Below are positions 1 through 64,000 of a stretch of 64,000 bases of DNA, piece by piece. The stretch is from Mycobacterium sherrisii (GTDB lineage Bacteria; Actinomycetota; Actinomycetes; Mycobacteriales; Mycobacteriaceae). How positions within the stretch are numbered: position 1 is the first letter of the stretch; every line of letters begins with the position of its first letter. The DNA lies in NCBI RefSeq assembly GCF_002102355.1, contig NZ_LQPT01000082.1, positions 62,001 through 126,000 of the forward strand, written 5' to 3'. Under the pieces are notes generated by a model. The model had not been told where the DNA came from, did not search any database, and saw only the letters and a list, made by a program, of their open reading frames with translations. A program made the position numbers and the translations under genes.

Positions 1-1862
1 CGGTGCGCCTCGGTGGTGCCCGTCTTGCCGGACACGGGCAGGTCCCAACCCGCGGCGCCGGCCGAGCCCGCCGCGGTGCCGCCGCCCGTAGCGTCCTTGC
101 TCATCGCGTTGGCCAGCGTGTTCGCCAGCCCTTCGGGCACCACCTGGTCACAGGTTTCGGTGGTGACGGCGACCTCGTTGCCGTTGCGGTCGATCAGCTT
201 GTCGATCGGGTTCGGCGGGCACCACACCCCGCCGGAGGCCAACGTGGCCGCGACGTTCGACAACTCCAACGCGTTGACCTCGATCGGGCCGAGCGTGAAC
301 GAGCCGATGTTCTGCCGCTTGACGAAGTCGGCCAGGCTCTCGTTGCTGTCCCGGTTGTAATCGCGGGCGGTGCCGGGATCGGCGTAGGAGCGCAGTCCGA
401 GCTTGATCGCCATGTCGACCGTGCGGGTCACGCCCACCTGCGAGATGAGTTTGGCGAACGCGGTGTTCGGCGAGGTGGCCAGCGCCTCGGTCACATTCAT
501 CGAGCCGCGGTAGTTACCGGCGTTGACCACGCACCACGTGTCCTTGGGGCAGCCCTTCGCCCCACCGCTACCCAGGCCCTTGGCCTGGAATCGGGGCGGC
601 ACGTCGAGGGTGGCGTTGATGCCCATCCCCATGTCCAGCGCCGCGGCGGTGGTGAAGATCTTGAACACCGACCCCGCCCCGTCGCCGACGAGCGAGAACG
701 GTTGCGGCCGCATGGTCTGACCGGCGTCGACGTCCAGACCATAGGTGCGGTTGCTGGCCATGGCCATCACCTTGTGCGACGTCTTGCCGGGCTGGATCAC
801 GCTCATCACGCTCGAGATGCCCGGCAGCGTCGGGCTGGCGAACTTGTCGATGGCCGCCTTGACCGGGTTCTGCACGTCCGGGTCCAGCGTTGTCCGGATC
901 AGATAGCCGCCGCGGGCCACCTGTTCCTTACTGATGCCGGCGCGCGAGAGGTATTCCTGGACGTAATCGCAGAAGAAGGCACGGTCGCCGGCGGCGATGC
1001 AGCCGCGCGGCAGCTGGTTGGGCTGTGGCAAGACGCCCAGCGGTGTGGCCTTGGCGGCGCGCAACGCGTCGGCTTCCTGCGGGATGTTCTCGATCATCGT
1101 GTCGAGGACCAGGTTCCGCCGGGCCAGGGCGCCCTCGGGATTGGTGTAGGGGTTGAGCGCACTGGTGGACTGCACCATGCCCGCCAGCAGCGCCGCCTGC
1201 TGCCAGTTCAGATCCGAGGCATTGATGCCGAAGTAGGTCTGAGCCGCATCCTGCACGCCGAACGAGCCGTTGCCGAACGAGACGAGGTTGAGATACCGGG
1301 TCAGGATCTCTGGCTTGGTGAACGTCTTGTCGAGCGTGAGCGCCATCCGGATCTCGCGCAGCTTGCGCGCCGGGGTGGTCTCGACGGCCGCGCGTTTCTC
1401 CGCGTCGGTCTTGGCAGTCACCAAGAGTTGGTAGTTCTTGACGTACTGCTGCTCAATCGTGGAGCCACCGCGGGTGTCGACGTCGCCGGAGGCGTAGCCG
1501 GCCAACCCGGTCAGCGTGCCCTTCCAGTCGACGCCGTTGTGCTCGGCGAATCGCTTGTCCTCGATCGAGACGATGGCCAGCTTCATCGTGTTGGCGATCT
1601 TGTCGGTCGGCACCTCGAAACGACGCTGCTCATACAGCCACGCGATGGTGTTACCCTTCGCGTCGACCATCGTCGAGACGGCGGGTACCTGGCCCTCGAG
1701 GAGCTGGGCCGAACCGTTGGCGACGACCTCGGAGGCCCGGTTGGACATCAGTCCCAGCCCACCAGCCATCGGGAACATCAGTGCGGTGGCGACGATACTG
1801 GCCAGCAGACAGCATCCGGCCAGCTTGAGAATGGTGAGAGCTGCCGGTGGCCGGTCTGACAT
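1..1862 (-). CDS. ponA2: Bifunctional penicillin-binding protein PonA2, 3' end outside window
   Basis: Class A penicillin-binding protein that polymerises and crosslinks peptidoglycan at the outer face of the membrane. The ATG at 1862-1860 gives a short cytoplasmic N-terminus and one membrane helix (about residues 10-35). The glycosyltransferase domain follows, then the transpeptidase domain with the SxxK nucleophile motif SVFK (S398, K401) and KTG at K613, only 13 residues from the window edge. About 620 codons are present; the family usually has about 800, so the C-terminal PASTA domain lies outside. The start matches the M. tuberculosis protein (Rv3682) as I remember it. It is divergent from whiB4. 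A very long antisense open frame covers it but is only a GC-rich shadow. Confidence 0.96.
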   Translation of the reverse strand, partial: MSDRPPAALTILKLAGCCLLASIVATALMFPMAGGLGLMSNRASEVVANGSAQLLEGQVPAVSTMVDAKGNTIAWLYEQRRFEVPTDKIANTMKLAIVSIEDKRFAEHNGVDWKGTLTGLAGYASGDVDTRGGSTIEQQYVKNYQLLVTAKTDAEKRAAVETTPARKLREIRMALTLDKTFTKPEILTRYLNLVSFGNGSFGVQDAAQTYFGINASDLNWQQAALLAGMVQSTSALNPYTNPEGALARRNLVLDTMIENIPQEADALRAAKATPLGVLPQPNQLPRGCIAAGDRAFFCDYVQEYLSRAGISKEQVARGGYLIRTTLDPDVQNPVKAAIDKFASPTLPGISSVMSVIQPGKTSHKVMAMASNRTYGLDVDAGQTMRPQPFSLVGDGAGSVFKIFTTAAALDMGMGINATLDVPPRFQAKGLGSGGAKGCPKDTWCVVNAGNYRGSMNVTEALATSPNTAFAKLISQVGVTRTVDMAIKLGLRSYADPGTARDYNRDSNESLADFVKRQNIGSFTLGPIEVNALELSNVAATLASGGVWCPPNPIDKLIDRNGNEVAVTTETCDQVVPEGLANTLANAMSKDATGGGTAAGSAGAAGWDLPVSGKTGTTEAH

Positions 1863-2222
1863 GCGTACAGGGTAACCGCCGTTTCTTAGCCGTCGCGTTC
1901 CGAATCCGCTGTGCGGATCGACAGGCCGTGAGCAGCGTCTTTGCCGTTGGTGCGCAGCCCGTTTTGCAATTGGTAGACATATCAGCTACTCAAATCGGGT
2001 ACTCAACGGCATGGCGCGACTTACCCTGGACGACAAGACGGCACGCCCGTCCCAAAAAAACCGTTATCAGACTGTTGCGCAATTGGCCCCTGACCACCTA
2101 ACTTATACAGACGGTGAGATTCAGGTAACACCGAGCAGCACCATGTGGCGTAGATCGCAACCGACGGTCTGCCACCCGAGGAGGGCGGTCGCACATCGCG
2201 ACCGGGAGGAAGGGAACAGCTC
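1863..2222. other. Intergenic region between divergent ponA2 and whiB4 (360 bp)
   Basis: This stretch has no convincing gene. It must hold both divergent promoters. Toward whiB4 a plausible -10-like TTATACA lies near 2102-2108, a hairpin sits at 2186-2204, and the whiB4 ribosome binding site GGAGGAAGGG lies near 2205-2214. The middle is less GC-rich than its surroundings and contains a run of seven A residues near 2055. Short open frames here overlap both neighbours' leaders and have no ribosome binding site, so I do not call them. Confidence 0.6.
2186..2204 (+). promoter_or_regulatory. Perfect hairpin directly before the whiB4 ribosome binding site
   Basis: CGGTCGC and GCGACCG form a perfect 7-bp stem around a 5-base loop (ACATC). 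It ends at the base where the GGAGGAAGG ribosome binding site begins, so in the mRNA it would sit at the edge of the initiation region. It could be a leader structure or a protein-binding palindrome; the sequence does not decide. Confidence 0.4.
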
Positions 2223-2573
2223 GTGTCAGGAACACGACCGGCAGCACGCCGAACCAACATTGCGGCAGCACAGGGGGTACTGCGCAGTGTGGATACTGAA
2301 GAACGCATTGCCTGGGTGTCCAAAGCGCTGTGTAGGACCACTGATCCCGACGAACTTTTCGTCCGGGGTGCCGCCCAACGCAAGGCCGCGGTTATTTGCC
2401 GGCACTGCCCGGTGATGCAGGAGTGCGGAGCGGATGCGCTGGATAACAAGGTGGAGTTCGGCGTCTGGGGCGGCATGACCGAACGGCAACGCCGGGCCCT
2501 GCTCAAGCAGCACCCCGAGGTCGTTTCCTGGTCGGATTTCTTCGACAAGCGCCGTAACCGCGGCGTCAGCTGA
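2223..2573 (+). CDS. whiB4: WhiB-family iron-sulfur redox regulator WhiB4
   Basis: Small cytoplasmic [4Fe-4S] protein that senses oxygen or nitric oxide and, after cluster loss, binds DNA as a disulfide-linked form. The 116 residues contain the four cluster cysteines C37, C59, C62 and C68 (CxxCPVMxxC pattern), then the turn GVWGG at 80-84 and a basic C-terminal stretch. A strong purine-rich ribosome binding site 6-7 bases upstream selects the GTG start at 2223. Length and sequence are close to M. tuberculosis Rv3681c (about 118 residues), including its position beside ponA2 and the ArsA-like pair. Confidence 0.96.
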   Translation: MSGTRPAARRTNIAAAQGVLRSVDTEERIAWVSKALCRTTDPDELFVRGAAQRKAAVICRHCPVMQECGADALDNKVEFGVWGGMTERQRRALLKQHPEVVSWSDFFDKRRNRGVS

Positions 2574-2608
2574 CGGGTATACCTCCGGTCCTTCGCGGCC
2601 GGGTGGCG

Positions 2609-2631
2609 TACTGAGAGGCCCTACCTCAGTA
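2609..2631 (+). terminator. Possible terminator hairpin after whiB4
   Basis: TACTGAG and CTCAGTA form a 7-bp stem around AGGCCCTAC, 35 bases after the whiB4 stop and followed by ATTACGTTT. The T tract is poor, so this could also be a palindromic protein site between the convergent genes. Confidence 0.35.
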
Positions 2632-2855
2632 TTACGTTTCCGTTACAGCACCGCTCCCGTTGAGTGCGTGTCGAACAGCTCCCAAAACGCGAACGGGCTT
2701 GTGCGCGTGCACAATTCGCGGTCATAACTAGTCTTGTGTGCAATATCGGATGCTACGCAACGCGTTGCGGCCCGCCGCGACGGACCACCCGTCCCGCTTT
2801 GGCGCCGCTCAGCGATCCGGTAAGCGGCTCCCGTTGACGCCGACGTAAATGCTGG

Positions 2856-3998
2856 TCAGCGGGTCGTATCGGCCCCCACGGCGGTGATCTGATTGGCCAG
2901 CGCCCGTAGGGCCTCCAAGTCGGACACGTCGAACGGCAGCGATGGAACGCCCACCACGGGCACGTGCGGGTTGGCGCCGGTGAAGCGCGACAGCAGCCGG
3001 ATCTCACGCTTGGCCGTCTGGCCCCGATCGGCGTGGATCTGTAGCACCGCGACGGTCAGCGCCGTGTCGACGTCGCCCCCGGACTTCAGCGACTCGACGC
3101 CGTCGATGGCTCGCTCCACGGGCAGCGAGCACAACAGCGGATGGGTGCGGTTCAGGATGAGCCCCGCCAACGGCATGTCCTCCTGCGAGAGCCGGTCGAC
3201 GAAAAACGAGGCCTCCCGCAGCGCATCCGGCTCGGCCGCCGACACCACGACGAATTGGGTGCCGCGCCGCTTGAGCAACGCATAGGTGCGGTCCGCCTTC
3301 TCGCGGAAACCGCCGAACGTGGCATCCAGCGATTGCACAAAGGCCGCCGCGTCACCCAACATCTGCGATCCGAGGATCGTCGACATTGCTTTCATCGCCA
3401 AACCCATTGCGCCCGTGACTAATCGGCCGATGCCGCGGCCAGGTGCCAGCAGCAGGCGCCACAACCGGCTATCCATGAAACTGCCCAGCCGCTTCGGCGC
3501 GTCCAAAAAGTCCAGCGCATTGCGGGACGGGGGAGTGTCCACCACCACCAGGTCCCAGCGATCCTCGCCCAGTAGCTGGCCGAGCTTCTCCATTGCCATG
3601 TACTCCTGCGTGCCGGCAAGCGAGGTGGCGACCGTTTGGTAGAACTGGTTGTCCAAAATCGCTTGCGCCCGAGCGGTTCCGGAGTACTGGATCACCATCT
3701 CGTCGAACGTGCGACGCATGTCGAGCATCATGGCGTGTAGCTCTCCGCTGACCTCCGGCGCCAGCGGAACCCGCTGCGGAGTGTTGCCCAGATCATTGAC
3801 ACCCAGTGCCTGCGCCAGCCGCTTTGCCGGGTCGATCGTCAAAACGCAGACATTGCGCCCGTATTCGGCCGCACGCAACGCCATGGCGGCGGCAGTAGTG
3901 GTCTTGCCTACGCCGCCGGCGCCGCAACACACCACGACGCGGTTAGACCGGTCGGCCAGAATCGACGCCAGATCAAGCGGTTTCGGTACCGTACTCAT
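2856..3998 (-). CDS. bagB: Get3/ArsA-like ATPase, second of pair (Rv3680/BagB type)
   Basis: P-loop ATPase of the anion-transporter/Get3 family, 380 residues. The deviant Walker [10 protein letters not shown] is at 26-34, followed by the switch-like DPAKR stretch and a [13 protein letters not shown] segment typical of the fold. M. tuberculosis Rv3679 and Rv3680 form a heteromeric complex reported to protect against glycerol and nitric oxide toxicity (BagA/BagB); the transport or client substrate is not established. The ATG at 3998 overlaps the stop of the upstream partner by 4 bases, implying translational coupling and matched stoichiometry. It has no membrane segment, so it should be cytosolic. 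Confidence 0.93.
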
Positions 3999-5017
3999 CG
4001 AACCCCCTGCTGGGCAAGCGATTCCGACAACTCGTACAGGCTGCCGAGGTCGATGCCGTCGGAAATGGCGGGTAACTCCAGGCGCGGCACCTGCAAGTCG
4101 TCGAGCTGCTGCGCGGTCTCGGCACGCGCGCTGATCCGGGTCGCATGCTGGATGGTCTCGGTTAGCAAACCAGCAAAGTCGTTGTCGCCCAGCTGGATTC
4201 CTGCCGATTTCAGGCCGGCGCGCACCGCGTCAGCGTCGATATCGCCGTCGGCGGCTTTGGCAAGATCACCGAGTTCGAGGTAAGTCGGAATGTTGCGGTT
4301 GACGATCACGCTGCCGATCGGCAAGTTCATCTCGGCCAGCTCCTCGATCGCCTCCAGGGTTTCTTGCACCGGAAGCGCTTCCAACAGTGTCACCAAGTGG
4401 ATGGCGGTCTGGTCGGAGTGCAGCAACCTGACCACGCCCTCGGCCTGCGAATGCACCGGCCCGCCCTTGGCCAGATCGGACACGGCTTTGGTGACGTCGA
4501 GGAACCGGGCTATCCGTCCGGTCGGGGGCGCGTCGACCACGATCGCGTCATAGACCGGCTGCTTGCTCTTGTCCACGCGGATCACCGTCTCCTTGATTTT
4601 TCCGGTGAGCAGCACGTCACGCAGGCCGGGCGCGATCGTCGTCGCGAACTCGATGGCACCGATGCGGCGCATCGCGCGCCCGGCGATACCCAGGTTGTAG
4701 AACATGTCGAGGTACTCCAGGAACGCGGCCTCGATGTCGATCGCCAGCGCGTTGACCTGACCGCCGCGCTCAGCGGTGGCGATCTTGAGCTCTTGGTAGG
4801 GCAACGGCGGCACGTCGAAAAGTTGCGCAATCCCTTGGCGGCCCTCGACTTCTACCAACAGGACCTTGCGGCCACCCGCCGCCAGCGTCAACGCCAGTGC
4901 CGCCGCGATGGTCGATTTACCGGTTCCGCCTTTGCCGGTGACGAAGTGCAGGCGGGCTTTCGAAAGGCGAGCCGGCCAGCCCACGGCAGCGCTGCCGCTA
5001 GATGTGGTTGCCACCAC
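3995..5017 (-). CDS. bagA: Get3/ArsA-like ATPase, first of pair (Rv3679/BagA type)
   Basis: First gene of the two-ATPase unit, 340 residues, the same length as M. tuberculosis Rv3679. Walker [10 protein letters not shown] spans 28-36, with two lysines as in the signature deviant P-loop of Get3/MinD-like proteins. A VDAPPTGR motif follows in the middle, and the C-terminus (SLAQQGVR) matches the mycobacterial orthologue. It is predicted to pair with the downstream ATPase. The GTG or ATG choice is settled by the conserved N-terminus MVATTSSG. It is divergent from the small gene at 5137. Confidence 0.93.
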
Positions 5018-5136
5018 AGCATGCTAGCCCGCGCGCTGCGCTGCACCCGCAGATCGGGTCGCCCCTTCGGATCGCGCGACGTTGCCGGCCCCCGGGCTGG
5101 CCGGTGCTGCGCGAACCCGACGGATAAGCTCACGTC

Positions 5137-5298
5137 ATGAGCCAACCGACCCCGTGGGAATACGCCACGGTTCCGCTGCTGACGCACGCCACCAAACAGA
5201 TCCTCGACCAATGGGGTGCCGACGGCTGGGAGCTGGTGTCCGTGCTGCCCGGCCCGACCGGCGAGCAGCACGTCGCGTATTTGAAGCGGCCCAAGTAA
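5137..5298 (+). CDS. Small conserved protein, 53 residues (Rv3678A type)
   Basis: A short frame with an ATG start and TAA stop encodes a 53-residue soluble protein starting MSQPTPWEYATVPLL and ending AYLKRPK. The W-E-Y and GWELV pattern resembles DUF4177-like small proteins. It is the first gene of a + strand unit, 35 bases before the RidA-like gene, and the position matches the small gene Rv3678A of M. tuberculosis. Function is unknown. Codon usage is like its neighbours. Confidence 0.8.
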   Translation: MSQPTPWEYATVPLLTHATKQILDQWGADGWELVSVLPGPTGEQHVAYLKRPK

Positions 5299-5333
5299 CA
5301 CCAACCAAGCCCAACAACTAAGGACGAGGGTCG

Positions 5334-5789
5334 ATGAACACTTCTGCCCGGCTCGGGCAGCTCGGTATCGCGCTCCCGGACGTGGTGACTCCACTGGCCT
5401 CGTACGTTCCCGCGGTGCGGACGGGCAATCTGGTCTACACCTCCGGCCAGTTGCCGATGACCGATGGAAAGTTGGCGGGCACCGGCAAGGTGGGCGCCGA
5501 AGTGAGCCCCGAGGCCGCCAAGGCGCTGGCGCGGACCTGTGCACTCAACGCGCTGGCGGCGGTGAACTCGTTGGTTGGCATCGATGCGGTCACCCGCGTG
5601 GTCAAGGTCGTCGGATTCGTCGCGTCGGCGCCCGGATTCAACGGCCAGCCTGCCGTCGTCAATGGCGCCTCCGATCTGCTCGCCGAAGTTTTCGGCGACC
5701 AAGGCGCGCATGCCCGTTCCGCGGTAGGGGTCTCCGAGTTGCCGTTGGACGCGCCGGTCGAAGTGGAGTTGATCGTGGAGGTCGGTTAA
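5334..5789 (+). CDS. RidA/YjgF/UK114-family protein (Rv3678c type)
   Basis: 151-residue member of the RidA superfamily, whose canonical members hydrolyse reactive enamine/imine intermediates released by pyridoxal-phosphate enzymes. The C-terminal signature is visible as ARSAVGVSELPL followed by VEVELIVEV, including the conserved arginine. Members of this longer subfamily are not all proven deaminases, so the substrate is open. An AAGGACGAGG-like ribosome binding site precedes ATG 5334. It lies 5 bases before the metallo-beta-lactamase-fold gene, so the two are probably cotranscribed. Confidence 0.9.
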   Translation: MNTSARLGQLGIALPDVVTPLASYVPAVRTGNLVYTSGQLPMTDGKLAGTGKVGAEVSPEAAKALARTCALNALAAVNSLVGIDAVTRVVKVVGFVASAPGFNGQPAVVNGASDLLAEVFGDQGAHARSAVGVSELPLDAPVEVELIVEVG

Positions 5790-5794
5790 CGACG

Positions 5795-6589
5795 GTGACC
5801 GAGACGGCCGAGCAGTTGACGCATCCCGCATACGGCATGTTGCGGGCCGTCACCGACACGGCCTCGGTTCTGTTGGCCGACAATCCGGGCCTGATGACGC
5901 TCGAGGGCACCAACACCTGGGTGTTGCGCGGACCGCGCAGCGACGAGCTGGTCATCGTGGATCCAGGCCCGGACGACGACGAGCACATCGACCGGATCGC
6001 GGCGCTGGGCCGCATCGTCTTGGTGTTGATCAGCCACCGGCACGGCGACCACACCGACGGCATCGACAAGCTGGTAGAGCGCACCGGTGCGACGGTGCGC
6101 TCGGCGGGCAGCGGATTCCTGCGGGGACTGGGCGGCGAGCTGGTCGACGGCGAGGTGATCGATGCCGCCGGCCTGAAGATCAAGGTGATGTCGACGCCGG
6201 GGCATACCGCCGATTCGCTGTCGTTCCTGCTCGACGACGCGGTACTGACCGCGGACAGCGTGCTCGGCCGCGGCACCACCGTCATGGACAAGGAAGACGG
6301 CAGCCTCACCGATTACCTGGAGTCGCTGCGCCGCCTGCACGGCCTGGGCCGTCGGGTGGTGCTACCGGGACACGGCCCCGACCTGCCCGACTTGGGGGCC
6401 GTCACGCAGGGCTACCTGGTCCACCGGCACGAGCGACTGGAACAGGTGCGCGCCGCGTTGCGCGAGCTCGGCGAGGATGCCGGCGCGCGGCAGGTGGTCG
6501 AGCACGTCTACGTCGACGTCGACGAGAAACTCTGGGATGCCGCCGAATGGTCGGTGCAGGTGCAGCTGGACTACCTGCGGCAGGAGTAA
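5795..6589 (+). CDS. Metallo-beta-lactamase-fold hydrolase (Rv3677c type)
   Basis: 264-residue hydrolase with the metal-binding motif SHRHGDHTDG (H81, H83, D85, H86), then TPGHTADS near 159 and an ADS aspartate further on, as in glyoxalase II/LACTB2-like enzymes that use two zinc or iron ions. The substrate cannot be read from the sequence; LACTB2 relatives are RNases or thioester hydrolases. It starts with GTG 5 bases after the RidA-like gene and ends facing crp. The C-terminal part (VYVDVDEKLWDAAEWSV) is a typical winged-helix-like tail of this family. Confidence 0.92.
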   Translation: MTETAEQLTHPAYGMLRAVTDTASVLLADNPGLMTLEGTNTWVLRGPRSDELVIVDPGPDDDEHIDRIAALGRIVLVLISHRHGDHTDGIDKLVERTGATVRSAGSGFLRGLGGELVDGEVIDAAGLKIKVMSTPGHTADSLSFLLDDAVLTADSVLGRGTTVMDKEDGSLTDYLESLRRLHGLGRRVVLPGHGPDLPDLGAVTQGYLVHRHERLEQVRAALRELGEDAGARQVVEHVYVDVDEKLWDAAEWSVQVQLDYLRQE

Positions 6590-6626
6590 AAACCCGCGCG
6601 CTTGGCCTGATTGTCCGACTCCTCCT

Positions 6627-6645
6627 CGGCCCGCTTTGCGGGCCG
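6627..6645. terminator. Hairpin between convergent hydrolase gene and crp
   Basis: CGGCCCGC TTT GCGGGCCG is a perfect 8-bp stem with a 3-base loop, 38 bases after the hydrolase stop. It has no T tract on either side. The following 75 bases repeat CTCGCTCGG three times and contain a GCGCGC-rich palindrome, so several structures could stop transcription from both directions. Confidence 0.5.
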
Positions 6646-6711
6646 CATCGTCGTCGAACTACCTCGCTCGGGGTTGGATCTCGCTCGGTTGCGCCCGCGC
6701 TTCGCGCGCGC

Positions 6712-7386
6712 TTACCTCGCTCGGCGGGCTAGGCGTTCGGAGTCCGAGATCAGCACGCTCTTGCCCTCCAGACGGATCCACCCGCGGTGCGCGAAATCGG
6801 CCAGCGCCTTATTCACCGTCTCGCGGGAAGCCCCGACCAGCTGGGCGATTTCCTCCTGCGTCAGATCGTGGGTGACCCGCATCGCGCCACCCTCCTGGGT
6901 GCCGAACCGCTGCGCCAGCTGCAACAGCTGCTTGGCCACCCGGCCCGGCACGTCGGTGAAGATGAGGTCGGCCAGATTGTTGTTGGTGCGGCGCAGCCGT
7001 CGGGCCAGCACCCGCAGCAGCTGCTCGGCGATCTCCGGGCGATCCGCGATCCACGCCCGCAGCGCGTCGCGGTCCATCGACACCGCGCGGACCTCGGTGA
7101 TGGTGGTGGCGCTCGAAGTCCGTGGGCCAGGGTCGAAGATCGACAACTCCCCAAACATGTCTGACGGGCCCATGATCGTCAGCAGGTTCTCCCGGCCGTC
7201 CGGGGACCGCCGACCGATCTTCACCTTCCCCGAGACGATGATGTAGAGCCGATCGCCCGGTTCCCCCTCTGCGAAAACGGTGTGTCCCCGCGGGAAGTCA
7301 ACGGGTTGTAACTGCTTGGTCAGTGCGGCGACTGCGCCGGGTTCAACCCCTTGGAAGATTCCGGCCCTTGCCAGGATCTCGTCCAC
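6712..7386 (-). CDS. crp: cAMP receptor protein Crp
   Basis: Global transcription regulator activated by cAMP, 224 residues, matching M. tuberculosis Rv3676. The cyclic-nucleotide pocket shows FGELSIF (79-85) with PRTSS (88-92), and the helix-turn-helix spans about 175-196 ([20 protein letters not shown]). It acts as a dimer on TGTGA-N6-TCACA-type sites. The GTG start at 7386 gives the conserved [12 protein letters not shown]-terminus. The window also encodes a membrane adenylate cyclase (36665-38281) that could supply its ligand. Confidence 0.97.
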
Positions 7387-7434
7387 TTTGCCTCTTCAGC
7401 TTTCAACGAAGTGATATAGGTGCCCATCCACTCA

Positions 7435-7447
7435 ACTCGTGACGAGT
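7435..7447. promoter_or_regulatory. Palindrome upstream of crp
   Basis: ACTCGT G ACGAGT is a perfect 13-base palindrome about 50 bases before the crp start codon, in the 86-base gap before the membrane-protein gene. It does not fit the mycobacterial Crp consensus. It may be an operator for another factor or a chance palindrome. Confidence 0.3.
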
Positions 7448-7472
7448 CTAGAGGTAGGCCAACGTGCCAACG

Positions 7473-7871
7473 CTACACACGATTGACGTGTCTAGTCGCC
7501 TCAAATTTTGGATTTGCGGCCGAATGCGCATGTATTCGCATCGGTAATGCGCGGCCGGAGGGATCGGCGAGGTCCCCGATCGACAGCGAGTCGGCGCGGT
7601 GGCGGCCGACCTGCAGGGTGGGCGGCGGCGTCGGCAGCGCCAATTGCTGGGCTTGTCGCCGGTGCAGGTATTCCAGGGCCTCCGGCATCCCTTCCCGGGC
7701 CAGCGTGTGCATGTCCATCGGCTGCGCCTGGTCGAGGAACTCGTCGACGTCGGTCGCGGTGATCGACTCGCGGCCGAGCTCCCGTTCGAGTCGCCCGAGG
7801 CCGAGCGCGGCGAGCATCAGCAGCCCGGGTACGCAGGCCACCAGCAACCACAACACAAGGAGAGTAAACAT
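7473..7871 (-). CDS. Small membrane-anchored protein (Rv3675 type)
   Basis: 132 residues from ATG 7871; a TTG two codons upstream is possible but less likely. One hydrophobic N-terminal helix (MFTLLVLWLLVACVPGLLMLAAL) is followed by an acidic, predicted cytoplasmic domain with DVDEFLDQAQPMDMHTL and an ALEYLHRRQAQQ helix. No enzymatic motif is seen. It is transcribed toward crp and divergent from nth with a 44-base gap, the same arrangement as in M. tuberculosis. Confidence 0.85.
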   Translation of the reverse strand: MFTLLVLWLLVACVPGLLMLAALGLGRLERELGRESITATDVDEFLDQAQPMDMHTLAREGMPEALEYLHRRQAQQLALPTPPPTLQVGRHRADSLSIGDLADPSGRALPMRIHAHSAANPKFEATRHVNRV

Positions 7872-7915
7872 GCCCAAGGTCTCAGCCAGGTTACGAAATC
7901 AGTACTCTGTCGTAG

Positions 7916-8725
7916 GTGACCGTGGCGCGGCCGTCTGGGCGTTCGAAATCGAAAGCGGTCGTGTCCGACGCCAAGCCCGATTCGGTGCTCGCACGGCGCT
8001 GGGCCTCCGAAACCCGAGCCGGCCTGGTGCGGCGCGCTCGTCGGATGAATCGCACTCTGGCACAAGCTTTTCCGGATGCACACTGCGAGCTGGATTTCAC
8101 CACGCCGTTGGAGCTCGCGGTGGCGACCATCCTGTCCGCGCAGAGCACCGACAAGCGGGTGAATCTGACGACGCCGGCATTGTTCCGGCGATACAAATCG
8201 GCACTGGATTACGCGCAGGCCGACCGCAACGAGCTGGAAAACCTCATCCGTCCCACTGGTTTCTTCCGCAACAAGGCTAGTTCGTTGATCGGCCTCGGTC
8301 AGGCACTCGTCGAGCGGTTCGACGGCGAGGTGCCCTCGACCATCGAAGAACTGGTGACGCTGCCCGGTGTCGGACGCAAGACCGCCAACGTCATCCTGGG
8401 GAATGCCTTCAACGTCCCAGGCATCACCGTGGACACCCATTTTCAGCGGCTGGTGACGCGCTGGCGGTGGACCGCGGAAAAAGACCCGGTCAAGATCGAA
8501 CACGCCGTCGGTGAGCTGGTCGAACGCCGCGAATGGACCATGCTCAGTCACCGGGTGATCTTTCACGGCCGGCGGGTGTGCCACGCGCGTAAGCCCGCGT
8601 GCGGCGTCTGCGTGCTCGCCAAGGACTGCCCGTCGTACGGGCTCGGCCCGACCGAGCCGGCGCTGGCCGCACCCCTGGTCCAGGGACCGGAGACCGAACA
8701 CCTGCTCGCGCTGGTCGGCCTGTAA
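7916..8725 (+). CDS. nth: Endonuclease III (DNA glycosylase/AP lyase)
   Basis: Base-excision repair enzyme removing oxidised pyrimidines and cleaving abasic sites. The helix-hairpin-helix [11 protein letters not shown] carries the catalytic lysine, and the catalytic aspartate is in VDTHF. The [4Fe-4S] cluster cysteines C222, C229, C232 and C238 (C-x6-C-x2-C-x5-C) are intact. The GTG start at 7916 gives 269 residues; M. tuberculosis Nth has about 245 and aligns from about residue 27, so a GTG at 7961 (VSDAKPD) is a realistic alternative. It is followed 18 bases later by the thioredoxin-like gene. Confidence 0.95.
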
Positions 8726-8743
8726 AACGGCCCTCGGCCGCGT

Positions 8744-9388
8744 ATGACGACGTTGACCCGACGCACTCGCTGGACCATCGCCGTATTGGCGGTGGTGGCG
8801 GCGCTGGTCGTCGCGCTGGTCGCTCAATTGCAGGACGACTCGCCGCCCTTCTCGGCGCCCCCGCCCACACCCAGTCGTGAGCATCGCGATGCCGACACAC
8901 CCGCGGCGCTGGCCGAACCCCGACAGCGGGCCAACCTGCCGTCCTGCCCGGCGCCCGGCAGCGGTCCCGGTCCGGCAGCGCTGCGCGGGGTGCGCGTCGT
9001 ATGCGCGGCCGACGGATCCACCGTCGACGTCGCCCGCGCGCTCGCCGGCCACCGGGTGGTGCTCAACCTGTGGGCGTACTGGTGCACGCCGTGCGCGGCC
9101 GAACTGCCGGCGATGGCCGAATATCAGCGCCGGGTCGGGCCCGATGTCATGGTGGTGACCGTGCATCAAGACGAGAACGAAGCCGCCGCGTTGTCGCGCC
9201 TGGCGGAGCTGGGCGTTCGGCTGCCGACCCTGCAGGACGGGCGGCGGCTGGTCGCCGTGGCGCTCAAGGTTGCAAATGTGGTGCCCGCGACGGTGGTGCT
9301 GCGACCGGACGGTAGCGTTGCGCAAACGCTGCTGCGGGACTTCGCGAGTGCCGACGAGATCGCGGCCGCGGTCGGAAGCGACGCATGA
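8744..9388 (+). CDS. Membrane-anchored TlpA-like thioredoxin (Rv3673c type)
   Basis: 214 residues. An N-terminal membrane helix (about 10-28) anchors a proline-rich linker and an extracytoplasmic thioredoxin fold with the active site WCTPC. Such proteins reduce or isomerise disulfides of exported proteins or supply reductant for cytochrome c assembly. Extra cysteines at SCPAPG and VVCAADG before the fold could form a structural disulfide. The gene lies between nth and the Nudix gene, as in M. tuberculosis. Confidence 0.9.
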   Translation: MTTLTRRTRWTIAVLAVVAALVVALVAQLQDDSPPFSAPPPTPSREHRDADTPAALAEPRQRANLPSCPAPGSGPGPAALRGVRVVCAADGSTVDVARALAGHRVVLNLWAYWCTPCAAELPAMAEYQRRVGPDVMVVTVHQDENEAAALSRLAELGVRLPTLQDGRRLVAVALKVANVVPATVVLRPDGSVAQTLLRDFASADEIAAAVGSDA

Positions 9389-9443
9389 CCAAGCTCCACC
9401 ACCCCCAACAGCCTGGGCGGGTGGACCCGACGAGGAGGCGCCG

Positions 9444-10235
9444 GTGAGTGCTGGGGGTGCCGCCCGCGCGCAGGGGACGGTCCCCCTGGTACCCGACGCC
9501 TGCCCGTCCTGGTTGCGGCCGCTGATGGACAACGTCGATCAGATCCCCGACGCCTACCGGCGCCGGTTGCCGCCCGACGTGCTGGCCATGGTGACCGCGG
9601 CCCGTGCGGCGGCCTCCGCCCAGCGCGACGAGCGCGAGGCCGCGGTGCTGGTGCTGTTTTCGGGTCCCCAGAACGGGCCCGCCGACGGCGGTCTTCCGGA
9701 CGACGCCGACCTGCTGCTCACCGTGCGGGCATCGTCGCTGCGGCATCACGCAGGTCAGGCGGCATTCCCCGGCGGGGCCGCCGACCCCACCGACAGCGGG
9801 CCCGTCGCCACCGCACTGCGCGAAGCCAACGAGGAAACCGGCATCGACGTCACCCGGCTGCACCCGTTGGCCACGCTGGAGAAGACGTTCATCGCGCCGT
9901 CACAGTTCCACGTCGTTCCGGTGCTGGCCTACTCGCCGGACCCCGGACCCGTCGCCGTCGTCAACGACGCCGAGACGGCGATCGTGTCGCGCGTTCCGGT
10001 GCGCGCGTTCATCAACCCGGAGAATCGTTTGATGGTGTACCGGGGTGACCTGGGCAACCGCTGGGCTGGTCCGGCGTTTTTGTTGAACCAGATGTTGGTT
10101 TGGGGCTTCACTGGCCAGGTGATTTCCGCGGTGCTCGACGTCGCCGGCTGGGCGAAGCCCTGGGGCAGCAACGACGTCCGCGAACTCGACGACGCCATGA
10201 GGTGGTTGGTCGGCGGGCAGGGCGGCGGCCGATGA
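9444..10235 (+). CDS. Nudix hydrolase, CoA pyrophosphatase type (Rv3672c type)
   Basis: 263 residues from GTG 9444, chosen because AGGAGG lies at 9433-9438; an in-frame extension further upstream overlaps the previous gene and is not conserved. The Nudix box reads GGAADPTDSG...REANEETGI. The preceding LLLTVRASSLRHHAGQAAFP matches the signature that marks CoA-diphosphate hydrolases. The predicted reaction is splitting CoA or acyl-CoA to phosphopantetheine and 3',5'-ADP. Its stop overlaps the marP start (ATGA), so the two are translationally coupled. Confidence 0.9.
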   Translation: MSAGGAARAQGTVPLVPDACPSWLRPLMDNVDQIPDAYRRRLPPDVLAMVTAARAAASAQRDEREAAVLVLFSGPQNGPADGGLPDDADLLLTVRASSLRHHAGQAAFPGGAADPTDSGPVATALREANEETGIDVTRLHPLATLEKTFIAPSQFHVVPVLAYSPDPGPVAVVNDAETAIVSRVPVRAFINPENRLMVYRGDLGNRWAGPAFLLNQMLVWGFTGQVISAVLDVAGWAKPWGSNDVRELDDAMRWLVGGQGGGR

Positions 10236-11434
10236 ACTCGATGACCCCGTCGCAGTGGCTGGACGTCGCCGTGCTGGCCGTCGCCTTCATCGCCGCGATC
10301 TCGGGCTGGCGGTCGGGGGCGGTGGGATCGCTGTTCTCGTTCGTCGGCGTGCTGCTGGGTGCCATCGCCGGGGTGCTGCTGGCGCCGCACATCGTCAGCC
10401 ACATCGCCGCACCGCGCGCCAAGCTGTTCGCCGCGCTGTTCCTGATTCTCGCGCTGGTCGTCGTCGGTGAGGTTGCCGGCGTCGTGCTGGGGCGGGCCGT
10501 GCGCGGCGCGATTCACAGCCGCAGCATCCGAACGGCCGACTCCGTCATCGGGGTGGGCGTGCAACTGGTCGTGGTCCTCACCGCGGCCTGGCTGCTGGCA
10601 ACTCCGCTGACACAGTCGAAAGACCAACCCGAACTGGCCGCCGCCGTCCGCGGTTCGCGCGTGCTCGCGGAGGTCAACGACGTCGCGCCGCCGTGGCTGA
10701 AGACGGTGCCCAAACGTCTTTCGGCGCTGCTGAATACCTCCGGGTTGCCCGCAGTGCTGGAGCCGTTCAGCCGCACCCCGGTGATCCCCGTCGAGTCACC
10801 GGATCCCGCCCTGGCCAACAACCCGGTTGTAAAGGCCGCCGCGCCCAGCGTCGTCAAGGTACGCAGCTTGGCGCCGAGTTGCCAGAAAGTGTTGGAGGGC
10901 AGTGGTTTTGTCGTCGCCCCGGACCGGGTGATGACCAACGCGCACGTGGTGGCCGGTTCCAGCAGCGTCCAGATCTACGCCAGCGGCAATCCGCTGGACG
11001 CGACCGTGGTGTCCTATGACCCGTCGGTCGACATCGCCATCCTGTCCATCCCGAACCTGCCGCCGCCCCCGCTGGCGTTCAGCGACACCGAGGCGAAAAC
11101 CGGCACCAGCGTGGTGGTGCTGGGATATCCCGGCGGCGGCAACTTCACCGCGACCCCGGCCAGGATCCGGGAGGCCATCAAGCTCAGCGGTCCCGACATC
11201 TACCGGGACCCCGCGCCCGTCACCCGCGACGTCTACACCATCAGAGCCAATGTGGAACAAGGCAATTCGGGGGGACCGTTGATCGACCTCAGCGGCCACG
11301 TGCTCGGTGTGGTGTTCGGCGCCGCCGTCGACGACCCCGACACCGGATTTGTACTGACGGCCGGCGAGGTCGAGAGCCAGATGGCCCGGATCGGCGACAC
11401 CCAGCAGGTCGGCACCGGCAACTGCGTCAGCTGA
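10232..11434 (+). CDS. marP: Membrane serine protease MarP (acid resistance)
   Basis: 400 residues: four predicted membrane helices in the first ~130 residues, then a periplasmic chymotrypsin-like domain. The catalytic triad is H238 (TNAHVV), D267 (SVDIAIL) and S346 (GNSGGPL), each three residues beyond the M. tuberculosis Rv3671c positions (H235, D264, S343). In M. tuberculosis it is activated by autocleavage at low pH and is needed to keep intrabacterial pH; one reported substrate is the hydrolase RipA. The cysteines in the protease domain can form the known regulatory disulfide. The 3' end overlaps the convergent ephE stop by 8 bases. Confidence 0.96.
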   Translation: MNSMTPSQWLDVAVLAVAFIAAISGWRSGAVGSLFSFVGVLLGAIAGVLLAPHIVSHIAAPRAKLFAALFLILALVVVGEVAGVVLGRAVRGAIHSRSIRTADSVIGVGVQLVVVLTAAWLLATPLTQSKDQPELAAAVRGSRVLAEVNDVAPPWLKTVPKRLSALLNTSGLPAVLEPFSRTPVIPVESPDPALANNPVVKAAAPSVVKVRSLAPSCQKVLEGSGFVVAPDRVMTNAHVVAGSSSVQIYASGNPLDATVVSYDPSVDIAILSIPNLPPPPLAFSDTEAKTGTSVVVLGYPGGGNFTATPARIREAIKLSGPDIYRDPAPVTRDVYTIRANVEQGNSGGPLIDLSGHVLGVVFGAAVDDPDTGFVLTAGEVESQMARIGDTQQVGTGNCVS

Positions 11435-12392
11435 TCATCGGTCCGTGCAGCTGCTCGAGGAACCTCGTCAGATGCTTGTTGACCTCCTCGGGCACCTCTT
11501 CATGGCTGTAATGTCCCGCGTCGGCGATCGACAGGTAGCGGCCCTGCGTCGCGAAGCGTTGGCTGCGGTTGATCGAATCGGCCAGCACATAGGGATCGCC
11601 GTCGCCGCGCAGGTGTAGCAGCGGCACCCCCAGCTGCCGGGACACCGATTTCATGAATCGCCGTCCCTCGCCGCGCAGCTGGCTGCGCACGGCCCAGCGC
11701 TGGTACTCCAGCGCACAGTGCGCCGCACCGGGAATCTGGATGGCCGTGCGCAGGTAACCGATGGTCTGTGAAAAGTCTTCGGAGGCAACCCATTTCCCGG
11801 AGCTGCGGCTGCTGACCAGTCGCTCGATCTCGGCTCCGTCGTGGCGGGTCAGCAGTCGCTCGGGCCACGCCGGCAACTGGTAGCGCAACAGGGTCGACAG
11901 CAGCGCGGACCCCTGATCGCGGCGCGTCAACGCCGAGCGCCGCAATGCGACGGGATGCGGCGAGCTGATCAGTGCGATCCCGCGCACCAGCCGTGAGTGC
12001 AGCAGCGCGGTGGTCCAGCAGGCCAGGCCGCCGTCGGCGTGACCGACCAGCGTCGCCGACGAATGTCCAAGCGCGCGAATGAGTCCGGCCGTATCACCGG
12101 CCAACGTCCAACCGTCGTAACCGCGCGGCGGCTTGTCGCTGCCACCGTAGCCGCGAAGGTCGACCGCGACGACGCGCGTGCCGGTCAGTCCGCGCAACTG
12201 GTGTCGCCAGGACCACCAGAACGAACCGAAACCGTGCAGCAGCATCACCAGCGGGCGCGCCGCCGCCGCGCCCGGCGCCTCGTGGCCGTCCGGGAGTGCC
12301 TCGACGACGTGGAAGCGAATGCCGTTGGCGTGCACGTCCAGATGCCGCCACGGGCCGTCGATACGCACCACCGACGGATCTGGTGCCGCCAT
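11427..12392 (-). CDS. ephE: Alpha/beta-fold epoxide hydrolase EphE
   Basis: 321 residues with the oxyanion-hole motif HGFG (53-56), the nucleophile elbow GHADGG with D120 in place of serine (as required for epoxide or haloalkane hydrolases), and a C-terminal DAGHYSHEE with the catalytic histidine. Substrate is unknown; the family opens epoxides to diols. The ATG directly abuts the TAG of the upstream membrane-protein gene (no spacer), so the two form one transcription unit, as Rv3669-Rv3670 do. Confidence 0.93.
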   Translation of the reverse strand: MAAPDPSVVRIDGPWRHLDVHANGIRFHVVEALPDGHEAPGAAAARPLVMLLHGFGSFWWSWRHQLRGLTGTRVVAVDLRGYGGSDKPPRGYDGWTLAGDTAGLIRALGHSSATLVGHADGGLACWTTALLHSRLVRGIALISSPHPVALRRSALTRRDQGSALLSTLLRYQLPAWPERLLTRHDGAEIERLVSSRSSGKWVASEDFSQTIGYLRTAIQIPGAAHCALEYQRWAVRSQLRGEGRRFMKSVSRQLGVPLLHLRGDGDPYVLADSINRSQRFATQGRYLSIADAGHYSHEEVPEEVNKHLTRFLEQLHGPMIS

Positions 12393-12935
12393 CTACCAGC
12401 CCGAGGGGTCCGACGGGGTGCCGTTGCCGGGCTGCGCGTGCTTCCCGGCGGCCTCGGTGAGCTCCTTGCTCCCCGGAGCGGCCTTCTCGTGGCCCGGGGT
12501 CAGCGCGGTGCGGGTCTCCTTGACCGACTCGATCGTTTCCTGCGGTCCCCGGATCCGCCGCACCTTCAGCCACCCCAGCAGCGCCAGCACCGCGCCGACC
12601 ACCACCATGAGCGCGAACACGATCAGGAAGGCCACCCAGCGCCACAACCAGTTGTCGAGCAACTCGGCGAGGAAGAAGAAGAAAAAGAAGGTGGAGTAGA
12701 AGAGCACCACCAGCGCCGCGATGAAGAAGACGCTGCCGGTGAGGCCCTTTTTGATGTCGCGGGTGATCTCGGCGCGGGCCAGCTCGACCTCGGCCCGCAC
12801 CAACGTAGACGCCTGCGCCGTCGCCTCTTTGATCAGCTCACCGATGGACGGCTCGCCGTTGCGGGCGTGCGGATCCGCCAACGGAATCGTGGTCAGGGTG
12901 CTCGGCACACCATTTTTGCGATCGACTTTGCTCAC
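12393..12935 (-). CDS. Phage-holin-superfamily-6 membrane protein (Rv3669 type)
   Basis: 180 residues from GTG 12935, supported by a GAGAGGA ribosome binding site; longer in-frame extension has no such support. An amphipathic helix (EATAQASTLVRAEVELARAEI) precedes two membrane helices, the first containing a run of six phenylalanines, and a basic-to-charged cytoplasmic tail. This is the layout of the Actinobacterial Phage_holin_3_6 (DUF1469) family, which is not a prophage gene; function is unknown. The phenylalanine run is encoded by a purine-rich tract on the + strand at about 12670-12694. Confidence 0.88.
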   Translation of the reverse strand: MSKVDRKNGVPSTLTTIPLADPHARNGEPSIGELIKEATAQASTLVRAEVELARAEITRDIKKGLTGSVFFIAALVVLFYSTFFFFFFLAELLDNWLWRWVAFLIVFALMVVVGAVLALLGWLKVRRIRGPQETIESVKETRTALTPGHEKAAPGSKELTEAAGKHAQPGNGTPSDPSGW

Positions 12936-13200
12936 AGACGGTCCTCTCCGCTCAACTGCCCCGGCCCGTCGTCGAGCCGTTGCACGGCCCGCATCGTCGC
13001 CGAGCCCGTTCGCTTCGTCGCGGCTTATGTTGCCATGTGCGGCGATGCCAGACGAGGCCAGCCGAGCGCGGCGCTCCGGCGCCATGCGGCCCGGTCAACG
13101 AGTCGCCGACGGCCATTCGCACAGCAAGAGGGGTGCCCGGGTGATCATTTAGACTGGCGCAGCTGTTCTCCGACGACCGGGCACCGATGGGGGTTACGCA

Positions 13201-13899
13201 TTGCAGAGAGCACATCGGTGCGTGGTGGCGGTACTGGTGGCCGTGCTCGCTTGTCAGCCCGGTCTGCCCGCAAACGTCGCGTCCGCTGACGACCGCGTTC
13301 CCATGGGTGGCGGCGCCGGCATCGTCATCAACGGGGACACCATGTGCACCTTGACGACGATCGGCACCGACGCCGCCGGGGAGCTGATCGGCTTCACCTC
13401 CGCCCACTGCGGCGGCCCGGGCGCGCAGGTCGCGGCCGAGGCCGCCGAGGCCCGCGGAGTGCTCGGCAAGATGGTTGCCGGCAACGACGCTCTCGATTAC
13501 GCCGTGATCAAGTTCGATCCGGCCAAGGTGGCGCCGGTGGCCAACTACAACGGCTTCGTGATCAACGGGATCGGTCCGGAACCCGTGTTCGGTCAGGTCG
13601 CCTGCAAGCAGGGCCGCACCACCGGCAACTCGTGCGGCGTGACGTGGGGTCCGGGGCAGGACCCGGGCACCATCGTCATGCAAGTCTGCGGCCGGCCGGG
13701 CGACTCCGGCGGCCCGGTAACCGTCGACAGCATGCTGGTCGGGATGATCCACGGCGCGTTCAGCGACAGCTTGCCCACCTGCGTCATCAAGTACATCCCG
13801 CTGCACACCCCGGCCGTGGTCGTCTCGTTCAACGCCGTCCTGGCCGACGTCACCGCCAAGCATCGGCCGGGCGCCGGATTCGTCCCGGTGCCGGTCTGA
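13201..13899 (+). CDS. Secreted chymotrypsin-like serine protease (Rv3668c type)
   Basis: 232 residues from a TTG start, the same length as the M. tuberculosis protein. A signal peptide ends near ANVASA (about residue 29). The triad can be read as H69 (TSAHC), D99 (ALDYAV) and S169 (GDSGGP). Paired cysteines around the histidine and in KQGRTTGNSCG support an oxidised, extracytoplasmic fold. It resembles alpha-lytic/streptogrisin-like proteases without a propeptide. It is convergent with acs; only 10 bases separate the stops. Confidence 0.92.
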   Translation: MQRAHRCVVAVLVAVLACQPGLPANVASADDRVPMGGGAGIVINGDTMCTLTTIGTDAAGELIGFTSAHCGGPGAQVAAEAAEARGVLGKMVAGNDALDYAVIKFDPAKVAPVANYNGFVINGIGPEPVFGQVACKQGRTTGNSCGVTWGPGQDPGTIVMQVCGRPGDSGGPVTVDSMLVGMIHGAFSDSLPTCVIKYIPLHTPAVVVSFNAVLADVTAKHRPGAGFVPVPV

Positions 13900-13909
13900 G
13901 CGCCGATCC

Positions 13910-15871
<1,962 letters not shown>

Positions 15872-15997
15872 TGGCTTTTCTCCTAACGAAGACCGGGGTT
15901 CAAGCTGGTCAGCCGTCTGCGAGCCTAGTCTTGCCGGTGGAATCCGCGCGCCGCAATTCGATGGCAAAGCATGTAGTCATAGCGGATAATCGCCGTT

Positions 15998-16561
15998 GTG
16001 CGGGAATTTCGCGGGCCGGGCGCGCGTAAACCAAGCCGCATCTTTGCCGCCGCCGCAACGAGTTACGCACTCGCCGCGGGGATCGGGACGCCCGCTCACG
16101 CGGTGCCGATCGAAAGCGGTGATCAGGCAGAGCCGTGTCGCTCCGAGCAGGTTACCGCGGCGGCCTCGCCGACTCAGGGCGCCGTCGGCCACCGGGCAAT
16201 CACCCTGACCTTCAGCCTTGCCGGCGGGGCGGAGCCATGCACGCTCACCGGCTATCCCGTCGTCGAGATGGGCGACCAGTGGCCGGAAGTTCGTGCCACG
16301 CCCACACCGCGCGGCTACATGGGCGGTTTGCCCGCCGGGGTCGAGGCGGCGCCGACGGTCACGCTGTCGCTGACCGGGCAGGGGCAAGCCATTGTCGAGG
16401 GGATGGCCGTCGACGGCCGCGGTGACCCATGCCCGACCTACACCGAGTTGCAGGTCAATCCGCCGAACACGGTCGTCGTGCTCCCGGTGCCGGCCACCAT
16501 CGAGGCCTGCGACGCGCAGGTGCATCCGGTGACCGCACTGGCCGCCGCCGAAGGTGACTGA
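15998..16561 (+). CDS. Secreted DUF4232-like protein
   Basis: 187 residues starting at GTG 15998. A basic N-terminus and hydrophobic core end in GTPAHA, a signal peptidase I-type site. The mature part has four spaced cysteines (EPCRS, EPCTLTGYP, DPCPTY, EACDAQ) and the CTLTGYP motif typical of DUF4232 beta-sandwich proteins of actinobacteria. Function is unknown. I do not recall an equivalent between acs and dppA in M. tuberculosis, so this may be a lineage-specific insertion. It is divergent from acs with 126 bases between. Confidence 0.82.
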   Translation: MREFRGPGARKPSRIFAAAATSYALAAGIGTPAHAVPIESGDQAEPCRSEQVTAAASPTQGAVGHRAITLTFSLAGGAEPCTLTGYPVVEMGDQWPEVRATPTPRGYMGGLPAGVEAAPTVTLSLTGQGQAIVEGMAVDGRGDPCPTYTELQVNPPNTVVVLPVPATIEACDAQVHPVTALAAAEGD

Positions 16562-16683
16562 AGGGGCTGAAGGAAGGCTCAGTCAGGGCTGCCGCGCGCG
16601 TAGTCGCGGCCTTAGTAGGAGCCCGATGGCACATCCAGCGGTGCTGCGCGGTCGGCCCGGCCGCAGGACCTAGGGTCGGGGTC

Positions 16684-18312
16684 ATGCGTGGAATGCGGGG
16701 CAGGGCGGCCTGGTCGGCTGCCGCCGTGGTTCTGCTGCTGGTCGGCAGCTTATCTGGTTGTGGGGGCGGCGCGCTGAGCCCCGAGTTGGTGGTGGTCAAC
16801 GGCGGGGAACCGCCCAACCCGCTGATCCCGACCGGCACCAACGACAGCCTCGGTGCGCGGATCCTGGACCGGCTGTTCGCCGGTCTGGTGTCCTATGACG
16901 CCGCGGGCAGACCCTCACCCGAGGTGGCGCAGTCGATCGAAACCAGCGACAACATCAACTACCGGATCGTGCTCAAACCGGGCTGGGAATTCACCGACGG
17001 CTCACCGGTGACGGCCCATTCCTTCGTCGACGCCTGGAATTACGGGGCGTTGAGCGCCAATGCCCAACTGCAGCAAGACTTCTTCCGTCCGATCGCCGGA
17101 TTCGACGACGTGGCCGGCCCGCCGAGCGACGGCAAACCGACCACGATGTCCGGGTTGCACGTCGTCAACGATTCGGAGTTCACGGTGCGGCTGCGGGCGC
17201 CGACCGTAGACTTCACGCTGCGGCTCGGGCACAGCGCGTTCTATCCGTTGCCCGCCAGGGCGTTTCGGGACATGGCGGAGTTCGGCCGCAATCCGGTCGG
17301 CAACGGCCCGTACCAGTTGGCGGACGGCCCGGACGGGCCGGCCTGGGAGCACAATGTGAAGATCGACCTGAAACCCAACCCGCGCTACCACGGCAACCGA
17401 AAACCGCACAACAAGGGCCTGCGATTCGAGTTCTACGGAAACCTGGACACTGCCTACGCCGACCTGCTGTCCGGCAATCTCGATGTCTTGGACACCATCC
17501 CGTCCAGCGCGTTGACGATCTACCGCCGCGACTTGGGCGGCAACTCGGCCAGCGGACCCGTCGCCGTCAGCCAGTCGCTCGACACGCCGTTGCGGTTGCC
17601 ACACTTCGGCGGTGAGGAGGGCCGGCTGCGCCGCCTGGCGCTGTCGGCGGCCATCAACCGGCCGCAGATCTGCCAGCAGATCTTCAACGGTACCCGCAGC
17701 CCGGCTCGCGATTTCACCGCCAACTCCCTACCGGGATACGATCCGAATATCCCGGGCAGCGACGCATTGGACTTCAATCCCGAACGGGCGCGCCAACTTT
17801 GGGCTCAAGCCGATGCGATATCGCCGTGGAGCGGGCGGTACGCCATCGCCTACAACGCCGACAGCGGCCATCAGGATTGGGTGGACGCGGTGGCCAACAG
17901 CATCAAAAACGTGCTGGGCATCGATGCGGTGGGGGTGCCCCAGCCCACTTTCGCGGGCTTGCGCACTCAGATCACCAACCGCACCATCGACACCGCGTTC
18001 CGGGCTGGCTGGATCGGCGACTATCCATCGATGATCGAGTTCCTCGCCCCGCTGTACGTCAGTGGCGCGGGCTCCAACGACGTCGGCTATTCCAGCCCCG
18101 ATTTCGACGCCGCCCTGGCGACCGCCGCGGCCGCGCCCGACCTGCGTGCCGCCGATGTACTGGTCAACGTGGCGCAGCGAATCCTGTTGCACGACATGCC
18201 CGCCGTGCCGCTGTGGTACTACATCGCGGTGATCGGGTGGTCGCCACAGGTCAGCGGCGTCACGGTCACCTGGAACGGGCTGCCCGACTACGAGAACATC
18301 GTCAAGGCGTAG
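16684..18312 (+). CDS. dppA: Peptide/heme ABC transporter, substrate-binding lipoprotein DppA
   Basis: 542-residue SBP_bac_5 family lipoprotein. The signal peptide carries the lipobox LSGC (23-26) with the acylated cysteine C26. The mature domain binds oligopeptides in general; in M. tuberculosis DppA (Rv3666c) has been reported to bind heme and to take part in heme acquisition. It is first of four overlapping genes, followed by dppB after 2 bases. A 122-base leader after the DUF4232 gene should contain the operon promoter. Confidence 0.94.
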   Translation: MRGMRGRAAWSAAAVVLLLVGSLSGCGGGALSPELVVVNGGEPPNPLIPTGTNDSLGARILDRLFAGLVSYDAAGRPSPEVAQSIETSDNINYRIVLKPGWEFTDGSPVTAHSFVDAWNYGALSANAQLQQDFFRPIAGFDDVAGPPSDGKPTTMSGLHVVNDSEFTVRLRAPTVDFTLRLGHSAFYPLPARAFRDMAEFGRNPVGNGPYQLADGPDGPAWEHNVKIDLKPNPRYHGNRKPHNKGLRFEFYGNLDTAYADLLSGNLDVLDTIPSSALTIYRRDLGGNSASGPVAVSQSLDTPLRLPHFGGEEGRLRRLALSAAINRPQICQQIFNGTRSPARDFTANSLPGYDPNIPGSDALDFNPERARQLWAQADAISPWSGRYAIAYNADSGHQDWVDAVANSIKNVLGIDAVGVPQPTFAGLRTQITNRTIDTAFRAGWIGDYPSMIEFLAPLYVSGAGSNDVGYSSPDFDAALATAAAAPDLRAADVLVNVAQRILLHDMPAVPLWYYIAVIGWSPQVSGVTVTWNGLPDYENIVKA

Positions 18313-18314
18313 CC

Positions 18315-19241
18315 ATGGGGTGGTATCTCGCGCGCCGGATCGCCGTGCTGGTGCCCGTCTTCCTGGGCGCCACGCTGCTGATCTACGGCATGGTTTTCTT
18401 GCTGCCCGGCGACCCGTTGGCCGCGATCGCGGGGGACCGGCCGCTGACACCGGCCGTGGCCAGCCAGCTGCGAGCGCGCTACCACCTCGACGACCCGTTC
18501 CTGCTGCAATACCTGCACTATCTGGGTGGCGTCCTGCACGGCGACTTGGGTCGTGCCTACTCCGGGTTGCCGGTCAGTTCCGTTATGGCGCATGCCTTTC
18601 CGGTCACCATCCGGCTGGCGCTGATCGCGCTGGTAATCGAGGCGGTGCTGGGCGTCGGGTTTGGCGCGATCTCCGGCCTGCGGCAGGGCGGAGTGTTCGA
18701 CGCGACGGTGCTGATCACCGGACTGATCATCATCGCGATTCCGATCTTCGTGCTTGGTTTTCTGGCTCAATTCCTGTTCGGGGTCAAGCTCGGCATCGCC
18801 CCGGTCACCGTCGGTGAACGGGCGACATTCGCCCGCCTGCTGCTGCCCGGAATCGTCTTGGGCTCAGTATCGTTCGCCTACGTGGTGCGGCTGACTCGAT
18901 CGGCGGTGGCCGCCAACGCACACGCCGACTATGTCCGCACCGCGCCGGCCAAGGGGCTGTCGCGGCCCCGGGTGGTGACCGTGCACATTCTGCGCAATTC
19001 GCTGATCCCGGTCGTGACGTTCTTGGGTGCCGACCTGGGGGCGCTGATGGGTGGCGCCATCGTCACCGAAGGGATCTTCAACATCCACGGCGTCGGCGGA
19101 GTGCTCTACCAAGCCGTCACCCGGCAGGAGGCACCGACCGTCGTGTCGATCGTGACGGTACTGGTGCTGATCTATCTGGTCACCAACCTGCTGGTGGATC
19201 TGCTCTACGCGGCGCTCGACCCACGGATCCGCTATGGCTGA
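18315..19241 (+). CDS. dppB: Dipeptide ABC transporter permease DppB
   Basis: 308-residue inner-membrane permease starting MGWYLARRIAVLVPVF, with six predicted helices. The inner-membrane component signature is visible as DYVRTAPAKGLSRPRV, the coupling helix that contacts the ATPase. The ATG follows the dppA stop by 2 bases; an upstream in-frame extension overlaps dppA and is rejected. The 3' end overlaps dppC by 8 bases. Confidence 0.95.
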   Translation: MGWYLARRIAVLVPVFLGATLLIYGMVFLLPGDPLAAIAGDRPLTPAVASQLRARYHLDDPFLLQYLHYLGGVLHGDLGRAYSGLPVSSVMAHAFPVTIRLALIALVIEAVLGVGFGAISGLRQGGVFDATVLITGLIIIAIPIFVLGFLAQFLFGVKLGIAPVTVGERATFARLLLPGIVLGSVSFAYVVRLTRSAVAANAHADYVRTAPAKGLSRPRVVTVHILRNSLIPVVTFLGADLGALMGGAIVTEGIFNIHGVGGVLYQAVTRQEAPTVVSIVTVLVLIYLVTNLLVDLLYAALDPRIRYG

Positions 19242-20097
19242 GCATTCCGGCTTCTGGCATGAAACCTGGCGAAAGTTGCATCGCCGACCCAAGTTCGTCG
19301 TTGCGGCCGTGCTGATTTTGCTGATCCTTACAGTCGCGCTGTTTCCAGCATTGTTCACCCACGCCGACCCCAGCTATGCCGACCCCAGCCAGAGCCTGCG
19401 CAGCCCGTCGGCGGCGCACTGGTTCGGCACGGACCTGCAGGGCCACGACATCTACGCGCGCACGATCTACGGGGCGCGGGCGTCGGTGACGGTCGGACTG
19501 GGCGCCACCTTGCTGGTGTTCGTCTTGGGCGGGACGCTGGGCGCGTTGGCCGGTTTCTACGGCGGGTGGATCGACGCCGTCGTCTCGCGTGTCACCGACA
19601 TCTTCTTCGGGCTGCCACTGCTGTTGGCCGCGATCGTGCTGATGCAGGTACTGCGCCACCGCACGGTGTGGACGGTGATCGCGATCCTGGCATTGTTCGG
19701 TTGGCCCCAGATCGCGCGCATCGCCAGGGGCGCGGTGCTACAGGTGCGGGCCAGTGACTACGTGTTGGCGGCTAAGGCGCTGGGGCTGAGCAGGTTTCAA
19801 ACGTTGCTTCGGCACGCGGTGCCGAATGCGGTCGGGCCGGTGATTGCGATGTCCACGATCACGCTGGGTGCGTTCATCGTTACCGAGGCCACCCTGTCCT
19901 ATCTAGGCGTCGGCCTGCCGACCTCGGTGGTGTCCTGGGGTGGCGATATCAACCTGGCCCAGACGCGGTTGCGGGCAGGCTCGCCGATCCTGTTCTACCC
20001 CGCCGGTGCCCTGGCGGTCACGGTGCTGGCGTTCATGATGATGGGCGATGCGCTGCGCGACGCCTTGGATCCCGCGTCGCAAGCGAGGCGGGCGTGA
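19234..20097 (+). CDS. dppC: Dipeptide ABC transporter permease DppC
   Basis: 287-residue second permease with an N-terminal helix, a periplasmic loop with HWFGTDLQGHDIYAR (a conserved DppC/OppC motif) and five further helices. The coupling signature is SDYVLAAKALGLSRFQTLLRHA. It overlaps dppB by 8 bases and dppD by 4, so all four proteins are probably made in a coupled fashion. Confidence 0.95.
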   Translation: MAEHSGFWHETWRKLHRRPKFVVAAVLILLILTVALFPALFTHADPSYADPSQSLRSPSAAHWFGTDLQGHDIYARTIYGARASVTVGLGATLLVFVLGGTLGALAGFYGGWIDAVVSRVTDIFFGLPLLLAAIVLMQVLRHRTVWTVIAILALFGWPQIARIARGAVLQVRASDYVLAAKALGLSRFQTLLRHAVPNAVGPVIAMSTITLGAFIVTEATLSYLGVGLPTSVVSWGGDINLAQTRLRAGSPILFYPAGALAVTVLAFMMMGDALRDALDPASQARRA

Positions 20098-21713
20098 ACA
20101 CGTCGCAGTCGCCGCTGCTGACCGTCGAGGGCCTGCAGGTCAGCTTCGGCGAGCGCACCCCCGCGGTGTGCGATGTCGATCTGCGCGTGATGCGGGGTCA
20201 GACCGTCGCCGTGGTAGGCGAATCGGGCTCGGGCAAGACCACCACGGCCGCCGCGATCCTCGGGCTCCTGCCGCCCGGCGGTCGAATCACCCACGGCCGC
20301 ATCATGTTCGACGGAATTGACCTCACCGCGGCGGATCGCCGGGTGCTGCGCTCCATCCGGGGGCGGCGCATCGGCTACGTCCCACAAGACCCGGTGACGA
20401 ACCTCAACCCAGTCTGGAAGATCGGCTTTCAGATCCGGGAGGCGTTGCGGGCCAACACCGATGGCCGTCAGGCCCGCTGGCGGGCGGTGGAATTGCTGGC
20501 CCAGGCGGGCATGGCCGACGCGGAGAAGCAGGCTGCCAAGTATCCACACCAGCTGTCCGGGGGCATGTGCCAGCGCGCCCTGATCGCCATCGGCCTCGCG
20601 GGGCGCCCGCAGCTGCTGATCGCCGACGAGCCGACGTCCGCGCTGGACGTCACCGTACAGCGGCAGGTGCTCGACCATCTGCAACACCTGACCGACGAAC
20701 TCGGCACCGCGTTGCTGCTGATCACCCACGACCTGGCGCTGGCCGCCGAACGGGCCGAGCGGGTCGTCGTCATGCATCGCGGGGCCGTGGTGGAATCCGG
20801 TGCTGCACAGTCCATCCTGGGCAAACCCGAACACGAGTACACCCGGCGGCTGGTGGCCGCTGCCCCGTCGCTGACGATCCGCCGCCCGGCACGGACACCG
20901 TCGTCCGCTGCGGCGGACGACATCCTGGTGGCCTCCGAGCTCACCAAGGTCTACCGGGAATCGCACGGCGCGCCGTGGCGGCGCGCACAGATCCGCGCCG
21001 TCGACGCGGTGTCCTTCAGGCTGCGGCGAGCCCGCACCCTGGCCATCGTCGGCGAATCGGGATCCGGCAAATCCACCGTGGCCCGGATGGCGCTCGGGCT
21101 GCTCGAACCCACCTCCGGCACAGTGACGTTCGACGGCACCCGCATCTGCGACCGGTCGGGGCGCGAGGCGATGATGGCCTTTCGTCGGCGCGTGCAGCCG
21201 GTGTTCCAGAACCCCTACGGCAGCCTGGACCCGATGTATTCGGTGTTTCGCGCGATCGAAGAACCGTTGCGCATCCACCGGCTCGGCGACCGCCGGCAGC
21301 GCGAGCAGGCCGTGCGCGAGCTCCTCGACCAGGTGGCGCTGCCGTCGTCGCTGCTGAGCAGGTTGCCGCGCGAGCTGTCGGGCGGTCAACGCCAGCGGGT
21401 CGCGATCGCCCGGGCGCTGGCGCTGCGGCCCGACGTGCTGGTCTGCGACGAGGCGGTGTCGGCGCTCGACGTGCTGGTACAGGCGCAGATCCTGGAACTG
21501 CTGAATTCGCTGCAGGCCGACCTCGGTCTCGCCTACCTGTTCATCAGTCACGACCTGGCGGTGGTCCGGCAGATCGCCGACGAGGTGCTGGTGATGCGCG
21601 CCGGGAGAATCGTCGAGCAGGCCGCCACCGAGGAGCTGTTCAGCCGGCCCAACCACGAGTACACCCGGCAGTTGCTGGAGGCCATCCCCGGCCCGTCCAC
21701 TCCACACCGATAG
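20094..21713 (+). CDS. dppD: Dipeptide ABC transporter, fused double ATPase DppD
   Basis: 539 residues containing two complete ATP-binding cassettes in one chain, replacing the separate DppD and DppF of enterobacteria. The first half has GESGSGKTT (42-50), signature LSGGMCQR and Walker B LLIADEPTS. The second half has GESGSGKST, LSGGQRQR and VLVCDEAVS, where the usual ADE-P of Walker B is CDEAV. Both end in an oligopeptide-transporter C-terminal motif (EHEYTRRL and NHEYTRQL). It starts with GTG inside the end of dppC. Confidence 0.95.
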   Translation: MNTSQSPLLTVEGLQVSFGERTPAVCDVDLRVMRGQTVAVVGESGSGKTTTAAAILGLLPPGGRITHGRIMFDGIDLTAADRRVLRSIRGRRIGYVPQDPVTNLNPVWKIGFQIREALRANTDGRQARWRAVELLAQAGMADAEKQAAKYPHQLSGGMCQRALIAIGLAGRPQLLIADEPTSALDVTVQRQVLDHLQHLTDELGTALLLITHDLALAAERAERVVVMHRGAVVESGAAQSILGKPEHEYTRRLVAAAPSLTIRRPARTPSSAAADDILVASELTKVYRESHGAPWRRAQIRAVDAVSFRLRRARTLAIVGESGSGKSTVARMALGLLEPTSGTVTFDGTRICDRSGREAMMAFRRRVQPVFQNPYGSLDPMYSVFRAIEEPLRIHRLGDRRQREQAVRELLDQVALPSSLLSRLPRELSGGQRQRVAIARALALRPDVLVCDEAVSALDVLVQAQILELLNSLQADLGLAYLFISHDLAVVRQIADEVLVMRAGRIVEQAATEELFSRPNHEYTRQLLEAIPGPSTPHR

Positions 21714-21724
21714 GTTGACAAGCT

Positions 21725-22486
21725 GTGACGGCAGACCCGCTGGCCCCGCTGATGGAGCTGCCCGGCGTCGCCGAGGCGAGCGACCGGGCCCGCGAGGCGT
21801 TGGGCCGCGCGCACCGGCACCGGGCCAACCTGCGCGGGTGGCCGGTCACCGCGGCCGAAGCGTCGCTGCGCGCGGCGCGTGCCTCCTCAGTGCTCGACGG
21901 CGGGCCGGTGCGATTCGAAGACCTCGCGAATCAGTCGGGGGTCAGCGACCCCGTGTTCGGCGGCGCACTGCGGGTGGCCCAGGAACTGGAAGGCGGCGCA
22001 GGCCTGGTGGTCAGGACGTGGCAGCGGGCTCCCCTGCAGGCGTTGGCGCGCCTGCACATGCTGGCCGCCGCGGACCTGGCTGACGACGACCACCTGGGCC
22101 GGCCCCGGGCCGATGCCGAAGTGGGGCCGCGCCTGGCACTGCTGGCTGACATCGTCAGCGGCCGTAGCCAAGTGCCGGCGCCGGTGATCGCCGCGGTTGC
22201 GCACGGAGAACTGCTGACGCTCAAGCCTTTTGGCAGCGCCGACGGCGTGGTGGCGCGCGCGGCCTCGCGATTGGTGACCATCGCTACCGGGCTGGACCCG
22301 CACGGACTCGGCGTGCCGGAGGTCAGCTGGATGCGCGGACCGGGCGACTACCGTTCTGCCGCAAGCGGATTCGCGCAGGGCACACCGCGGGGGGTAGGTG
22401 CTTGGGTGGTGCTGTGTTGCCGGGCGCTGCAAGCCGGCGCGCAGGAGGCGTTGTCGATCGCCGAGTCTTTGCCGGGAAAGAAATAA
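21725..22486 (+). CDS. Conserved protein of unknown function (Rv3662c type)
   Basis: 253 residues from GTG 21725, 11 bases after dppD. It is alanine-rich and mostly helical, with a central HMLAAADLADDDHLGRP stretch and no signal peptide or membrane segment. It matches the conserved actinobacterial family around M. tuberculosis Rv3662c (annotated only as a possible oxidoreductase). I see no cofactor motif. Proximity to dppD suggests cotranscription, not a transport role as such. Confidence 0.85.
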   Translation: MTADPLAPLMELPGVAEASDRAREALGRAHRHRANLRGWPVTAAEASLRAARASSVLDGGPVRFEDLANQSGVSDPVFGGALRVAQELEGGAGLVVRTWQRAPLQALARLHMLAAADLADDDHLGRPRADAEVGPRLALLADIVSGRSQVPAPVIAAVAHGELLTLKPFGSADGVVARAASRLVTIATGLDPHGLGVPEVSWMRGPGDYRSAASGFAQGTPRGVGAWVVLCCRALQAGAQEALSIAESLPGKK

Positions 22487-22509
22487 CGCGCGCGAAAAAG
22501 GCGGCCCGG

Positions 22510-22817
22510 ACATGCAGAGCGGGCGGCGTTCCGAAGTATTCGGTGCGCCGCCCGCTAGCACGGAACCCGGTTACCATGCGTGCACTTCTGGGCTGCGTGG
22601 GTGGCCTCGGCGATCTTGCGACGCTTCGAACTCCAGCCCCACCCAAAGGGCCGTCCAAGCTCTTCTGCTTTTCGCAATTACGCAGGCCCGCAACACTTCT
22701 GCCATTATCGCGGCTATGACTCCGCGTGGGTGCCGGGTACCGTGCTGGGCGCCCGGGTCGGGAGATCGAACCTTCTCTTCCGGATCGACCTTGGCCTCGC
22801 CGGGCTTCCGTGGTTCC
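22510..22817 (-). ncRNA. ms1: Ms1 small RNA (MTS2823 / ncRv13661 homologue)
   Basis: The gap between the convergent Rv3662c- and Rv3661-type genes holds no real coding frame. On the minus strand a strong promoter (22824-22853) is followed by about 300 transcribed bases ending in a long hairpin. This gap, orientation and length are those of MTS2823 in M. tuberculosis and Ms1 in M. smegmatis, an abundant stationary-phase RNA that binds core RNA polymerase lacking sigma factor and stores it. Several complementary blocks in the middle allow a long rod-like fold. The 3' end is uncertain by about 20 bases. Identity rests on context, strand and size, not on a covariance search. Confidence 0.8.
22518..22556 (-). 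terminator. 3' hairpin of the Ms1 RNA
   Basis: AGCGGGCGGCG and CGCCGCCCGCT form an 11-bp perfect stem, and the 17-base loop contains a second inner stem (CCGAA/TTCGG). A run of five T residues follows about 20 bases later on the minus strand (22499-22495). Confidence 0.65.
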
Positions 22818-22823
22818 TTTGTA

Positions 22824-22853
22824 CTACTAGACCCTTAGCACAGCAAGGGTCAA
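22824..22853 (-). promoter_or_regulatory. Promoter of the Ms1 RNA
   Basis: Reading the minus strand, TTGACC (22853-22848) and TAGTAG (22829-22824) are separated by 18 bases, a strong SigA-type pair. The predicted first transcribed base is near 22817, at GGAACC. Confidence 0.65.
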
Positions 22854-22926
22854 TTCTGTGAACATTGCGAATGCACAGGCGATCGGGTGTTTGCCAGCGT
22901 CGCTGTTCGGCGCGTGGCGCGGGTCG

Positions 22927-23784
22927 CTACAACGCGAACCGACGCAGCAGCGAGTAGGTGACCGCACCGGCGGCCAGCGCGGTAATGCTCACGGCCGCCG
23001 TGGTGGCGATCGCCGCACCCGACGGGGCCGGGATCCGGTCGCGCAGCGACACGGGCCGGGAGAAACTCAAGACCGGCCAACCGCGTTCGGTCGCCTCCTT
23101 GCGCAGCGCGCGGTCGGGGTTGACCACACTCGGATGCCCCACGGTCTCGAGCATCGGCAGGTCGGTGATCGAGTCGGAGTAGGCGTAGCAATGTTCCAGC
23201 GGATAGCCCTCGCGTGCGGCCAGCTCGCGGATGGCTTGCACCTTGCCTTCCCCGTAGCAGTAGAACGCGACCTCACCGGTGTACTTCCCGTCCTCGACGA
23301 CCATCCGGGTCGCCATCGCATGCGTGGCGCCGAGCGCACGGGCGATCGGCGCCACGATCTCCTCGCCGGACGCGGACACCACGACGACGTCGCGGCCGCA
23401 CAGCTTGTGCCCGGCGATCAGGTCCGCGGCCTCGGCGAACACCAGCGGCGTCACGATGTCGTGCAGTGTTTCGTTGACGATCGACTTGACCTGCGCGACG
23501 TCCCAGCCGGTGCACATGTTGGCCAGGTGGGTACGCATGCGGTCCATCTGGTCATGATCGGCACCCGATAGCAGGAAGATGAATTGGGCGTAGCTGGACT
23601 TCAGCACGGCACGCCGGTTGAGCAGTCCTTGGTTGAAGAACGGTTTGCTGAACGCCAGGGTGCTGGACTTGGCGATGATCGTCTTGTCCAGGTCGAAGAA
23701 GGCCGCCGTGCGGCCATGCGGGGGGCCGGGTGCAGCGGTCTGGTCCGAAGTTTGCTGGGGTGCGTCCGAGTCGGAGACGGTCAC
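22927..23784 (-). CDS. HAD-superfamily (SerB-like) phosphatase with C-terminal membrane helix (Rv3661 type)
   Basis: 285 residues from GTG 23784, which gives the conserved VTVSDS start; a longer frame to 23835 is not supported. The HAD motif I is FFDLDKTII (two aspartates), motif II VVVSASGEE, motif III GEGK and motif IV YSDSITDLPML. This is the HAD-IB class related to phosphoserine phosphatase. The last ~30 residues form a hydrophobic helix (AAIATTAAVSITALAAGAVTY), suggesting membrane attachment. The substrate is unknown. The orthologue sits next to the septum/pilus gene ssd in M. tuberculosis. Confidence 0.9.
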   Translation of the reverse strand: MTVSDSDAPQQTSDQTAAPGPPHGRTAAFFDLDKTIIAKSSTLAFSKPFFNQGLLNRRAVLKSSYAQFIFLLSGADHDQMDRMRTHLANMCTGWDVAQVKSIVNETLHDIVTPLVFAEAADLIAGHKLCGRDVVVVSASGEEIVAPIARALGATHAMATRMVVEDGKYTGEVAFYCYGEGKVQAIRELAAREGYPLEHCYAYSDSITDLPMLETVGHPSVVNPDRALRKEATERGWPVLSFSRPVSLRDRIPAPSGAAIATTAAVSITALAAGAVTYSLLRRFAL

Positions 23785-23911
23785 GACCTCAGCATAGGTG
23801 GGCCGGACCCGCGGGCCGGGGGATTGTCGGCGCAACCCGCTGAGCAGCGTGCAACGGACGAGGCCAACGGGATTTTTGCGGTGAAAACGGCCGCGCGGAA
23901 AAAAACCGCTC

Positions 23912-23942
23912 TTGCGTCAATCCGCACTGTCGTGTGTATAGT
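23912..23942 (+). promoter_or_regulatory. Promoter of the 6C small RNA
   Basis: TTGCGT (23912-23917) and TATAGT (23937-23942) are spaced 19 bases apart, with a TGTG just before the -10. The predicted start is near 23949. The region directly upstream is AT-richer than its surroundings. Confidence 0.6.
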
Positions 23943-23948
23943 AAGCAT

Positions 23949-24044
23949 TACTCGGCCTACGCCGAGGGTGTATCAGCCCGACCCCCCGGGGCTGATGCAC
24001 GACGACCTCCGCCTCCTCCCCCCCTGGCGGGGGTCGTCCCTTTT
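23949..24044 (+). ncRNA. B11: 6C small RNA (B11 / ncRv13660c homologue)
   Basis: About 95 bases folding into three hairpins: CTCGGC/GCCGAG (23951-23966); ATCAGCCC/GGGCTGAT (23972-23996) with a loop containing six consecutive C; and GACGACC/GGTCGTC (24001-24038) with inner stem CCGCC/GGCGG and a loop containing seven C. It ends in a T tract. C-rich loops on two hairpins define the actinobacterial 6C RNA. In M. tuberculosis this RNA (B11, about 93 bases) lies in the same gap between Rv3660c and Rv3661. It has been linked to replication and envelope-related mRNAs through its C-rich loops. Confidence 0.88.
24001..24044 (+). terminator. Terminator hairpin of the 6C RNA
   Basis: The third hairpin (GACGACC...GGTCGTC with inner CCGCC/GGCGG) is directly followed by CCCTTTT, a good intrinsic terminator. 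A second T run (TATTTTT) follows at 24051-24057. Confidence 0.75.
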
Positions 24045-24222
24045 CTGGGGTATTTTTCCCGGCATTTAGACCATCGCAACGCGCCCCCGTGTGTTGCGGG
24101 CACAGTGTTATCCGTCGCCTCGACGAACGCCGGCGGCTCGTCTTTGTGCACACTCGCGTCTCTCTCCACAAAATCCGATTTGGGACTGGTGTCCCATCCT
24201 CGGCTGCCCGCACGGTGGTGGG

Positions 24223-25317
24223 GTGAGTGTCAGCACGGGCCCCCAGGAGCGACGTTCCGCGGGCGTTCTGGCGGTCTTGACCGACCCGAATCTGCGCGAC
24301 GAGCTGGACCGGGTGGCCGCCGCGGTCGGCGTGCGTGTGGTGCATGCCGGCAGTTCACCGATCGGTCGGAAAACCTGGTCGGCGGCCGCCGCGGTAGTAC
24401 TCGACGAGGCCGCCGCCGCACGCTGCGCCGACCTGCCACGCCGGACCCACGTCAGCGTGTTGAGCACGGCCGAACCCGCGTCGTCGACGTGGGCCGCGGC
24501 GGTCGCGGTCGGTGCTCAAGACGTGCTGACCGTGCCCGAGCGGGAGCACGAACTGATTCGCGCACTCGCCGAGGCGGCCGAATCAGTGCGGGATGACCGA
24601 TCGCGCGGCGGCATTGTCGCGGTAATCGGGGGTTGCGGCGGCGCCGGCGCCTCGTTGTTCGCTGCCGCCTTGGCGCGCGTCGCGCCCGAGGCACTACTGG
24701 TCGATCTTGATCCGTGGTCCGGCGGCGCCGATTTGCTGCTCGGCGCCGAGGCGACGCCCGGAGTGCGCTGGCCCGACCTGGCCTTGCAAGGCGGACGGCT
24801 CAACTGGACGGCCGTGCGCGATGCGTTGCCGCGGCTGGATGGCATCAGCGTGCTGTCGGGCACGCGGCACAGCTACGAGTTGGAAGCGGGGCCAGTACAG
24901 GCCGTGGTCGACGCGGGCAGCCGCGGCGGCGTCAGCGTGGTGTGCGATCTGGCCCGCCGGCTGACCGACGCCGTTCACGCCGCGCTGGACGCCGCCGACC
25001 TCGTCGTGGTCGTCAGTCCCTGTGACGTGCGGGCGTGCGCGGCGACGGCGGCCCTGACCCCGGTGCTGGCCGCGACCAATCCGAATCTCGGGTTGGTGGC
25101 CCGTGGACCGTCGCCGGGCGGCCTGCGCGCCGCCGAGCTCGCCGACATCACCGCACTGCCACTGCTGGCGTCGATGCGTGCCGAACCGCAGCTGGCCGAA
25201 CAGCTTGAGCATGGCGGGCTGCGGCTGGGACGGCGATCGGCGCTGGCCGGGGCGGCGCGCCGGGTGCTGGCGATGCTGCCCCGGGCGGGCTCGGCGGCGA
25301 AAGGCCGGGCGGCGTGA
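24223..25317 (+). CDS. ssd: Septum-site-determining/TadZ-like ParA-family protein (Rv3660c type)
   Basis: 364 residues from GTG 24223. A receiver-like N-terminal half (AVLTDPNLRDELDRVAAAVGVRVV, alternating strands and helices) is followed by a MinD/ParA-like ATPase fold. The P-loop is degenerate, GGCGGAGASLF: the signature lysines are missing, as in M. tuberculosis Ssd, whose overproduction blocks septation. The same architecture is that of TadZ/CpaE pilus-localisation proteins, and the gene is first of the Tad locus, overlapping the ATPase gene by 4 bases. Both readings are compatible: polar localisation of the pilus machine. Confidence 0.9.
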   Translation: MSVSTGPQERRSAGVLAVLTDPNLRDELDRVAAAVGVRVVHAGSSPIGRKTWSAAAAVVLDEAAAARCADLPRRTHVSVLSTAEPASSTWAAAVAVGAQDVLTVPEREHELIRALAEAAESVRDDRSRGGIVAVIGGCGGAGASLFAAALARVAPEALLVDLDPWSGGADLLLGAEATPGVRWPDLALQGGRLNWTAVRDALPRLDGISVLSGTRHSYELEAGPVQAVVDAGSRGGVSVVCDLARRLTDAVHAALDAADLVVVVSPCDVRACAATAALTPVLAATNPNLGLVARGPSPGGLRAAELADITALPLLASMRAEPQLAEQLEHGGLRLGRRSALAGAARRVLAMLPRAGSAAKGRAA

Positions 25318-26486
25318 CGGGGCCGCTGATCGAACGGGTGCGCGAGCGGCTCGCCGCAGAGTCGGCGCCGCTGGGATCGTCGCTGCGACCCAACGTCGTG
25401 GCCGCGGCGATCCGGGCCGAGTCGGGCGGAATGCTCGGCGACACCGAGGTGCTGGCCAATCTGCGGGTGTTGCAGACCGAGTTGACCGGTGCCGGAATTC
25501 TGCAGCCGCTGCTGTGCGCCGACGGCACCACCGACGTCCTGGTCACCGCGCCCGATGCGGTGTGGGTCGACGATGGAAACGGCTTGCGCCGCAGTCACAT
25601 CCGATTTGCCGACGAAGCCGCGGTGCGCCGGTTGGCACAGCGACTCGCCCTGGCCGCGGGCAGGCGCCTCGACGATGCGCAGCCGTGGGTCGACGGTCAG
25701 CTGAGCGGGATCGGCGCCGGTGGCTTCGCGGTCCGGTTGCACGCGGTGCTGCCGCCGGTGGCGGCCGCGGGCACGTGTTTGTCGCTGCGGGTGCTGCGGC
25801 CAGCCACTCAGGACCTGCCGGGCCTGGTCGCGGCCGGGGCGATCCCAACGGAGGCCGCCGCGCTCGTCGCCGACATCATCGCGGCCCGGTTGGCGTTCCT
25901 GGTCTGCGGCGGCACCGGCGCCGGGAAGACAACCCTGCTGGCCGCCATGTTGGGCGCCGTGCCGAAGACCGAGCGGATCGTGTGTGTCGAGGATGCCGCC
26001 GAGTTGGCACCGCCGCATCCGCACCTGGTGAAGCTGGTCGCGCGATGCGCCAATGTCGAAGGCGTGGGCGAGGTTTCGGTTCGCCAATTGGTCCGACAGG
26101 CATTGCGAATGCGGCCCGACCGCATCGTGGTTGGCGAGGTTCGGGGCGCCGAGGTGGTCGACCTGCTGGGCGCGCTGAACACCGGCCATGACGGCGGGGC
26201 GGGCACGGTGCATGCCAACAATCCGGGTGAGGTCCCGGCCCGGTTGGAGGCGCTGGGTGCCCTCGGCGGCCTGGACCGCGCCGCGTTACACAGTCAGTTG
26301 GCCGCCGCCGTGCAGGTGTTGCTCCACGTCTCCCGGGACCGCGCGGGGCGACGCCGCCTCGCCGAGATCGCGGTGCTGCGCTATGTCGACGGGCACGTCC
26401 GCGCGGTGACGGCGTGGCATGCGGACCAGGGGATGACCGACGATGCCGATGCCTTGCATCGGTTGCTGCGAAGTCGGCTGCCGTGA
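25314..26486 (+). CDS. Tad pilus assembly ATPase (TadA/CpaF family, Rv3659c type)
   Basis: 390-residue secretion ATPase that powers Flp pilin assembly on the cytoplasmic face. Walker A GGTGAGKTT is at 199-207; the Asp box and Walker B read VCVEDAAEL and RMRPDRIVVGEVRG, followed by the His box GHDGGAGTVHANN. The GTG start overlaps the stop of ssd, and the stop overlaps the next gene by 4 bases. It is somewhat longer than the M. tuberculosis annotation (about 352), with an intact N-terminal domain. Confidence 0.93.
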   Translation: MTGPLIERVRERLAAESAPLGSSLRPNVVAAAIRAESGGMLGDTEVLANLRVLQTELTGAGILQPLLCADGTTDVLVTAPDAVWVDDGNGLRRSHIRFADEAAVRRLAQRLALAAGRRLDDAQPWVDGQLSGIGAGGFAVRLHAVLPPVAAAGTCLSLRVLRPATQDLPGLVAAGAIPTEAAALVADIIAARLAFLVCGGTGAGKTTLLAAMLGAVPKTERIVCVEDAAELAPPHPHLVKLVARCANVEGVGEVSVRQLVRQALRMRPDRIVVGEVRGAEVVDLLGALNTGHDGGAGTVHANNPGEVPARLEALGALGGLDRAALHSQLAAAVQVLLHVSRDRAGRRRLAEIAVLRYVDGHVRAVTAWHADQGMTDDADALHRLLRSRLP

Positions 26487-27289
26487 GCGGCGTGTCGGTC
26501 GCGGCGCTGTGTTTGGCGTTGGCGCTCTTGCTTGTTCCGTCGTCGCGTGGTCGTCGGTTGGGTCGGTCGAGGCCGTCGCGCCGACCGCTGATCGTCCCCG
26601 CCCGCGCGGCGGGTTGGCTCCCGGTGTGTGGCATCGCCGCGGGCGCGGCGATGCTGCCGGTGACGGTCGTGCTGGCCGGCGTGGTAGTGGCGGCCACGGC
26701 GAGCCTGCGCCTGCATCGGAAGCGCCGGATCCGGCGATCAATCGAAGAAGGCCGGACGCTGGAAGCCGCGCTCGACGTGCTGGTCGGCGAGCTGCGCGTC
26801 GGGAACCATCCGGTGCGCGCCTTCGCGGTGGCCGCCGACGAAACCGCCGGTCCGGTGGCCGCGGCGTTGCGCGGGGTCGCGGCCCGGGCCCGATTGGGCG
26901 CCGATGTCACGGCGGGACTGCGCACGGCGGCGCGTACGTCGGCGCAACCTGCGCATTGGCATCGACTGGCGGTGTGCTGGCAGCTGGCTAGCGAGTACGG
27001 CCTGGCGATCGCCACCCTGATGCGCACCGCGCAACGCGATATCGTTGAGCGGCAACGGTTCTCGGCACGGGTAAGCTCTGGATTGGCGGGCGCACGCGCC
27101 ACGGCGGCGATTCTGGCCGGCCTGCCGGTGCTCGGCGTCGTGCTGGGCCAGCTGATCGGGGCCCGGCCATTGAGCTTCTTGTTCGGCGGGCACGTCGGCG
27201 GGTGGCTGCTGCTGGCTGGCTCGTTGCTGGCGTGCGCCGGTTTGCTGTGGTCGGACCGGATCATCCAGCGCGCGGGAGCCGGATCATGA
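26483..27289 (+). CDS. Tad pilus inner-membrane platform protein (TadB-like, Rv3658c type)
   Basis: 268 residues from GTG 26483. Two N-terminal helices, a cytoplasmic type II secretion F-domain (RRSIEEGRTLEAALDVLVGELRVGNHP... to about 200) and two C-terminal helices give the GspF/TadB topology. It starts inside the TadA-like stop codon and ends with a 4-base overlap onto the next platform gene. Confidence 0.9.
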   Translation: MSGVSVAALCLALALLLVPSSRGRRLGRSRPSRRPLIVPARAAGWLPVCGIAAGAAMLPVTVVLAGVVVAATASLRLHRKRRIRRSIEEGRTLEAALDVLVGELRVGNHPVRAFAVAADETAGPVAAALRGVAARARLGADVTAGLRTAARTSAQPAHWHRLAVCWQLASEYGLAIATLMRTAQRDIVERQRFSARVSSGLAGARATAAILAGLPVLGVVLGQLIGARPLSFLFGGHVGGWLLLAGSLLACAGLLWSDRIIQRAGAGS

Positions 27290-27879
27290 GTGCCGCGGCG
27301 ATCCTGCTGGCGATGGCGGTGCTGCTGATGCCTGGACCGTCGGTGGTGCGCACCCGCGCAGGGTCGTTGCGCGCGCGACGACACCGGGCGCCGAACTCCC
27401 CGGCGCGCGAACCGGATCCGCTTGCGATCGCGTCGACCTTGGACGTGCTTGCGGCGTGCCTTGAGGCCGGAATGGCGGTGTCGACCGCGGCGACCGCGAC
27501 CGCGGGGTCTGCGCCACCCGCGCTGGGCCGAGTGCTGCGCCGGGCCGCGGACCTGCTGGCGTTGGGCGCGGATCCCGCTGTGGCCTGGTCACTCTCCCCG
27601 GATCCGGGGCGACCGGCAGAGCACGCGTCGACCGACGCCCTACTGCGGCTGGCTCGGCGCTCGGCGTCCTCGGGCTCGGCGCTGGCCGCCGGCGTCGCCG
27701 AACTGGCCGACCAGTCGCGGCACGACGCCGCGCACGCCGCCGCGGCGGCGGCCGAGCGTGCCGGGGTGCTGATCGCCGGGCCGCTGGGCCTGTGCTTTCT
27801 GCCCGCATTCGTCTGCCTGGGCATTGTGCCAGTGGTGGCGGGATTGGCCCGAGATGTCCTGCAGTCCGGCGTGCTGTGA
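27286..27879 (+). CDS. Tad pilus platform protein (TadC-like, Rv3657c type)
   Basis: 197 residues. An N-terminal helix, a cytoplasmic helical domain (LDVLAACLEAGMAVSTAATATA is typical of the TadC F-domain) and a C-terminal hydrophobic helix (GPLGLCFLPAFVCLGIVPVVAGL). It is shorter than proteobacterial TadC, as usual for actinobacteria. Start ATG 27286 overlaps the previous stop. Confidence 0.88.
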   Translation: MSAAAILLAMAVLLMPGPSVVRTRAGSLRARRHRAPNSPAREPDPLAIASTLDVLAACLEAGMAVSTAATATAGSAPPALGRVLRRAADLLALGADPAVAWSLSPDPGRPAEHASTDALLRLARRSASSGSALAAGVAELADQSRHDAAHAAAAAAERAGVLIAGPLGLCFLPAFVCLGIVPVVAGLARDVLQSGVL

Positions 27880-27915
27880 ACGACAGGCACTATCCACAAC
27901 AGAGGAGAAGCATTG

Positions 27916-28116
27916 GTGATCAACATGATACGTGGGGTCGTGACACGGCTCGCGGTCCTGGCGACCGACGAGTCGGGGATGTCCACGGTCGAATACGCGA
28001 TCGGCACAATCGCCGCCGCGGCATTCGGCGCGATCCTTTATACCGTCGTCACCGGCGACTCGATCGTGTCCGCGTTGACGAAAATCATCGGGCGCGCACT
28101 CAACACCAAGGTCTAG
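27916..28116 (+). CDS. Flp-type prepilin, DUF4244 family (Rv3656c type)
   Basis: 66 residues from GTG 27916 with GAGGAG 8 bases upstream (TTG at 27913 and ATG at 27925 are alternatives). After a short positively charged leader the class III signal reads DESG|MSTVEYAIGTIAAAAF, with the prepilin glycine, the +5 glutamate and tyrosine, and a single hydrophobic helix. This is the predicted pilus subunit. No prepilin peptidase is encoded nearby, so processing must be supplied from elsewhere. Confidence 0.9.
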   Translation: MINMIRGVVTRLAVLATDESGMSTVEYAIGTIAAAAFGAILYTVVTGDSIVSALTKIIGRALNTKV

Positions 28117-28139
28117 TCGGGTGTTGCGGGGCCAGCACC

Positions 28140-28439
28140 GTGGAAGCGGCCTTGGCGATCGCCGCGCTGGTCGTGGTCCTGGTGCTATGCCTGGCCGGCA
28201 TCACGGCGGTGTCGATGCAGGTCCGTTGTATCGACGCGGCGCGGGAGGCGGCCCGGCTGGCGGCCCGCGGCGATGAACGCCGGGCGGTCGAGGTCGCCGG
28301 CGGTATTGCCCCCAGCGGGGCGCGCGTCAACGTGCGCCACGACGGCGACTTGCTGGTGGCGACCGTCATCGCACATTCGGATCTGTTGCCCGCCTTGGAT
28401 ATCAGCGCGCGGGCCGTCGCCGCCGCCGAGCCACCGTGA
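28140..28439 (+). CDS. TadE-like minor pilin (Rv3655c type), start uncertain
   Basis: 99 residues from GTG 28140 (VEAALAIAALVVVLVLCLAG), a hydrophobic N-terminal helix and a small exported domain with MQVRCIDAAREAARLAARGD, the hallmark of TadE proteins. The same frame is open upstream and encodes GASTVEAA, the expected TadE signal motif, yet contains no ATG, GTG or TTG between the pilin's stop and residue V. Either translation starts at 28140 and trims the motif, or starts at GTG 28121 in another frame and shifts. Confidence 0.82.
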   Translation: MEAALAIAALVVVLVLCLAGITAVSMQVRCIDAAREAARLAARGDERRAVEVAGGIAPSGARVNVRHDGDLLVATVIAHSDLLPALDISARAVAAAEPP

Positions 28440-28458
28440 TGACCGGGGTGCGGCGACG

Positions 28459-28773
28459 GTGCTGGGGGCCGCGATGGTGTTGGTGTTGCTGTGTGTCGTG
28501 GGCGCGTGCCTCTACGTCGGGGCAGTGGTGGTGGCTCGCCATCGTGCGCAGTCGGCCGCCGATCTGGCCGCGCTGGCCGCCGCGGCCGGATTGCCCGCCG
28601 GAGCGGAGGCGGCCTGCGCTCGGGCGAGCGCGGTGGCCCACTCGATGCGGGTCGACGATATCGGCTGCCGGGTAGACGATCTCGACGTCATCATCGCCGT
28701 CGGCGTGGCGGTACGCTACGCCGGGGTAGCCCGGGCCGTCGCCCGGGCGGGGCCGGTCGACGTGACCGGTTAG
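28459..28773 (+). CDS. TadE/TadG-like exported protein (Rv3654c type), start uncertain
   Basis: 104 residues from GTG 28459: hydrophobic helix (VLGAAMVLVLLCVVGACLYV), then ARHRAQSAADLAALAAA, a typical TadG-like segment, and two later cysteines. The motif DRGAATV lies in frame directly upstream of any usable start codon, while the GTG/ATG coupled to the previous stop (28436/28439) is in a different frame. The stop overlaps the convergent Rv3651-type gene by 4 bases. Confidence 0.78.
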   Translation: MLGAAMVLVLLCVVGACLYVGAVVVARHRAQSAADLAALAAAAGLPAGAEAACARASAVAHSMRVDDIGCRVDDLDVIIAVGVAVRYAGVARAVARAGPVDVTG

Positions 28774-29807
28774 TCACCGGCGGCGAAGTCCTCCGTCAAA
28801 CCGGCGGCGGCCAGCTCTTCCTCGCTGGGCAACCGCAACGAGACCAGCCCGACGAATGTGTCCGGTTCCAACTCCACTTGGTTGGCGGTGACGTGTACCG
28901 GAACCCAATCGCCGTCGAAGCCACGCATTCGCAACACCCGGCTGGTGGTTCCCTTGCTGAATTCCTGTGTCATCGCAGACATTTGGGATACATCATCAGG
29001 GTGGACCTTCGGCCGGTCCTTGCCGGCGCCGCGCCAGTCGTAGAACGTGCAGGGCTCGTCGAGCCATTTCAACAACGTCCAGTTGTTCAGGTCGACGAGC
29101 GCCCGGTGCACGCCGGCCTGCCGCAAACCGTTGAGGATTCGCAATGCCAGATCATCGGTGGACACCACCGGGCCCTTGAGCTCGGCCCGCCAGTTCATCG
29201 CCCGCGCGACCAGATGGTCCCGGCCGTCGGGCCCGGGCTCCAACGTACTGCGGCCCACGAAGCCGATCCGGATGGGCTGCCCCTGCCAGTCGGTGAGATC
29301 CCAAGTGCTGCAGAGGGTTAGTCCCGGTTCGGCTTTGACGGCCATGGCCAGCACCTTGGTTTCGTTCGGGTTCAGTTCCCGAGTCGGCAGGTCTTCGGCG
29401 AACGCTCGGCCGAACGTGACTTCGACTTCCGGGTTCTTCCCGCTAATCGCCAACGACTCCCGAGTGTCGGTGGCCACACCCATTGTCAGGTCCCACTTTA
29501 GCGGCCCGACGGCGGGCCGCTCGGGTGGTTCGATGTCGGCCGGGCCGGTCCACACCTGCACACCGTGGATGCAGTTGTCGGACATGACCACCGGTTCGGT
29601 GCGAATCACTCGGTCGCGTTTGGGCGTGATGCTGGTCAACCCCTGGCCCGTGCGCATCGACTCCGCGATCGCGGTGCGGACAGCGGCCAGGTGGGGACTG
29701 CGGCGAAGGAAGGTTGTGATTGGGACAAGGTTCTTGAGCTGCCGCCCCTGCGCAACGACGGCGGGCTCGTCCCCCAGTGTCTCCACGAGCAACCAGTCGT
29801 GGGCCAT
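28770..29807 (-). CDS. Three-domain PAS/GAF-like sensor protein (Rv3651 type)
   Basis: 345 residues, the same length and nearly the same N-terminus (MAHDWLLVETLGDEPAVVAQG) as M. tuberculosis Rv3651. The crystal structure of that protein was described as a triple sensor-domain protein (GAF/PAS-like folds) without an output domain. No membrane segment or catalytic motif is visible; PAS-like YDWRG and WVPVHVTANQVEL segments occur in the C-terminal third. Ligand and partner are unknown. In M. tuberculosis PE genes flank it; here they are absent. Confidence 0.9.
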   Translation of the reverse strand: MAHDWLLVETLGDEPAVVAQGRQLKNLVPITTFLRRSPHLAAVRTAIAESMRTGQGLTSITPKRDRVIRTEPVVMSDNCIHGVQVWTGPADIEPPERPAVGPLKWDLTMGVATDTRESLAISGKNPEVEVTFGRAFAEDLPTRELNPNETKVLAMAVKAEPGLTLCSTWDLTDWQGQPIRIGFVGRSTLEPGPDGRDHLVARAMNWRAELKGPVVSTDDLALRILNGLRQAGVHRALVDLNNWTLLKWLDEPCTFYDWRGAGKDRPKVHPDDVSQMSAMTQEFSKGTTSRVLRMRGFDGDWVPVHVTANQVELEPDTFVGLVSLRLPSEEELAAAGLTEDFAAGD

Positions 29808-30118
29808 GGCGTCAATTTTAGTGGCCGCAGTGGACTACAGGTTTGGCCGGGCGGGCATTACGTGAACCAGCAAACCCGCCAGCAAACACCGGTCGGATAC
29901 CGGCGAATCGCCTTCGCCGCCGTCAGGTTACTGATACGTTTGCAGACGAGATCAGGGCCTTGGTAGGTTTTCTGCTCCGGCCGTTGATCGCGCTTTGAGA
30001 TAGTACGCTGGCGTTTCTTCAATGCAGAGGGACCGCACTCGGCGGCTGTTGTATGCAGATCCACGGAGGTCGGCCGTCGAGGGGTCGGTCGCCGTCCGTG
30101 GGTAGCTCAGCGCGATCG
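29808..30118. other. Intergenic region upstream of the sensor gene (311 bp), no PE gene
   Basis: No convincing gene. Two adjoining small hairpins lie at 29889-29903 (CCGGT/ACCGG) and 29901-29919 (CGGCGAA/TTCGCCG). The minus strand must contain the promoter for the sensor gene. M. tuberculosis carries PE33 here; none of the six frames shows a PE N-terminus or a remnant of one. Confidence 0.6.
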
Positions 30119-32446
30119 CTACGGCAACTCCGCAAGCACAAGTCGCAGCACCAGCACCGCTCCCGACTTGTCCAACGGGTCGTTGCCGTTGCCGCACTTC
30201 GGAGATTGCACGCACGACGGGCACCCCATCGGGCATTCGCACGCCTCGATGGCCGCCGCGGTCGCGCTCAGCCAGGTGCGAGCCTTCCGGAAGCCTCGTT
30301 CTGCGAATCCCGCCCCACCCGGATACCCGTCGTAGACGAAAACGCTCGGCAGGCCGAGGGGGCCGAGAGCGGTGGACAGACCGCCGATGTCGCCGCGGTC
30401 GCAGCTGGCCACCAATGGCAGCAGCCCGATCGCAGCATGTTCGGCGGCATGCAACGAGCCCGGAATGCGGGTTGCATCGATTCCCCTGTGCGCCAATGCC
30501 TCCGGTGTGATGGTGTACATGACGGCGGTAGTGTCGAGCACTTGTTCGGGCAGGTCCAGCTCGATGAAATCGATCACCTCGCCGGAAAGATAGCGGCGCA
30601 GGTAACCGATCACTTGGTGGGTGACCCTGACCGGTACCACGCCCAGCGTCACCGGCCCGTATGTCCGTCGCTCGCCGCTGCCGGTGACCTGGATGTCGAC
30701 GATCTCGCGCGCGAAGGTGGCGTACCCGGGGTCTTCGGCGTGCACGAACGCGATTTGACCGTCCAGGTCCAGCGAATCGACGACATAGCTGTCGCCTTGA
30801 TGCAGGTACACCGCGCCGGGATGGATCGACGCCGGGGCCTGACCCACTCCGGTGCTGCCCAGCAGGCGCCCGGTGTCGGCCTCGACGATCACGATGTGGC
30901 CACCCGCCGAGCCCCGGATGTCAACGGCGCCATGCGGTTCCACACCGGGCGCCGGGAAGTATTTTGCGCCGCGCCGGCGCAGCAACCCGTCATCGACGAG
31001 TTCCTGTGCTACCTCGGCGGCGCCGAAATTCCGTACTTCGGCGTCGTCGAGCGGCAATTCTGTTGCGGCACAGAGTAATTGGGGGCCGAGCAGGTAGGGG
31101 TTGGTGGGGTCGATCACTACCCGCTCCACCGGCTTGTCCAGCAGTGCAGCCGGATTGTGCACCAGATAGGTGTCCAACGGGTCATCGCGGGCGATCAGCA
31201 CCACCAGGGCGCCCTGGCCGCGACGTCCCGAGCGGCCCGCCTGCTGCCAAAACGACGCCACCGTCCCGGGAAAACCGGCCAGCACCACCGCGTCCAGCCC
31301 GGCGATGTCGACGCCGAGTTCGAGGGCATTGGTGGTGGCCAGGCCGCGCAATTTCCCCTCGGCCAGGGCACGTTCCAGTGCGTTGCGGTCCTCGGCGAGA
31401 TAGCCGGCCCGGTAGGACGCCACCGTGTGCGACAGTTCCGGTGCGATGTCGTCGAGCCGAGCTTGGGCACCCAGCGCGGTCAGCTCCGCAGCGCGCCGGG
31501 AACGCACGAAGGTCAGCGTTTGCGCGCCCTCGGCGACCAGATCGGCCATCACCCGGGCCGCCTCCCCGCCGGCGGACCGGCGCACCGGGGCGCCGTGCTC
31601 TCCGGTGACGTCCGTGCGCAGCGCGGGTTCCCACAGCGCGACCGTGCGCGCGCCCTGCGGCGACCCATCGTCGACGACCTCCTCGACGGGCAGTCCGATG
31701 AGCTCGGAGGCCGTCGTGCCCGGCGAATCGGTCGTCGCGCTGGCGAAGATCACGGTCGGCGTTCGTCCCGGCTCGGCGGCGTAACGCGCACACAATCGCA
31801 ACAGGCGACGCAGCACCATCGCCACGTTCGAGCCAAAAACCCCGCGATAGTAATGGCATTCGTCGACGATCACGAACCGCAGCCCGCGCAGCAAGACCGC
31901 CCAGCGCGGATGATTTCGCAAAATGGACAAATGGATCATGTCGGGGTTGGAGAACAACCAGCGCGAGCGTTCACGCGCGAAACGACGGACCTCGGCCGGG
32001 CTGTCACCGTCGTAAGCGGTGGCAGCAACCGCGAAACCGGGTTGATTCAGCCGTGGCACCGCCGACGTCAGCGCATGCGCGGCGCGCAACTGGTCATGAC
32101 CCAAGGCTTTCGTCGGGGACAGATACAGCACCCGGGCCAACGGATCGGTGGCCAGCGCGTTGAGAACCGGGAGTTGATAGGCCAGCGACTTGCCCGACGC
32201 GGTCCCCGTGCTGATCACGACATGACGGCCCGCATAGGCCAATTCGGCGGCCTCGGCCTGGTGGGACCACGGCTCCCGGATGCCGCGGCCGGTGAATGCG
32301 GCCACGACCTCAGGATCGGCCCACTGCGGCCACGGGTGGGGCCGCCCGCTGCGCGCCGGCAACTCCGCCACATGGCGCACCGGGTTTTCGTCCGGCGCGG
32401 CGCCGGACAGAGCGACGGCGAGCAGATCGCTGCCGAAACTCGGCAC
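30119..32446 (-). CDS. SF2 DNA helicase SftH/MrfA type with Cys-rich C-terminal domain
   Basis: 775-residue 3'-5' helicase. Walker A STGTASGKS (79-87), DECH box (195-198), SATT motif III and QQAGRSGRRGQGAL motif VI are present. The C-terminal DUF1998 domain carries four cysteines in CECPMGCPSCVQSPKCG, as in MrfA (mitomycin repair) and M. smegmatis SftH, related to eukaryotic Hrq1/RecQ4. Expected role: repair of crosslinked DNA. It is divergent from cspA (248 bases between). Confidence 0.94.
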   Translation of the reverse strand: MPSFGSDLLAVALSGAAPDENPVRHVAELPARSGRPHPWPQWADPEVVAAFTGRGIREPWSHQAEAAELAYAGRHVVISTGTASGKSLAYQLPVLNALATDPLARVLYLSPTKALGHDQLRAAHALTSAVPRLNQPGFAVAATAYDGDSPAEVRRFARERSRWLFSNPDMIHLSILRNHPRWAVLLRGLRFVIVDECHYYRGVFGSNVAMVLRRLLRLCARYAAEPGRTPTVIFASATTDSPGTTASELIGLPVEEVVDDGSPQGARTVALWEPALRTDVTGEHGAPVRRSAGGEAARVMADLVAEGAQTLTFVRSRRAAELTALGAQARLDDIAPELSHTVASYRAGYLAEDRNALERALAEGKLRGLATTNALELGVDIAGLDAVVLAGFPGTVASFWQQAGRSGRRGQGALVVLIARDDPLDTYLVHNPAALLDKPVERVVIDPTNPYLLGPQLLCAATELPLDDAEVRNFGAAEVAQELVDDGLLRRRGAKYFPAPGVEPHGAVDIRGSAGGHIVIVEADTGRLLGSTGVGQAPASIHPGAVYLHQGDSYVVDSLDLDGQIAFVHAEDPGYATFAREIVDIQVTGSGERRTYGPVTLGVVPVRVTHQVIGYLRRYLSGEVIDFIELDLPEQVLDTTAVMYTITPEALAHRGIDATRIPGSLHAAEHAAIGLLPLVASCDRGDIGGLSTALGPLGLPSVFVYDGYPGGAGFAERGFRKARTWLSATAAAIEACECPMGCPSCVQSPKCGNGNDPLDKSGAVLVLRLVLAELP

Positions 32447-32694
32447 CTCGTACCCTCCAAAAATCCGTCAGTAGCGCAACTCTGTCGCCAAGACGTTGAA
32501 CATGGTTGACTGTTTGCGGTCGTAGCTTCTGTGTTCGTGTCAAAACTTCGCAGGATCGACGTTGCGACCCGCGGTTCCTGCGAGGTTAACGTTCGGGTGA
32601 CGTTCCGACGACTCCGCGAGGTATGGCGGTGACAACGGGCCCGGGGCACCGAAAGGCGGTGCTCCGAACCTTGAAGAAAAGGAAAGATCGAGAA

Positions 32695-32898
32695 ATGCCA
32701 CAGGGAACTGTGAAGTGGTTCAACGCGGAGAAGGGGTTCGGTTTCATCGCCCCCGAAGATGGTTCCGCGGATGTTTTTGTCCACTACACGGAGATCCAGG
32801 GTTCGGGCTTCCGCACCCTCGAAGAAAACCAGAAGGTCGAGTTTGAGATCGGCCACAGCCCTAAGGGCCCCCAGGCCACCGGAGTCCGCTCCGTCTAA
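32695..32898 (+). CDS. cspA: Cold-shock protein CspA
   Basis: 67-residue single cold-shock domain with RNP1 KGFGFI and RNP2 VFVHY, binding single-stranded RNA/DNA as an RNA chaperone. Codons start at ATG 32695 with GGAAAGATCGAG upstream; the extra 24 in-frame codons before it are leader. It is among the shortest and least GC-biased genes here, consistent with high expression. A strong intrinsic terminator follows 19 bases after the stop. Confidence 0.97.
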
Positions 32899-32916
32899 AT
32901 CGAGCAGACTCTGACG

Positions 32917-32962
32917 AAAACCCCCCGTGCATTCCGCTCAGCGGATTTCGCCGGGGGGTTTT
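32917..32962 (+). terminator. Intrinsic terminator of cspA
   Basis: AAAACCCCCC (32917-32926) pairs perfectly with GGGGGGTTTT (32953-32962), enclosing a smaller CCGC/GCGG hairpin. The A and T flanks make it a classical rho-independent terminator readable from both strands. Confidence 0.9.
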
Positions 32963-32993
32963 CACTATCTATTCGGGTTTTCACTATCTATTC
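32956..32993. repeat. Perfect 19-bp tandem duplication overlapping the cspA terminator
   Basis: GGGTTTTCACTATCTATTC occurs twice in direct tandem (32956-32974 and 32975-32993) with no mismatch and no spacer. The first copy begins inside the right arm of the terminator. Confidence 0.95.
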
Positions 32994-33083
32994 ACGAATC
33001 GGCCATCCGTCCCGGCGCGGCGACTTGCCGCCGCGCCGAAAACTTGGCGGCGCGGATCGACCTCCTGGCTTACTGTCGGTGAA

Positions 33084-33674
33084 GTGAGCCAGCTTTCCTT
33101 TTTCACGGCGGAGGCGGTGCCCCCCGCGGTCGCCGACCTGTGCGGAGTGCTGGCGGCCTCGGGCCAGATCGTGACGGTGGGAGCGGCGGAGTCTCGCGGG
33201 GCCCGGCTTTCGGTGGTGGTGGATCAGCTGTGGCGCGCCTCGGCACTGGCGGAGATGATCGAACAGGCCGGGCTGGTGCCCGAGATCAGCCGCACCGACG
33301 AGGACACGCCGCTGGTGCGGACGGCGATCGACCCGGCGCTGACCGCGATCGCCGCCGAATGGATCCGCGGCGCGGTCAAGACGGTTCCGCCACGCTGGTT
33401 GCCCGGCCCGCGCGAGCTGCGCGCCTGGACCATCGCCGCGGGCACCCCGGAAGGCGATCACTATCAGCTCGGACTGGACCCGCACGCCCCGGACACCCAT
33501 TCGCCCCTGGCGTCGGCCCTGATGCGGGTCGGCATCGCCCCGACCCTGATCGGCACCCGCGGCGGCCGTCCGGCCCTGCGAATCAGTGGTAGGCGCCGGC
33601 TATCGAGGCTGGTAGAAAACGTCGGGGAACCGCCCGACGGCGCCGAAGCGTTGGCGCAGTGGCCCCGGGTTTAG
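33084..33674 (+). CDS. Conserved mycobacterial protein (Rv3647c type)
   Basis: 196 residues from GTG 33084. It begins MSQLSFFTAEAVPPAVADL and contains LRAWTIAAGTPEGDHYQLGLDPHAPDTHSPLASALMRVG, with no signal peptide, membrane helix or catalytic motif. It matches the actinobacterial family around Rv3647c (about 192 residues), always close to topA. Unknown function. A homing-endonuclease-like or nucleic-acid role can be guessed from the fold style only, and I do not claim it. Confidence 0.86.
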   Translation: MSQLSFFTAEAVPPAVADLCGVLAASGQIVTVGAAESRGARLSVVVDQLWRASALAEMIEQAGLVPEISRTDEDTPLVRTAIDPALTAIAAEWIRGAVKTVPPRWLPGPRELRAWTIAAGTPEGDHYQLGLDPHAPDTHSPLASALMRVGIAPTLIGTRGGRPALRISGRRRLSRLVENVGEPPDGAEALAQWPRV

Positions 33675-33854
33675 CCAGCCTGCCCGGGGAGTCGGTTTGC
33701 GTCCGCCCGCCTCAGGGTGCGAAATTGTCAGGTGCCCGCACGGGAAGGAACGTCGGCGTATCCGAATTTCAGCGGAATTTCAGACGTGTGCCTGTCATTC
33801 TTCCTGCAGGCGGTCTCGAACGGAGACCGGGAAAGATATGGAGCGTAACCGTAG

Positions 33855-36656
<2,802 letters not shown>

Positions 36657-36664
36657 CGCGCCGG

Positions 36665-38281
36665 TCACATGATTTCGCTGGACACTTCCTCGGAAGCATA
36701 GTGCCGTTTCGAAACCGTCTCGGGTGCAGCTAGATTCAGCGGCCGGGCCAGCTGGGTGGGCGCGGTGCGACCGCGCAGTTCCACGACTTCGCCGACGTCC
36801 CAGCACAGGGCCTCGGCATCCAGGGCACCGCTGACGGCGATCGCCGACGCCAACACGTGCCCGGCCTCGAGCTTGGCCAGCTCGGTCAACCGCGCCGCCT
36901 CGTTGACCGGGTCGCCGATCACGGTGTACTCGAAGCGCGCTTGGGCGCCGATGTGCCCCGCGATGGCCCGTCCCGACGACACTCCAATGCCGAACTCGGC
37001 GGCGCCGATCACCGGCAGCAGTTCGTCGTGCAGCTCCCGGGCGGCCGCCAGCGCGCCCCCGGAGGCGTCCGGGTGCTCGATGGGCGCGCCGAAGATCGCC
37101 AGCGCGGCGTCACCCTGGAACTTGTTGACGAAGCCGCCGTGGCGGCCGACGGTGTCGACGACCACCCGGAAGAACTCGTTGAGCAGGTGGACCACCTCGG
37201 CGGGCGGGCGGGTCGCGGCCAGCTGGGTGGAGCCGACCAGGTCGACGAAGAGCACCGCGACGTCGCGTTCCTGGCCGCCCAGCTCGGTGCCACGCTCCAG
37301 CGCGCGGCGGGCCACGTCTTCACCGACGTAGCGGCCGAACAGATCGCGCAGCCGTTGCCGCTCGGACAGGTCGCGGACCATGTCGTTGAATCCGGCCTGC
37401 AGCAGGCCCAGTTCGCTGGCGTCGTAGATCTGCATGTGCGCGTTGTAGTTGCCGCGCTGGACCTCTGAGAGCGCCCAGCGCAGCTGACGCAGCGGGTCGG
37501 CGATCGACATGGCCACCAGCAGGGTGCTGATCAGCCCGACGCCCAGCGCGGTCAGCGCCAGCAACAGGATCGGGTTGAACAGGCTCTCCGGCGCCGCGTG
37601 CAGCAGCGACGCCTTGTCGGCCACGACCGCGAGCACAATCGCCAGCAGCGGCACCGCGGTGGACAGCATCCAGGTCAGGATCTGGCGCAGGATGACGCCG
37701 GGTGCCTTGACGTTCTCCGGCACCCCACTGCGCAGGGCCGCCACCGCCACCGGCCGCAACACCCGTTCGGACTGCAGGTAGCCGATGATCGCGGTGGCCG
37801 CCGCTCCCAGCGCGGTGGCCACCGTCACCACGGGGGCAGCGAACTTGGCCACCGACCAACTGGCGACGACGAATACCACCCCGCCGATGCACCAGTACAC
37901 GACGGTGCTCAGGGTCCGGTAGTACGGCATGCGCAGCGCCCGGCTGCGCGCGAGTTCGGTGGCGGCGGGATCGGTTTCGGCGAGCATGTTGTCGCGCCGC
38001 TGCCAGCGGAATACCGGCATCAGCAGCTTGAGGTTGACCACGACGCCGACCAGGAACAGCACGACCAGAGAGCACGCGAAGATCGCCAAGTTGAGGGTTG
38101 GCAGATCCTGCAGTTGAATACGGTCCTCGGGGGGCAGGCCGTAACGCAGAAAGCCGAGCACGAACAGCGCGCCGATGATGTCGGCCTGCAGCATGCTCAG
38201 CGAAAACAGCGGCCACGGAGTGCGCACCACCCACCGGACGAATGCGCTGATTCGCCCGGGAAGTGCACCTGACGTTGCCAC
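36665..38281 (-). CDS. Membrane class III adenylate cyclase with HAMP domain (Rv3645 type)
   Basis: 538 residues from GTG 38281; the start is not certain because in-frame codons continue upstream. Six membrane helices (between about 25 and 258) are followed by a HAMP linker (260-312) and the cyclase domain (about 340-510). Catalytic residues are all present: metal aspartates D347 and D391, lysine K387, D457 for adenine, N460 and R464. In M. tuberculosis Rv3645 is reported as a main source of cAMP and important for growth on fatty acids. Its product would feed Crp, encoded at 6712-7386. Confidence 0.93.
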   Translation of the reverse strand: MATSGALPGRISAFVRWVVRTPWPLFSLSMLQADIIGALFVLGFLRYGLPPEDRIQLQDLPTLNLAIFACSLVVLFLVGVVVNLKLLMPVFRWQRRDNMLAETDPAATELARSRALRMPYYRTLSTVVYWCIGGVVFVVASWSVAKFAAPVVTVATALGAAATAIIGYLQSERVLRPVAVAALRSGVPENVKAPGVILRQILTWMLSTAVPLLAIVLAVVADKASLLHAAPESLFNPILLLALTALGVGLISTLLVAMSIADPLRQLRWALSEVQRGNYNAHMQIYDASELGLLQAGFNDMVRDLSERQRLRDLFGRYVGEDVARRALERGTELGGQERDVAVLFVDLVGSTQLAATRPPAEVVHLLNEFFRVVVDTVGRHGGFVNKFQGDAALAIFGAPIEHPDASGGALAAARELHDELLPVIGAAEFGIGVSSGRAIAGHIGAQARFEYTVIGDPVNEAARLTELAKLEAGHVLASAIAVSGALDAEALCWDVGEVVELRGRTAPTQLARPLNLAAPETVSKRHYASEEVSSEIM

Positions 38282-38433
38282 CAACCCACCGTATCGGTCA
38301 GTGGGGACTACTCGGTAACCCCAAATTGATTCGGCAAGTCGCCGGATGCTGGCAAAACAGCACCAAAGATCACGGAAATGTCGCGATCCGGTATCCGCGC
38401 GATAGCCGTCGGTCCGTCTCACTAGTGTTGCCG

Positions 38434-39654
38434 ATGATGTCCGGTGTGTTTACGCGGCTGGTAGGCCAGGAAGCCGTCGAAGCGGAACTGCTCGGGGCCG
38501 CCCGCGCCGCCCGCCGTGATCCCGCTCACAATGACGCCGATCACGGGACTATGACACATGCCTGGCTCGTCACCGGCCCTCCCGGGTCGGGTCGCTCAAT
38601 CGCCGCGTTGTGCTTCGCCGCGGCGCTGCAGTGCACCGCGCCCGCCGAGGACGGCGGTCCCGGGTGCGGGCGGTGTCGGGCCTGCTCGACGACGATGGCG
38701 GGCACCCACGCCGACGTCCGGCGGGTGATTCCCGAAGGCTTGTCGATCGGCGTCGACGAGATGCGCGGCATCGTGCAGATCGCGTCGCGCCGCCCGACCA
38801 CCGGGCACTGGCAGATCGTGGTGATCGAAGACGCCGACCGGTTGACCGAGGGCGCCGCCAACGCGTTGCTGAAGGTCGTCGAGGAACCGCCGCCGTCGAC
38901 GGTGTTTTTGTTGTGCGCGCCGTCGGTTGATCCCGAGGACATCGCGGTCACGCTGCGTTCCCGGTGCCGGCACGTCGCGCTGGTGACGCCGTCCACCGAC
39001 GCGATTGCCCGGGTGTTGATCGACAGCGACGGCCTGCCTGCCGACACGGCCGCCTGGGCGGCGTCGGTCAGCGGTGGTCACGTCGGGCGGGCGCGCCGGC
39101 TGGCGACCGACCCGGAGGCTCGTGAGCGCCGCGAGCGGGCACTGGGGTTGGTGCGCGACGCCGCCACACCGTCGCGGGCCTACGCCGCCGCCGAAGAGCT
39201 GGTGGCCGCGGCCGAAACCGAGGCCGTCGTGCTGACCGCCGATCGGGCCGAGGCCGAGACCGAGGAACTGCGGACGGCGTTGGGGGCCGGGGGCACCGGC
39301 AAGGGCACCGCGGGGACGATGCGCGGCGCCACCGGCGCGATCAAGGACCTCGAGCGACGGCAGAAGTCGCGCCAGACCCGGGCCTCGCGTGATGCGCTGG
39401 ACCGGGCGCTGATTGATTTGGCCACGTACTTCCGGGACGCGCTGGTGGTCTCGGCGCACGCCGACGGGGTGCGGGCCAACCACCCGGACATGGCCGAAAG
39501 GGTGGCCGCGCTGGCCGCGCACGCCGCGCCGGAACGGCTGCTGCGCTGCATCGAAGCGGTGCTGCAGTGCCGCGAGGCGCTGGCGGTCAACGTCAAGCCC
39601 AAATTCGCCGTCGACGCGATGGTGGCCACCATCGGGCAGGAACTGCGCGATTGA
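38434..39654 (+). CDS. holB: DNA polymerase III delta-prime subunit
   Basis: 406 residues (ATG 38434 or 38437). A clamp-loader AAA+ module: GPPGSGRS at 48-55 has arginine in place of the P-loop lysine, typical of delta-prime, which does not hydrolyse ATP. A zinc-binding cluster C67, C78, C81, C84 follows, then DADRLTEGAANALLKVVEEPP and the SRC motif (RSRCRHV) which supplies the arginine finger. Its partner subunits are not in the window. It is followed by tRNA-Thr. Confidence 0.94.
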   Translation: MMSGVFTRLVGQEAVEAELLGAARAARRDPAHNDADHGTMTHAWLVTGPPGSGRSIAALCFAAALQCTAPAEDGGPGCGRCRACSTTMAGTHADVRRVIPEGLSIGVDEMRGIVQIASRRPTTGHWQIVVIEDADRLTEGAANALLKVVEEPPPSTVFLLCAPSVDPEDIAVTLRSRCRHVALVTPSTDAIARVLIDSDGLPADTAAWAASVSGGHVGRARRLATDPEARERRERALGLVRDAATPSRAYAAAEELVAAAETEAVVLTADRAEAETEELRTALGAGGTGKGTAGTMRGATGAIKDLERRQKSRQTRASRDALDRALIDLATYFRDALVVSAHADGVRANHPDMAERVAALAAHAAPERLLRCIEAVLQCREALAVNVKPKFAVDAMVATIGQELRD

Positions 39655-39700
39655 AAGCCGAAGACGATGCCACGGTGCCTAACGGCGGCGCGATCCGAAG

Positions 39701-39730
39701 TTGGGGGCGCGCCCCCGCCTGCCGTAGACT
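39701..39730 (+). promoter_or_regulatory. Probable promoter of tRNA-Thr with embedded palindrome
   Basis: TTGGGG (39701-39706) and TAGACT (39725-39730) are 18 bases apart, 24 bases before the tRNA. GGGGGCGCGCCCCC (39703-39716) is a perfect 14-base palindrome overlapping the -35 and could double as the end signal of holB. Confidence 0.5.
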
Positions 39731-39753
39731 CGTGCCGCCCGGCGCGAGGGTAT

Positions 39754-39829
39754 GCCGCCTTAGCTCAGTCGGTAGAGCGATTCACTCGTAATGAATAGGT
39801 CGGGGGTTCGATTCCCCCAGGCGGCTCCA
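39754..39829 (+). tRNA. thrT: tRNA-Thr (CGT anticodon)
   Basis: Cloverleaf reads cleanly: acceptor GCCGCCT (39754-39760) with AGGCGGC (39819-39825), D arm TAGCTCAGTCGGTAGAGC, anticodon stem ATTCA/TGAAT around loop CTCGTAA with CGT at 39787-39789, T arm GGGGGTTCGATTCCCCC. The CCA is encoded (39827-39829). It decodes ACG. It has the same position, next to holB, in M. tuberculosis. Confidence 0.97.
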
Positions 39830-39950
39830 AAATTTCGTGCGCCTCGCGGTGAGTTCGGTCACCGTTCACGCGTTTCGGGCAGTCGTTCCGGTTCGGCAGC
39901 GTTGCAGCCTGCGTCACCGACTGGGTGACTCGACTGCGAGCGAGGCTGAC

Positions 39951-40172
39951 ATGGACAAGCAAACCCGCTTCCCGATCGGGGAGGCAATCTGGATCACCGT
40001 CGGCATCGTGCTGATGTTCGCTTTCGGTGATGCCTTCGTGCTGTCGGCTCTCGCGATGGCGGCCGCGACCATGGTCGCGGCATGGTGGGCGTACCGCAAG
40101 GTCGAGCACGAGCCCAAACCCGCTGGTAGTTCCGCGGCGCCGGCGACACTGCGCGGACCCGGCGCCGCGTAG
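39951..40172 (+). CDS. Small two-helix membrane protein
   Basis: 73 residues from ATG 39951: MDKQTRFPIGEAIWITVGIVLMF, then a second hydrophobic stretch AFVLSALAMAAATMVAAWWAY, and a charged tail with RKVEHEPKPAG. Both termini are probably cytoplasmic. No known motif. The position after thrT corresponds to the small hypothetical genes Rv3643/Rv3642c of M. tuberculosis, but sequence relation is not established. Confidence 0.65.
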   Translation: MDKQTRFPIGEAIWITVGIVLMFAFGDAFVLSALAMAAATMVAAWWAYRKVEHEPKPAGSSAAPATLRGPGAA

Positions 40173-40224
40173 GACCAGCCGCGGATGCGGTTTCCGGCAT
40201 CGCTTGGCCGGGTAGGTCACAGCG

Positions 40225-40344
40225 GTGACCACCGCCGAACAGCCGCCGCCCGAGGGTGACGAACAGCCCCCACAAGCCGCCCAAAGCAAGGACGCACCGA
40301 CCCACGAGACCGCCGACGGCGACGAGGACGGCCCCACCGCCTAG
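40225..40344 (+). CDS. Short acidic, proline-rich protein
   Basis: 39 residues from GTG 40225 to TAG 40342: MTTAEQPPPEGDEQPPQAAQ followed by a Lys/Asp/Glu-rich end. Likely disordered. It is too short for confidence; support is the continuous frame with coding-like third-position GC and the gene-free setting between two genes of opposite strand. The minus-strand reading of this stretch is longer but not better. No function can be given. Confidence 0.35.
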   Translation: MTTAEQPPPEGDEQPPQAAQSKDAPTHETADGDEDGPTA

Positions 40345-40365
40345 TTGCGAACCGGCGGCAACCAT

Positions 40366-43472
<3,107 letters not shown>

Positions 43473-43496
43473 CGTCGAGTCCTTCTCATCTCGGGC

Positions 43497-44198
43497 TCAT
43501 CTCGGGATCCGGCTGCGCAGGAACCCGTCGAAAATAATGTTGACGCCGTTGAGCAGCGGCTGGCCCTTGGATCGCGAGTATTCGGTGTACAACACCTCGA
43601 CCGGTTGTTCGGCCACCCGCCAATGGTTTTCGGCGACGAGCATGATGATTTCGTTGGCGTGGCTCATGCCGCTCATGGTGATGTCGAGCCCGTCGGCCAC
43701 CGTCTTGTTGAACACCCGCAGCCCGTTGTTGGTGTCGGTCAGGCCAAGCCGGCGGCCGCGCCGGCTCAACCGCGCGGCGGTCTGCAGCACGAGCCGCTTG
43801 AGCAACGGCGGGCGGGTGGTCTCCTGCCCGCCGAATCGCGTGCCGATGATGATGTCGACGTCTTCGGTGGTGAGCCGGTCGATCATCGTGGCCACGTCCT
43901 TGACACGGTGCTGCCCGTCGGCGTCGAAGGTCGCGAACAGCTGCGCGCCGGGCTGCTTGCGGGCGTACTCGACGCCGGTCTGGATGGCCGCTCCCTGGCC
44001 GAGGTTGACCGGGTGGCGCACCAGATGGGCGCCGGCCCGGCGGGCCAGTTCGCCGGTGTCGTCGGTGCTGCCGTCGTCGACGCACACGACGTTGTCGAAG
44101 ACCGAGCGCACATCGGCGATCACCTCGCCGATGACGGTGGCTTCGTTGAAGGCGGGAATGACGATCCAGGCGCCGGGGTAGTGCGTTTCGATGCTCAC
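43497..44198 (-). CDS. ppgS: Polyprenyl-phosphate GalNAc synthase PpgS (GT-A family)
   Basis: 233 residues from GTG 44198. Dolichol-phosphate-mannose-synthase fold with the DDG motif at 41-43 (VDDGSTDD) and DAD at 92-94 (FDADGQH), which coordinate metal and UDP-sugar. There is no membrane helix, matching the need for the small membrane helper. In M. tuberculosis Rv3631 makes polyprenyl-phospho-N-acetylgalactosamine, the donor for galactosamine on arabinogalactan. It is preceded by a 14-base gap from the exporter-like gene. Confidence 0.88.
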   Translation of the reverse strand: MSIETHYPGAWIVIPAFNEATVIGEVIADVRSVFDNVVCVDDGSTDDTGELARRAGAHLVRHPVNLGQGAAIQTGVEYARKQPGAQLFATFDADGQHRVKDVATMIDRLTTEDVDIIIGTRFGGQETTRPPLLKRLVLQTAARLSRRGRRLGLTDTNNGLRVFNKTVADGLDITMSGMSHANEIIMLVAENHWRVAEQPVEVLYTEYSRSKGQPLLNGVNIIFDGFLRSRIPR

Positions 44199-44212
44199 CA
44201 GGTTAGTCAGGG

Positions 44213-45511
44213 TTAGCCGGTTAGGTGCTCGGCACGCGCCAGGGCCAAGAGGTGTACTGCGATTCCCACCAGCGGACCACAGCACAGGGCGACCACGGTC
44301 CGGGTCTCCAGCGGCAACGGCAGCAGCAGCAAGACCGCGGACGCCACCGTTGCGCCGACCCAACCGAGTGCGTACGCGCGGTGCAGCGCGGCGGCGACCG
44401 TCGCCGCGCCGGTGAGGGTCAGCATTGCGATCGACACCGCCGCGCCGGTCAGCCATGCCAGCAGGGCGCTGCTGGCGTCGTATTGCGATCCGAACGCCAC
44501 CCGTAACAGCCACGGTCCGAGCAGCCCGGCGGCGATCACCCCGACCGCGCCGATGCCGCCGATGAGCGCGGCCGGCGCGAGCAGCGCGCGCAGCCGGTTG
44601 CGGCGTTCGTCGACGAAGTGCGCGATCAGGTTGCCCTGCATCGCGGTCAGCGGCACCAGCAGCGGCGCCCGGGTCAGCGTCACCGCCAAAATGATCACAC
44701 CGCCTTGTGCGCCAAGCTCATTCGACGTCAACTTGAGCAGCACCGGGAATCCCATCACCAGGATCGCGCTCGCCCCGGCGGCGGTGATCGAATGCGCGGT
44801 GCCCCGCAGGAACGTCATGGTGTCGCCCGGCGTGAGCAGGCGGGCCGCCGCGCGGGCGCCGGGCGCGGCCAGCAGGATGATCAGCCAGGCGACCGCACCG
44901 GCCACGGTCGCCCACAGGTACCCGGTCAGGCCCCAGCCGAGCACAAACGTCGTGGTCGCGACCGCCACCCGCATGACCGCGTCGGTCACCATCAATGCGC
45001 CGTACTGGCTCCACCGGTCGGTCCCGGCCAACATGCCCAGCAGCGTGGCGTGTACACAGAAACCGGCCAGCCCGATGGCCAGCAGGGCCACCGACAGCCA
45101 GCGCTCCTGGACGAACACCCGCCCGCTCCACAGTGGTGAGCTGCCAGCGATGACGACGGCCGCCGCGACGCCGACCAGCGCCGCCACCCGCAGCGGATGG
45201 TTGCGCGGTCCGCCCAGGAATGCTGCCGCCGCGGGGGACCGGGTGGCGCGGACCTCCCGCGTCGTCTCCTGCAGTAGGCCGAAGGCGGCCCCGGTGGCCA
45301 GGCCGAACGCGCCCCAGAACACGCCGAACACCGAGAAACCGCCCGGGGCCAGGTCGCGGGCGGCCAGATAGATGACGGCGTAGCCGCATACCGCGGTCAG
45401 CACGGTCGCGATAGCCACCCGAGCCACGCTGCCGCGCGCGATCGGTCCCTGGGACGGTCCCGCGGCCGGGGCAGCACCCAGGGGCGCCGCCGCGCCGCCG
45501 ACTTCGGTCAC
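44213..45511 (-). CDS. Polysaccharide-exporter-like polytopic membrane protein (Rv3630 type)
   Basis: 432 residues with twelve or more hydrophobic helices and a MATE/Wzx-like arrangement: an N-terminal glycine/alanine-rich extension, then paired helix bundles with a long loop including the FLRGTAHSITAAGASAILVMG stretch. By position it may flip a polyprenyl-linked sugar made by the downstream PpgS; this is inference. First gene of a three-gene minus-strand unit. Confidence 0.82.
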   Translation of the reverse strand: MTEVGGAAAPLGAAPAAGPSQGPIARGSVARVAIATVLTAVCGYAVIYLAARDLAPGGFSVFGVFWGAFGLATGAAFGLLQETTREVRATRSPAAAAFLGGPRNHPLRVAALVGVAAAVVIAGSSPLWSGRVFVQERWLSVALLAIGLAGFCVHATLLGMLAGTDRWSQYGALMVTDAVMRVAVATTTFVLGWGLTGYLWATVAGAVAWLIILLAAPGARAAARLLTPGDTMTFLRGTAHSITAAGASAILVMGFPVLLKLTSNELGAQGGVIILAVTLTRAPLLVPLTAMQGNLIAHFVDERRNRLRALLAPAALIGGIGAVGVIAAGLLGPWLLRVAFGSQYDASSALLAWLTGAAVSIAMLTLTGAATVAAALHRAYALGWVGATVASAVLLLLPLPLETRTVVALCCGPLVGIAVHLLALARAEHLTG

Positions 45512-45647
45512 CGAGACGGCGCCTTCGGCAGATCCCCGCTTCGCGCCGCCGCTATCGCCACAATCTGAAAATACTAAGTGCGCGCCGGCAGGGGCTGGCG
45601 GTGACGACCAGCTACGCCCTAATGTGGGCGCCTGTCAGGAAGGATCC

Positions 45648-46733
45648 ATGGCAGCCGCTCGCATCTTCGGGATTTCGCTGATAGTCACCTTGGCGGCCCT
45701 GATCCTCGGGTTCCTCCACGGCGGGTTCGACGCCCTGTACCTGCTGGTCGTCCTCGGTGTTCTCGAGGTGTCGCTGTCCTTCGACAACGCGGTGATCAAC
45801 GCGACCGTGCTGAAGCGGATGAGCCCGTTCTGGCGGCAGATGTTTTTGACCATCGGGATCCTGATCGCCGTCTTCGGTATGCGGCTGCTGTTCCCCTTGC
45901 TCATCGTGTGGGCCACCGCCGGCGTCGACCCGGTGCGCGCGCTGGAGTTGGCGGCCGAGCCGCCCCCGCACGGCGCGCTGGAATTCCCGGACGGGTCGCC
46001 CAGCTACGAGAAGCTCGTCACCTCAGCGCACCCGCAGATCGCCGCGTTCGGCGGCCTGTTCTTGCTGATGCTGTTTCTGGATTTCCTCTTCAACGACCGA
46101 GATATCAAGTGGCTCAAGTGGATTGAGGTACCGTTCGCCCGGGTCGGGCGTCTTGCCGAAGTGTCGGTGGTGGTCGCGGCCGCCGCGCTCGTCGTGGTCG
46201 GCACGCAGCTGACCCACTCCAGCGACGAGCGCGCGACGGTGTTGACGGCCGGGCTGCTGGGCCTGGTGAGCTACCTGATCGTCAACAGCCTGAGCCAGGC
46301 GTTCCGGCCCGCGGGCATCGACGACGACAACGATCCGACGGAGGCGCCCGTGCTGGCCACGGGCCGGGCCGGGCTGACCCTGTTCGTCTACCTGGAGGTG
46401 CTCGACGCGGCCTTCTCGTTCGACGGGGTCACCGGCGCCTTCGCGATCACCTCGGACCCGATCGTCATCGCCCTGGGGCTCGGGCTGATCGGCTCGATGT
46501 TCGTCCGGTCGATCACGATCTATCTGGTCCAGCAGCAGACCTTGGACCGCTTCGTGTACCTCGAACACGGCGCACACTGGGCGATCGGCGCGTTGTCGGT
46601 GATCATGCTGCTGTCGATCGAGGAGCGGTACCGGATCCACGAAGTCGTGACCGCCTCGGTAGGCGTGGTCGTCATCGGCGCGGCGCTCGGGTGGAGCGTG
46701 CTGTGCAACCGCCGCGCCGCCGCGGCCGACTGA
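45648..46733 (+). CDS. DUF475/TerC-like membrane protein (Rv3629c type)
   Basis: 361 residues from ATG 45648 with GGAAGGA upstream. About nine hydrophobic helices. The motif VLEVSLSFDNAVINA and its second copy VLDAAFSFDGVTGAF form the acidic FDNA/FDG pair typical of the TerC/DUF475 superfamily, thought to bind or move metal ions. It ends 12 bases from the convergent ppa. Shorter than the M. tuberculosis annotation (about 397), which may use an earlier start. Confidence 0.88.
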   Translation: MAAARIFGISLIVTLAALILGFLHGGFDALYLLVVLGVLEVSLSFDNAVINATVLKRMSPFWRQMFLTIGILIAVFGMRLLFPLLIVWATAGVDPVRALELAAEPPPHGALEFPDGSPSYEKLVTSAHPQIAAFGGLFLLMLFLDFLFNDRDIKWLKWIEVPFARVGRLAEVSVVVAAAALVVVGTQLTHSSDERATVLTAGLLGLVSYLIVNSLSQAFRPAGIDDDNDPTEAPVLATGRAGLTLFVYLEVLDAAFSFDGVTGAFAITSDPIVIALGLGLIGSMFVRSITIYLVQQQTLDRFVYLEHGAHWAIGALSVIMLLSIEERYRIHEVVTASVGVVVIGAALGWSVLCNRRAAAAD

Positions 46734-46745
46734 CCCGTGGGGCGG

Positions 46746-47234
46746 TTAGTGCCCGGCTTCCTTGAAGCGCGCGAAGGAGCGCTCCACCTCGGCCTCGGCC
46801 TCGGCGCGGCCGACCCAGTCCGCCGCCTTGACGTACTTGCCGGGCTCGAGCGCCTTGTATTGCGAGAAGAAGTGTTTGATGACGTCCAACTCGTAGGCCG
46901 GAACATCGCCGATGTCCTGGATGTGGTCCCACCGGTAATCTCCGGCCGGCACGCACAACACCTTGTCGTCCCCGCCGGCCTCATCGACCATCTTGAACAT
47001 GCCCACGGGGCGCGCCTCGACCAGCACACCGGGGAACACCGACTCGGGCAGCAGCAACAACACGTCCAGCGGGTCGCCGTCTTCACCGAGGCTGTTCTCG
47101 ATGAAGCCGTAGTCGGTGGGGTAGGCCATCGACGTGTAGAGGTAACGGTCGAGCTTCACCCGACCGGTCTCGTGATCGACTTCGTACTTGTTCCGTTGGC
47201 CTTTCGGAATCTCGATGACCACGTCGAATTGCAC
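46746..47234 (-). CDS. ppa: Inorganic pyrophosphatase
   Basis: 162 residues, identical in length to M. tuberculosis Ppa, from GTG 47234 with AAGGAGC 9 bases upstream; a longer frame to 47303 lacks support. Family I signature with the metal aspartates D52, D54 and D57 in EDGDPLD, and K/E/Y residues in [10 protein letters not shown]. It hydrolyses pyrophosphate as a hexamer in the cytoplasm. Divergent from dacB. Confidence 0.97.
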
Positions 47235-47362
47235 TGTCGGAAGCTCCTTTGAAGAAAAGTCCATCGGGGTGGCCCCGGGGGGCCCAGGTTCGTCGCGGAT
47301 CAACCCTAGTCGAGCGCGATTTCCCAGATTCGGCAGAATGGGACCAAACAGTCAGGAGAGTG

Positions 47363-48748
47363 ATGGGTCCTACTCGCTGGCGGAAATCCACTCAGGTGTT
47401 GATCGGATTGGCCGTGCTGGCGTTCGTCGCCGCCGTGGTGGCCGCCGCAACGTTCTTCACCATGGGTGGGCACGGCAGTGGCGCCACTCACGCTCCCGTA
47501 CCGCCGCCCCGTCCGCCGATCCTGAAGCCGGGTGTCGTGCCCGTTGCCGACAACGCCGAGACGCCGTCGCCCGCCGCGCTGGCGGCCGTGCTGGCGCCCG
47601 TGGTGGCCGATCCGAATCTGGGCCGGTTCGGCGGCCGGATCACCGATGCGCTCACCGGCAACCAGCTGTGGCAGGTGGCCGACGACCTGCCGCTGGTCCC
47701 GGCGTCGACGAACAAGGTGCTGACCGCGGCCGCGGCACTGCTGACGCTGGATCGGCAGGCCCGTATCAGCACCCGGGTGGTGGCCGGCAGCCCGAACGCG
47801 CAGGGGCCGGTCGTGCTGGTCGGCTCGGGCGATCCGACGCTGTCCGCGGCGCCGCCCGACGTTCCCACCTGGTACCGCGGCGCGGCCCGGATCGGTGATT
47901 TGGTGGAGCAGATCCATCGCAGCGGCATGACGCCGACGGCTGTGCAGGTGGACATCTCGGCGTTTTCCGGTCCGACGATGGCGCAGGGCTGGGACCCGGC
48001 CGACATCGACAACGGGGACATCGCGCCGATCGAGCCGGTGATGATTGACTGCGGGCGTATCCAGCCCACCACCGTCAACTCGCGGCGCTCCAAGACACCG
48101 GCGCTGGACGCCGGACGCGAGCTGGCGAAGGCGCTGGGGCTGGACCCGGCCGCGGTGACCATCGGGACGGCGCCGTCCGGGGCGCGGCAGCTGGCGGTGG
48201 TGCAATCCGCGCCGCTGGTACAGCGGCTCGGCGAGATGATGGACCACTCCGACAATGTGCTGGCCGAATCCATCGGGCGTGAGGTGGCGGCGGCAATCAA
48301 CCGGCCGCGCAGCTTCGCCGGCGCGGTCGACGCGGTGACCAACAGGTTGAACACCGCGCACGTCGACACCGGCGGCGCCACACTGCTGGACTCCAGCGGA
48401 CTTTCCGTCGACGACCGCCTGACCGCCCGCACGCTCGACGGGACGGTGCAGGCGGCCGCCGGGCCGGACCAGCCGTCGCTGCGCGCGCTGCTGGATCTGC
48501 TGCCGATCGCCGGCGGCAGCGGGACACTGGCCGACCGCTTCCTCGACCAGGCCACCAATCAGGGCCCGGCCGGCTGGTTGCGTGCCAAAACCGGATCGTT
48601 GACCGCCATCAACTCGCTGGTCGGGGTGCTCACCGACCGCAGTGGGCGAGTGCTCACGTTCGCGTTCATCTCCAACGCCGCGGGCCCCAACGGGCGCAAC
48701 GCGATGGACGCGGTGGCCGCCCGGCTGTGGACGTGCGGGTGCACATGA
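47363..48748 (+). CDS. dacB: D-alanyl-D-alanine carboxypeptidase DacB (PBP4/S13 family)
   Basis: 461 residues, as in M. tuberculosis Rv3627c. One N-terminal membrane helix (12-31) and a proline-rich linker lead to the penicillin-binding fold: STNK with S115/K118, SDN at 296-298 and KTG at 409-411. It trims the terminal D-alanine or cleaves peptide crosslinks in peptidoglycan outside the membrane. CAGGAG lies upstream of ATG 47363. Its stop overlaps the zincin start (ATGA). Confidence 0.94.
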   Translation: MGPTRWRKSTQVLIGLAVLAFVAAVVAAATFFTMGGHGSGATHAPVPPPRPPILKPGVVPVADNAETPSPAALAAVLAPVVADPNLGRFGGRITDALTGNQLWQVADDLPLVPASTNKVLTAAAALLTLDRQARISTRVVAGSPNAQGPVVLVGSGDPTLSAAPPDVPTWYRGAARIGDLVEQIHRSGMTPTAVQVDISAFSGPTMAQGWDPADIDNGDIAPIEPVMIDCGRIQPTTVNSRRSKTPALDAGRELAKALGLDPAAVTIGTAPSGARQLAVVQSAPLVQRLGEMMDHSDNVLAESIGREVAAAINRPRSFAGAVDAVTNRLNTAHVDTGGATLLDSSGLSVDDRLTARTLDGTVQAAAGPDQPSLRALLDLLPIAGGSGTLADRFLDQATNQGPAGWLRAKTGSLTAINSLVGVLTDRSGRVLTFAFISNAAGPNGRNAMDAVAARLWTCGCT

Positions 48749-49797
48749 CGCAGTCGTCCGAGCTGACCCTGGGTACCGCCGTCGATTGGGGCTTCGCCGC
48801 CACCGTCGGCGTCCGGTTGGCCCGGCCCGGTCCACCGGCCAGCGATTACACCCGCCGCCAGGTCATCGAGGAGCTGGCAAGTTCGGCGACGAAGGCCGAT
48901 CCGCTGGTGCGTGACGTCACCGGGTTGGCCACCGGCGGCGAAGTACCGGCGGCGCGCGTCGTGGACCGCCGGGAGTGGGTTCGCGCGGCGGCGCACTCGA
49001 TGCGGTTGATGACCAACGGCACCGAAACGCCGCGCGGCTTGGTGACCGGCCGGGTCACGGGTGCGCAGACCGGAGCGGTGCTGGCGTTCGTGGCGTCCGG
49101 CATCCTCGGCCAGTACGACCCGTTCGCCGCCGACAAAGAGGGTTGCTTGCTGCTGGTCTACCCCAACGTCATCGCGGTCGAGCGGCAGCTGCGGGTGCCG
49201 CCGGCCGATTTCCGGCTGTGGGTGTGCCTGCACGAGGTGACGCATCGCGTGCAATTCACCGCCAATCCGTGGCTGCCCGATTACATGTCGGACGCGCTGG
49301 CGGTGCTGACCCGCGACGCGGGTGACAACATCGGCGAGGTGACGAGCCGGCTGGCCGACTACGTGCGCAATCGCGCTCTGGGCGGGCCCGAATCCGACGG
49401 CGGCCCGACCGGGATCGTCGGGCTGGTACGCGCCGTCCAGTCCGAGCCGCAGCGCCAGGCGCTGGATCAGCTGCTGATGCTGGGCACTTTGCTGGAAGGA
49501 CATGCCGAGCACGTGATGGACGCCGTCGGGCCCAAGGCCGTGCCGTCGGTGGCCACCATCCGCGGCCGATTCGACGACCGGCGGCAACGCAAGCAACCGC
49601 CGCTGCACCGGCTGCTGCGCGCCCTGCTCGGCCTCGACGCCAAGCTCAGCCAGTACACCCGCGGCAAGGCCTTCGTCGACGAGGTCGTGGCCCGGGTCGG
49701 CATGGCGCGGTTCAACGCGATCTGGTCGGGCCCCGAGACATTGCCGCTGACCGCCGAAATCGAAGAGCCCCAGCGATGGATCGACAGGGTCCTGTAG
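48745..49797 (+). CDS. Zinc-dependent metalloprotease-fold protein (Rv3626c type)
   Basis: 350 residues, the same as M. tuberculosis Rv3626c. Zincin motif H163-EVT-H167 (CLHEVTHRVQF) with LEGHAEHVMDAV downstream, a second-site glutamate helix typical of PF10103 (Zincin_2). This actinobacterial family has been tied by genome context to F420-using organisms, but no substrate is known. ATG 48745 overlaps the dacB stop, and its 3' end overlaps tilS by 22 bases. Confidence 0.92.
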   Translation: MTQSSELTLGTAVDWGFAATVGVRLARPGPPASDYTRRQVIEELASSATKADPLVRDVTGLATGGEVPAARVVDRREWVRAAAHSMRLMTNGTETPRGLVTGRVTGAQTGAVLAFVASGILGQYDPFAADKEGCLLLVYPNVIAVERQLRVPPADFRLWVCLHEVTHRVQFTANPWLPDYMSDALAVLTRDAGDNIGEVTSRLADYVRNRALGGPESDGGPTGIVGLVRAVQSEPQRQALDQLLMLGTLLEGHAEHVMDAVGPKAVPSVATIRGRFDDRRQRKQPPLHRLLRALLGLDAKLSQYTRGKAFVDEVVARVGMARFNAIWSGPETLPLTAEIEEPQRWIDRVL

Positions 49798-50744
49798 GAC
49801 AGCTGCGCGCGGCTGTCGAGGCGTTCACCAACACCCATCGGCTCGACGGGGACCACTGGTCGGTGGCGCTGTCCGGTGGAGCCGACTCCCTTGCCCTCAC
49901 CGCTGTGGCGGCCCCGCTGCGGGCGACCACCGCGCTGATCGTGGATCACGGCCTGCAGGCCGAGTCAGCCGCCGTCGCCGAAACCGCACGTGCCCAAGCG
50001 ATCGCGTTGGGATGCGTTGCCGCACAAGTGATTCCCGTTGACGTCGGTCCCGCCAGACCGGCCGGGGGTCCCGAGGCCGCGGCGCGCACCGCCCGCTACG
50101 GCGCCTTGCGTGCGGCCCGGTGCGGCCCGGTGCTGTTAGCCCACACCCTCGACGACCAAGCCGAGACGGTACTGCTCGGGTTGGGCCGCGGTTCCGGGCC
50201 CCGCTCCATCGCCGGGATGCGCCCGCACGATCCGCCGTGGTGCCGGCCGCTGCTCGGGATCCGGCGCGCCACCACCCACGCCGCCTGCCGGGAGCTGGGC
50301 TTGACCGCCTGGCAGGACCCGCACAACACCGACCGCCGCTTCACCCGAACCCGGCTGCGGCTCGAGGTGCTGCCGCTGCTCGAGGAGGTGCTGGGCGGCG
50401 GCGTGGCCGAGGCGCTGGCCCGCACCGCGACCGCACTGCGCGAGGACACGGATTTCATCGACGAGCTGGCGGCCGCGGCACTGCCCGGCGTCACGGCGGG
50501 TTCCGGGCTGCACGCGGCCCCGCTGGCCGACCTGGCCGAGCCGGTGCGGCGGCGGGTCATCCGGGCCTGGCTGCTGGCCGGCGGCGCCGCCGGGCTCACC
50601 GACAAGCAGATCCGCGGCGTCGACCGGCTGATTACGGCGTGGCGCGGCCAGGGCGGCGTGGCGGTCGGTTCCGACGTGCCGCGCGAGCGGCTGATCGCGG
50701 GGCGGCGCGACGGTGTGCTCGTCCTGCGCCGTGAACCTGTGTGA
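49776..50744 (+). CDS. tilS: tRNA(Ile)-lysidine synthetase
   Basis: 322 residues. PP-loop motif SGGADS (33-38), DHGLQ and HTLDDQAETVLLGLGRGSG are all present. It converts the CAT-anticodon tRNA-Ile wobble cytidine to lysidine so AUA is read. Its C-terminal part is short, as usual in actinobacteria. It starts inside the zincin gene and is followed 60 bases later by hpt, a conserved order. Confidence 0.95.
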   Translation: MDRQGPVGQLRAAVEAFTNTHRLDGDHWSVALSGGADSLALTAVAAPLRATTALIVDHGLQAESAAVAETARAQAIALGCVAAQVIPVDVGPARPAGGPEAAARTARYGALRAARCGPVLLAHTLDDQAETVLLGLGRGSGPRSIAGMRPHDPPWCRPLLGIRRATTHAACRELGLTAWQDPHNTDRRFTRTRLRLEVLPLLEEVLGGGVAEALARTATALREDTDFIDELAAAALPGVTAGSGLHAAPLADLAEPVRRRVIRAWLLAGGAAGLTDKQIRGVDRLITAWRGQGGVAVGSDVPRERLIAGRRDGVLVLRREPV

Positions 50745-50804
50745 ATTGCCCTAAATTGTCGGCGCCGTTGGTTGTTCGGCGGCCGACGTGGCACGCTGTG
50801 GGGC

Positions 50805-51404
50805 GTGGCCCAGATCTCCTCGGCGGTAACGCCTGAGCAGCCCGTGGACCTGTATCCGGGGGATATCAAGTCCGTGCTGCTCACCACGGAGCAGATCCAG
50901 GCGCGCATCGGCGAACTCGGCGAGCAGATCGGCAACGACTACGCCGCGGCGCAGAGCGACCAGGATCTGCTGTTGATTACCGTGCTCAAGGGCGCGGTCA
51001 TCTTTGTCACCGACCTGGCTCGCGCGATCCCGCTGCCGACGCAGTTCGAGTTCATGGCCGTCAGTTCCTACGGCTCCTCGACGTCGTCGTCGGGTGTGGT
51101 GCGCATTCTCAAAGACCTGGACCGCGACATCAACGATCGCGATGTGCTGATCGTCGAGGACATCGTGGACTCCGGCCTGACGTTGTCCTGGCTGCTGCGA
51201 AACCTCAAGACTCGACGTCCCCGCTCGCTGCGGGTGTGCACGCTGCTGCGCAAGCCCGACGCGCTGCGCGCCAACACCGACATCGCCTATGTCGGCTTCG
51301 ACATCCCTAACGAGTTCGTGGTCGGTTATGGCTTGGACTACGACGAGCGCTACCGCGACCTGTCCTACATCGGCACGCTGGACCCGCGGATCTACGAGCA
51401 ATAG
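50805..51404 (+). CDS. hpt: Hypoxanthine-guanine phosphoribosyltransferase
   Basis: 199 residues from GTG 50805. The PRPP-binding loop [13 protein letters not shown] is at 114-126, LKGAVIF at 61-67 and a [13 protein letters not shown] closing motif. It salvages hypoxanthine and guanine to IMP and GMP. The stop is 8 bases from the convergent XRE-cupin gene. In M. tuberculosis lpqG follows directly; here about 6.4 kb of extra genes intervene. Confidence 0.95.
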
Positions 51405-51412
51405 AGCCGAGT

Positions 51413-52159
51413 TCACGCGTCGGGGTAGGCGGTGATCGCCAAGAACCGGATCGGCAGGCGCACCAATTGATGCGGGCCATGCAGCGTCTCGCCGTCGAGC
51501 AACAACGTGTCGCCCGGGCGCAGCGTGTATTCGGCGTCGCCGTGGCCGTAGACCATCACGCCTTCGAGCATGTAGAGGACCTCGGTGCCGGGATGTTGAA
51601 ACTGCGGAAAGACTTCGCTGGCTTCGGTCAGGGTCACCAGCACCGGTTCGAGCCGCTTGTGCGGGCCCCGCAGTGCTCCTAGCAGTTCGTAGTGGTGTCC
51701 CACCCGGGTGCCGCGGCCGATGATCGTCGAGCCGCGCCCGTTCTCGGTGTAGACCGCGTCGTGTCCGGTGTCGGCGCCGCGGAACAGCACGGTCACCGGG
51801 ACGTCCAGGCCCGCCGCCAGCCTGGCCAGCGTGGAAAGACTGCACGACGTTTGCGCGTTCTCGATCTTGGACAGCATGGCCTTGGAGATTCCGACCCGGC
51901 CGGCCATGTCGGCGATCGACAGCCCGGCCGCCCGCCGCAGGCCGCGGACCTGGCGGGCGATGGCCTTCTCCAGGTCGTTTCCGGTCAGCGCCTCAGCTAC
52001 CACTTCGCGCTGGACCGGCGCCGGATCGCCGCTGTCGCGGACGACCGTGGGTTCGCGCTCCTCCACGGCGCGCGAGTCTAACAGAAACGTTTCCTGTGAG
52101 GAAACACTTGTGGAGGAGTCTCGCCGGATTGTGGGGCCTGGCGGGATCATAGCGTTCAC
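51413..52159 (-). CDS. XRE-family transcription regulator with cupin domain
   Basis: 248 residues for the longest frame (GTG 52159). The helix-turn-helix is at about 66-120 (RQVRGLRRAAGLSIADMAGRVG, ISKAMLSKIENAQTSCSLST), and a single cupin at about 165-240 (HPGTEVLYMLEGVM, LRPGDTLLLDGETLHGPHQL) that should bind a small effector. This is the PuuR/SutR-like class controlling amine and amino-acid catabolism. The first ~50 residues are not conserved-looking and cover a perfect palindrome, so the real start may be GTG 52066 or 52003. Divergent from the glutamine-synthetase-like operon, its likely target. Confidence 0.9.
   Translation of the reverse strand: MNAMIPPGPTIRRDSSTSVSSQETFLLDSRAVEEREPTVVRDSGDPAPVQREVVAEALTGNDLEKAIARQVRGLRRAAGLSIADMAGRVGISKAMLSKIENAQTSCSLSTLARLAAGLDVPVTVLFRGADTGHDAVYTENGRGSTIIGRGTRVGHHYELLGALRGPHKRLEPVLVTLTEASEVFPQFQHPGTEVLYMLEGVMVYGHGDAEYTLRPGDTLLLDGETLHGPHQLVRLPIRFLAITAYPDA
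52089..52105. promoter_or_regulatory. Perfect 7-3-7 palindrome, candidate operator
   Basis: GTTTCCT GTG AGGAAAC is a perfect inverted repeat. It overlaps a second palindrome GAAACGTTTC (52084-52093). A single further half-site GTTTCCT lies at 52222-52228 before the glutamine-synthetase-like gene. It sits inside the longest reading of the regulator gene, 54-70 bases from its first codon. Confidence 0.6.
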
Positions 52160-52174
52160 TATGACGAATCTTCA

Positions 52175-52189
52175 TTTCACCTAATGAAA
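52175..52189. promoter_or_regulatory. TTTCA-N5-TGAAA inverted repeat in the divergent promoter region
   Basis: TTTCA CCTAA TGAAA lies in the 115-base gap between the regulator and the ligase gene, about 85 bases before the ligase start. It differs from the GTTTCCT element, so it may bind another factor. Confidence 0.45.
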
Positions 52190-52274
52190 CACCCAATTGA
52201 TGTGTTGGCAACATTCGACCGGTTTCCTCGTAGAACGAGATAGTCGCGATAAGTCACGCTGAGGGAGAACCGGG

Positions 52275-53615
52275 ATGCCCGCCACCGTTGACCTGGTCAC
52301 GCTCTGTCAGGAGACCGACACCACATTCGTGCTGGCATTGTTCGTCGACCTCAACGGCAAGCCGTGCGCCAAGCTGGTACCCGTCGCCGCCGTCGACGCA
52401 CTCAGCACCGACGGCGTGGGGTTCGCCGGATACGCCGTAGGAGCGATCGGCCAAACGCCGAAAGATCCCGACCTGATCGCCATTCCCGACCCGGCGTCGT
52501 TCACGCCGATCCCGTTCGTCAAACCGGGCCTCGCGCTCGTGCACTGCGACCCCTACGTGCTGGGCAGGCCCTGGCCGTTTGCGCCGCGCAACATTCTCAA
52601 GGCGGTGCTGCGCCAGGTCAGCGACGCCGGGTTCGACGCCTGGGTGGGGGCCGAGGTCGAGTACTTCTTGCTCAAGAAGAACCCCGACGGCAGCCTGACC
52701 ACCGCCGACGGCGCCGACACCGCCCCACGGCCCTGTTACGACGCGCGCGCCGTCACCCGCATGTATGACCACTTGACCTCGATCAGCGACGCGATGAACG
52801 CGCTGGGCTGGGGCAACTACGCCAACGACCACGAGGACGGCAACGGGCAATTCGAGCAGAACTTCAAGTTCGCCGAGGCCCTGACCACCGCCGACCGGGT
52901 GGTCACCCTGCGCTATCTGGTGTCGGTGCTGGCCGCCGAGCGCGGCATGATCGCCACGTTCATGCCCAAACCATTCGCCGACCGCACCGGCAGCGGCCTG
53001 CATCTGCACCTGTCGTTGACCAGTGCCGGCGCGGCGGTGTTTCCCGGTGTCGAGGACGAGCGCGGGCTCGGGCTTTCGGAGACCGCGTACGGCTTCGTGG
53101 GCGGCATCCTCGATCATGCTGCCGCGCTGCAGGCCCTGATCGCACCAACCGTCAACTCCTACAAGCGAACTAGAGCGCTGTCCACCGCCTCGGGAGCGTC
53201 CTGGGCGCCGCGCACGCCCACCTACGGCGGAAACGACCGGACCCACTATGTCCGGGTGCCCGACAACCAGCGCATCGAGCTGCGCGGCGGCGACGGCTCG
53301 GCCAACCCCTACCTGGCCGTAGCGGCGGCCCTGGGTGCCGGCCTGGACGGCATCAAACGCAGCACCGACCCCGGTGCCATCGGCACGCTCGCCGCCACCC
53401 GGCCGGCGCTCCCGCTGACCTTGTTGCACGCCGTGGAGCAGCTGGAATCCGATGCGGTGCTCGCCGGTGTCCTCGATGCGGCACTGCCACCGGGCGAGCG
53501 GGGCGAAAACCCAACAGTGTCAGACTATTACGCGGCGCTCAAGCGCGAGGAGTTCTTCGCCTGGCACTCCGCGATCAGCCCCTGGGAAATCGATACCTAC
53601 CTGGCCGCCTTCTAG
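52275..53615 (+). CDS. glnT: Type III glutamine synthetase-like ligase (GlnT / gamma-glutamylmethylamide synthetase-like)
   Basis: 446 residues with GAGGGAG before ATG 52275. Glutamine-synthetase fold: GAEVEYFLL (first metal glutamate), EDGNGQFEQNF, GSGLHLHLSL (metal histidine), NSYKR, and RIELRGGDGSANPYL. This belongs to the GlnT/GMAS branch, which joins glutamate with ammonia or with methylamine/ethylamine using ATP. Which amine is used cannot be read from these motifs; the neighbours, which resemble N-methylglutamate synthase, favour a substituted amine. First gene of the operon. Confidence 0.9.
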   Translation: MPATVDLVTLCQETDTTFVLALFVDLNGKPCAKLVPVAAVDALSTDGVGFAGYAVGAIGQTPKDPDLIAIPDPASFTPIPFVKPGLALVHCDPYVLGRPWPFAPRNILKAVLRQVSDAGFDAWVGAEVEYFLLKKNPDGSLTTADGADTAPRPCYDARAVTRMYDHLTSISDAMNALGWGNYANDHEDGNGQFEQNFKFAEALTTADRVVTLRYLVSVLAAERGMIATFMPKPFADRTGSGLHLHLSLTSAGAAVFPGVEDERGLGLSETAYGFVGGILDHAAALQALIAPTVNSYKRTRALSTASGASWAPRTPTYGGNDRTHYVRVPDNQRIELRGGDGSANPYLAVAAALGAGLDGIKRSTDPGAIGTLAATRPALPLTLLHAVEQLESDAVLAGVLDAALPPGERGENPTVSDYYAALKREEFFAWHSAISPWEIDTYLAAF

Positions 53616-53663
53616 CGGCCGCCGTCACCAGACGAGGACTCACCAGACGAAGGACTCACCATA

Positions 53664-54560
53664 ATGTGCGGCATCATCGGGTTGCACCTGCGCAACCCCG
53701 ATCTGTATGCACGGCTGGGCGCGCTGCTCGCCGTGATGCTCGGCGAGATGGAAGACCGTGGTGCCGATTCGGCCGGCGTCGCGGTCTACGGCGACCCGGC
53801 GTGGTCACCGAGCGGGCAGGGTTGCGTCAGCCTCATCGGCGTCACCAGGGACGCCTCAAGTGCTGCGGCCGAAGTCGGCGCCGAACTTGGCCGGCCCGTC
53901 GACGCGGTCTTTGTCGCCGACACCCTGTTACTGCGCGGGGCGGCGCCGCCGTCGGCGGTGCTCGAGGCGGCCCGTGCCGTGTTCGCGGACGCGGTGATCG
54001 CCGGCTTCGGCCAGGATTTCGCGGTGCTCAAAGGAGTTGGGCGGCCGCGGGATCTGGTGCAGCGCTGGGGCTTGACCGCCGCGCAGGGCTGGCAGGGTGT
54101 CGGCCACACCCGGATGGCCACCGAGTCGGCGGTGAACCCGTCGGGTTGTCACCCGTACGCGGTGGGGCCAAATCAATGCCTGGTGCACAACGGGTCGTTC
54201 GCCAACCACGCCAGCATCCGCCGGGACTTGCAAAGGGGCGGAGTGCACTTCGATTCCGAAAACGACAGCGAGGTGGGCGCGCGCTTCGTTGCCCAACAGC
54301 TCGCCGACGGGCGGGACATCGAGACCGCGCTCAAGGCGCTGTGCGCCAGCTTCGACGGCTTCTACACGCTGCTGGTGTCCGACCGCAATTCGTTCGCGGT
54401 CGTCCGGGACGCCATCGCGTGCAAGCCCGCGGTGATCGCCGAAACCGACGATTGGGTCGCGATGGCCAGTGAATACCGTGCGCTTGCCCAATTGCCCGGC
54501 GTCGAGCGCGCCCGTGTCTGGGAACCTCAGCCCGAGGTGGTCTACGCATGGACCAGGTGA
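53664..54560 (+). CDS. glxB: GlxB/MgsA-like class II glutamine amidotransferase
   Basis: 298 residues beginning MCGIIGLH: the N-terminal nucleophile is C2 after methionine removal. Glutaminase motifs RGADSAG, GHTRMATESAVNPSGCHPY, VHNGSFANH and SENDSEV are intact. It corresponds to the amidotransferase domain of glutamate synthase as a separate subunit, hydrolysing glutamine or gamma-glutamylamide. AAGGA precedes ATG 53664; the 3' end overlaps the next gene by 13 bases. Confidence 0.92.
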   Translation: MCGIIGLHLRNPDLYARLGALLAVMLGEMEDRGADSAGVAVYGDPAWSPSGQGCVSLIGVTRDASSAAAEVGAELGRPVDAVFVADTLLLRGAAPPSAVLEAARAVFADAVIAGFGQDFAVLKGVGRPRDLVQRWGLTAAQGWQGVGHTRMATESAVNPSGCHPYAVGPNQCLVHNGSFANHASIRRDLQRGGVHFDSENDSEVGARFVAQQLADGRDIETALKALCASFDGFYTLLVSDRNSFAVVRDAIACKPAVIAETDDWVAMASEYRALAQLPGVERARVWEPQPEVVYAWTR

Positions 54561-55237
54561 GTACCGAGTTCGATCTGGGCCGGACGCCGCTGCGCGAGGT
54601 GAACGCCGCGCTGCATGCACCAGAGGTGTTCGGCCACTTCGTGATCCGAAATCCCGCGGGCGCGCACAACATCGCCGTCGGCCTCAACGCGCCGGTGCAG
54701 GTGACCATCGACGGACATGTCGGTTATTACGCCGCGGGGATGAACCAGCAGGCCGAGGTGGTCATCGCCGGCAACGCGGGCACCGGTGTCGCCGAGAACA
54801 TGATGAGCGGCACGGTCTGGGTCAACGGTGACGCCTCCCAGTCGGCGGGTGCCACCGCCCACGGCGGGTTGCTGGTCATCGAGGGCAATGCCGCTGCGCG
54901 GTGCGGTATTTCGATGAAGGGCGCCGACATCGTGGTGGGCGGGGACGTCGGTCACATGAGCGCGTTCATGGCCCAAGCCGGCAGGTTGGTGGTGCGCGGC
55001 GACGCCGGGGAGGCGCTCGGTGACTCGATCTACGAGGCTCGGATTTATGTGCGCGGCAACGTCGCCTCGTTGGGTGCCGACTGTGTGCCCAAGCAGATGA
55101 CCGACGAGCACCACGCCGAGCTGGCCGCCCTACTCAAGGCCGCGGGATTCCAGGACGACCAAACCAGCGAGTACACCCGCTACGGTTCGGCACGCTCCCT
55201 GTACCACTTCCATGTCGACAATGCGGGTGCCTACTGA
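54548..55237 (+). CDS. glxC: GlxC/MgsB-like glutamate synthase beta-helix subunit
   Basis: 229 residues made of repeated short glycine-rich turns (GHVGYYAAGMNQQAEVVIAG, GDASQSAGATAHGG, GDVGHMSAFMAQAG), the right-handed beta-helix of the GltB C-terminal (GXGXG) domain. As a separate subunit it occurs in GlxC and in subunit B of N-methylglutamate synthase. It is non-catalytic and holds the other two subunits. It overlaps both neighbours (13 bases and 1 base). Confidence 0.92.
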   Translation: MDQVSTEFDLGRTPLREVNAALHAPEVFGHFVIRNPAGAHNIAVGLNAPVQVTIDGHVGYYAAGMNQQAEVVIAGNAGTGVAENMMSGTVWVNGDASQSAGATAHGGLLVIEGNAAARCGISMKGADIVVGGDVGHMSAFMAQAGRLVVRGDAGEALGDSIYEARIYVRGNVASLGADCVPKQMTDEHHAELAALLKAAGFQDDQTSEYTRYGSARSLYHFHVDNAGAY

Positions 55238-56598
55238 TGACTTCGATCCGGCCGGGCTACGAAACCAGCAGCGATTCGCGCGCGCAACGGGGACTGCGGG
55301 AATCCGCGACCTTCGACCGCACCACCATCGCGGCGATACAGCGAGCGGCGGAGACGGGGATTTACGACATTCGCGGTTGGGGCGCCAAGCGGGCGCTTCC
55401 ACACTTCGACGATCTGCTGTTTTTAGGGGCGTCGATGTCACGCTATCCGCTGGAGGGCTACCGCGAGCGGTGCGGAACCGACGTGGTGCTGGGCGACCGC
55501 CATGCCAAACAGGCGCTGCACCTGGCCATTCCGATCACCATCGCCGGAATGAGCTTCGGCGCCCTGTCCGCACAGGCGAAAGAAGCACTCGGCCGGGGCG
55601 CCAGCGAGGTCGGTACCTCGACCACCACCGGCGACGGCGGTATGACGCCGGAGGAGCGCGGCCACAGCAAACAGCTGGTCTATCAATACCTGCCGTCGCG
55701 GTACGGGATGAACCCCGACGACATGCGCAGGGCCGACGCCATCGAGGTGGTGCTGGGGCAAGGCGCCAAACCCGGTGGCGGCGGAATGCTGTTGGGACAG
55801 AAGATCTCTGACCGCGTCGCGGCGATGCGCACGCTGCCGGTCGGCATCGACCAACGCAGCGCCTGCCGGCATCCGGACTGGACCGGTCCCGACGACCTCA
55901 CCATCAAGATCAACGAGCTGCGCGAGATCACCGACTGGGAAAAGCCCATCTACGTCAAACTCGGCGCGACCCGCACCTATTACGACGTCAAACTGGCCGT
56001 CCACGCCGGCGCCGACGTGGTGGTGGTCGACGGCATGCAGGGCGGCACCGCCGCCACCCAGGAGGTGTTCATCGAGCATGTGGGGATCCCCACGCTGGCC
56101 GCCATCCCGCAGGCCGTGCAGGCCCTGCAGGAACTCGGGGTGCACCGGAAGGTCCAGCTCGTGGTCTCCGGCGGCATTCGCAGCGGCGCCGACGTGGCCA
56201 AGGCGCTCGCGTTGGGCGCCGATGCCGTCGCCATCGGCACGGCCGCGCTGATTGCGCTGGGCGACAACCATCCCCGCTACGCCGCCGAGTACGAGGAGCT
56301 CGGCAGCGCGGCGGGTTTCTACGACGACTTCCAAGACGGCCGCGATCCGGCGGGCATCAGCACCCAGGACCCCGAGCTGGCGGCCCGGTTCGATCCGGTT
56401 GCGGGGGGCCGGCGGTTGGCCAACTACCTGCGGGTGCTGACCATGGAGGCCCAGACCATCGCCCGGGCCTGCGGGAAGGCGCACGTGTGTCATCTCGAGC
56501 CCGAGGATCTGGTGGCTGTCACCATCGAGGCGGCCGCCATGGCCCGAGTGCCGCTGGCCGGCACCGGGTGGATCCCCGGGATCGCGGGTGGGCGATGA
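55237..56598 (+). CDS. glxD: GlxD/MgsC-like FMN-binding glutamate synthase subunit
   Basis: 453 residues with the TIM-barrel FMN domain: STTTGDGGM, GQGAKPGGGGMLLG, KLGATRTYYDVKLAVHAGADVVVVDGMQGGTAA and VSGGIRSGADVAKALALGADAVAIGTAAL. The residue after IAL-G, normally the first cysteine of the [3Fe-4S] site, is D (IALGDNHP), and only two close cysteines (ACGKAHVC) follow, so the classical cluster cannot form in the usual way. This seems typical of the Glx/Mgs branch as I recall it. Start overlaps the previous stop. Confidence 0.92.
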   Translation: MTSIRPGYETSSDSRAQRGLRESATFDRTTIAAIQRAAETGIYDIRGWGAKRALPHFDDLLFLGASMSRYPLEGYRERCGTDVVLGDRHAKQALHLAIPITIAGMSFGALSAQAKEALGRGASEVGTSTTTGDGGMTPEERGHSKQLVYQYLPSRYGMNPDDMRRADAIEVVLGQGAKPGGGGMLLGQKISDRVAAMRTLPVGIDQRSACRHPDWTGPDDLTIKINELREITDWEKPIYVKLGATRTYYDVKLAVHAGADVVVVDGMQGGTAATQEVFIEHVGIPTLAAIPQAVQALQELGVHRKVQLVVSGGIRSGADVAKALALGADAVAIGTAALIALGDNHPRYAAEYEELGSAAGFYDDFQDGRDPAGISTQDPELAARFDPVAGGRRLANYLRVLTMEAQTIARACGKAHVCHLEPEDLVAVTIEAAAMARVPLAGTGWIPGIAGGR

Positions 56599-57785
56599 GC
56601 GCTGAAACCGCCGATGTCCTCATTGTGGGCGGCGGTCTCGAGGGCGCCGCGGCGGCCTGGGCGCTGAGCCAGCGAGGCGTCACCGATGTCGTTGTCGCCG
56701 AACGCGATACCGTCGGCTCGGGCATGACCGGGAAGTCCAGCGGTATCGTGCGCTGTCACTACGGGGTGAGCTCGCTGGCAGCCATGGCCGCGGTCGGTGT
56801 TGAGGTGTTCGAGAAGGCCGAGGAACTCTTCGGCTCCGACATCGGTTTCCGCCAGACCGGCTACGTGGTCGGGGTGAGCGACGCTAACGCGGACAACATG
56901 CGTAAAAGCCTTGCCGCCCAGCGCGAGATCGGGGTGCAGACCGAAGAGATCGGCAGGTCCGAGGTTGCTCGGCTGTGGCCGTACGCCGACCTGGAGCCGT
57001 TCGGCGCGTTCGGCTTCGAGGCGCGCGGCGGCTACGGCGATGCCTATCGGACCGCCCAGGCGATGATGCTGACCGCTCGTGCCACCGGGACACGGCTGCG
57101 GCAGGGCGCCCGGGTGCTGCGGCTGCTGGTAGCCGGCGACCGTATCTCGGGGGCGGTGTTGGCAGATGGCGCCGAGATCCATGCCGGCACCGTGGTCGTG
57201 GCCACCGGTGCGTGGACGCCGGCGTTGCTGGCTCCCCATGGCATCGCCGTCCCCATCACCGTGCACCGCGAGCAGATCGTGATGGTGTCGCCCGGCGTCG
57301 ATCTGGGACCGGTACCGGTGTTCTCCGATTTGGTGTCGCTGCAATACGTTCGGCCGGAGATCGGCGGAGACATCCTGTTCGGCAACTCCGATCTGGCCGC
57401 ACTAGACGTCGCCGACCCGGACCGATACCTCAACCGCGCCGATGCGGCTTTTCTGGAGCTGGCCGCCGAGAAAATCAGCACCCGGTTCCCCGGCCTGGGC
57501 GACGCCTCGATCAGCGGCAGCTACGCCGGGTGTTACGACGTCACCCCGGACTGGAACCCGGTGATCTCGCGCTGCGCTGTGGCGGGCTTGATCGTCGCCG
57601 CCGGGTTCAGTGGGCACGGTTTCAAGATTTCTCCGGCGGTCGGGCGGCTGGTCGCCGACCTCGTCGTCGACGGGCACTCCAGCGACCCACGCATTCCCGA
57701 ATCCGACTTCCGGTTATCGCGGTTTGCCGAAGGGGAGCTGCTCACCAGCCGATTCCCGTACCTGGGCGCGGGCGAGATGCGCTGA
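56595..57785 (+). CDS. FAD-dependent amine/amino-acid oxidoreductase (sarcosine oxidase beta/DAO family)
   Basis: 396 residues from ATG 56595, overlapping the glxD stop (ATGA). Rossmann FAD motif DVLIVGGGLEGAAAAWALSQ is followed by SSGIVRCHY, VVVATGAWTP, and C-terminal VAAGFSGHGFKISPAVGRLVADL, as in sarcosine oxidase beta and the MgdA subunit of N-methylglutamate dehydrogenase. H/C in RCHYG is where related enzymes bind FMN or FAD. Predicted role: oxidative removal of the N-alkyl group, or deamination of the product of the upstream enzymes. No partner subunits (SoxA/D/G-like) are nearby. Confidence 0.9.
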   Translation: MSAETADVLIVGGGLEGAAAAWALSQRGVTDVVVAERDTVGSGMTGKSSGIVRCHYGVSSLAAMAAVGVEVFEKAEELFGSDIGFRQTGYVVGVSDANADNMRKSLAAQREIGVQTEEIGRSEVARLWPYADLEPFGAFGFEARGGYGDAYRTAQAMMLTARATGTRLRQGARVLRLLVAGDRISGAVLADGAEIHAGTVVVATGAWTPALLAPHGIAVPITVHREQIVMVSPGVDLGPVPVFSDLVSLQYVRPEIGGDILFGNSDLAALDVADPDRYLNRADAAFLELAAEKISTRFPGLGDASISGSYAGCYDVTPDWNPVISRCAVAGLIVAAGFSGHGFKISPAVGRLVADLVVDGHSSDPRIPESDFRLSRFAEGELLTSRFPYLGAGEMR

Positions 57786-57801
57786 GCGCTGGCCGGTTCG
57801 G

Positions 57802-58536
57802 CTAGTCCAGTTGCCATGCGGCGGTCACCGAGAAGCTCACCGTCTGCTGGCCGGGCTCCAGCGGCACCGGGGTCGCCATGGCCTTCGGTGCCGGCGGGCC
57901 CCCGGGCGCGGGTGGGCCGATGGCCTCCGAAATGGACAAGACCGTGCCCAGCCGCAGGCCGGACAGCTGAGCGTACTGGTCGGCACGGTTCTTGGCGTCG
58001 TTGAATGCCCGCGCGCGGGCATCCTTGACCAGTTGCGAATCGTCGGCGATCGAGTAGCTGACCGAACTGATCCGGGTGGCATCGCCGCCGGTGTTGACGA
58101 TCAGTGCGAGCAGGCGCGATGCCGCGTCCGTCGGGTGGATCTTGACCCGAATGGAGTTGGTGGCACGGTAGCCGGTGATGACGGGTTCGGGACTGCCGTA
58201 CTGGGGTTGCAGGGTCACCTGGGTGGTGCTGATGTCCCTACGGTCGACGCCGGCACCGATGAGCGCGTTGATGACGGCCTGCTGGCGGTCATTGGTCTGA
58301 TTCATCGCCACGGTCACGTCCGGTGCGTCGAATTCGATGCCGACGTCGGCGGTCAACGTGTCCGGCACTCCTTGCACCTGTCCCGAACCGGTGACGGTCA
58401 CCTGGCGCGGATGCTCGCCCGGCGGCGCCGCCGCAGGGTGGGAATCGCACGCCGTTGCCGTGGTCACGGTCAAACCGGCCACGGCAACGGCAATCGAGCA
58501 GCGTAGGAGAAGTCCAGCGCGTTGTTCGATGGCCAT
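57802..58536 (-). CDS. lpqG: SIMPL-domain lipoprotein LpqG
   Basis: 244 residues from ATG 58536. Signal peptide ending VTTATAC with the lipid-modified cysteine at C30 (atypical alanine at -3). The mature protein is a SIMPL (DUF541) domain: VTVTGSGQVQGVPDTLTADVGIEF and RAFNDAKNRADQYAQLSGLRLG. Function is unknown in mycobacteria. In M. tuberculosis (Rv3623) it lies next to hpt. It follows the small membrane gene by 10 bases. Confidence 0.92.
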   Translation of the reverse strand: MAIEQRAGLLLRCSIAVAVAGLTVTTATACDSHPAAAPPGEHPRQVTVTGSGQVQGVPDTLTADVGIEFDAPDVTVAMNQTNDRQQAVINALIGAGVDRRDISTTQVTLQPQYGSPEPVITGYRATNSIRVKIHPTDAASRLLALIVNTGGDATRISSVSYSIADDSQLVKDARARAFNDAKNRADQYAQLSGLRLGTVLSISEAIGPPAPGGPPAPKAMATPVPLEPGQQTVSFSVTAAWQLD

Positions 58537-58546
58537 GCCAGGCACC

Positions 58547-58816
58547 CTAGCCGCTGGCCGGCTCGCTACTCCAGGATTTGTCCGACATTGCCTGGCCGAC
58601 GCCGTCTTCACCGGGCGGATAATTGCGAATCAGACTGTGCGCGAGTGTGTTTGAGATCGCCGCCAGTGTCAACAGCTGAAAAATGACGACGGCAAGGGGC
58701 AGGTCTACGGCAATCGTCGCCCAGATGAGCGTGGGAGCAAAGACCGGCGCGATCATCACCCCGACGACCATGCCGACCACGCGCAGCGCCCCGTGCCGGT
58801 TCGCGTGCGCGGTCAT
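58547..58816 (-). CDS. Small two-helix membrane protein downstream of P450
   Basis: 89 residues, start ATG 58816 overlapping the P450 stop (ATGA). Two hydrophobic segments (LRVVGMVVGVMIAPVFAPTLIWATI and LAVVIFQLLTLAAIS) and a short soluble tail. No known motif. Tight coupling with the P450 gene suggests a shared role, perhaps anchoring, but no evidence beyond context. Confidence 0.75.
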   Translation of the reverse strand: MTAHANRHGALRVVGMVVGVMIAPVFAPTLIWATIAVDLPLAVVIFQLLTLAAISNTLAHSLIRNYPPGEDGVGQAMSDKSWSSEPASG

Positions 58817-60054
58817 CGCCGTCGCCAGAGCCGCACGGGCAGCGCGGTCAGTCCGTGCATCAGGGTGCTGTTGCGGTATCGCAGGATAACGTTGCCGTCC
58901 AACGTGATTCGCTCGAATCGATCGAGCAGCCGTCCGATCGCGATCTCCCCCTCCAGGCGGGCCAGCGGCGCTCCCAGACAGTGATGGATGCCGTGCCCGA
59001 ACGCGAGATGCGGGTTGGGAGTCCTGGCCACGTCGAGGACATCCGGATTTTCGAACTGTCGTTCGTCGTGGTTGGCACCGAGCAGCGCGATCAGCACCAG
59101 TTGCCCCGCGGGAATCTCTATTTCACCCAGGCGAATCGGTGCGGTGCTATACCGCATGGTTGCCGTGTTGAGCGGGCTTTCGAACCGGAGGAACTCTTCT
59201 ACCGCAACGGGCAGTAGGCGCGGGTCGGCGCGCAGTGTCGCAAGCTGAGATGGGTTGTGCAGCAAGGCGAATATCCCGTTGCCGATCAGGTTCACCGTGG
59301 TCTCGTAGCCCGCCAGAATCAGCAGATACGCGGTCGCCAGCAACTCTTCCCGGGAAAGTCGGTCCACGGGAGCGTTGACCAATGCGCTGAGCAGATCATC
59401 GGTGGGCAGCGTGCGCTTGCCCTCGATCAACCCGGTCAGCAATTCGATCAACGCGTTCTCGGCGTTGGTCAGTTCAGCGGGGTCGGTGCTGGTGAGCAAG
59501 GGTTCGCAGAGCAGGCGAAAGCGGTCGCGAGCAGCGGGCGGCACCCCCAGTAACGTGCCGATGACCCCCAGCGGCAGCCGGATGGCGTACGCCTGCATCA
59601 AGTCCACCACCGCGCCGCCGTCGGCGGCTCGGGCAACAGCATCGAGCAACTCGTCGGCGATACCGACGATGTCGGGGCGCATCCGGCGCACACTGCCGGC
59701 GGTGAACTCCTTCGTCAGCAGTTTGCGCAGCCGGGTGTGATCGGGCGGGTCCTGTTGCAGCATATGGCTATTCAGTGCTGGCGTGTACGGAGCGTGGTCA
59801 CCGGGCGGGAGGAACTCGGCCAGCCCCCACCAGTCCTTGCTCAATCGTGGGTCGGCCAGCATGGCCCGCGCCTCGGTGTAGCGGGTGATCAGCCACGCCT
59901 GCGTCGCACCCCAAATCGCGACGCGGTGGGCCGGGGCCTCGGCATTGAGCCGACGGTAGTAGGCACGCGGGTCCTGAATGAATGCCCGGCCCAACCGCAC
60001 TGGACTATCCGGCGTCGCGGGATGCGCACCGATCCAAGCTGGATCTAGGGTCAT
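58813..60054 (-). CDS. Cytochrome P450
   Basis: 413 residues from ATG 60054 (an upstream GTG/ATG at 60078 adds eight residues). Heme-binding FGHGIHHCLGAPLAR with the axial cysteine, the ExxR-type EFLRFE, the I-helix AGYETT oxygen-activation motif and the LQQDPPDHTRLRKL segment are intact. It is a soluble, ferredoxin-dependent bacterial P450, similar in style to CYP107/105 enzymes; substrate unknown. No ferredoxin gene is adjacent. Preceded by an XRE regulator 29 bases upstream. Confidence 0.94.
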   Translation of the reverse strand: MTLDPAWIGAHPATPDSPVRLGRAFIQDPRAYYRRLNAEAPAHRVAIWGATQAWLITRYTEARAMLADPRLSKDWWGLAEFLPPGDHAPYTPALNSHMLQQDPPDHTRLRKLLTKEFTAGSVRRMRPDIVGIADELLDAVARAADGGAVVDLMQAYAIRLPLGVIGTLLGVPPAARDRFRLLCEPLLTSTDPAELTNAENALIELLTGLIEGKRTLPTDDLLSALVNAPVDRLSREELLATAYLLILAGYETTVNLIGNGIFALLHNPSQLATLRADPRLLPVAVEEFLRFESPLNTATMRYSTAPIRLGEIEIPAGQLVLIALLGANHDERQFENPDVLDVARTPNPHLAFGHGIHHCLGAPLARLEGEIAIGRLLDRFERITLDGNVILRYRNSTLMHGLTALPVRLWRRR

Positions 60055-60083
60055 ATCTCGAATCGTGTGGGCGCACACCGCAG

Positions 60084-60914
60084 TTATCCAGGACGCATGA
60101 TTCCTGGTTGTCCGACTCCCAGGCTCAGCCGGCGCATGCCATCCTCCGATTCAGAGCGGGGTTCGGCCCAATACGAAACCAGCACATGACCGGTCGCGGG
60201 CAAAATCATCTGCTGATAGTTGAGGGTGAGCTTGCCCACCCGCGGATGGTTGACCAGCATCACCCCGGCGGGCTCGTATCTGACATCGTGCCGTTCCCAG
60301 AGCTGACGGAACCGTGGGCTTTGTTCGATCAAATCGTCGACCAGTCTGATCAGCGCGGGGTCGGGCCGCTGACCGTACAGGACGCGGATCAGGGACACCG
60401 CCCACTCGGTGAGTGGTTTCCAATTGCGGTAGAAGTTGCGTGCGGCCGGGTCACCGAACAATTCCCGCATGGTGTTAAACCCCACCCCAAAGTACGGCGA
60501 CAGTGCGGCGGCCAGGTTGTTGGCGACGACCGTGTTGATGCCGGGGTCCACCACGTGCGCCGCGGTCAGTGGCCAGCCGTCGATCAGCCCCTGCAGTCCG
60601 GGATGCAAGTCCCGTAACGGCTCAACGGCGGCGACGGACCGGTGTCGGGTCAGGTTTCGCATGTAGGCCACCGCATCGTCGTCCAGTTTCAGGGCCCGGC
60701 TCAGCGCGGTGAGAACCTGATCCGACGGATGCTCTTCGCGGCCCTGCTCGAGGCGCAGGTAATAGTCCGTGCTGATGTTGGCCAGGATCGCCACCTCCTC
60801 CCGGCGTAAACCGGCCACCCGTCGGCGCCCGCCGGCCGGCAGACCGACGTCCGCCGGCTGCACCAGGCTTCGGCGGGCGCGCAGAAACTGTGCCAGGGCG
60901 GATCTTTCGGTCAC
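60084..60914 (-). CDS. XRE-family regulator with MmyB-like ligand-binding domain
   Basis: 276 residues from GTG 60914 (a TTG at 60923 gives three more). N-terminal helix-turn-helix (about 30-90: GLRREEVAILANISTDYYLRLEQGREEHPS) followed by the MmyB-like PAS domain (LQGLIDGWPLTAAHVVDPGINTVVANNLAAAL...HPRVGKLTLNYQQMILPAT). Such regulators control neighbouring redox or P450 genes and bind hydrophobic ligands. First gene of the unit XRE-P450-membrane protein-lpqG. Confidence 0.9.
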   Translation of the reverse strand: MTERSALAQFLRARRSLVQPADVGLPAGGRRRVAGLRREEVAILANISTDYYLRLEQGREEHPSDQVLTALSRALKLDDDAVAYMRNLTRHRSVAAVEPLRDLHPGLQGLIDGWPLTAAHVVDPGINTVVANNLAAALSPYFGVGFNTMRELFGDPAARNFYRNWKPLTEWAVSLIRVLYGQRPDPALIRLVDDLIEQSPRFRQLWERHDVRYEPAGVMLVNHPRVGKLTLNYQQMILPATGHVLVSYWAEPRSESEDGMRRLSLGVGQPGIMRPG

Positions 60915-61336
60915 GGGGGCCAATCGTTGCGGGGGAGTCGGGGTGGGGATCGGCTCCGTCTGGTCGAGCCATGAGGGCGGATCAGCTGCTCAGGCCAGCA
61001 TAACGGCGCTGCCGGCCAGCACTCGAAGGACGCTGGCGGACCGCAGCGGCCCAGGGCTATCAGCACCATGGGGCCGCAGGATAACGGCAATTCGGTCGGT
61101 GTCGGAGTTATTCATGGCAAACTCCAAACATATTGGTTCATATGATCTTTCATACCAAAGGCAAATGTGCCAGCGTGCTCGATCAACACGGTGAACACTT
61201 ATCGAATCCGTCGTGAATTGGCCCGTGCGGGCTGTTATCTCCACAGCGGCCGGGTCTAACGTGGCGAGTCGTCTGTTTCAGAAGCCGGCGTGGGCTACTG
61301 AAAGTTGGTGAGTTATAGGGTTTTTGAGGAGGGGAC
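60915..61336. other. Gap between the XRE regulator and the PE gene (about 420 bp)
   Basis: Apart from the possible small frame at 60990-61115 it holds no gene. An unusually AT-rich patch (about 61108-61170) sits in the middle. Toward the PE gene, GAGTTATAGGG near 61309-61319 could be a -10 region, and GAGGAGGGGA ends 2 bases before the ATG neighbourhood at 61337. It contains divergent promoters for the XRE unit and the PE/PPE pair. Confidence 0.5.
60990..61115 (-). CDS. Possible 41-residue leader-type small protein
   Basis: ATG 61115 is preceded by GGAG at a 6-base spacing and by an AT-rich stretch (about 61108-61170) that could be a promoter (TTGCCT and CATATG-like elements). The 41 residues start MNNSDTDRIAVILRPHG and end VLAGSAVMLA. 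It lies upstream of the XRE-P450 unit. No homology is recognised; it may be a leader peptide or a chance frame. Confidence 0.3.
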   Translation of the reverse strand: MNNSDTDRIAVILRPHGADSPGPLRSASVLRVLAGSAVMLA

Positions 61337-61636
61337 ATGTCCTTTTTGCGAGCGCAGCCAGAAGTGCTGAACGCGGTGGCAGCAGGACTGTTCGGCGTCA
61401 ACGAAGCGGTGCGAGAAGGTGGCGCCGCGGCGGCCACATCGACGACCGGAGTTGTCCCGGCGGCCGCGGACGTGGTCTCGATATTGACTGCGGCACAATT
61501 TTCTTCGCACGCGCAGCTTTTTCAAGTGATAAGCGCCGAGGCTGCGGTTGTTCGGGAACAATTGGCCACCACGCTGAAGATCAGCGCCGGTTCGTACGCC
61601 GCCACGGAAATGGCGAATCTGAGCACGGTCGGTTAG
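61337..61636 (+). CDS. PE-family protein
   Basis: 99 residues: a PE domain only. It starts MSFLRAQPEVLNAVAAGLFGVNE, has the helical hairpin and the Y-x-x-x-E-like secretion tail (SYAATEMANL) needed for ESX (type VII) export. GAGGAGGGG precedes the ATG. By length and pairing it resembles PE32 of M. tuberculosis. It is expected to form a heterodimer with the PPE protein encoded 12 bases downstream. Confidence 0.93.
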   Translation: MSFLRAQPEVLNAVAAGLFGVNEAVREGGAAAATSTTGVVPAAADVVSILTAAQFSSHAQLFQVISAEAAVVREQLATTLKISAGSYAATEMANLSTVG

Positions 61637-61648
61637 GCGAGGAATACG

Positions 61649-62893
61649 ATGCTGGATTTCGCACAGCTACCGCCGGAGATCAATTCGGCGCTGATGTATG
61701 CCGGGCCCGGTTCGGGGCCGCTGCTGGCGGCCGCCGCGGCGTGGGAGGCGCTGGCCGCCGAGCTGCACGCGGCGTCCGCCACCTACGGCGCGTTGATAGC
61801 CAGCCTCACCGACGGTCCCTGGGAGGGACCGTCGGCCTCCGCCATGCTGGCCGCGGCGGTGCCTCAAGTGGTCTGGCTACGTGAGACCGCGGGGCAGGCC
61901 GAGGAGGCCGGTGCTCAGGCCGCGGCCGCGGCGGCCGCGTTCGAGGCGGCGTTCGCCGGAACGGTACCCCCGCCGGTGGTTGCGGCGAACCGGGCGTTGC
62001 TGCTGGAGCTCTTGGCCACGAACTTCCTCGGCCAGAACACGGCAGCGATCGCGGCCGTCGAGACCGAATACGCCGAAATGTGGGCCCAAGACGCGGGGGC
62101 GATGTACGGGTACGCGGGCGCGTCGGCCACCGCCGCCAAACTGCCGCAGCCGCAGTCGGCGGCCCCCGCCACCGACCCCGCCGGGACGGCCGGGCAGGCC
62201 GCCGCGGTGGCGCAGGCCGCGGGGAGCACCGCCGGCACCAACGCCCGAGGTCTGACCACGGTGCCACAAACGTTGTCCGCGCTGGCCGGAACTGGAACCA
62301 ACACGTCCCAGTCGCCCGGGCTGTCGTTCGGGGGCATCGGGATGAACGACGAGGGTGACGGGTTTGCGCTGAGCGGCCCGCTGGGCGACTTCTTCGAAGG
62401 CCTCACCGGCTCACAGGAATTGGACGCCAGCTCGCCGTTCGACATGTTCATCCGGTTGGTGTCGCCCACCCGGCTGTTCACCACCGCCTTCAAGGACGTT
62501 CAAAGCATTGCGCAGGGTTTTGCGCCCCAGGCCGCAAAGGCCGCCACGGAAGGCGCGGCGAAGGCGGCCGAGGGCGCCGCGAAGGCCATCGAGGCGGTGC
62601 CACACGCGTTGAATGGCGCCCTGGGCAATGCCGTCGGCGCGGCGGGCCGGGCGGCGTCCGTCGGCGGTCTATCCGTCCCGGCGTCGTGGGGAGCGGTCAC
62701 CCCGACGGCCGGCCCGGCCATCGTGACGCTCAACGGCACCACCGCGGCCGCGACCCAGCCGGCGACCCACGCGGTCGGTGGCATGCCGCTGCTGGGTAGT
62801 GGCGCCGCCCGCAGCGTCGGGGCCGCTCACTTTGCGCCGCCCCGTTACGGATTCAAGCCCACGATCATCACTCACCCGCCGGCGGGCGGGTAG
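61649..62893 (+). CDS. PPE-family protein, SVP subfamily
   Basis: 414 residues. PPE domain at 1-180: [25 protein letters not shown] has the PPE motif; the WEG tip reads DGPWEGPS (WxG). The C-terminal half has the SVP signature [11 protein letters not shown]. An alanine-rich repetitive helix ([22 protein letters not shown]) precedes it. Similar in length and partner to PPE65. Exported to the envelope or medium by an ESX system not present in this window. Confidence 0.93.
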
Positions 62894-62905
62894 CAGGACG
62901 ACCGA

Positions 62906-63919
62906 TCACGGCGTGACCAGGATCTTGCCGTGCCGTTCGGGGTCGGCCAGGTCGTCGAACGCGGCGCCGACCCCGTCCAGGCCCACCTCGCCAGTGATCA
63001 GCGCAGTGACGTCCGTTTCGCCCTCGGCCAGTCCGCGCAGCGACTCGGCGAACTCTTCGGGGGTGTAGGCCAAGCAGAACTGCACGTTGATCTCTTTGGC
63101 GATCGCGAAGAACGGGTGAAAGGTGTCGGCCTCCATGCAGACCCCCGCGACGACCAGGCGGGTGCCCGGACGGGCCCGCAGCAGCACGTCGCCGATGATG
63201 CCGGGCACGCCGATCGCCTCGAACACCACCGCCGGTTGGACCGTGTCGAAGGGTGAACCGTCGGCGGCATCGAGTGTCTGGTGAGCGCCCACGGTGGTGG
63301 CCAGCTCGCGCCTCTTGGTCGAAAAGCCGGATGCCACAATGTTTTCCACACCACGCGCCCGCAGGGCGGCGATGATCGCGACACCGATCGGGCCGCAGCC
63401 CAGCACCAGGGCCGTCTCGCCGGCAGCGATGTTGGACTTATTGACGGCGTGCAGCCCCACCGCCATCGGCTCGGTCAGGGCGGCGTGCTTGAGATCCAGC
63501 CCGTTGGGGATGGGCAGCAGTAGCGGTGCGGACAGCAGCATCCGTTCGGCATAGCCGCCGACGGTGTGATTGCTGTACACGATCGGCTCGACACCCGTGG
63601 CGGACAGCAGCACCGGGATCGACGTGACCATGGTCCCGGCCGGATGGGTGTCGGTATCGGGTCCCGCCTCGAGCACCTCGGCGCTGAATTCGTGGCCCAT
63701 GAAGATGTCGCGCGTCAGATCCACCGCCGTGCCACCCGAGCCCCGCATGACCCGCTCGGTCATGTCCAGCATTTGCCTGCCGTGCGCGGCGAAATGCAGG
63801 TCGGAGCCGCAGATTCCGCAGGCCCGGATGGCCACCAGTACCTGGCCGGGCCCGGGTATCGGGCCGGGGACGTCGTCGCGCGGGACCATACGGCCGTCGC
63901 GCAACACCGCGGCACGCAT
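62906..63919 (-). CDS. Zinc-type medium-chain dehydrogenase lacking the structural zinc site
   Basis: 337 residues from ATG 63919 (GTG at 63922 also possible). Catalytic zinc ligands CGICGSD and GHEF are present and the NAD(P) motif is LVLGCGPIGVAIIAAL. The four-cysteine structural-zinc lobe is missing: the region after GTMVTSIPVLLSATG has no CxxCxxC. Substrate unknown; likely an alcohol or polyol. The start overlaps the stop of an upstream gene cut by the window edge. Confidence 0.9.
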   Translation of the reverse strand: MRAAVLRDGRMVPRDDVPGPIPGPGQVLVAIRACGICGSDLHFAAHGRQMLDMTERVMRGSGGTAVDLTRDIFMGHEFSAEVLEAGPDTDTHPAGTMVTSIPVLLSATGVEPIVYSNHTVGGYAERMLLSAPLLLPIPNGLDLKHAALTEPMAVGLHAVNKSNIAAGETALVLGCGPIGVAIIAALRARGVENIVASGFSTKRRELATTVGAHQTLDAADGSPFDTVQPAVVFEAIGVPGIIGDVLLRARPGTRLVVAGVCMEADTFHPFFAIAKEINVQFCLAYTPEEFAESLRGLAEGETDVTALITGEVGLDGVGAAFDDLADPERHGKILVTP

Positions 63920-64000
63920 CACCGCACCGCGTCTTCCTGCTCGCCGACGTGCTCGGTGATGGCCTGCACGACGGCCTCGCCGGCGCGGCCGATCAGTTGG
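63919..64000 (-). CDS. C-terminal fragment of a gene cut by the window edge
   Basis: Reading inward from the right edge, the minus strand encodes QLIGRAGEAVVQAITEHVGE followed by QEDAVR and TGA, whose last base is the first base of the dehydrogenase ATG. The overlap (TGATG) indicates a coupled operon. Too little is visible to assign a family. Confidence 0.6.
   Translation of the reverse strand, partial: QLIGRAGEAVVQAITEHVGEQEDAVR

Follow-up and report, generated by a model that had tools for sequence, protein, structure and literature searches.

How could amine nitrogen be passed to glutamate by a mycobacterial operon that has a single flavoprotein in the place of MgdABCD? The question is raised by a 6.4-kb insert in Mycobacterium sherrisii, located in the window (the whole 64,000-nucleotide stretch of DNA analyzed), which carries genes for a GMAS-type ligase, GlxB, GlxC, GlxD, and one FAD protein, together with a divergent XRE-cupin gene. 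Judging from the sequence, it is fairly probable that the ligase, GlxBCD, and the stand-alone FAD enzyme would jointly perform this transfer, with methylamine as the likeliest amine. The features, with the evidence for each, are as follows:

51405–57801, no strand: whole insert, from the hpt stop to the lpqG-like stop (hpt/lpqG-like adjacency in relatives; junction sequences)
51413–52159, minus strand: predicted XRE-cupin regulator, divergent from the operon (HTH_31, HTH_3, and Cupin_2)
52089–52105, no strand: palindrome GTTTCC-n5-GGAAAC, candidate operator of the XRE regulator (rarity of TTTC-n7-GAAA sites)
52175–52189, no strand: second palindrome, TTTCA-n5-TGAAA, in the divergent promoter (motif search)
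52275–53615, plus strand: GMAS-type ligase (glnT; type III glutamate--ammonia ligase family) (TIGR03105; PDB kin; active-site residues)
53664–54560, plus strand: GlxB/MgsA, class II glutamine amidotransferase subunit (GATase_6 and GATase_7; N-terminal MCGIIG)
54548–55237, plus strand: GlxC/MgsB, GXGXG (GltB3-like) subunit (PF01493)
55237–56598, plus strand: GlxD/MgsC, FMN-binding glutamate-synthase-type subunit (PF01645, 302 bits; GltB PDB kin; tree)
56595–57785, plus strand: stand-alone FAD oxidoreductase of the DAO fold, proposed N-alkylglutamate dehydrogenase (PF01266, 202 bits; co-occurrence, residues, and tree)

Profile matches placed all the parts, including the XRE-cupin regulator, where the first-pass annotation had located them. 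Its description of five overlapping genes holds for three junctions (13 nt between GlxB and GlxC, 1 nt between GlxC and GlxD, and ATGA at 56595–56598 between GlxD and the FAD gene), but the ligase and GlxB genes are separated by a 48-bp gap. The FAD open reading frame opens at 56487, but translation probably begins at the ATG at 56595. The true start of the XRE-cupin gene is probably inside its open reading frame, with relatives mostly aligning over only about 187 aa. A survey of synteny, which had been proposed in the same annotation, found the order GS-GlxB-GlxC-GlxD-FAD in 57 of 60 mycobacterial loci compared, and this conservation exceeds chance.

The operon was correctly recognized as an insertion between hpt and an lpqG-like gene. 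The latter encodes a protein matching SIMPL/DUF541 and is presumably lpqG. Seventeen loci with this gene were compared, one of which was the window itself; among the remaining 16, hpt adjoined the lpqG-like gene within about 130 bp in eight, lay about 0.9 kb away in one, and was not seen within the roughly 1.5 kb examined in seven. In three examples of the empty site, the two stop codons are 3–4 bases apart. A repeat search found no long inverted repeat.

The ligase scored 583.8 bits against TIGR03105 (cut-off 469.6) and grouped with GMAS, supporting its earlier assignment as glnT/gmaS-like, a function predicted from sequence. Its best PDB chains were 7cql (RhGmaS) and 9qur (glutamate--methylamine ligase). 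Thirteen RhGmaS positions were mapped onto it, comprising residues named in the available excerpt of PMC7948447 and H178, added in this analysis, and 10 of them are kept. Pocket residues Lys30, Tyr147, Asp177, Glu179, Glu186, and Asn188 are all present, while pocket Gln175 is replaced by Ala (Q175A) and ATP-site Trp189 and Tyr191 by Phe (W189F and Y191F).

The class II amidotransferase, GXGXG, and FMN glutamate-synthase subunits are encoded consecutively and in a row with the ligase, so that their domains and order point to the MgsABC/GlxBCD parts of an N-methylglutamate synthase, as had been proposed. GlxD shares 77–83% identity with the proteobacterial copies in one clade and about 69–71% with those in the other. 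We considered whether the GlxD clade indicates a single pathway type and rejected the idea, as both clades of the GlxD tree contain FAD-linked as well as Mgd-linked copies. At least three changes of the FAD label and at least two of the Mgd label fall on starred branches, indicating that the oxidase modules have been swapped.

The flavoprotein is not MgdA-like, contrary to the first interpretation. In a tree of 68 hand-picked rows, with long branches and uncertain deep joins, it belongs to a clade of its own (support 98/99), while MgdA and SoxB together form another (100/99); it also stands apart from the other DAO proteins of the genome and does not fall among unrelated amino-acid oxidases. 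The position that we take to be the FMN attachment site of the beta subunit of heterotetrameric sarcosine oxidase/MgdABCD is Ala in the window protein and His in all 14 MgdA and all 23 SoxB rows. This His occurs in 0 of 80 rows of the FAD clade, whereas an Arg and a Lys, presumably the substrate-carboxylate residues of DAO-fold N-alkyl-amino-acid oxidoreductases, are each kept in 79 of 80, including the window protein. Like SoxB/MgdA, MSOX belongs to the same DAO fold family and shares the substrate Arg, but what we assume to be its covalent-FAD Cys and O2-activating Lys correspond to Gly and Ser in the window; both were present in six of six MSOX-like rows, the Lys column being gappy and the comparison leaving out L244 (MSOX-like) and an MSOX-like piece of L231 at a contig edge. 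The beta subunit of Pyrococcus proline dehydrogenase (1y56_B), also of this fold family, shares the Arg but not the substrate Lys, which the FAD protein has. A search of the FAD protein against PHROGs gave no match.

The absence of MgdBCD was borne out, since no SoxD (MgdB, PF04267) was found in the whole window genome, while the same search matched 27 of 248 congeneric genomes. Among these 248 genomes, the FAD protein was found in 98 of 100 with GlxD and in none of 148 without it; the genomes are related, and Fisher values therefore overstate the association. The two GlxD genomes without the FAD protein (G217 and G065) both carry SoxD. SoxD itself is commoner with GlxD (25/100) than without (2/148). 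It coexists with the FAD protein in 23 genomes, which means that the two are not mutually exclusive. The class-level set of 394 genomes included 44 with GlxD, every one of which had an FAD-clade protein (adjacent in 25, elsewhere in 7), an MSOX-like protein (7), or adjacent MgdABCD (5); the FAD protein occurred in 3 of the 350 without GlxD. Homologues in named genomes adjoin GlxD in 25 of 27 cases at 47% identity or more and in 3 of 53 at less than 40%. Three of 12 plasmid loci (L212, L264, and L269) had no complete oxidase in the stretch examined.

The observed gene content, gene order, clades, co-occurrence, and residue patterns suggest the following reactions. The ligase would use ATP to join a small primary amine to glutamate, yielding a gamma-glutamyl-alkylamide. 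GlxBCD, a split glutamate synthase, would then use two electrons to transfer the alkylamine from the amide to 2-oxoglutarate, so that N-alkylglutamate and glutamate are formed. The FAD protein alone would oxidize N-alkylglutamate, yielding glutamate together with a free aldehyde (formaldehyde if methylamine is the substrate), without the FMN and the folate-binding subunits of MgdABCD. That it is a third, independently recruited N-alkylglutamate dehydrogenase returning electrons to GlxBCD, directly or via a shared carrier, is a speculative extension that we think improbable. GlxBCD lacks a reductase subunit of its own, and such a closed loop would make the transfer redox-neutral, at a cost of one ATP and with no O2/H2O2 chemistry. 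Oxidation by the single flavoprotein was one of three options offered initially and is the best supported by co-occurrence, by slot sharing with MgdABCD and MSOX-like proteins, and by an adjoining formaldehyde dehydrogenase; handling of another amine and formation of glutamate from an unusual amide are less so. In 3 of the 60 mycobacterial loci, the gene for this enzyme, S-(hydroxymethyl)mycothiol dehydrogenase, lies directly 3' of the FAD gene (two of the proteins exceed the TIGR03451 cut-off, and the third was assigned by 87% identity). An MBL-fold hydrolase gene is next in two of these loci and adjoins the FAD gene in a fourth.

The dehydrogenase neighbor speaks for methylamine and against the same chemistry acting on ethanolamine, ethylamine, or another short amine with release of glycolaldehyde or acetaldehyde, which is possible but rather unlikely. 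The Q175A change in the amine/ATP pocket, found in 94 of the 94 actinobacterial ligase rows in which that position is filled but in 0 of 11 proteobacterial rows, would suit a larger amine, but actinobacterial MgdABCD-linked ligases (L146) also have it, and thus it tracks lineage rather than the oxidase. RhGmaS also accepts ethylamine and propylamine (PMC7948447, in excerpt). According to the available part of PMC4222082, ethanolamine supports GlnR-dependent growth of M. smegmatis, but 10 mM methylamine as the sole nitrogen source does not support growth. Growth on ethanolamine could stem from other enzymes, and the methylamine result is not clean because the strain also failed on urea despite having urease (same excerpt).

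A spare ammonia GS/GOGAT route, in which glutamine would come from the ligase and glutamate from GlxBCD, and the FAD protein would have an unrelated role, is disfavored and very improbable. The NCBI family name (glutamate--ammonia ligase), GlnR induction under nitrogen limitation, and the ammonium transporter gene heading 46 of 60 mycobacterial loci are consistent with it. Amt proteins, however, also transport methylammonium, the ligase has Ala48 and Trp300 instead of the ammonia-binding Asp and catalytic flap Glu of GS, the oxidase almost always accompanies GlxD, and the genome encodes other glutamine-synthetase-family proteins and a full-length GltB-type protein. It is likewise doubtful, and improbable in our view, that the FAD protein oxidizes sarcosine or another N-methyl amino acid and merely shares the operon, for example for breakdown of N-carbamoyl-N-methyl amino acids with an amidohydrolase. 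Among NCBIfam models it comes nearest to N-methyltryptophan and sarcosine oxidases, without reaching any cut-off. In 11 loci the FAD or MSOX-like gene has an allantoate-amidohydrolase-like gene with it, which the methylamine route leaves unexplained, and the FAD gene forms such a pair at a distance from Glx in G377 and G325 (L261 and L262). Against this stand the absence of the amidohydrolase from the window and most loci, the absence of the FAD protein from GlxD-negative congeneric genomes, and the failure of creatinine to support growth of M. smegmatis (PMC4222082, in excerpt).

Transfer of amine nitrogen by the ligase, GlxBCD, and the FAD protein resembles the N-methylglutamate pathway (gmaS, mgsABC, mgdABCD) of Methylobacterium extorquens DM4, in which a single operon likewise encodes a GMAS-type ligase and a three-subunit synthase (PMC6237917, in excerpt); it differs in having one FAD protein without the FMN-attachment His for MgdABCD, in a genome without SoxD. 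Several proteobacterial N-methylglutamate clusters also have XRE regulators and Amt genes. The GlnR-controlled M. smegmatis cluster to which the locus was initially related is indeed its kin: amt1-glnT-glxBCD-oxidoreductase (MSMEG_6259–6264) has like products in like order, by annotation only, and all six genes are GlnR-dependent (PMC4222082 and PMC3662644, in excerpt). The linked DAO, in which the novelty had been suggested to lie, is not peculiar to the window: MSMEG_6264, a putative oxidoreductase, is GlnR-dependent together with MSMEG_6259–6263. Unlike this cluster, the window operon lacks amt and a strict GlnR box, has a divergent XRE gene, and occupies another chromosomal place. A ligase and synthase are already noted in mycobacteria: Gma/MgsABC of Mycobacterium sp. 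141 and 155 were proposed to act on methylamine, with oxidation assigned to MgdABCD elsewhere in the genome and no linked single flavoprotein described in the excerpt of PMC5023230. The literature searched contained no published account of the coupled flavoprotein, partner swapping, or the lost GlnR box of the window, and no biochemistry of the FAD protein. The closest relative is a plasmid operon of Candidatus Mycobacterium methanotrophicum (NZ_CP097321, L211; identities GS 88%, GlxB 83%, GlxC 86%, GlxD 93%, and FAD 77%), sister of the window copy in the flavoprotein and GlxD trees. It lies near integrase and transposase genes, and no XRE-cupin gene was found beside it.

A GlnR-type box and the ammonium transporter gene stand at the head of most mycobacterial operons; the window has the XRE-cupin gene and two palindromes in their place. 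The strict box TNAC-n6-GNAAC was absent within 240 bp upstream of the window operon, as it was from 15 of 59 upstream regions in mycobacteria. The published consensus reads Gn2AC-n6GnAACA, with a looser AC/T-n9-AC; on the window promoter only the strict form was used, so a weak GlnR site may be present there. A loose triple-AC GlnR pattern matched nine times in the window, against 8.59 expected, and was therefore uninformative. The XRE-cupin protein is weakly PuuR-like, below cut-off, and a relative adjoins most clusters compared. We propose the first palindrome as its operator with moderate confidence, from sequence features: TTTC-n7-GAAA has two sites in the 64 kb, both at this locus, and nine in the 1,589,524 bases of compared loci, six of them in proteobacterial XRE/GS/GlxB promoter spans. 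The palindrome occurs in 0 of 59 mycobacterial upstream regions; with one mismatch (9/10 arm positions), it was found in 13 of 184 promoters (plasmid-borne, 8/25; other actinobacterial, 3/58; mycobacterial, 2/101). Acinetobacter is AT-richer, so chance matches to the palindrome are likelier there.

The module is present in about two fifths of the sampled mycobacterial genomes (100/248) and is common to many mycobacteria and their relatives. In M. smegmatis it is included in the published nitrogen regulon of GlnR, where its oxidoreductase has no name. If the proposed route is true, annotating the second half of the pathway as missing where MgdBCD are absent is wrong, and a single-protein N-alkylglutamate dehydrogenase would be available for biotechnology. 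It would also mean that mycobacteria make free formaldehyde under nitrogen limitation, a direct and testable prediction.

The ligase, the three Glx subunits and the flavoprotein form one block between hpt and an lpqG-like gene, in a genome of 5.56 Mb assembled in 128 contigs:

hpt, stop at 51404, bordering the block on one side
XRE-cupin regulator gene, minus strand, divergent from the five-gene operon, inside the hpt/lpqG-like interval
type III glutamine-synthetase-family ligase, GlxB, GlxC, GlxD and DAO-fold FAD protein, plus strand, five genes in this order
lpqG-like SIMPL gene, stop at 57802, bordering the block on the other side

The first-pass annotation described five overlapping genes; the three junctions from GlxB to the FAD gene do overlap (GlxB/GlxC by 13 bases, GlxC/GlxD by 1 and GlxD/FAD by 4), but the ligase and GlxB genes are 48 bp apart. 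The proposed insertion of the block between hpt and lpqG was corroborated by relatives, since the two flanking genes are directly adjacent in 8 of 16 relatives' loci. They lie about 0.9 kb apart in one more, and hpt was not seen near the lpqG-like gene within the locus stretch examined in seven. At 67.6%, the GC content of the block resembles that of its flanks (69.5% and 66.8%). A search for direct repeats on either side of the block turned up none above 6 bases.

An MgdA-like identity had been assigned to the flavoprotein, which the phylogeny contradicts. In a tree of 68 rows selected from the sequences gathered, whose deep joins carry a long-branch warning from the program, 30 rows of the FAD protein formed one clade (98/99), apart from 14/14 MgdA and 8/8 SoxB rows (100/99). 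SoxB binds FMN through a histidine, found in all MgdA (14/14) and SoxB (23/23) rows and in none of the 80 FAD-clade rows. In MSOX, a Cys is the covalent-FAD residue and a Lys activates O2; both were present in 6/6 MSOX-like rows and in 0/80 FAD-clade rows, the Lys column being gappy. Against the N-methyltryptophan oxidase, SoxB and MSOX models of NCBIfam, the FAD protein scored far below cut-off. The substrate Arg and the substrate Lys were each kept in 79 of 80 rows, and this residue pattern would suit a stand-alone dehydrogenase acting on an N-substituted amino acid. The C-terminal tail PY-x-GAGEM-R (window 57759-57785), nearly invariant in the clade, served as scan pattern.

GlxD relatives were found in 100 of 248 congeneric genomes and the FAD protein in 98, every one among these 100, the counts coming from related genomes. 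The two GlxD genomes lacking the FAD protein both have SoxD (the MgdB subunit), and one of them, G217, has an MgdA-B-C set adjoining GlxD. SoxD itself is enriched with GlxD (25/100 vs 2/148 genomes without GlxD) and occurs together with the FAD protein in 23 congeneric genomes. A class-wide sample contained GlxD in 44 of 394 genomes; by our assignment, the FAD clade was adjacent in 25 and elsewhere in 7, an MSOX-like gene lay in or near the cluster in 7, and MgdABCD genes were adjacent in 5. Three genomes of this sample had the FAD protein without GlxD. In a scan of named genomes, among the 80 matching loci listed, 25 of 27 homologues with at least 47% identity adjoined GlxD, as did 3 of 53 with less than 40%. 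Hosts of the GlxD-linked homologues in the former group include Mycolicibacterium, Gordonia, Nocardia, Dietzia, Nocardioides, Prauserella, Pseudonocardia and one Alicyclobacillaceae MAG. On the GlxD tree, the FAD label must have changed three or more times and the Mgd label two or more times, which implies that the oxidising module was exchanged more than once.

Among 12 plasmid loci, MgdA was present in 8 and the FAD protein in 1, while a complete oxidase was absent from the stretch in 3 (two Acinetobacter, one Paracoccus). On both Acinetobacter plasmids (L212, L269), glnT-glxBCD is accompanied by divergent XRE and amt genes; L269 additionally shows the ends of sarcosine-oxidase-type genes, with an IS30 transposase upstream. 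Among the matches listed, 32%-identical DAO proteins adjoin GS-GlxBCD in two betaproteobacteria, Verminephrobacter and Cupriavidus; perhaps they represent a further recruited oxidase.

The best solved relatives of the ligase were RhGmaS (7cql) and glutamate--methylamine ligase (9qur). Thirteen positions were mapped from RhGmaS using PMC7948447, with H178 added by us; 10 of 13 match and Q175A, W189F and Y191F are changed. Q175 lines the amine pocket and contacts an ATP phosphate. This position is Ala in 94/94 actinobacterial rows having a letter, the window included, and Gln in 11/11 proteobacterial rows. The change tracks lineage, for Ala is also found in a mycobacterial copy linked to MgdABCD (L146); it may widen the pocket. 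In the mycobacterial locus L144, a permease gene just upstream of the ligase (11205-12692) bears a distant, below-cut-off resemblance to models of the TMAO and ethanolamine permeases.

Genes 3' of FAD point to the product. In L144 and L149, a S-(hydroxymethyl)mycothiol dehydrogenase gene follows directly on the same strand (TIGR03451, 656.8 and 692.9 bits; cut-off 512.9), and in L141 an 87% identical relative lies 65 bp after FAD; altogether, 3 of 60 mycobacterial loci have it. An MBL-fold hydrolase gene is next in L144 and L149 and adjoins FAD in L148. The dehydrogenase beside FAD suggests that the operon would produce formaldehyde, and hence that methylamine is the substrate. Another branch of the FAD clade has an allantoate-amidohydrolase/carbamoylase-like gene instead, found in 11 loci with FAD or an MSOX-like gene (L145 8675-9901, L147, L151, L225, L229, L230, L231, L245, L257, L261 and L262). 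It scored over the cut-offs of PRK09290.1-4 in two tested loci, and in two loci it forms a pair with the oxidase away from Glx genes.

Among 60 mycobacterial loci read around GlxD, 57 kept the order GS-GlxB-GlxC-GlxD-FAD, 51 had XRE next in line on the same strand, and 46 had an ammonium transporter gene ahead of the operon. Many sit between what we take, from translated neighbours, to be aspartokinase/asd-type and leuA-type genes; hpt, TilS and the lpqG-like gene adjoined the operon in none of the 60. Because this pattern differs, the location, absent amt and divergent XRE of the window are unusual. In both trees (FAD protein, GlxD) the closest relative was a plasmid-borne operon of Candidatus Mycobacterium methanotrophicum, and the window operon was likely relocated by horizontal transfer. 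In L254 (genome G579), GS and GlxD relatives are immediate neighbours; relatives of GlxB and GlxC were found neither between nor beside them.

The strict GlnR motif TNAC-n6-GNAAC agrees with the consensus given in PMC3662644. Of 59 usable mycobacterial loci, 44 carry it in the 430 bp surrounding the first gene, compared with background rates of 4.7% in random pieces and 3.5% in shuffled sequences (1180 each); none was found in the window's 240 bp upstream. These 240 bp contain two TTTC-n7-GAAA palindromes, the only two within 64 kb; nine occur in 1.59 Mb of compared loci, six of them in XRE, GS or GlxB promoter spans of proteobacterial clusters. In our reading, the moved operon may have exchanged GlnR control for its XRE-cupin regulator, the palindromes being candidate sites. 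The related GlnR-controlled cluster anticipated in M. smegmatis was recognized in msmeg_6259-6264, taken as the orthologous operon by gene names and order; PMC4222082 lists wild-type levels of these genes that exceed those of the glnR mutant by 11.67, 16.11, 10.36, 7.40, 7.01 and 5.06. The same paper reports that M. smegmatis did not grow on methylamine at 10 mM and that its growth on ethanolamine depended on GlnR.

Gma and MgsABC have already been assigned in two mycobacteria, together with an MgdABCD set elsewhere in the genome (PMC5023230); the open-access literature, the scope of the search, yielded no description of an N-methylglutamate dehydrogenase made of one protein. The window system would work like the N-methylglutamate pathway, whose sequence tests recognize its first two steps, but its third enzyme falls outside MgdABCD by such tests. 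The system is widespread and not peculiar to the window, and it is probably an N-alkylglutamate route whose third enzyme is a stand-alone FAD dehydrogenase, methylamine being first among the candidate amines.
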